IMG/VR virus record: IMGVR_UViG_3300031539_000306
Coordinates: 1-24,245 of that record
DNA length: 24,245 bases
Direction: 5' to 3' (one strand)
DNA from: a virus
Shown here: one piece after another, positions 1 to 24,245 of the stretch
Layout of the letters: the number at the start of each line of letters is the position of its first letter
Numbering within the stretch: position 1 is the first letter of the stretch
The notes under the pieces: model-generated
Told to the model about the DNA's origin: nothing
What the model saw: the letters and a program-made list of their open reading frames with translations, nothing else
The model's database searches: none
Translations under genes and position numbers: made by a program

Positions 1-1
1 A

Positions 2-439
2 ACAATGGCAAGAGAACAAAGTGATATGCTAATTTCAAATATTAAATCAGAGCGGAAGAAAATAAAAAACAATTTAGTTGGCAGGGTGATTGATACCTTT
101 CTAATCTTAACAGGTGATGCTGGAAAAAAGTGGGACATTATTTGGGATGACGTTAATCTGATGGATGAAGAAAATCAAGCAAAGGCCGGTCTGTGGGACG
201 CTACGAGAGTATTGAAAGTCATTGAAGCCACTGTTCAGTTATTGGAAATGGGTTTTACTGATCCACCTGGGGCGGAAGTATATTTGCAGGAAGAAGGAGT
301 TCTCAAGGGGAAAGCTCCGAAGGGCTGGTACAAGTCATTTCAGGGACGCAGGATGGTGGAGCAAATGGCGTTATCATTTTATAATGAGCGGAAAAATGGG
401 AAAGCGAAAAAGATCGTATTCCCAGTGAGTGTATCATAA
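2..439 (+). CDS. Probable portal protein, C-terminal part (truncated by window start)
   Basis: The reading frame is open at the left edge, so this is probably the end of a longer gene; the ATG at base 5 is more likely an internal methionine. The visible ~145 residues contain a tryptophan-rich patch (KKWDIIWDD), an acidic segment beginning MDEENQAKA and then a long helix. Portal proteins of the SPP1/DUF1073 type end with the same pattern: a W-containing strand followed by a 'do/se-EEE-Ae' helix that lists residues feeding into the crown. The position directly upstream of a gp7-type minor head gene also fits a portal. The C-terminus is basic and ends shortly before a second small gene. Alternative: an independent 144-aa head protein starting at base 5; no upstream sequence is available to judge a ribosome site. 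Confidence 0.5.
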   Translation, partial: TMAREQSDMLISNIKSERKKIKNNLVGRVIDTFLILTGDAGKKWDIIWDDVNLMDEENQAKAGLWDATRVLKVIEATVQLLEMGFTDPPGAEVYLQEEGVLKGKAPKGWYKSFQGRRMVEQMALSFYNERKNGKAKKIVFPVSVS

Positions 440-464
440 AAGAGAAATGAGACAGGAGTCAATC

Positions 465-785
465 ATGGAAAAGCCAGAAGTTAGAAAAATGACCGATGAT
501 GAAGTTGCGCAGGAATTAATCGAGATGGCTAATAATCAGGTAATCTTACCTCGTGTTCAAGAGTTATTTTTGCGAGCAGCAAGTATCATCAGAAAACGTG
601 GGGAAGGCGAAGAGAAGTTAGCAAAAAGAGGTATGTTAAAGGGGGCATTAGAAGCCGAGATATATATAGCTATTGAAAAGTTTGAACTGGAAACAAATGT
701 ATGTGTAGACGAAATTTTTATATCTCATCTTGAAGGATATGTGGAGACTCCATTGGAAGTTGTGAAGATTAAGTATAGCGAATAA
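465..785 (+). CDS. Hypothetical protein, helical, 106 aa
   Basis: I do not recognise this family. An in-frame ATG exists at 429, but the start at 465 is preferred because GACAGGAG lies 6 bases upstream and the 429 start would overlap the previous gene without a ribosome site. The product is charged and mostly helical: an acidic N-terminus, a central K/R-E-rich helix (about residues 40-65), and a C-terminal part with hydrophobic alternation. No signal peptide or membrane segment is seen. It lies in the run of small genes between the portal-like and minor head genes and is probably co-transcribed with them. Confidence 0.7.
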   Translation: MEKPEVRKMTDDEVAQELIEMANNQVILPRVQELFLRAASIIRKRGEGEEKLAKRGMLKGALEAEIYIAIEKFELETNVCVDEIFISHLEGYVETPLEVVKIKYSE

Positions 786-797
786 TAGGGATCAATC

Positions 798-998
798 ATG
801 GATATAGAAGAAGTAAAGAAATTAAAGAAAAAACTTGAAGAAGTGATGGCGGGAGCGTGTGATGATTTTGAAGAGCAAACGGAGACGACAATTTGTGGAA
901 TTTCTCTGAGGGATAGAGGGGCAATAATGGCAAGTGATTCATCGGGGAATATTACCTTGACATCGATTTATGTTAAAATTGATGTGGGGATATTATGA
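798..998 (+). CDS. Hypothetical small protein, 66 aa
   Basis: Unrecognised. The N-terminus (residues 1-20) is a lysine/glutamate-rich amphipathic helix that could form a short coiled coil; the rest looks like two or three beta strands with alternating hydrophobic residues and two cysteines (C21 and C33). The ribosome site is weak (AGGGATC). Its TGA overlaps the next gene's ATG by four bases, indicating translational coupling. No function can be assigned. Confidence 0.6.
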   Translation: MDIEEVKKLKKKLEEVMAGACDDFEEQTETTICGISLRDRGAIMASDSSGNITLTSIYVKIDVGIL

Positions 999-1192
999 AT
1001 AGTCGTTGTTCTAAATGTGGTACTGGCAAAAACAAAGATGGGACGTTTACCTTGCCTAAAGACTGGCCAATTAATGATAAGTGTAAGGAATGTGAAAAGA
1101 GATCACGTATTAGAATGTTCAAGTTGGGTCAGTCGTGGAGAAAAGAACAAGACAATAGAATACTTAAAACATTAGTAAGTGGAACAATATGA
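995..1192 (+). CDS. Small zinc-ribbon-like protein, 65 aa
   Basis: Two CxxC knuckles, C5-x2-C8 and C30-x2-C33, separated by about 21 residues, give the classic four-cysteine zinc ribbon spacing. The C-terminal half is basic (R/K-rich with a WRKEQ segment), which could contact nucleic acid. The start overlaps the preceding stop by an ATGA junction, as does its own end with the next gene. The four cysteines support metal binding; any regulatory or RNA/DNA-binding role is inference. Confidence 0.65.
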   Translation: MNSRCSKCGTGKNKDGTFTLPKDWPINDKCKECEKRSRIRMFKLGQSWRKEQDNRILKTLVSGTI

Positions 1193-1410
1193 CTGCAACT
1201 CCACCAAATACAAAACCAGTAAAAGAGCCAGACAAGTTCAATGTCGCTTTTAACTGTATTCATAATGAAGTCTTGGAACATACTGTAATCGACAAGATCG
1301 AGGAACTTGGATTTGACAAAACCGACAGAGAGTACAGGCTGAGAGATGGAGTTACGGTTATTTATTTTGAGAAACCGAAAGATAGAAAAAATCGCAGGGG
1401 AGAAAAATGA
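1189..1410 (+). CDS. Hypothetical small protein, 73 aa
   Basis: Unrecognised. A proline/lysine-rich N-terminal tail (about 17 residues) is followed by a compact segment of alternating helix and strand (around KIEELGF and VTVIYFEK) and a very basic C-terminal tail. It is joined to both neighbours by 4-base ATGA overlaps, so it is translated as part of a coupled chain of micro-genes. No motif points to a function. Confidence 0.6.
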   Translation: MTATPPNTKPVKEPDKFNVAFNCIHNEVLEHTVIDKIEELGFDKTDREYRLRDGVTVIYFEKPKDRKNRRGEK

Positions 1411-1592
1411 TTAAGCATATTTGCGATCAATGCAAACGAGAATGTCTTCCAAGCATAACAATGTCAATCAGTGGAGAGGATACTGTGGCAATAATAAATA
1501 CATTATTCCCATGTCCAGAAGAACTAAAGGAATTTTGCTCGACAAATTGCTTTTGGGAATATATGAGAAAATATGACCCGGATAATAAATAA
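1407..1592 (+). CDS. Small cysteine-rich, probable zinc-binding protein, 61 aa
   Basis: Contains C6-x2-C9-x3-C13 near the N-terminus and C36, C44-x3-C48 near the C-terminus. The C-terminal piece (EFCSTNCFWEYM) resembles the FCS/TRASH-type zinc motif in which a cysteine pair is followed by aromatic residues. A GGGGAGA ribosome site precedes the ATG, which overlaps the previous stop. Its TAA shares one base with the ATG of the minor head gene, so translation of the two is probably coupled. Confidence 0.65.
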   Translation: MIKHICDQCKRECLPSITMSISGEDTVAIINTLFPCPEELKEFCSTNCFWEYMRKYDPDNK

Positions 1593-2623
1593 TGTATGTA
1601 GGCACTGACGAAATATACGATGATGTGTTAAAGCACAATTCGCTGGTTAATGGATTAGTCATTCCAGACGACATGGCTTTTTGCGGTTACAAGACAACCA
1701 CGCCGAGTTTCCACGAATTAGAACTTGCGAATCGCAAGCATCGATGGCCGGAGATGCAAAGTCTTCATATTGATTTTTTCAATAGTTTATTCCGTGAAGT
1801 AACCGAGGTTGAGGATGATATTTTAGCAGTATTGAATTTGCCAAAATTAAATGAAGTACGTGAATCGATCATGTATGAAGATGAACAAGATATTGAAAGT
1901 GCGTTAAAGTTTAAGTATACTGGCCGAATGGAAAGGGAGCTAACAAAAGAATTTAATGAATGGATTGAGGAATTAATTGGAACAGATTTAGCCAAAAAGG
2001 AAGTAACTCTACAGGAGGCGACCTATCCGTATTGGATGGTAAGCGCCGGATCTGTTGGATTGAAAAGAACACAGCAAAAGATCAGGCGATTAATCGGCGA
2101 TAGAGTTTTTCCTGTTGTGAACAATGATTATCTCAGAGCGGTCATAACAAGAGGCGGGAGTAGAATTAAAACACGATTGGCTCTTGAATATCTTCCTATA
2201 GTCAGGAAGCATTTAAAAGTCATGGCTAAAGAAGGTCGCAATCCCATGCAAGTTGCCCGCTGGATTCATAAGAATGTTGGAGAGGGTCAGGCATGGTATT
2301 GGAATCGAATAGCGAGAAGTGAATCTGGGCTGGCGGTAAATGGAGCATATAACGCAAGTGCCGAGAGAAACAATATCCCTTATGAACAATGGAGCGCAGC
2401 ATCAGACGCTTGTCCGATATGCGCATATCTGGACGGGAGGATCTGGGAAAGAGGTAATGGGCCGGAGCCAGTATCATCCTCCCACCCTTTTTGCCGTTGC
2501 GACCGAAGTCCGATATTTGTTCCTGAAAAGTTAGTCGAACAACCGTGGAGACGTACAACACCATACGATAGAATGTACACTCCGCAGGAACTTGAATATT
2601 TTAGGGTCAATATAAATTCATAA
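1592..2623 (+). CDS. Minor head protein / head morphogenesis protein (SPP1 gp7 / Mu gpF family)
   Basis: This 343-aa protein carries the hallmark C-terminal motifs of the Phage_Mu_F / SPP1 gp7 family: an RIARSES segment (R239-S245), a CPIC pair followed by LDGR (C274, C277, D281-R283), and HPFCRC (H298, C301, C303). In the family the Cys/His residues probably bind a metal. The product is a few-copy inner head protein bound to the portal, with roles in portal incorporation or DNA entry. The N-terminal two thirds are helical and charged. The ATG overlaps the preceding stop (TAATG) and lacks a strong ribosome site, so it is likely translated by re-initiation. Location downstream of a portal-like gene and upstream of the capsid genes matches the usual order. 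Confidence 0.9.
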   Translation: MYVGTDEIYDDVLKHNSLVNGLVIPDDMAFCGYKTTTPSFHELELANRKHRWPEMQSLHIDFFNSLFREVTEVEDDILAVLNLPKLNEVRESIMYEDEQDIESALKFKYTGRMERELTKEFNEWIEELIGTDLAKKEVTLQEATYPYWMVSAGSVGLKRTQQKIRRLIGDRVFPVVNNDYLRAVITRGGSRIKTRLALEYLPIVRKHLKVMAKEGRNPMQVARWIHKNVGEGQAWYWNRIARSESGLAVNGAYNASAERNNIPYEQWSAASDACPICAYLDGRIWERGNGPEPVSSSHPFCRCDRSPIFVPEKLVEQPWRRTTPYDRMYTPQELEYFRVNINS

Positions 2624-2636
2624 AAGAGACAGGAGA
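2616..2636 (+). repeat. 21-bp direct repeat, copy 1
   Basis: A perfect 21-base copy of the sequence at 2991-3011. It spans the stop codon of the minor head gene and the GACAGGAG ribosome binding site of the next gene. A related, interrupted version lies at 434-458 before the second gene of the window. Confidence 0.85.
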
Positions 2637-2641
2637 CAGAG

Positions 2642-2998
2642 ATGGAAACATTAAAAATTTTAGGATGGTTTCTTGTTTATAAATTGCAAGAAATAGGAAA
2701 AGGTATCGGGATGGTGATACTTGGGATTGTAGGGATGTGTTTGCTTATTGCTGGTATTGGTGGAATACTTACTGGACTTGGGTGGGTTATATATCAAATT
2801 CATCCATTCGAGAATTTAACGGAGGCTACTACATTGGAATGCATAAGTAGTTACGCAGAGGCTGGATTTATAATGGTATGGATTATTATTGGAGCATCAG
2901 CTTTGTGTTATTATTCTGTAAAATGTATAAAATTAATTCCCTCTTGGCTAAAAAAGAATTGGCGAGAAGCTGTATATAAAGTAAAATATGATTCATAA
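2642..2998 (+). CDS. Membrane protein with two transmembrane segments, 118 aa
   Basis: Two hydrophobic stretches are obvious: about residues 22-50 (glycine-rich, starting IGMVILGIVG) and about residues 75-95 (AGFIMVWIIIG). Between them is a polar loop of about 25 residues, and the C-terminus is basic, so both ends are likely cytoplasmic. A strong GACAGGAG site precedes the ATG. The size and topology would allow a holin or a superinfection-exclusion protein, but no lysis gene is nearby and no family motif is visible. The gene is bracketed by perfect 21-bp direct repeats, suggesting it could be gained or lost as a cassette. Confidence 0.7.
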   Translation: METLKILGWFLVYKLQEIGKGIGMVILGIVGMCLLIAGIGGILTGLGWVIYQIHPFENLTEATTLECISSYAEAGFIMVWIIIGASALCYYSVKCIKLIPSWLKKNWREAVYKVKYDS

Positions 2999-3011
2999 AA
3001 GAGACAGGAGA
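2991..3011 (+). repeat. 21-bp direct repeat, copy 2
   Basis: Identical to 2616-2636 and 375 bp downstream of it. It again covers a stop codon and the following ribosome site, so recombination between the copies would cleanly delete the membrane protein gene while leaving stop and ribosome signals intact. Confidence 0.85.
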
Positions 3012-3018
3012 AATAATC

Positions 3019-3309
3019 ATGGGAAATAACGGAAAAGAGCCACTGAAAAAAGAAATACTGATAACCTCTGCGATGCTTCCAAAGATTCCCGAAGAGATCG
3101 ACACAAACGAAAAGAATCAGGAATGGGTGCAAAGTGGAGAAGCCGAGACATGGTTGAATGAGGATATGAATCGATTGATCGCTTGGAATTTGCACGCAGT
3201 ATTCCAGCGGTTGCAAATAGTGACAGGAGAAATCCGATTGAACCTTCCGCCTCCGAGTAATCTTGTTGTTCCGGGAAGGGGAATGCAGATACATCGCAGG
3301 AAGAATTGA
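3019..3309 (+). CDS. Hypothetical protein, 96 aa
   Basis: Unrecognised. The start has a GACAGGAG site 8 bases upstream. The middle region (about residues 35-70) looks helical with two tryptophans, and the C-terminus is proline-rich followed by basic residues (PPPSN, then GRGMQIHRRKN). No signal peptide or cysteine motif is seen. It ends one base before the ATG of the Tat-signal gene. Confidence 0.65.
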   Translation: MGNNGKEPLKKEILITSAMLPKIPEEIDTNEKNQEWVQSGEAETWLNEDMNRLIAWNLHAVFQRLQIVTGEIRLNLPPPSNLVVPGRGMQIHRRKN

Positions 3310-3310
3310 A

Positions 3311-3772
3311 ATGAATAGACGAGACTTTTTAAAGATAGTAGGTGCGACAGGTTGTATCGTTATTGCACCGTCTATAGCAATTTCTAAAAGGGCTGGTGAA
3401 TATGATAAGATTGAAATTCTTTCGAGTATCCCAATAGATCATGTTGATATAAGTGCGCCGTGTCAGATTCGCTGTCTAAATGGTTGGTTGTGGAATATAA
3501 CATATAATTATCCTAATGGCAGTGATTATGCAACAGCAACTCGTTGGAATCCATTTTGGTTGACGGGGGATTATATTGAAGAACAAACCGGAATAAAATG
3601 TCTTTACGGGATTGGGATTAGACTTGAAAAAGAAAATCATTTAATTATTGTAAGTGGCGAAGATACTGGTAATGCTTATATTGTAGGCCATTATTCAAAA
3701 TTATTAAAAATAAAACAGTTTCCAGATAAAATATTAAAAGAATTGGAAGGAGCCAAAAATGGGATTGTGTAA
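3311..3772 (+). CDS. Protein with twin-arginine (Tat) type signal peptide, 153 aa
   Basis: An upstream in-frame ATG exists at 3263, but the start at 3311 has AGGAAG in place and puts a textbook Tat n-region at the very N-terminus: MNRRDFLKIVGATG, with R3-R4, F6, L7 and K8 matching the RR-x-F-L-K consensus, then a hydrophobic stretch to about residue 24 and basic residues after it. Cys15 could be read as part of a lipobox-like ATGC, but the hydrophobic core before it would be short. The mature part has strand-like character with aromatic residues (RCLNGWLWNITYNYP) and three more cysteines. The family is unknown to me. Tat export carries folded proteins across the cytoplasmic membrane, so this phage product is predicted to act in the periplasm or outside the cell. 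Confidence 0.75.
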   Translation: MNRRDFLKIVGATGCIVIAPSIAISKRAGEYDKIEILSSIPIDHVDISAPCQIRCLNGWLWNITYNYPNGSDYATATRWNPFWLTGDYIEEQTGIKCLYGIGIRLEKENHLIIVSGEDTGNAYIVGHYSKLLKIKQFPDKILKELEGAKNGIV

Positions 3773-3989
3773 ATGTGGTAATACGTTTTGTTATGCAAAG
3801 GCAGACTTAAAAGCGGGGAAGATCAAATATCCGGATAGGTGTCATTTTTGCCAAAAGAGACAACGAAAGCTAAAGGTCGGAGAAGTTGACAAGATTGGAT
3901 CTATCGCAGAGCCGGAGGAAAAAGAATTTCAAGGTGATGAGATCGAAGGAAAAAAGGAAGCGAAACACAAAAAAAGGTCAATGTTTTAA
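3759..3989 (+). CDS. Small zinc-finger-like protein, 76 aa
   Basis: The N-terminal 31 residues contain C4-x-C6, C11 and C28-x2-C31, a compact arrangement able to hold zinc. The remaining 45 residues are highly charged, alternating acidic and basic, and end in a lysine-rich tail. GGAAGGAG sits 6 bases upstream of the ATG, and the gene starts inside the end of the Tat-signal gene. Its TAA shares a base with the next ATG. A nucleic acid-binding role is plausible but not shown. Confidence 0.65.
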   Translation: MGLCKCGNTFCYAKADLKAGKIKYPDRCHFCQKRQRKLKVGEVDKIGSIAEPEEKEFQGDEIEGKKEAKHKKRSMF

Positions 3990-4201
3990 TGAGACCGCTT
4001 TACTGTTTAGGGAAAAGAAAAAAGCTGTACAAGGGATTATCTGTGTGCGGTGCGAAACTGTTGATGTATTCTAATGGGACTACGGGCAGAATCGAAATCA
4101 AGTGTCCGAAATGTGGATGTATTTACAAGGCATTTTTCACAACAGCGTCAAAGGTTGACGAAATTAAAACTGATTACAAAATAATATTTACAGGAGAATA
4201 A
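3989..4201 (+). CDS. Com-like zinc-finger protein, possibly frame-disrupted
   Basis: The segment GRIEIKCPKCG (C39, C42) preceded by AKLLMYSNGT resembles the C-terminal half of phage Mu Com, a small zinc-finger translational activator that reads C-x-x-C-x-K-L-L then IEI[KR]CP[RK]C. In this frame the first cysteine pair is missing: only C20 is present near the expected place. The neighbouring frame encodes CVRC at 4042-4053, exactly where the first pair should be. That suggests a frame disruption, sequencing error or recoding just before codon AAA at 4055. An A AAA AAG heptamer in this frame lies at 4018-4024. The gene starts on the previous stop codon. Com in Mu unfolds the mom mRNA leader; no mom-like gene is seen here, so the target is unknown. 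Confidence 0.55.
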   Translation: MRPLYCLGKRKKLYKGLSVCGAKLLMYSNGTTGRIEIKCPKCGCIYKAFFTTASKVDEIKTDYKIIFTGE

Positions 4202-4240
4202 TCACAAAATAAAACATAACATTTTTGAGCTTGCACGACA

Positions 4241-4277
4241 GGCCAGTTACTATTAAAAAAGTAATTGGCCTTTTTTT
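4241..4277 (+). terminator. Rho-independent terminator
   Basis: An 11-bp stem pairs 4241-4251 with 4260-4270 (GGCCAGTTACT with AGTAATTGGCC, one G-U pair), with an 8-base loop, followed immediately by seven T at 4271-4277. It ends the first small-gene block. The next ribosome site (GGAGG, 4282-4286) starts only five bases later, so there is no room for a promoter between the hairpin and the next gene. Confidence 0.9.
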
Positions 4278-4291
4278 ATTTGGAGGTAAAT

Positions 4292-5221
4292 ATGAAGAAA
4301 TTATCGTGGTATTTAAAACAGATTATTCCATTAACCTATTGGTCTGCATATGGGGTCGACAATAAAAGACAGGTTAGCATTTGGAAGATGTGGTTTGGGA
4401 GATGTTATAATGTTAGAATTTTATTGTTTTTGATTTTAATGATTCTAACAGTTACGGCTAAAGGTTTGGGACAGTCGGCACAAACGACTTTAAATGAAAT
4501 GTGGACAAATGATCCGTTTAATATTGGAATGGAAAGCGTGAGCGGTAAAACACCAGTTCGATTATCCGGCCACAATCACGCACTTGCGGCAACCGCCGAA
4601 GTGGTCGGTCACATATCAACTGTTCAGGGATATGTAAAACGGGGAACTATTCTTGCGATCAAGGCGGCGAGTGCAAGTGACGACACATCCGGAACAGGTA
4701 TTCGATCTGTTAAGATTACTGGTTTGGATAGCTTATTTGCAGAACAAAATGAAACGATTATTTTGCAAGGTAGTGATTCTGTATTAACTACAAATAAATA
4801 TGTTCGGGTATTTTCAGTGGTAGCAATGACTGCTGGATCAGGCGGAGTGGCAGCAGGGGCAATAACAATAACAAGTTCCCATGCCGGAGCAGATACAAGT
4901 TTATTGTTAATAGTTACTGGAGAAAGTTCAGCACAATCAGCGATTTATACCGTGCCGGCAGGCAAGACATTGTACGTGGTTGAATTTCATGCGTCGTCAG
5001 CGACAGGAATATTACAGACCATAACTATTTTAAGTCGGGACAGAATCACAGATGAATCATATAGACCGTTTGTTGAAAAATTAGCAGGGCAAATTTGGCT
5101 ATCAGCATTTCATTTACCATGTCCACTGCCGTTGGTTTTTGAAGCATATACCGATGTCGAGATTAGGGGAATTGGGAATACTGGGAATATTGTTGCAGGA
5201 CTATCTGGATGGATTGAATGA
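4292..5221 (+). CDS. Putative virion-type protein with N-terminal membrane anchor, 309 aa
   Basis: The start at 4292 is chosen over an in-frame ATG at 4265 because TTGGAGGT lies just upstream and the earlier codon falls inside the terminator. Residues 1-42 are aromatic and basic, including TYWSAYGVDN and IWKMWFGRCYN, a pattern I associate with short unassigned phage proteins. Residues 43-56 are strongly hydrophobic (ILLFLILMILTV), followed by AKGLGQ, like a signal peptide or anchor. The remaining 250 residues are glycine/serine/threonine-rich strands with the character of phage head or fibre proteins, including a segment around GIRSVKITGLDSLF. It ends in an ATGA overlap with the protease gene. 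It could be a fusion of a small protein and an exported beta-rich protein. Function not established. Confidence 0.65.
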   Translation: MKKLSWYLKQIIPLTYWSAYGVDNKRQVSIWKMWFGRCYNVRILLFLILMILTVTAKGLGQSAQTTLNEMWTNDPFNIGMESVSGKTPVRLSGHNHALAATAEVVGHISTVQGYVKRGTILAIKAASASDDTSGTGIRSVKITGLDSLFAEQNETIILQGSDSVLTTNKYVRVFSVVAMTAGSGGVAAGAITITSSHAGADTSLLLIVTGESSAQSAIYTVPAGKTLYVVEFHASSATGILQTITILSRDRITDESYRPFVEKLAGQIWLSAFHLPCPLPLVFEAYTDVEIRGIGNTGNIVAGLSGWIE

Positions 5222-6957
5222 AATTTGTAAAAGAAACAAGAAGAGGATTTTATTTCTCTCTTGAAAATAATGACAGGTATCTTAATCAAGACGGGATCAA
5301 GGTAATTGATAATCAGATAATGTTTCCCAGATATTATCCTGATCCACAAGGATTCGCAGCATATGAGAAAATAAACAAAGATCATAAAGGGATGAAGACA
5401 TTTGCCACAGCAGATGAGTGTGAAAAATATTATAACCACTCTGAAAGTGAGGGAGTAAAAATGGAATTTGTGTCAGGTAAAAAACAGTATAAGAGACTAT
5501 ATGAAGTCCAGACAAAAGCAGTTGAAGAAATATCCGATGATGATTGGCAACTTATTGAAAAACGAATGAGACGGAAAGGTCATTTTGAAAAATCGGATAT
5601 CCGAGTATTTGAAGATCGACTGGCAAATAACTGGCGTGATAGGGATGGTGAACGTTTTTCTTATGGTATTTTAAAGGCATTTGATATGACGATACCGGGA
5701 AAGTCACGACTGATCGGCCATAGTCGCTCCGGCCCAGGGAAGGGTCGGTATTTTAAAAGTAAATTGGGATTTGTGTCAATAGAAGAAGCAATTGAGATCA
5801 TGATGGAGAATGCTGAACGGTCTGGATTAAAGTCATTACTTAAACAGGTTGAAGATCGGGATGGAAAGTTAGTAGTATTAGAGCCGAGCTTTTACGTTCT
5901 TATCAGTGACGACACAAAAATTATGATTGACGAAATGGATGCGGGTATTGGTGGCGACAGTTCTATTGGATTTAGAGCCGACAAATTGGAACCAGTTAAA
6001 AACGATCAGGGAGCCGTTCTTTATTACGAATATATAGACGAGGGTCATTCTGAAGCAGTCGAGGGTAGCGATGTCTGGTTAGGGGCGCAACGTGGAATGG
6101 GTGTGAGAAAAAGCGCAGATGAAGAAGAAGAATATGATGAAATATTAACCATTAAGGACGCCATAGGTGAAAAACCTTTCGAAAATGAACATAGTTGTCG
6201 AATAAAAGAACCAGGACAATACGAAAAATTCGCAAGAAAGAACTGCGAACAGAAACATGAAGGGAAATGTATAGATGTTATATACGGAATAAGAAATGGG
6301 AAATCAGAGATACAAGCATTAAGATATAAAAAAGATGTCTGGAATGCTAAAGATGCGAGTACCCACTGCAAGAGCCGTGGAGGAACATTTGAGGCCGCAA
6401 AAGAAGCAGACCAAAGCCTTGTTGTAGAAAAAGAGAAAGACAATAAACAAGTAAACGGAGGACAAACGAAAATGAAATTTATCATTGAATCAATCGGGTT
6501 CGACCGTGAGGTTAAGGACTTGACCGAGGATTCCGTGCTTGCTATTCAAGATAGTATCGTGGAAAAAGTTGATGCAAAGATTGGTGAACTCGAAACTAGC
6601 ATCGGAAGTAAAGACACTGAGATCGAGACACTGAACAAGACCATCACGGATAACGCTCCACGGCTGGAAGTAGCGAATGAGTACGAGGAATCATTAAAGA
6701 AGAAAATCATTGACTTGAGCGTGTTCCTTAAACAAACCGAAAACGATGATGTGAAAATGGCAGAGCAGAGAACCATTCTTGATGTTCTCACGGTTGTGCA
6801 ATTAAAGGGACAGGTCGAGAAATTAGAGAAGCAGGTCAATGAGAAATATCCGAGTTATGGGATACTTCCATCGAATACTGAAAGTCTTGGTAGTAGTGAT
6901 GAACCAAAACAGACAACCGTTTTGAACCAACACCGCTATCAGGCACCATCTCGGTAA
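5218..6957 (+). CDS. Prohead protease with C-terminal scaffold domain, 579 aa
   Basis: The central part (about residues 140-295) reads as an HK97-type prohead serine protease (peptidase family U35/S78-like): a histidine in LIGHSRSG (H168), a serine in GDSSIGF (S249, probable nucleophile), and the closing EGSDVWLGAQRGMGVRKS typical of the family's last strand. Residues 320-397 form a further domain, PFENEHSCR to SRGGTFEAA, with five cysteines in the region and an IQALRYKKDVW motif. Residues 419-579 are a charged coiled-coil region (around residues 440-480 and 545-560) typical of capsid scaffolds. The gene precedes decoration and capsid genes as expected. The protease would cleave scaffold and itself during head maturation. 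The N-terminal 110 residues match nothing I recognise. Catalytic assignments are inferred from motif resemblance. Confidence 0.85.
   Translation: MKFVKETRRGFYFSLENNDRYLNQDGIKVIDNQIMFPRYYPDPQGFAAYEKINKDHKGMKTFATADECEKYYNHSESEGVKMEFVSGKKQYKRLYEVQTKAVEEISDDDWQLIEKRMRRKGHFEKSDIRVFEDRLANNWRDRDGERFSYGILKAFDMTIPGKSRLIGHSRSGPGKGRYFKSKLGFVSIEEAIEIMMENAERSGLKSLLKQVEDRDGKLVVLEPSFYVLISDDTKIMIDEMDAGIGGDSSIGFRADKLEPVKNDQGAVLYYEYIDEGHSEAVEGSDVWLGAQRGMGVRKSADEEEEYDEILTIKDAIGEKPFENEHSCRIKEPGQYEKFARKNCEQKHEGKCIDVIYGIRNGKSEIQALRYKKDVWNAKDASTHCKSRGGTFEAAKEADQSLVVEKEKDNKQVNGGQTKMKFIIESIGFDREVKDLTEDSVLAIQDSIVEKVDAKIGELETSIGSKDTEIETLNKTITDNAPRLEVANEYEESLKKKIIDLSVFLKQTENDDVKMAEQRTILDVLTVVQLKGQVEKLEKQVNEKYPSYGILPSNTESLGSSDEPKQTTVLNQHRYQAPSR
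6472..6957 (+). CDS. Internal in-frame scaffold protein (nested in protease gene), 161 aa
   Basis: A perfect GGAGGA (6457-6462) lies 9 bases before ATG at 6472, which is codon 419 of the protease gene and in the same frame. Translation from here would give a free scaffold: MKFIIESIGF at the start, then helices with heptad-like hydrophobics (VEKVDAKIGELETSIG; QLKGQVEKLEKQVNEK) and a flexible S/Q-rich tail. This is the same arrangement as lambda C/Nu3 and many HK97-fold phages, where the protease is made with a scaffold tail and the scaffold is also made alone in excess. The ribosome site inside the gene is direct evidence; the role is inference from the layout. Confidence 0.75.
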   Translation: MKFIIESIGFDREVKDLTEDSVLAIQDSIVEKVDAKIGELETSIGSKDTEIETLNKTITDNAPRLEVANEYEESLKKKIIDLSVFLKQTENDDVKMAEQRTILDVLTVVQLKGQVEKLEKQVNEKYPSYGILPSNTESLGSSDEPKQTTVLNQHRYQAPSR

Positions 6958-7003
6958 CATAAGAAAAATAGAAATCAATTATTTTTATTAAAGGAGAATT
7001 AAG

Positions 7004-7465
7004 ATGACACGAGCAAGAGGATTAGGTGGGGGGCATGTTGGGGAATTTTTAAATATTTCCATGCGCCCTGATGCCACTTTTATCACTGAAATTACCGCCC
7101 TAATTGCAGCCGGAACCGCAGTAGAGGGAAAACTTATTTCCGGAACAACCGCTGCCAATTATGAATGTACGAGCGTGGCAGCCGACGGCGATCCTTGGGG
7201 TCAAATTATAACATACGAAAAGGATGCTGACTATACATATCTCCTGACGGTCGAGTTGTGGTTGTATGCTGATGTCGAGGGTAGTTTGCACTCGGCTCAT
7301 TGCATTAGGAATCTTCCAGACAACGCCGGAACAATTGCATTGGGGCAGGAAATCCAGATCAACGGTTCTGATTATATGTATATCGATGGCGTGAACACTG
7401 GCGGATCCGGTTATGTAATCGGCGTTGATGTTCCCACTACGAGTTGGTGCGACGTACTGTTTTAA
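7004..7465 (+). CDS. Probable head decoration (capsid cement) protein, 153 aa
   Basis: A beta-rich 153-aa protein between the protease/scaffold gene and the major capsid gene, the standard place for gpD-like or other decoration proteins. The composition is rich in G, A, T and small residues, with strands such as YTYLLTVELWLYAD and IQINGSDYMYIDG and no membrane segment. AAAGGAG lies 8 bases upstream of the ATG. The family is not recognised from sequence; the call rests on size, composition and gene order. Confidence 0.6.
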   Translation: MTRARGLGGGHVGEFLNISMRPDATFITEITALIAAGTAVEGKLISGTTAANYECTSVAADGDPWGQIITYEKDADYTYLLTVELWLYADVEGSLHSAHCIRNLPDNAGTIALGQEIQINGSDYMYIDGVNTGGSGYVIGVDVPTTSWCDVLF

Positions 7466-7523
7466 AAAATACGAAAAAAAGACAGAAGGCTATAATAGAT
7501 TATAATTTTAGAGAGGTAACCAA

Positions 7524-8648
7524 ATGAGTTTAATTTTAAATGGAGATCTTACCAAGCTGAAAAACCTTGGAATGGGAATGTATAAGGATGCCGTAGATGC
7601 TGGCAAACCTTTCAAAGTGTGGCTTGAAGATTACGTTGCAACCAAAGAGGGTGGAGGGTTTGAAACACCATATCGTGGATTGTCAAACATGGAAACCTTC
7701 ATGGAAATCAGGCGTATGAAAGCAGCCGGTGAAACTGTCCCAATGACCGCCTATGAGTTGGCTCTGGCCGCTCACGATATTAAGGCATTCGGGTCGATCA
7801 CTGACCCAGTTTCAAAGTTTTTCACAAATGCCAGTACATCTACATTGTTTCCAGAATTCATCGGAACCAGAATTTATACTGGCGCAATCGTATCTGCGAT
7901 CTGGCCGTTTTTCATGCAGGAAACAGTTAACATTACCGGATTAACTTTCAAGAAAATCTATCTCAATGATACTGCTCCTCAGAGACAGGGTGGGCGTGTT
8001 GGTCGAGGTGGGTTGTTCCCGAAAAAGACTTTCACTGTCGGAGACGAGAGTGTGAATCTTGAAAAGTACGGTGTGGAAATTGAATTTGATTATGAGATTC
8101 TTGCAGATCAACCTCTTAACCTTTACGGTAAAGAACTTGAAAAAATCGGGAAACAAATCGGCGTCGATGAAACTGATGATATGTTTTACATCCTGGTCAA
8201 TGGTGATGGAAATTCGAATGGACTCGAATCAGCTCAAACAGTATCTGCAGTAACAAGTGGATCGGTCTCAAAGCTCGATATTATCGATCTTGCAACTGCT
8301 TGCCCAATGCCGTATAATCTGAATGTGTTTGCTGGCCCGACTGCTTATATGCGCCTGTATTGGGATGCTCTTTCTGATATGACGAACCCGAACTTGCAAA
8401 AAGCTGAAATCCCCATACCGCTTCCAATGGGTTATAGATGGGATTCTGGTCAAATGTTATCCGTCACTGATCGATTTTACGGAGTCGATAAATCGCAAGC
8501 TATCTCTTATGTAACTAATGACGCAATGCTATTAACCGAGACAGACCGCATAATCAATAAGCAAGTTGTAACCACAGTCGTTAGCAAGAGAGGCATTTTT
8601 ACAGTCAATACTCAAGATGCGATTGGGTGTCTTGATATTACCGCTTAA
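7524..8648 (+). CDS. Major capsid protein, HK97 fold
   Basis: A 374-aa protein whose layout fits an HK97-type capsid subunit. There is a helical N-arm (1-110). An E-loop-like region follows around 150-175 with basic and glycine residues (APQRQGGRVGRGGLFP). A long spine-helix-like segment comes next (about 195-225, with GKELEKIGKQIGVDETDDMFYILVNG). P and A domain strands run to the end, including VFAGPTAYMRLYW and a TDRIINKQVV segment typical of the closing strands. GAGAGGT gives a ribosome site. It lies directly downstream of protease, scaffold and decoration genes. No long N-terminal delta domain seems present, in keeping with a separate scaffold. The residue limits are approximate and the fold is inferred from pattern and position. 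Confidence 0.85.
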   Translation: MSLILNGDLTKLKNLGMGMYKDAVDAGKPFKVWLEDYVATKEGGGFETPYRGLSNMETFMEIRRMKAAGETVPMTAYELALAAHDIKAFGSITDPVSKFFTNASTSTLFPEFIGTRIYTGAIVSAIWPFFMQETVNITGLTFKKIYLNDTAPQRQGGRVGRGGLFPKKTFTVGDESVNLEKYGVEIEFDYEILADQPLNLYGKELEKIGKQIGVDETDDMFYILVNGDGNSNGLESAQTVSAVTSGSVSKLDIIDLATACPMPYNLNVFAGPTAYMRLYWDALSDMTNPNLQKAEIPIPLPMGYRWDSGQMLSVTDRFYGVDKSQAISYVTNDAMLLTETDRIINKQVVTTVVSKRGIFTVNTQDAIGCLDITA

Positions 8649-8687
8649 TATGAAACAAAATAATCTTTAAGATCATAGGAGAGAATC

Positions 8688-8981
8688 ATGAATAAATTAC
8701 GAGTAAGAGTTACGGAGCCACTGATTAGGGTCGATCTTGACGATAATGTTCTCGATGTTTCTCATAAGATGTTTGAGAAAGACCCGAAAGCAGTCTATGA
8801 GGTTCCTGATACAATATTCTGGCGAAGGTTAGAAGAGCCGGGAAAGATCACTAACAAGAAACCGTTACTGGTCAGGGTTGGAAGGGTCGCCGCTTCTGAT
8901 GAGGAAGATGAGATCGAAGATACCAAGCCTACTCCCAAACCTAAGACCGAGGGTGTTCGCCGAGAAAAGGGAGGTAAGTAA
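8688..8981 (+). CDS. Small conserved-type head protein after the capsid gene, 97 aa
   Basis: Unassigned. Residues 1-65 form a compact region with strands (LRVRVTEPLIRVDL) and an FWRRLEEPGKI segment; residues 68-97 are a low-complexity charged tail (acidic run, then P/K/T repeats and basic end). ATAGGAGAG precedes the ATG. It overlaps the next gene by one base (TAATG). Many tailed phages have a small protein here that acts in capsid or connector assembly, but I cannot name the family. Confidence 0.6.
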   Translation: MNKLRVRVTEPLIRVDLDDNVLDVSHKMFEKDPKAVYEVPDTIFWRRLEEPGKITNKKPLLVRVGRVAASDEEDEIEDTKPTPKPKTEGVRREKGGK

Positions 8982-11959
8982 TGCGTAAACTCTTTTCATT
9001 TATAATGGTCGTATTATTGCTGGTGATTGGTGTTTCCAGTACATACGGTCAGAATTTGCCTGCCACGATTACAAACAGGGCAACTCTCGCATTGTGGATT
9101 CGGACAGGCACATTTACATTCACAAATAAGACACTGACCAGCCCGACTATTAATGGCCTATCGCTTACTGGAACGATTTCAATTACCGGAACAAGTTATC
9201 TGAATCTGGGTACGGCTCTGGTTCCACTGGTGTTAACGACTACGCCACTTTTTACGGTGTATTCGACATCGGCTTCGGTTGCTGGAACAATCCGTTCAGC
9301 CATTATTAATCAGGTACACACCGGAGACGGATACGCGACTATAGAAGCGTTGAGAGTCAATGTCAGTTCTGCCGTCCAGACCGGATCGTGGACTAATGCG
9401 ATTGTCGCACGGATTGCGTACAGTGGAGCGACTGGCGATGCAGGCGGGGGTTTGGCAGCAGCACTTTGTGCTGAAGTTGTTCTTCCTGCGATTACCGGCC
9501 CAGCCGGTTCATACTTTGCCGTCGATCTTGAATTTGATGCACAGGCGAGTTATGTGGCAAATGCCGGAACCGGATACCCGACCGCTTATATTAGGTTTGG
9601 GTTATACGGCAATGGTTCTGCAATTGCATCCTTTGAGGATGACGCTTATTTCATGCAGATGTCAACCGACTTTTCAAGTGCTTCTGGAAATATGTGGTAT
9701 AATAATACTTTGAGAGTACAACTTGAAACCACAGATTTTTTCATTGCACTTTCGGACGCAGAGGGTGAATATTCATCCGCTTATATGATTGACATTTCTA
9801 ATGCAACCAATGCCACAAATTTAACGACTGCTTCTATTGCAACCGAGGGTGGACTTGCCGTTACACTGGAAACTTTTCTTGGTGATGATTTAGATATGTC
9901 CACTTCTGGAACTGGTGTTTACGACATCACATTAAAAGACAATGTGGCTGATGCTCTCAGTATTGTACGTGGTACAACGGATATGATGGAATTCACTTCA
10001 ACATCAGCTTCGCCGTTAATTACCATTACACCGGCGACCACAATTACTGGGCTGTTGACGGCAAACGGAAGCGTGGCAGTTGGGGATGCTGATTATATCG
10101 GTATAACTTCAAATGAGGTTATCACTTTTGCGGTCGCAGGAACAATAACAGCTTCTGGTGCTGATTTTGTAATTGGTGAAACTGCCGCCGAAAACGTTCT
10201 CAGACAATTGAGGATAATCGGTGATGCTGATTCGGATGCTGGTGGAAATATCACATCGGAAACACTGACAATTGAATTGAATACCGACGCAACGCCCACA
10301 AATTCAACTTGGGATTTCTCAAGTACACAGGGTGCAGGTTATGCGTTTGATAAGGCAGTGAGTGTAACTGGCCTGATCACTTCAAGTGCTGGGTTTGTTT
10401 TAGGTGATACTGATTATATTGGTATTACTTCGAACGAGACTATTTCTTTTTTAGCAGCTGGATCAATTACTGTTAATGGAGCAAATTTTCTCGTTGGCCC
10501 GGTGACTGCATTAGATGAAGGCAGACCGACCTTTGCTATTGTTGGCGATGCAGACACTGATGGAACAGCAACAACTGAAGCATTAACGTGGACGTTGGCC
10601 GGAAATACCGATCCTACTGCAGCGACTTGGGGACTTACGTCAACTCAAAGTGCCGGTTATACTATTGATAAGGCGGTAAGTGTAACGGGTTTGGTTACGT
10701 CGTCGGCCGGTTTTGTTTTGGGCAACACTGATTACATCGGAATAACAGGCAATGAAATAATTACATTTACTACGGGTGGCACTATAGATTTTACTGGCGC
10801 ACTTGTTACAATTGTCAGTCCCGATCTTGCAGCGGCCGCAAACAATGCTCTGATCATAACCGCAACGACTTCTATTACAACGGGTTCGAATTATGCGGTT
10901 GAAATTACCCACACCAATACCGCTGGTTCTGCTGCAAATTTTGCAGGTTTATTTGTCACGACTACAGCCGGAGCGGATTTCGCAGGTGCTATGGGTATTA
11001 TGTCACGGGTTGATATGGGTGCATACGAGGGCATAGTTGGTGGAGCGAATGCTTTATATGCCGAGCTTTTATTGTCTAACAAAATACAGACCGGCGGCGA
11101 GTATCATGTTCTTGTTTTGACACTTGCTGAAAGTGGAAGCACTTTTTCACCCAGTATTACCGTTACTCGTCCTACGACCTTCACGAAGTATGAAACTTGG
11201 GGTGATGGTGCTGAACACATAGACGATTATGCGTATCTGTTTTATCTGAACGGATTCACGGCAGAGGCAGGTCATTTAGTATCGCTCACAAAACAAACAC
11301 TTCGAGTCAATATTGGTCAAGTAGCCCGTTATATGGTATTGAGTCAAATGCAGGACGGACTTGGTTTGGGTATCAGCGGAACACCGATGGTATTGGCGGC
11401 AACTACAGATCAAGCAACTGAAATTTTTACAACCGGCTCGTCAACATCTGGTAATCATTTTCATAATTATATGAAGGCAACCAGTACAGCACAAACTACA
11501 GGCGGTCATTTTGCTCTCTACGTAGAGAATGATGTGGCGTTTCAAGCAGCCGGACAAATGGGCGGTTATTTTAAAGTTGATATGAATGCGATTCAGGCTC
11601 CCACGGGTGGCGCAAGTGTTGTCAATGCCGAACTGGTTATGCCGACCGGTGTACAGAACGGCGGACAGTATAACGCATTTGTAGCTGACATCGAATGCCC
11701 TGCAACCATGGATATGTTTTACAATGCTGCTATACCGTCTGGTTTTATGAAATTGGAAGTCTATGGGAATGGTACTGCTGTGACTGACTTTAACTTAAGT
11801 GCTAATCTATTTAATTTGAGTGGTATTACTGCAGCGACAGATGCAATGCTTGAAGAAACTACAGTAGCGGATGCAAATGTTAGTATAACTCATTCAATAA
11901 GAATTAATATTGGTGGAACACCGTATTACATAGCTTTAAATACAGCTAACACTTGGTAA
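8981..11959 (+). CDS. Large repeat-containing protein with signal peptide, 992 aa
   Basis: Residues 1-24 are a clean Sec signal peptide: basic n-region (MRKLF), hydrophobic core (FIMVVLLLVIGV) and a small-residue cleavage region ending STYGQ. The mature 968 residues are dominated by G, A, T, S and alternating hydrophobics, i.e. beta-rich. There are about 2.5 tandem units of 106-107 residues (355-461, 462-567, 568 to about 612). A second module type occurs three times: each copy has a G-Y/A-L-A-E-L/V-x-L-P-like stretch and closes with an IRINIGGTPYYIAL-like strand (about 108-260, 665-790, 860-992). This could be a tail fibre, head fibre or a surface protein of the infected cell. GGGAGG precedes the ATG. 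The signal peptide is unexpected for a virion protein assembled in the cytoplasm. Confidence 0.75.
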   Translation: MRKLFSFIMVVLLLVIGVSSTYGQNLPATITNRATLALWIRTGTFTFTNKTLTSPTINGLSLTGTISITGTSYLNLGTALVPLVLTTTPLFTVYSTSASVAGTIRSAIINQVHTGDGYATIEALRVNVSSAVQTGSWTNAIVARIAYSGATGDAGGGLAAALCAEVVLPAITGPAGSYFAVDLEFDAQASYVANAGTGYPTAYIRFGLYGNGSAIASFEDDAYFMQMSTDFSSASGNMWYNNTLRVQLETTDFFIALSDAEGEYSSAYMIDISNATNATNLTTASIATEGGLAVTLETFLGDDLDMSTSGTGVYDITLKDNVADALSIVRGTTDMMEFTSTSASPLITITPATTITGLLTANGSVAVGDADYIGITSNEVITFAVAGTITASGADFVIGETAAENVLRQLRIIGDADSDAGGNITSETLTIELNTDATPTNSTWDFSSTQGAGYAFDKAVSVTGLITSSAGFVLGDTDYIGITSNETISFLAAGSITVNGANFLVGPVTALDEGRPTFAIVGDADTDGTATTEALTWTLAGNTDPTAATWGLTSTQSAGYTIDKAVSVTGLVTSSAGFVLGNTDYIGITGNEIITFTTGGTIDFTGALVTIVSPDLAAAANNALIITATTSITTGSNYAVEITHTNTAGSAANFAGLFVTTTAGADFAGAMGIMSRVDMGAYEGIVGGANALYAELLLSNKIQTGGEYHVLVLTLAESGSTFSPSITVTRPTTFTKYETWGDGAEHIDDYAYLFYLNGFTAEAGHLVSLTKQTLRVNIGQVARYMVLSQMQDGLGLGISGTPMVLAATTDQATEIFTTGSSTSGNHFHNYMKATSTAQTTGGHFALYVENDVAFQAAGQMGGYFKVDMNAIQAPTGGASVVNAELVMPTGVQNGGQYNAFVADIECPATMDMFYNAAIPSGFMKLEVYGNGTAVTDFNLSANLFNLSGITAATDAMLEETTVADANVSITHSIRINIGGTPYYIALNTANTW
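10043..10816 (+). repeat. Tandem ~106-codon repeats inside the large repeat protein
   Basis: Three units start at 10043, 10364 and 10682. Each opens with a [IV]TGL-x-T motif and carries DYIGIT-x-NE about 16 residues later (D371, D478, D584). Units 1 and 2 also share GDAD and DKAVSVTGL segments; unit 3 is cut short. Protein similarity is high while the bases have drifted, so the repeat is old and not an assembly artefact. Confidence 0.8.
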
Positions 11960-11982
11960 TTGTAATATTTAACCGGCTTATC

Positions 11983-12017
11983 GGGGACTGTGCCGACATA
12001 AACAGTCCCCACTTTTT
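11983..12017 (+). terminator. Rho-independent terminator
   Basis: A perfect 9-bp stem (GGGGACTGT 11983-11991 with ACAGTCCCC 12002-12010), 10-base loop, then AC and five T (12013-12017). It follows the large repeat protein gene by 23 bases. The GAGGAG ribosome site of the next gene comes directly after the T run. Confidence 0.85.
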
Positions 12018-12037
12018 AAAAAGAGGAGATACGAGAA

Positions 12038-12421
12038 ATGATTAAAAAAATCATGTTAACAGTGGTGATGTGCTTTGTATTTGTCGGATCAATTCACGCA
12101 GAAGTAATCGAAGTAAACACGATGGAGCGAATGGTATTATTGTCCTTGTTGCCAGTGGAAGCAAGTTACGCTACTTGGAAAATTATTCAAGAACTACGAA
12201 TGGAGTTGTCTTTCACGGAAGAGGAACTTGTTTTAATTGATTTAAAACCCGATGTGAATGGTAATACAACGGCAAATTGGGAGGCAGTCGATCCGAAGTC
12301 AGTTGAATTCGGAGTTACCGCAGCAAGATTTATAGAGGATGCCCTTCTTGCTTTAGACGAACAAGAAAAACTATTACCAGAACACGTTAGTTTGTATGAG
12401 AAATTTATTGTGAAGGAATAA
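12038..12421 (+). CDS. Small protein with signal peptide, phage 'LYEKF'-type family, 127 aa
   Basis: Residues 1-21 look like a Sec signal peptide (MIKKIMLTVVMCFVFVGSIHA, with an AEV cleavage context). The mature part is helical: a LLSLLPVEASYATWKIIQELRMELSF-like stretch, an EEL-x-L-x-DLK segment, then FGVTAARFIEDALLALDEQEKL and HVSLYEKFI near the end. I have the impression that signal-free versions of this helical domain are common unassigned proteins in tailed phages, but the family has no known function. AGAGGAG gives the ribosome site, right after the terminator hairpin. Confidence 0.65.
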   Translation: MIKKIMLTVVMCFVFVGSIHAEVIEVNTMERMVLLSLLPVEASYATWKIIQELRMELSFTEEELVLIDLKPDVNGNTTANWEAVDPKSVEFGVTAARFIEDALLALDEQEKLLPEHVSLYEKFIVKE

Positions 12422-12431
12422 AAGAATTTTT

Positions 12432-12488
12432 GCGTGAGGCAGGATTATTATGGATTCAGATGGATGCCACGTAGGTTCTGCCTTACGC
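12432..12488 (+). promoter_or_regulatory. Long RNA hairpin upstream of the zinc-ribbon gene
   Basis: Bases 12432-12444 pair with 12476-12488 (13 bp, two G-U pairs), with a 31-base loop. No T run follows, so it is not an ordinary terminator. The stem ends eight bases before the GGGGAGGA ribosome site of the next gene. It may be an mRNA stability or translation control element; that is inference. Confidence 0.6.
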
Positions 12489-12507
12489 ACCCCAAGGGGA
12501 GGATACA

Positions 12508-12690
12508 GTGCCGTTGAATGATTTCAGATGTCTGCAATGTAGAACGATCTTTGAACGACTCACCTCAACATACAAGAGAAGAACAAAATGCCCGTACTGT
12601 GGCGCTATGGCTCTCAAAATGATTCCCAGAGGCGTAACTCCCGTATTTAAGGGATCGGGATTTTATACTACTGATTACAAAGGGAAATGA
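12508..12690 (+). CDS. FmdB-type zinc ribbon protein, 60 aa (GTG start)
   Basis: The sequence follows the FmdB / CxxC_CxxC_SSSS family: MPLNDFRCLQC (C8, C11), then an FERL segment, KCPYCG (C28, C31) and a small tail ending GSGFYTTDYKGK. Family members are small putative regulatory zinc ribbons found in bacteria and phages; their biochemical role is not settled. The start is GTG at 12508, supported by GGGGAGGA five bases upstream and by the conserved MP start of the family. It opens the accessory island and is only three bases from the next gene. Confidence 0.85.
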   Translation: MPLNDFRCLQCRTIFERLTSTYKRRTKCPYCGAMALKMIPRGVTPVFKGSGFYTTDYKGK

Positions 12691-12693
12691 GAC

Positions 12694-13449
12694 ATGATGC
12701 AGCTTATCCATTCAAGTGGTACAGAATTTTTCAGTAAAATATTTACTGTAATGTATAATCTGAAAAACGTAAATAAATACGGTTATAATTCATATGAGCC
12801 ATGCTTATTTTATGGAATGTATTTCAATGAAGATTCTATACGGTTAATGGAGCATAGGGGACAGGCGATTATATTATGGGCTGGATCGGATATTAGAAGT
12901 AAGGGTCAACCATTTATTACAAAAAATACACCTACCAAAGTTTTGCATTTGGCAGCATCTCCATCGATTGAGCAGAGATTAAAAAGGGTAGGATTTTCAT
13001 ATCGCAGAATCCCGAACATTGCATTTACAAATTGGGATTACTGGAAACCCGAACCGCTTGGTGAAAAGATTTATTTCTATGCGCCGTCCGATTTTTATGG
13101 TCTTAACTGTCTTGACCAGATTAAAGAATTTGGTTATCCGGTTATCCATATTGATCGAGCGCAGAGACACGACATCTCAAAACTACGCAACATTTATAAG
13201 GAATGTTTTATTGGGTTGAGATTAACACCGGAGGACGGAAACTCTGCAACGGTCTTAGAGATGGGATTAATGGGAAGGAAGACTATCTGGAATGGCGACC
13301 AGTTGTCGGCTATACCGTGGAATGATTTTGATAAGCTCAATGAATTAATTTGCGTGGAAGCAAAAAAGATCGGAACAAGTCAAGATGCTTTTGCAAAAAA
13401 AGTTTATGATTCAGTTACTAAGACAACCGAGGGGTGGTTTGATGTATAA
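12694..13449 (+). CDS. Glycosyltransferase-like protein (GT-B type), 251 aa
   Basis: This looks like a shortened GT-B glycosyltransferase. There is an IILWAGSDIR motif (W62-R68) of the kind seen at the donor/acceptor cleft in several phage and bacterial glycosyltransferases. A region around residues 172-200 (GLRLTPEDGNSATVLEMGLMG) fits the nucleotide-sugar binding segment with its conserved acidic residues. Total length is below the usual 350-400 aa, so the N-terminal domain may be reduced. Two ATGs (12694, 12697) are possible. The end overlaps the small lipoprotein gene by eight bases. Substrate unknown; a second glycosyltransferase lies 1.5 kb downstream in the same island. Confidence 0.7.
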   Translation: MMQLIHSSGTEFFSKIFTVMYNLKNVNKYGYNSYEPCLFYGMYFNEDSIRLMEHRGQAIILWAGSDIRSKGQPFITKNTPTKVLHLAASPSIEQRLKRVGFSYRRIPNIAFTNWDYWKPEPLGEKIYFYAPSDFYGLNCLDQIKEFGYPVIHIDRAQRHDISKLRNIYKECFIGLRLTPEDGNSATVLEMGLMGRKTIWNGDQLSAIPWNDFDKLNELICVEAKKIGTSQDAFAKKVYDSVTKTTEGWFDV

Positions 13450-13597
13450 ATTAATAATAGGTTTTTTGTTGTTTATTTTATTGTCTTGTACTTACAATCC
13501 AAACATTCAAGATAATTCTATATGCGAGCATAGACAGACAAAGGTATCATGGGATGGTATTGAACGATGTTTGCAATGCGGGGCAATAATTGAATGA
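13442..13597 (+). CDS. Small lipoprotein with zinc-ribbon-like C-terminus, 51 aa
   Basis: An in-frame ATG at 13385 would put the start deep inside the glycosyltransferase gene; the ATG at 13442 gives a standard lipoprotein signal instead: MYK, a hydrophobic core (LIIGFLLFI) and lipobox LLSC with the lipid-attached cysteine at 16. The mature part is only about 36 residues and contains C28-x-H30 and C43-x2-C46 (CEH, then RCLQCG), a likely zinc site. It would sit on the membrane. Phage lipoproteins of this size often act in superinfection exclusion, but a C-x-H...CxxC lipoprotein is not a type I can name. Its stop overlaps the radical SAM start by four bases. Confidence 0.65.
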   Translation: MYKLIIGFLLFILLSCTYNPNIQDNSICEHRQTKVSWDGIERCLQCGAIIE

Positions 13598-14373
13598 ACA
13601 GTCCGAACTTATTGAAGATTGAAACAACTGACAAATGTAATTCGGAATGTGTTTTCTGTCTACATCGAAAACATGCAGGGCACGATATGGACTTTGATCT
13701 ATTTAAAAAGATAGTCGATATGTTTCCGGATGCGCAGACTGTTTCACCTCAATTTTTCGGAGAGCCTACAATGTATCTGCAATTACCAGAAGCGATTCAA
13801 TATGCAAAGGATGCAGGGAAAAGGGTAAACTTTTATACAAACGGATCTTTTATTTATGGCAATATGGTATCGGTGGCGAGCGCAAAACCGGATCATATCA
13901 TATTCTCGGTCGAGGCAGACAATAAAGAACTCTATGAAAAGATAAGGGTCGGACTTAATTGGAGCAGATTCTTGTTTAATCTTGATGCAATGCAGGAATT
14001 CTGCACAGACACAACTATTACAATCAGGATGACAATCTGCAAAGAAAATCAGAATCGGATTGGAGAGATTAAAGCATTCTGGCAAGACAAGGGATTTTAT
14101 GTTGTGGCAGTTCCGGAGGCTCCCATAAAAAGATTTAAAACAGATAAATATAACAACTATAAATGTGATCGACCAATGAGACAGTTAATTGTAAAATGGA
14201 ATGGCGACGTGGTTTTTTGCTGTGTTGATTTATGGGGAAAATATGTAATAGGTAATGTCAAGAATGAGGGGGAGTCAATTTGGATGAATAAAAGATTTAA
14301 TGAATTAATAAAAACAATTAATACGGAAGACGCCCCAACTTTATGTTTAACATGTGGATTTCGGACAAGATAG
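13594..14373 (+). CDS. Radical SAM protein with SPASM-type C-terminal domain, 259 aa
   Basis: The CxxxCxxC motif (C15, C19, C22 in TDKCNSECVFCLH) binds the [4Fe-4S] cluster that cleaves S-adenosylmethionine. Further core features follow: a GEPTMY segment (GE motif) and strands of a partial TIM barrel. The C-terminal part carries SPASM-like cysteines (C191, C209-C210, C251, C254) with the usual GDVVFCCVDLWGKYVIGN pattern, suggesting an auxiliary iron-sulfur cluster. Such enzymes modify peptides, sugars or alcohols through radical chemistry. There is no recognisable peptide-binding RRE domain at the N-terminus. It is coupled to the small lipoprotein gene (ATGA). The substrate cannot be read from the sequence; a role with the adjacent sugar and methyl transferases is inferred from the layout. 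Confidence 0.88.
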   Translation: MNSPNLLKIETTDKCNSECVFCLHRKHAGHDMDFDLFKKIVDMFPDAQTVSPQFFGEPTMYLQLPEAIQYAKDAGKRVNFYTNGSFIYGNMVSVASAKPDHIIFSVEADNKELYEKIRVGLNWSRFLFNLDAMQEFCTDTTITIRMTICKENQNRIGEIKAFWQDKGFYVVAVPEAPIKRFKTDKYNNYKCDRPMRQLIVKWNGDVVFCCVDLWGKYVIGNVKNEGESIWMNKRFNELIKTINTEDAPTLCLTCGFRTR

Positions 14374-14384
14374 AAGGAACGACA

Positions 14385-14933
14385 ATGGGACAAGAACAAA
14401 ATAGTCAATTTTACAATAATATATACGATTCGGTTTTAAGTTATCAACATCACTATGCCGACAGTTTGTATTATAAACTGTGGCAAGAATTAAGTAAATG
14501 GATTGAACCAGACATGAAAATCATTGATCTTGGTTGTGGGTCGGGGCAATTAGCAAATCTTTTATACGATATTGGGATCAAAAATTATATTGGGATAGAT
14601 TTTAGTCAGACTGCAATTGATATGGCAAATAAAATTAATCAAATTAAAACATTCCAATTTATTTGTGCTGATTTTAGAACTTGTCCGATTCCCGAAGGTG
14701 ACACTTATATGTTATCAGAAGTGCTTGAACACGTTCAAGATGATCTTGAATTATTAAAGAAAATTCCTGATAATAAACGGATTATTGCCAGTGTTCCAAA
14801 TTTTGATTGTTCAGGACATGTTAGATATTTTTTAAATGAAAATAGTGTTAGTAAAAGATATAATAAAATTATCAATATTGAATACTTATATAATGTTAAC
14901 AATAAATTTTTTGTTTTTATAGGAAAAAATTAA
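14385..14933 (+). CDS. Class I SAM-dependent methyltransferase, 182 aa
   Basis: The Rossmann motif DLGCGSG (D48-G54) is clear. A second strand ends at the acidic residue in YIGIDFSQ (D72), motif II-like CADF is at 94-97, and SEVLEHV (111-117) is the typical post-IV segment of Methyltransf_11/23 enzymes. An in-frame ATG at 14343 exists, but 14385 is preferred because it follows AAGGAACG and does not overlap the radical SAM gene. At 182 aa it is a small enzyme; the C-terminus is basic. The acceptor is unknown: sugar, lipid, protein or small molecule are all possible. It sits between radical SAM and glycosyltransferase genes, so methylation of a glycan or glycolipid is a reasonable guess. Confidence 0.85.
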   Translation: MGQEQNSQFYNNIYDSVLSYQHHYADSLYYKLWQELSKWIEPDMKIIDLGCGSGQLANLLYDIGIKNYIGIDFSQTAIDMANKINQIKTFQFICADFRTCPIPEGDTYMLSEVLEHVQDDLELLKKIPDNKRIIASVPNFDCSGHVRYFLNENSVSKRYNKIINIEYLYNVNNKFFVFIGKN

Positions 14934-14976
14934 TATAAAAGTTGCAGGTTTAAGACAGGACAGGAGAAACGAAAAA

Positions 14977-16038
14977 ATGAAAAAACCAACTATCGCATAC
15001 GTAACACAGCACAATTGTTTAAGAGTAACTAAGGAGTCGGTTTGTTTAATTGATCTCGGCTACAAGGTGCATTTATTGTCACAAGTAATGACCAATAATA
15101 GACATTATACCAGTCCTCACCAATGGATACAACTATCGGATTTTGAAGAGACTGTCAAGCTGATGGATAAAAGTATTGACATCTGGCACGTTCATAATCA
15201 TCCGAACTGGTTTGCATCAAAGATTAGAGAACTACTTCCAAAGTCGAAAATTGTATTCGATTATCACGATTCAAATTATTGGTTTATTGATCAGAGCCCT
15301 CTACATAATACGAGCGAATTAACGACATGGTATACAGAGGATATCGCAGTCAGATCCGCAGACGCTTTTATTGTCCCGTCTGAAAAGTGCAAAGAAGAAC
15401 TCCGGACACGAACAAGGAAGCCGATTAGGGTGGTACCGCCCGCCGTTCCGATTGCGATGTATGCGAATACGGAATGGAATGTATGGGGCGGATTAGTATC
15501 AGCTGGCGGCCATGCAACTGCATCTCGAAAGGGAGTTTTTCAGCATAATTCATGGCGGGATTACGGAGAACTTTACAAAGCATTGCAAGGGAAGCGAAAA
15601 GTCTTTGCATACTCTCCGTCATTTAATTTGGTCGAGAATGACAAGGTCGCTCAATATTATATGAACATGGGTGTCTCACTGAATAGATTTAATTATCCGG
15701 ATTTGATTGACAGGATTGGAGAACATACATGGAATCTGGTTGGGAATTTAAAACATACGAAAGTTATGGATTATATGGCTCCAAACAAATTCTATGATGC
15801 AATCGCCGCAGGAGTTCCAAGCCTTGTATTGAACGCAGAGAGTGTCGGTAATCTTGTGGAAAAATACGGGATCGGAATTTATATTAAAGGTGATGATACG
15901 GATTATATTATTGACCAGATTATGAAACGATGGGAAGAACACCACGAGAAAAGATATAATCTAATAATGAAACGCAGAAAATTCTCAATGGAAAATTATA
16001 TTGGACAAATAACCAGGTTGTATGAAACAATATTATAG
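14977..16038 (+). CDS. Glycosyltransferase, GT4-like, 353 aa
   Basis: A full-length GT-B enzyme. The N-terminal domain starts with IAYVTQHN and includes IWHVHNH (H71, the glycan-acceptor-side histidine pattern) and VFDYHD. The C-terminal nucleotide-sugar domain includes APNKFYDAIAAGVPSLV (N270 to about 284), the classic GT4 segment with its conserved residues, followed by a short YIKGDD region and a basic helix. In this family the donor is a nucleotide-activated sugar and the product retains anomeric configuration. GACAGGAG lies 9 bases upstream of the ATG. It is the last gene of the accessory island and directly precedes the neck genes. Acceptor not known: virion protein, phage-encoded lipoprotein or host envelope glycan. 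Confidence 0.85.
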   Translation: MKKPTIAYVTQHNCLRVTKESVCLIDLGYKVHLLSQVMTNNRHYTSPHQWIQLSDFEETVKLMDKSIDIWHVHNHPNWFASKIRELLPKSKIVFDYHDSNYWFIDQSPLHNTSELTTWYTEDIAVRSADAFIVPSEKCKEELRTRTRKPIRVVPPAVPIAMYANTEWNVWGGLVSAGGHATASRKGVFQHNSWRDYGELYKALQGKRKVFAYSPSFNLVENDKVAQYYMNMGVSLNRFNYPDLIDRIGEHTWNLVGNLKHTKVMDYMAPNKFYDAIAAGVPSLVLNAESVGNLVEKYGIGIYIKGDDTDYIIDQIMKRWEEHHEKRYNLIMKRRKFSMENYIGQITRLYETIL

Positions 16039-16049
16039 GGGAGGATTAG

Positions 16050-16538
16050 GTGGCGGCAAACGTAACAGTAGCAGAAGTTAGATACATAGGGAATTGGAAT
16101 GCAGTAGATATTCCCGATGCAGATTTGGACGGCATTTTTATACCGGCTGGTGATGCCTGGATTTCATTAAAACTTGAAACGACATTAGCATTATATACAA
16201 CGGCAAATACAAACAAGGGAGCGATTGCGAAGCAAGCCGAACTTTATTATGTCGGTTATCATATTGCATCCCGACCTACAAAAGAAGATTTCCAAGTTGG
16301 GCCAGTCAGGAGTGCTAGAGTAAAAGGCGATGAAGTTGTGGCAATGGCAAAAAACCTGAAAAGTCTATGTAAAGAGATGCTGGGACTTCTTGGATTGTCC
16401 TGGAGCAGTCACGACTTCACGGCAGTTGGTGGAGACAGCTATCATCCACTCGGACAGGACGATACAAACATTAATATGTCAGTAGCTCAGGATGATTCTG
16501 ATTATCCATTTAATTTAATGGGGAGAAAAATCGATTGA
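16050..16538 (+). CDS. Head-tail connector type protein, 162 aa (GTG start)
   Basis: Starts at GTG 16050 with GGGGAGG five bases upstream, the same type of site as the FmdB gene. The N-terminal part (VTVAEVRYIGNW then an acidic DIPDADLDGIFIPAGDAWI segment) resembles gp6/gp15-like head completion proteins, which form the ring beneath the portal. The middle is helical, the C-terminus polar. It is the first structural gene after the accessory island and is followed by other neck-sized genes, supporting the assignment by gene order. The family match is inferred from pattern only. Confidence 0.6.
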   Translation: MAANVTVAEVRYIGNWNAVDIPDADLDGIFIPAGDAWISLKLETTLALYTTANTNKGAIAKQAELYYVGYHIASRPTKEDFQVGPVRSARVKGDEVVAMAKNLKSLCKEMLGLLGLSWSSHDFTAVGGDSYHPLGQDDTNINMSVAQDDSDYPFNLMGRKID

Positions 16539-17011
16539 GCAACCAGACGAGATTGTTGAGTTGGTTATTAAGTAATCCGTTGTCCGAGTCGGCAACTATG
16601 AGCGTTATTACCGGGACTGCTTGCCCGTGTATGGCTTTTGGTAGAGCTGGATCTTATTCGGAAGAATGGCACAGAAAAAACTTGTCCGATGAGGATTGTC
16701 TAAGCACCGGCATAATCGATCCCAGTAAAACAACGACATCCACAACATTCAAGGGCATATTCTGTCCTCCTGCATTAGTGGCTTCTTCTGTTCCGACAGG
16801 ACAAGAAATATTAGCTGCGATTGGTGAGATTCGGGACGATGATTTATTATTATGGGGAGCGGTCAATACCAGCACAAATGCAATTGTAGACTTCACGGGT
16901 ACAAATGAATACATTGAATATATCACAAGGGATTCTATTAAATATTCGATTAAAAACGCTTATGAGATCCCGCAAATTTGTTCAGCCGCACATCTTAGGA
17001 GGCAAGCATAA
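16535..17011 (+). CDS. Neck/head-closure candidate with conserved cysteines, 158 aa (TTG start)
   Basis: TTG at 16535 overlaps the previous TGA and has GGGGAG nine bases upstream; the next in-frame ATG (codon 22) lacks a comparable site. The central region has a CPCM pair (about C29, C31), then SYSEEWHRKNLSDEDCLSTGII with a further cysteine. This Cys-x-Cys, tyrosine, W-H and D-C-x-(S)TG combination could bind metal. The rest is strand-like with a C-terminal helix, and ends in basic residues. Position between connector and gp10-like genes suggests a head-closure or stopper role. The family name is unknown to me. Confidence 0.55.
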   Translation: MSNQTRLLSWLLSNPLSESATMSVITGTACPCMAFGRAGSYSEEWHRKNLSDEDCLSTGIIDPSKTTTSTTFKGIFCPPALVASSVPTGQEILAAIGEIRDDDLLLWGAVNTSTNAIVDFTGTNEYIEYITRDSIKYSIKNAYEIPQICSAAHLRRQA

Positions 17012-17442
17012 TGAATCCTTCAATGTATGGCGGTCAGTCAGTGTCCTATGTCGATCCTACTGGAATGCACATGAAATTGAGAGCCGTTAAGTTGGTTATG
17101 GCAGAAACTATTCCGCCCTTGGTATTAAAGGAAGCGCAGGAAGTTTTTAGGGAAGCCAGAAAAAACCTGTCCGGCCCGAAATCCAATACTGGGAAAATGC
17201 CAGTTCCGAGAGTAACCGGTACACTGGACAGGGCATTAACATTAACTCCGGTCAGTCCTTCTGTGGCCGCAATTTGGATGAATAGGGTGATCGCCTACTA
17301 TGCACCCTATGTTCATGATGGAACAAGATATATGGATGGTCGACCTTATTTGGCCATGGCTATTCGCACACGCAGACCGATTGCGCAAGCGAATTTCCAA
17401 AGGGCATTATTGCAGGCAGTGAGAGGAGTTGGGAGAAGATGA
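17011..17442 (+). CDS. HK97 gp10-like neck/tail completion protein, 143 aa
   Basis: The segment TGTLDRALTLTP, a central YYAPYVHDGT stretch and the closing helix with FQRALLQAV form the pattern of HK97 gp10-type proteins (Phage tail completion / head-tail joining): an N-terminal helix, a G-x-L-x-x-S/A strand set with 'Y-A-x-x-x-H/E-x-G', and a final long helix. The protein is basic, as usual for neck proteins. The start overlaps the previous TAA (TAATG), and the end is coupled to the next gene through ATGA. The role is to join tail to head. Confidence 0.75.
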   Translation: MNPSMYGGQSVSYVDPTGMHMKLRAVKLVMAETIPPLVLKEAQEVFREARKNLSGPKSNTGKMPVPRVTGTLDRALTLTPVSPSVAAIWMNRVIAYYAPYVHDGTRYMDGRPYLAMAIRTRRPIAQANFQRALLQAVRGVGRR

Positions 17443-17645
17443 GACGACTCGCAACATTGATTACTTTCGATGATGAGGAAAAAATAGAAACGCTGAAGTT
17501 TAATAATCAATTCAGCATAACAATAAAAGAGTTTGATGAAATTGGTAGGGACTTGATTCTTATATTTGGAGATAAGGTCACTGATCAGTTTATTGCAGAC
17601 ATTAAACAGATCCGAAAGGAACGAGATGGCGGTAAGAGCGACTGA
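17439..17645 (+). CDS. Hypothetical small protein, 68 aa
   Basis: Unrecognised. Two strand-like segments (LATLITFDD; FSITIKEFDEIG) are followed by a helix (VTDQFIADIKQIRKERD) and a short charged tail. It starts within the gp10-like gene by an ATGA overlap and its last 20 bases overlap the next gene, so it is embedded in the neck operon. Its place suggests a neck or tail assembly role, but nothing in the sequence proves it. Confidence 0.6.
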   Translation: MRRLATLITFDDEEKIETLKFNNQFSITIKEFDEIGRDLILIFGDKVTDQFIADIKQIRKERDGGKSD

Positions 17646-18114
17646 AATAATCGAGGATTGTCAGCGATGTATTGAGGCATTAATCGCTAAATTATGTTCA
17701 ACGACAGTACCCTGGACAAGTTGGACATCAACACTTGGGCGACCAGAGACAGATCGATGGGAACTTGCATCATCGTTTATTTACACAATGGAACCATATT
17801 TTGTAGAAATAACAGGACAACAACAAGGCGGAAGTAGTCTGGCTATTTATGAAGTGATTATCGGAACGTGGAACAACAGAAAGTCAGGAGGTGCGGAGGA
17901 AATAAATATAATGACGTCCCGCATCCAAAATCTGTTTCAAGTTCCGGCAACGTGGAGTACAGCATTTACGATCACAATTAATAGTGTGGTATTTACCGAT
18001 ACAACCTTGCGAGCGCAGGGGATCGGGATATTAGGTATCACTGGAGCCAGACAGATAGAAACAGAAGAAAAGAAAGAGTTTAGGAACGAACAAACATTGC
18101 GATTTATCGCATAA
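17626..18114 (+). CDS. Tail terminator / tail completion candidate, 162 aa
   Basis: Start chosen at 17626 with AAAGGAA upstream; the longer form from 17566 would read far into the previous gene. The product is mixed alpha/beta: an N-terminal helix with two cysteines, then strands (PYFVEITG; LAIYEVIIGTW) and a helical segment (INIMTSRIQNLFQVP), then further strands. This alternating pattern, length and place directly before the tail tube gene fit the tail terminator (gpU-like) group. It is a positional call and the family is not confirmed. Confidence 0.6.
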   Translation: MAVRATEIIEDCQRCIEALIAKLCSTTVPWTSWTSTLGRPETDRWELASSFIYTMEPYFVEITGQQQGGSSLAIYEVIIGTWNNRKSGGAEEINIMTSRIQNLFQVPATWSTAFTITINSVVFTDTTLRAQGIGILGITGARQIETEEKKEFRNEQTLRFIA

Positions 18115-18132
18115 CAGAAGGAGATTAATCAC

Positions 18133-18930
18133 ATGGCAGTAACAGACCAATTAGCGAAACCACTTGAATCCACGCATCAAATGGGAAGGTTTACGCTAAA
18201 TAGAATCGTGAGACAGGACGCTGCTGTAACTAAACCGATAGCATGGGCGAATGTTGAAGCGATTGTGGCAATCAGTATCGGGGAGCCTACTTTCCGATAT
18301 ACCTACGACCAGCATCAGCAAGGAGCCGGTGACGAAGCGAACGAGATCAAGCGAGATCCGAGATGGAACGGCACGGTCACAGTTCTCGCAGGCCAGATCG
18401 GGGATTTTATCGCTGCAATCGAAGGCAAAACATGGGGAACGGCGCAGGCTGTAATGTCAGCACGAATGGACAGCGACAATCCTATGGTACACTGGGAAGC
18501 TATTTGTCGAGATGCTGATAATTCCACACATTTATTCAGTCTGGTTATTCAGGATATGATTATCGATAGTTTTGGCTTCGACAATCCAATGGACTACAGC
18601 GACCGGTCCATTCCGTTTCATACTTACCACGAGCCGTTTATTTTAGCTCAAGGTTATGAAATGGTATTCGATAAGTTCGCTGCAACACCCACGACATCGA
18701 CTTATACATTGTCTTGTTCAACACCAGCTACCTTATTGACCGCAACTGAACATGATGACTGGGACTTCAACAATGCTGTGTTTATTAAAAATGAAGACCA
18801 TTCAGCAGGTGATGTTACCGGGCGCAGAGTTCGAGCGGCTGTATCGATTACGGCGGCCTCTCTTATATTTACAGCAGGGCTTCCGGCAGCGACAGATGAG
18901 GTTAGCGTACTGTACGCAAAAGCAACTTAA
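18133..18930 (+). CDS. Major tail (tail tube) protein, 265 aa
   Basis: A beta-rich protein of typical tail tube size with strands separated by polar loops (for example RFTLNRIVRQD, GTVTVLAGQIGDF, HLFSLVIQDMIIDSF, RSIPFHTYHEP). The C-terminal 70 residues (starting about TSTYTLSC) form a separate beta domain like the decoration-type Ig domains often added to tube proteins. AGAAGGAG lies 9 bases upstream of ATG. It is followed by the chaperone pair and tape measure, the standard order for siphoviruses. The product polymerises around the tape measure to form the tail tube. Confidence 0.75.
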   Translation: MAVTDQLAKPLESTHQMGRFTLNRIVRQDAAVTKPIAWANVEAIVAISIGEPTFRYTYDQHQQGAGDEANEIKRDPRWNGTVTVLAGQIGDFIAAIEGKTWGTAQAVMSARMDSDNPMVHWEAICRDADNSTHLFSLVIQDMIIDSFGFDNPMDYSDRSIPFHTYHEPFILAQGYEMVFDKFAATPTTSTYTLSCSTPATLLTATEHDDWDFNNAVFIKNEDHSAGDVTGRRVRAAVSITAASLIFTAGLPAATDEVSVLYAKAT

Positions 18931-18951
18931 TAACTGATTGGAGGTTATGAC

Positions 18952-19350
18952 ATGGGAAATGAAAAAGGAGAAACGCAAAAGCCGCGAAAGTTTACGACAT
19001 TTCGTTTCCATATTATGGGAGCGATTGCAATGCTCACGGCGGATAATCCGGGAGGATCGTATTATCCGGATAGCATATACGTTGAAAAGGATTTTCGAAG
19101 AGCAGGCGCTCTGGTAGCCATAGCAGTTTATGATGATCCGGAGCGTCTACCTTCGAGCGAGGCGTTACAACCATATACCCGAAGAGACTTTCAAGAGAAT
19201 TTCGTCAAGCTGAAAAGAATGTGCAGGGATGCGATTGACGATATGGTGAAAAAGTCTAAGGAGGAAGAAGAAGTCAAAAAGATGCAAATAGTAGAGGATA
19301 AAATTAACGGTAAAAAGGAGACAAGCGAAAATGACACAGAGACCAATTGA
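18952..19350 (+). CDS. Tail assembly protein (chaperone-like), 132 aa
   Basis: A charged, soluble protein directly after the tail tube gene. Residues 1-85 mix strands and helices (FTTFRFHIMGAIAML; VEKDFRRAGALVAIAVYDD); residues 95-132 are a highly charged lysine/glutamate helix. GGAGG precedes the ATG. Its end overlaps the next chaperone gene by 20 bases. Position fits the chaperone set or a tail accessory protein, but no specific family motif is seen. Confidence 0.6.
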   Translation: MGNEKGETQKPRKFTTFRFHIMGAIAMLTADNPGGSYYPDSIYVEKDFRRAGALVAIAVYDDPERLPSSEALQPYTRRDFQENFVKLKRMCRDAIDDMVKKSKEEEEVKKMQIVEDKINGKKETSENDTETN

Positions 19351-19882
19351 TTTATTTGTGGCTGCTCACCAAAAAAGAGTAATTGATGAACGATTAGAAT
19401 TGCCTGTCGGGGACGGTGTTACGGTCAGCGCATTGTTGGAAGCCCCCGACATTTACGATATTCAAGGCGTTCAGGATATTTTGTATCGGAAGGTTTTTGC
19501 AAAGTATCGAAAAGAAGGCTTGCATTTAGAAAAGATCGATGAGGCTGAATGGGAAAGAGATTTAAAACTATACGATCCGGATGTTCGCAAGTTACAAGAA
19601 AAGCCTGCAAATTATGCACAACAGGGAGCGGAAAAGACAGCAAGGGTTCAGACCATTCAAGAGCTTATCCCAAAATATCTCAAAGATCCCGCTACTAAGG
19701 AATTATTATTTCCTACAGAAGCGGAACAAGTGGCATTTAAAAAGATTATTCGATCTGATCCAGGACTGTCGAGTATGTTAGCGAAAGCGTACATTAATAT
19801 TGCTAAGAAGCTCAAAGAGGTTAGCAAGCAAGCAAAAAACTTGTCAGCACCCACGCCGGATGGAAAGTCAGAGAAAAAGTAG
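19331..19882 (+). CDS. Tail assembly chaperone, unshifted (G-like) product, 183 aa
   Basis: A mostly helical, charged protein just before the tape measure gene, the standard place of lambda G/GT-type tail chaperones that bind the tape measure and recruit tube subunits. AAGGAG lies 12 bases upstream of the ATG. The C-terminal part (from about residue 130) is lysine-rich and ends SAPTPDGKSEKK before TAG. A slippery heptamer, A AAA AAC at 19834-19840, sits in this frame near the end. A -1 shift there would bypass the stop and add 132 residues (see the frameshift entry). I have not seen a recognised chaperone motif, so the role rests on position and the frameshift layout. Confidence 0.75.
   Translation: MTQRPIDLFVAAHQKRVIDERLELPVGDGVTVSALLEAPDIYDIQGVQDILYRKVFAKYRKEGLHLEKIDEAEWERDLKLYDPDVRKLQEKPANYAQQGAEKTARVQTIQELIPKYLKDPATKELLFPTEAEQVAFKKIIRSDPGLSSMLAKAYINIAKKLKEVSKQAKNLSAPTPDGKSEKK
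19834..19882 (+). other. Probable programmed -1 frameshift site in the tail chaperone gene
   Basis: Codons GCA AAA AAC at 19832-19840 contain the canonical heptamer A AAA AAC (X XXY YYZ) in the reading frame of the chaperone. The -1 frame is open from 19825, just after a TAG at 19822, to a TGA at 20236-20238. A shift gives a fusion of about 302 residues, with the new part running through ARYGCLPFSKEFTEAWSN and then into the frame of the next gene. A less ideal G AAA AAG (19873-19879) lies next to the zero-frame stop. In lambda and many siphoviruses the -1 product (gpGT) is required at low level for tail assembly. The site is read directly; its use is inferred. Confidence 0.7.
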
Positions 19883-19956
19883 CTCGGCGATATGGGTGCC
19901 TTCCATTTTCGAAGGAGTTTACGGAAGCGTGGAGCAATATATATCAAAGGGAAATA

Positions 19957-20238
19957 ATGATGCACAGCCTTGCGATAGATGACGATTATCAAGTAATGAT
20001 TGACCAATTATTTAAAATCATGGATGGAATAGGAACAGATATTCATAACCAGTTACAGTTATTAATTAATCAAAGACTCAAAAGTCCGAGAAGGGGGCTC
20101 ATGTCGTTATTTAAAAAGAATCCAAAACCACAGGATAATTTAAAGCAAGGATCGTTTATGTCAGGTTTTGGTTCTGGTCAAGTAATACACACAAGAGATA
20201 GAGAGGGAAATCCAATGACAGTACAAATGGCGGATTGA
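19957..20238 (+). CDS. Tail chaperone frameshift extension (T-like) or separate 93-aa protein
   Basis: The segment starts at ATG ATG (19957) with AAAGGGA upstream, so independent translation is possible. The frame, however, is open further upstream to 19825, reaching the chaperone gene's slippery site, and this upstream part reads as protein-like sequence. The product has an acidic N-terminus (AIDDDYQVMIDQLF), a helical middle (IHNQLQLLINQRL), a basic linker (PRRGLMSLFKKNPKP) and a polar tail. It ends four bases before the tape measure ATG. The best reading is the C-terminal half of the frameshifted chaperone that contacts the tape measure protein, as lambda T does. Confidence 0.65.
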   Translation: MMHSLAIDDDYQVMIDQLFKIMDGIGTDIHNQLQLLINQRLKSPRRGLMSLFKKNPKPQDNLKQGSFMSGFGSGQVIHTRDREGNPMTVQMAD

Positions 20239-20242
20239 TAAT

Positions 20243-23200
20243 ATGGGTATGTTTACTGGACTCACTGGTGGTGGCGTAGGGGATATTGTAGGGTTTGTAA
20301 AATTTTCCGGAATAGACCAAGCGAATGCGGATCTCGACAGGCTGAACGCAAAAGTTAGTAATGCCAGTCAAGTAATGAACAAGACTCTTAATATTACCAT
20401 GCTCGCTGGGGCAGCAGCGATGGGAGCGGCCGCCATTGCATCTATTAAGTTTGAATCAGCATTTGCCGGAGTTACTAAGACAGTCGAAGGACTCCGTGAC
20501 CCGATGGGTAAACTCACCGCAGAGGGTGAGGCAATGGCTAAATCCATTCGGGGCATTTCTCTTGAGACACCCATCGCAGTTGGTGAATTAGCACGAATCG
20601 GAGAACTTGGTGGACAGTTAGGAATAGCAAGGGGCGACTTAACTTCATTCATTGACACTATTTCAAAAATAGCCGTAACAACAGACTTAACTATTGAGTC
20701 AGCTTCGACAGACATGGCTCGGTTTGTCAATATCACAAAACAGGTTGCCCCAGAAGGCATGACGGCAGCGATGCAGATTGAACGACTTGGTTCTACCGTT
20801 GTTGATTTGGGAAATAATTTAGCCACGACAGAATCAGAAATTCTATCAATGGGTATGAGGTTAGCGGGTGCAGGAAATCAGATCGGATTATCGCAAGCTG
20901 AAATACTTGGATTATCAGGGGCATTATCTTCTGTTGGTTTAGAAGCACAAATGGGCGGTACTGCTATTTCTAAGGCAATGATTGAAATGGCTAATAGTGT
21001 CGCTGTAGGTGGCCCAAAACTCGAAGCATTTGCAGATGCAGCCAGAATGTCATCGGATGAATTTGCTAATTTATTTAAAGAAGATGCAGCCGCAGCAATC
21101 ACGGCATTTATTACCGGGCTTGGAGATGTTAGCGAAACAGGTGGAAATACTTTTGCTGTTCTTGAAGATTTGGGATTTTCAGAAATCAGGCTTCGGGATG
21201 CTTTATTGCGAGCCAGTTCCGCAAGCGATTTATTCTCAAAGTCTATACAGATGGGATCGGATGCCTATGTAGAGAATAACGCTTTAAATAAAGAAGCAGC
21301 GCAACGATTTGGAACAACTGAATCACAATTAAAGATATTAAAAAATATTATTGTTGATACGTTTATTTCTATTGGCAATGACTTTGTTCCCGTATTGAAT
21401 GATATGTTGACCGCATTTAATCAGCATCCGGAAGCGATTCAATCTGTTATAAAGGTATTGGGAAAAGCTACTATTGCAATAGGGGGGCTCGCAGTTGCAA
21501 CAAAAGCCTATTTATTAGTGGCTAAATTAGCAGGTATAAATACAGCGGGATTTGCAGCGGCATTCGGCCCTATCGGTCTGGTGATTGCCGGAGTCACAGT
21601 CGCTATGGCTGCTCTCAAAGAGATTAATGATAAATATTATGCTAAGCAGATTGAAACAATACAAGCAACCAGTGATGAAATAGAGGAAATGGATGCACTT
21701 GCAAAAATCATCGGTGAATCGGAAAAGGTCACAGTAGACGTATGGAGAGCGCAAGAAGATTTTGAGGAAGCATTGCGCAAGGTCGGTATTGAAGCGAATG
21801 TAACAAGGGAGAATGTTCGTGAATTGAATGAGCAATACCGGAAGATGCGAGAGGAATCTATCAATGCACAGATTGCTGATTTAAAAATAAAACTCGACTC
21901 ATTAAATCAGAATCTTGGGGTTGCTGCTGGATATTTAGGGAACGTTTATAATAGTACCGATGAATGGGAGCGGAAATTAGCGGCACTGGAAGCAGAGTTA
22001 CTCGAACTCAATCCACCACTTGAAGAAACGGTTACAAATACCGATGAACTCGCAGGGGCAATGGAAGACGAAGCATTAGCAGTGAAAGCATTAAATGATC
22101 CCTTTGCAGAGATGCTAAAAACAATGGAGGATGGTGTCGAACCGATACAGTCATTGAGAGACCAGTTCCATATAATTAAAGAGGAAACGGCGTTATGGTC
22201 TGATCAAATCAAGGGAGTTCCGGGCAAGATTGTTGACGTAGGTACAGCTGCTGATGGAGCAAACAAACCGCTTGAATATGAGGTTGGGTTGTGGGGGCAA
22301 TTAGTCCATGAGATAAAAACAGGAGAGGGAACATTAGTAAAGGATGCTGCATTAGTTTTTAACATAGCTGGTAAATTAGGGATATTTAACGAAGAAACAA
22401 AAACAGCGATTGATAAAACTGTCAGTTTGGTTGCCAGTTTTAATACCCTTAGCACTACAGGGCAGATATTGAGCGGTATTTCGCTTGGGATAGACTTACT
22501 GTCGTATGGTTATGATTTATTGTTTGGAAGTGCTGAAAGAATACCAATGACCTTAGAAGATGTTACGGCTCATTTTGATACAATGGGTATATCCATTGAT
22601 AATATTCAGGCTAATCTTGAAGCATTAAATGCAGAATTTAATTTACCAGTTTTGGAAAAGTACGGACAGGATTTAGCATACGCAGTTGATCAAGTTGTAT
22701 TGCAGGAAAGTTTAACCGGATCATGGGCTATGCGGGTTGAAGAATTGACGATAGCTATTGGCAAGTTGAGTGGGGCATTTAATTTTATGACTCTATTCGA
22801 CGAAGCAGTTCAGGGATATAGTGCTTTTAATGATGAGATTGAACGGATGTTTGTTTTATTTGGTGGTGGCTTAGCTCCCGGAACTGATCCTGCTGGATTT
22901 GCAGAACTGTTAACAGGTAGTATTATTTCACTTGGGGTTGAGATGTCAAGGGTGCCAGTAGATTCAGAGGCATGGAGGTTGTTAAATGCTGAATGGATGG
23001 AAAGTCGGCAATCATTGACTGATTTGGCAACTATGTATCCTGAAGTATTGCAATATCTTCAAGATCATGCCGTATATGGTCAAGACTTAACTTGGATGTT
23101 AATAGAGGAAACGGTGGCAACCGATGCTTTAAGTGTTTCGACAAAAAGGGTTATAAAATCTACTGGGGAGAGTGCGGCTGCGGTTGATGGTATGGGTGAG

Positions 23201-24245
23201 TCTGCCGGTAAGGCTTTTACTAAATTAAATATGTATGATGATAAAATTTTTGATATAGCGCAGAGAGCTATACCGCCCGGACTTTTAGACGAATCATTAG
23301 CAGAAATTGATGTTGCACTTGTAAAAATGGATGAATATCAAACTATTATAAATAATCTTGAAGATAGAAAAATTGAAATAAAAATAAAAATGGCTGCCGA
23401 TATTGCCATACAAGAAGGTCGCATAGCTAATTTTGATGATATAATCAAAACATTAACGAGGGGGCTTGGTGCAGGTGGTCATTTAGTTGAATATACTATT
23501 CCCATTGAAACAAAGATCGGGACTGAAACCGTAATTGAACAAATAAAGCAATTACGTTATGAAGCTGAAAGTGGCATAGATTTTTATAAAATCGCTCAAA
23601 GTCTTGCAGAGTTAACTGGCGGATCGTTAGCATTGACAATCCAATGGGAAGACATGCTCGCTGTAATGTTTCAGGATTATACTTTATTTGAACAGGACAT
23701 GAAAACAGCAACGGAAACCATTGACCAGTTACTCTACTTCGACATTGATTTAGATACTACTTTTGCGGATGAACAAATTAACGCAATGATATTCCAGTGG
23801 CAAAGCTATATTGATGGATTGAGTCCGGGAAGTCAAGCTCAAATAGATGCACAGGCAGGACTTAATTCTTTGATTACAAAGTTTACTGAGATGGGTGGAA
23901 TTGTTGATGAGGATATGGCGATTGAATTTAATATCGAACAGGCTGAACTTGCAGCAGCAGAAGCGGAAGGATTAATTGTTGGGATAAGAACAACCGCAGA
24001 AGGTGAAATTGCACAAATCGATCTTGATATAAGTGCGGCACAGAAAGCATTTAATGATTTGGCATTAGTCATACAAGGCATTGTCGATATGTTATTGGAA
24101 ACTTATGGTATAACGATAGATGTCCCAGACATTCCGCCAATTTATATCGATGTCAGACCAAGATATTCTTCAGAATGGAATCCGGGCGATGATCCGGGCA
24201 TTCCAAGTGCCCCCGCTATGGCAGAGGGTGGGAGTCTTGCAAATA
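20243..24245 (+). CDS. Tail tape measure protein (truncated by window end)
   Basis: A single open frame from ATG 20243 to the right edge, at least 1,334 codons. The N-terminal part is typical of the tape measure family (TIGR01760 / PhageMin_Tail): a coiled region (IDQANADLDRLNAKVS), an alanine-rich stretch, then an S-LETPIAVGELARIGELGGQLG segment (about 105-125) and a TDLTIESASTDMARF segment. Hydrophobic stretches occur near residues 407-458 (starting LGKATIAIGGLAV, and FGPIGLVIAGVTVA), as in many tape measures that later interact with the membrane. The rest is mostly helical with charged heptads and few prolines until a proline-rich run near the edge (DVPDIPPIY, then DDPGIPSAP). Length sets tail length; at about 1.5 angstrom per residue the visible part alone predicts at least 200 nm. 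Confidence 0.92.
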   Translation, partial: MGMFTGLTGGGVGDIVGFVKFSGIDQANADLDRLNAKVSNASQVMNKTLNITMLAGAAAMGAAAIASIKFESAFAGVTKTVEGLRDPMGKLTAEGEAMAKSIRGISLETPIAVGELARIGELGGQLGIARGDLTSFIDTISKIAVTTDLTIESASTDMARFVNITKQVAPEGMTAAMQIERLGSTVVDLGNNLATTESEILSMGMRLAGAGNQIGLSQAEILGLSGALSSVGLEAQMGGTAISKAMIEMANSVAVGGPKLEAFADAARMSSDEFANLFKEDAAAAITAFITGLGDVSETGGNTFAVLEDLGFSEIRLRDALLRASSASDLFSKSIQMGSDAYVENNALNKEAAQRFGTTESQLKILKNIIVDTFISIGNDFVPVLNDMLTAFNQHPEAIQSVIKVLGKATIAIGGLAVATKAYLLVAKLAGINTAGFAAAFGPIGLVIAGVTVAMAALKEINDKYYAKQIETIQATSDEIEEMDALAKIIGESEKVTVDVWRAQEDFEEALRKVGIEANVTRENVRELNEQYRKMREESINAQIADLKIKLDSLNQNLGVAAGYLGNVYNSTDEWERKLAALEAELLELNPPLEETVTNTDELAGAMEDEALAVKALNDPFAEMLKTMEDGVEPIQSLRDQFHIIKEETALWSDQIKGVPGKIVDVGTAADGANKPLEYEVGLWGQLVHEIKTGEGTLVKDAALVFNIAGKLGIFNEETKTAIDKTVSLVASFNTLSTTGQILSGISLGIDLLSYGYDLLFGSAERIPMTLEDVTAHFDTMGISIDNIQANLEALNAEFNLPVLEKYGQDLAYAVDQVVLQESLTGSWAMRVEELTIAIGKLSGAFNFMTLFDEAVQGYSAFNDEIERMFVLFGGGLAPGTDPAGFAELLTGSIISLGVEMSRVPVDSEAWRLLNAEWMESRQSLTDLATMYPEVLQYLQDHAVYGQDLTWMLIEETVATDALSVSTKRVIKSTGESAAAVDGMGESAGKAFTKLNMYDDKIFDIAQRAIPPGLLDESLAEIDVALVKMDEYQTIINNLEDRKIEIKIKMAADIAIQEGRIANFDDIIKTLTRGLGAGGHLVEYTIPIETKIGTETVIEQIKQLRYEAESGIDFYKIAQSLAELTGGSLALTIQWEDMLAVMFQDYTLFEQDMKTATETIDQLLYFDIDLDTTFADEQINAMIFQWQSYIDGLSPGSQAQIDAQAGLNSLITKFTEMGGIVDEDMAIEFNIEQAELAAAEAEGLIVGIRTTAEGEIAQIDLDISAAQKAFNDLALVIQGIVDMLLETYGITIDVPDIPPIYIDVRPRYSSEWNPGDDPGIPSAPAMAEGGSLAN

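Follow-up and report, generated by a model that had tools for sequence, protein, structure and literature searches.

A modular, exchangeable glycosyltransferase cassette behind phage capsid genes, possibly devoted to protein glycosylation

Between the major capsid gene and the connector gene of an uncultured phage lies a group of glycosyltransferase and sugar-tailoring genes, parts of which recur beside the capsid genes of other phages. We consider it an even call that these genes form a modular, exchangeable protein-glycosylation cassette, carried at a capsid-connector cargo site, that would decorate a phage protein late in infection with a methylated and oxidised sugar. The window, meaning the whole stretch of 24,245 nucleotides analysed here, is part of the 61,382-base uncultured phage contig IMGVR_UViG_3300031673_000041 (sequence matches of 99.99-100%), which has siphophage-type genes: a capsid gene of phrog_3922, a neck gene of phrog_5, and tape measure proteins.

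The left border of the insertion site is the major capsid gene (7524..8648; phrog_3922 major head protein, 8.8e-36), and the right border is a connector gene (16050..16538), with a neck or tail completion protein farther on (17011..17442; phrog_5, 3.8e-10). These three genes, and all those between capsid and connector, are on the plus strand. A small gene identified by synteny (8688..8981), retained in the cassette-free relatives L015, L017, L024 and L104, is followed by the gene of our candidate acceptor, a protein of 992 amino acids with an N-terminal signal peptide and 22% serine plus threonine (8981..11959), and by that of a secreted protein of 127 amino acids (12038..12421), which the relative L005 also has, immediately ahead of its GT2. 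The first-pass annotation reported a block of five genes from 12508 to 16038, and the block is indeed present, with open reading frames for all five and family evidence for members: an FmdB-type zinc ribbon of 60 amino acids with a GTG start (ZnR, 12508..12690; TIGR02605, 38 bits for a cut-off of 31.3), a GT-B glycosyltransferase (GT1, 12694..13449), a radical SAM enzyme (13594..14373), a class I SAM methyltransferase (MT, 14385..14933; PF08241, 5.6e-13; 49-50% identity to its counterpart in the relative L005), and a GT4-type GT-B glycosyltransferase (GT2, 14977..16038), the signature gene of the cassette. It omitted an open reading frame that follows GT1 and precedes the radical SAM gene, for a probable lipoprotein of 51 amino acids with a lipobox-like LLSC and a CxH...CxxC motif (13442..13597), so that the block counts six genes rather than five; the segment that is truly inserted is larger still, running from 8688 to 16038 and including the proteins of 992 and 127 amino acids.

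Gene calls followed a simple longest-ORF rule, which would start the lipoprotein at 13385 and the methyltransferase at 14343. GT1 and the lipoprotein gene overlap where the former stops and the latter starts, at 13442, and a like overlap joins the end of the lipoprotein gene to the start of the radical SAM gene. The methyltransferase probably begins at 14385, where a ribosome-binding site of its own precedes it, so that it and the radical SAM gene would be free of overlap. A ribosome-binding site can be recognised ahead of most cassette genes, including the one at 13442; together with the overlaps, these sites support co-expression, short of proof. The GC content of the methyltransferase gene (14343-14933) is 0.284, compared with 0.406 for the window, which suggests a recent import. 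Small secreted or lipoprotein genes gather at the cargo site, in the window (12038-12421 and 13442-13597) and in L005 (16168-16518), hinting at an envelope-related role of the site.

Both glycosyltransferases are soluble, with no membrane-spanning stretch in either. GT1 has no match in Pfam, PHROG or NCBIfam. Its predicted structure (model m9ed402790af8, pLDDT 78) would have the two Rossmann-like domains of the GT-B fold: Foldseek matches it to GT-B/GT4 enzymes of the PDB, the best being SdgB, with a probability of about 1.0 for several GT-B enzymes, yet with low TM values of 0.4-0.58. GT2 can be placed among the GT-B/GT4 enzymes more directly, by PF13439 above cut-off (1.8e-11) and by a C-terminal match to Gtf3 structures. 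By profile, its nearest solved structures are Gtf3-type glucosyltransferases, in a match that spans only about 90 residues of the C-terminal domain; among these structures 9hu9 and 9htx are named as Gtf3, and 3qkw and 3rhz are Gtf3 as well. The motif PNKxFDxxAAG is conserved among nine GT2 relatives. Gtf3 acts on Fap1, a serine-rich adhesin that is glycosylated prior to secretion, by adding glucose to its GlcNAc-modified form (PMC5207161).

The radical SAM enzyme carries PF04055 (2.3e-12, 47.9 bits for a cut-off of 29.5) and the CxxxCxxC motif of the superfamily, at C15, C19 and C22. The SPASM label given to it at first stands in so far as PF13186 scores above cut-off (1.3e-11); the cysteine pattern fits a Twitch domain, with one auxiliary cluster, better, since the C-terminal part has only C191, C209/C210, C251 and C254, where a SPASM domain would hold two clusters. 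The closest match by profile is BtrN (3.4e-24), which covers both domains and aligns with the three radical SAM cysteines as well as, through its auxiliary-cluster cysteines, with the four C-terminal positions. BtrN, itself of the Twitch type, oxidises an alcohol group in 2-deoxy-scyllo-inosamine, a small cyclitol (PMC9012708), so by analogy the phage enzyme would most likely oxidise a hydroxyl of a sugar. The early region of the same phage holds another radical SAM-like gene with CxxxCxxC, spore-photoproduct-lyase-like by eye (L094 15354 to L095 226), and the phage of L008 has an early-region gene of this kind too (L100 7153-7875).

Relatives with the same capsid type support the claim that the block interrupts the normal order of capsid and connector genes: the two are contiguous in relatives, and in L103 the site is nearly empty, the connector gene lying 152 bp from the capsid gene. 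The cassette is absent from L019, L020, L022, L023 and L106, and six others (L015, L017, L018, L021, L024, L104) have just a short signal-peptide protein at the site. GT2 is found there in five phages, namely the window, L005 and L008 (GT2 and a methyltransferase), L102 (an FkbM methyltransferase, a second glycosyltransferase and GT2) and L105 (a second glycosyltransferase and GT2). The idea of a late-region set for glycan modification is thus borne out by same-capsid relatives; that of one fixed system of five genes has to be given up, since no close relative has ZnR, GT1 or the radical SAM gene. GT2 alone is constant, and the exact set is unique to this phage, though parts of it recur together.

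A 232-kb bacterial contig contains a decayed prophage that belongs to this capsid group and lacks the cassette (L246 13948-19081). That contig, from the phylum of a KSB1 genome, has ordinary bacterial genes adjoining the capsid remnant, and temperate relatives are therefore likely. Capsid relatives are binned in metagenome-assembled genomes titled KSB1, Caldithrix, Terriglobia and others, phage-contig binning being unreliable as evidence of host.

The post-capsid protein of the group has a conserved signal peptide and start region, repeated beta-like segments, and a length that varies from under 200 to 1468 amino acids. Its long form, 532-1468 amino acids, is carried by all five phages that have GT2 (window 8981-11959; L005 11540-14056; L008 5243-9649; L102 11445-13043; L105 11368-13224). 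Glycosyltransferases accompany the long form in 5 of 5 phages and occur in 0 of 12 relatives without it, an arrangement that would arise once in 6188 if they were dealt randomly among the 17, a figure that is not a strict probability because the phages are related. The link between long protein and glycosyltransferases is limited to this capsid group: elsewhere, GT2 has no surplus of fibre-like proteins in its vicinity (10/197 near, 10/58 farther), and the notion that glycosyltransferase islands generally sit beside fibre-like proteins is unsupported there. The protein of 992 amino acids has no family match and no PDB match, and the AlphaFold model of its first 300 residues has a pLDDT of 34. 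Its signal-like N-terminus (hydropathy 2.30) is kept in all relatives and points to export, a Sec-type signal being unusual for a protein that presumably belongs to the virion module. The same phage contig encodes a second long signal-peptide protein, near the tail-fibre end (L096 5639-7381). Serine- or threonine-rich C-terminal extensions of the capsid protein were also considered as acceptor sites; none was seen in the phages that bear glycosyltransferases.

A profile search with GT2 yields 68 viral loci, or 56 clusters at 80% identity; E-values from searches for related loci are relative to the candidates only. A capsid gene was recognised in 44 of the clusters. In 36 of these GT2 lies downstream of it and on the same strand, and within 1.2 kb of it in 23 of those 36; in the other 8 GT2 lies upstream, near the terminase or portal gene. 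Locus flanks reach at most 10 kb and many viral contigs are fragments, so capsid genes farther off are uncounted. The downstream clusters comprise nine capsid families, one of which (c16) is putative, assigned by position and size only. The companions of GT2 are, by number of clusters, methyltransferases (19), second glycosyltransferases (18), hexapeptide acetyltransferases (17), GT9 (15), sulfotransferases (4) and radical SAM enzymes (3), besides Gfo/Idh oxidoreductases, a PIG-L deacetylase and a WecB-like epimerase. Members of the block are mostly not scattered and unlinked, as homologues of GT1 and of the radical SAM enzyme adjoin GT2 in other lineages: the former, 36-39% identical, come directly after GT2 in L182, L184 and L203, and the latter, 23-24% identical, are near GT2 in L202 and L223. 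The order in L202 is capsid, GT2, GT2, methyltransferase, radical SAM, glycosyltransferase, sulfotransferase, GT9. Several podovirus-like uncultured phages (L188-L199, L202, L209, L210, L224) have long sugar-synthesis islands, with methyltransferase, glycosyltransferase, Gfo/Idh, acetyltransferase, sulfotransferase and GT9 genes directly behind the capsid and decoration genes.

In the GT2 tree, the window belongs to a clade of nine (support 100/100) that mixes this siphophage group with c16 phages, and its starred branches require the phage type to have changed more than once. The gene has thus moved between phage types, and the cassette has been exchanged. Two different GT2 queries found no relative in 50,697 named phage records. 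Among bacterial genomes of the phyla of L105 (titled Terriglobia; 297 genomes) and L102 (titled Neomegalonema; 398 genomes), only known phage-like contigs matched at E<=1e-15, and on this basis we rejected the idea of GT2 as a common chromosomal enzyme there.

It is natural, given this content, to conjecture the following mechanism. The cassette would be expressed late, together with the virion genes, and the two soluble GT-B enzymes would attach sugars to a protein that the phage encodes and produces in the same period. Tailoring of the sugar would fall to the methyltransferase, which would methylate it, and to the BtrN-like radical SAM enzyme, which would carry out a two-electron oxidation of a hydroxyl. 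The acceptor would most likely be the product of 8981-11959, the long protein with a signal peptide and many Ser and Thr residues, with a capsid or decoration protein as second candidate, and the benefit would probably be concealment from receptors, defences or grazers, or an altered adsorption; the order of the steps, like the sugar itself, we infer.

The main rival to this conjecture, a serious one to which we give distinctly lower credence, is that the enzymes alter a glycan of the host envelope, such as precursors of lipopolysaccharide or capsule, either towards the end of infection or during lysogeny, and so block re-adsorption of progeny or superinfection. Companions of GT2 in other phages (the heptosyltransferase-like GT9, acetyltransferases, WecB-like epimerase and Gfo/Idh proteins) are typical of envelope glycan synthesis, the site holds secreted and lipoprotein genes, and temperate relatives, with a capsid gene in a bacterial contig, are likely. 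However, no gtr/wzx/wzy-type membrane glycosyltransferase, flippase or polymerase was seen in the cassette, its glycosyltransferases are soluble, and unrelated phages tie its position to the capsid gene, not to lysogeny genes.

It is unlikely, in our view, that the site is simply a tolerant cargo spot whose enzymes act on a small molecule or in general metabolism, the nearness to the capsid gene reflecting late transcription only. The unrelated secreted proteins at the site in relatives, the low GC of the methyltransferase gene and the small cyclitol substrate of BtrN (PMC9012708) all speak for such a reading, but numerous phages unrelated to one another combine at least two glycosyltransferases with tailoring enzymes, mostly within their virion modules. 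Hypermodification of phage DNA, with glycosylated and further tailored bases, is very improbable, even if phage glycosyltransferases often act on DNA bases, as stated in PMC12619734, citing Pyle et al. 2024: GT2 resembles Gtf3 and sits in the virion module, and we rejected this candidate on finding no base-activation family (thymidylate-synthase-like hydroxymethylase, TET/JBP, base kinase, deazaguanine) in the 31 larger proteins encoded elsewhere on the 61-kb contig. A more specific form of the glycosylation hypothesis, which we regard as quite doubtful, is that a secreted Ser/Thr-rich phage protein is glycosylated in the cytosol before export, with a sugar oxidised by the radical SAM enzyme, giving a glycoprotein coat on infected cells or released virions. 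The system would then be a phage counterpart to the glycosylation of serine-rich adhesins, passed among unrelated phages as a unit tied to the capsid gene.

GT2 points to a glycosyltransferase family with no member in 50,697 named phage records, one that signals the presence of glycan cassettes next to capsid genes of at least eight recognised families in uncultured phages. If phage proteins are indeed what the cassette glycosylates, natural phages may often be decorated in this way. In either case the cassette provides a searchable marker and enzymes to assay, including a candidate radical SAM sugar dehydrogenase.

A literature search found no paper describing this gene set, and the nearest known systems each share part of it. 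Phage-encoded virion glycosylation has been reported in a few groups, mainly actinobacteriophages. Phage serotype-conversion gtr clusters are phage-borne glycosyltransferases with tailoring potential; unlike them, the cassette has no membrane GtrA/GtrC-like proteins and sits in the virion module. In actinobacteriophages, a phage glycosyltransferase and a methyltransferase have been linked to virion glycans, according to PMC13313380 and PMC12619734, which cite Freeman et al. 2023. The likeness is one of gene kinds, both kinds being present in one genome in the window, L005 and L008. The present cassette has, in addition, another glycosyltransferase and a radical SAM enzyme, and its genes lie beside the capsid gene; our phages are uncultured and not shown to infect actinobacteria. 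Glycans of that type would sit on the C-termini of capsid or tail-tube proteins, and by an indirect test the capsid proteins of our phages with glycosyltransferases have neither a C-terminal extension nor an enrichment in Ser/Thr. BtrN, from butirosin biosynthesis, shares with the radical SAM enzyme both domains, the CxxxCxxC motif and the layout of auxiliary-cluster cysteines, but the two are distant by sequence and there are no butirosin-type genes here. The glycosylation of adhesins by Gtf3 (on Fap1) and SdgB provides the nearest structures of GT2 and GT1, respectively. Its serine-rich repeats are a feature not shown here, the similarity is confined to the C-terminal domain for GT2 and to the fold for GT1, and neither a Gtf1/Gtf2 pair nor accessory Sec genes are among the annotated cassette genes; yet there, too, cytosolic GT-B enzymes act on Ser-rich secreted proteins, and a Ser/Thr-rich signal-peptide protein adjoins the cassette.
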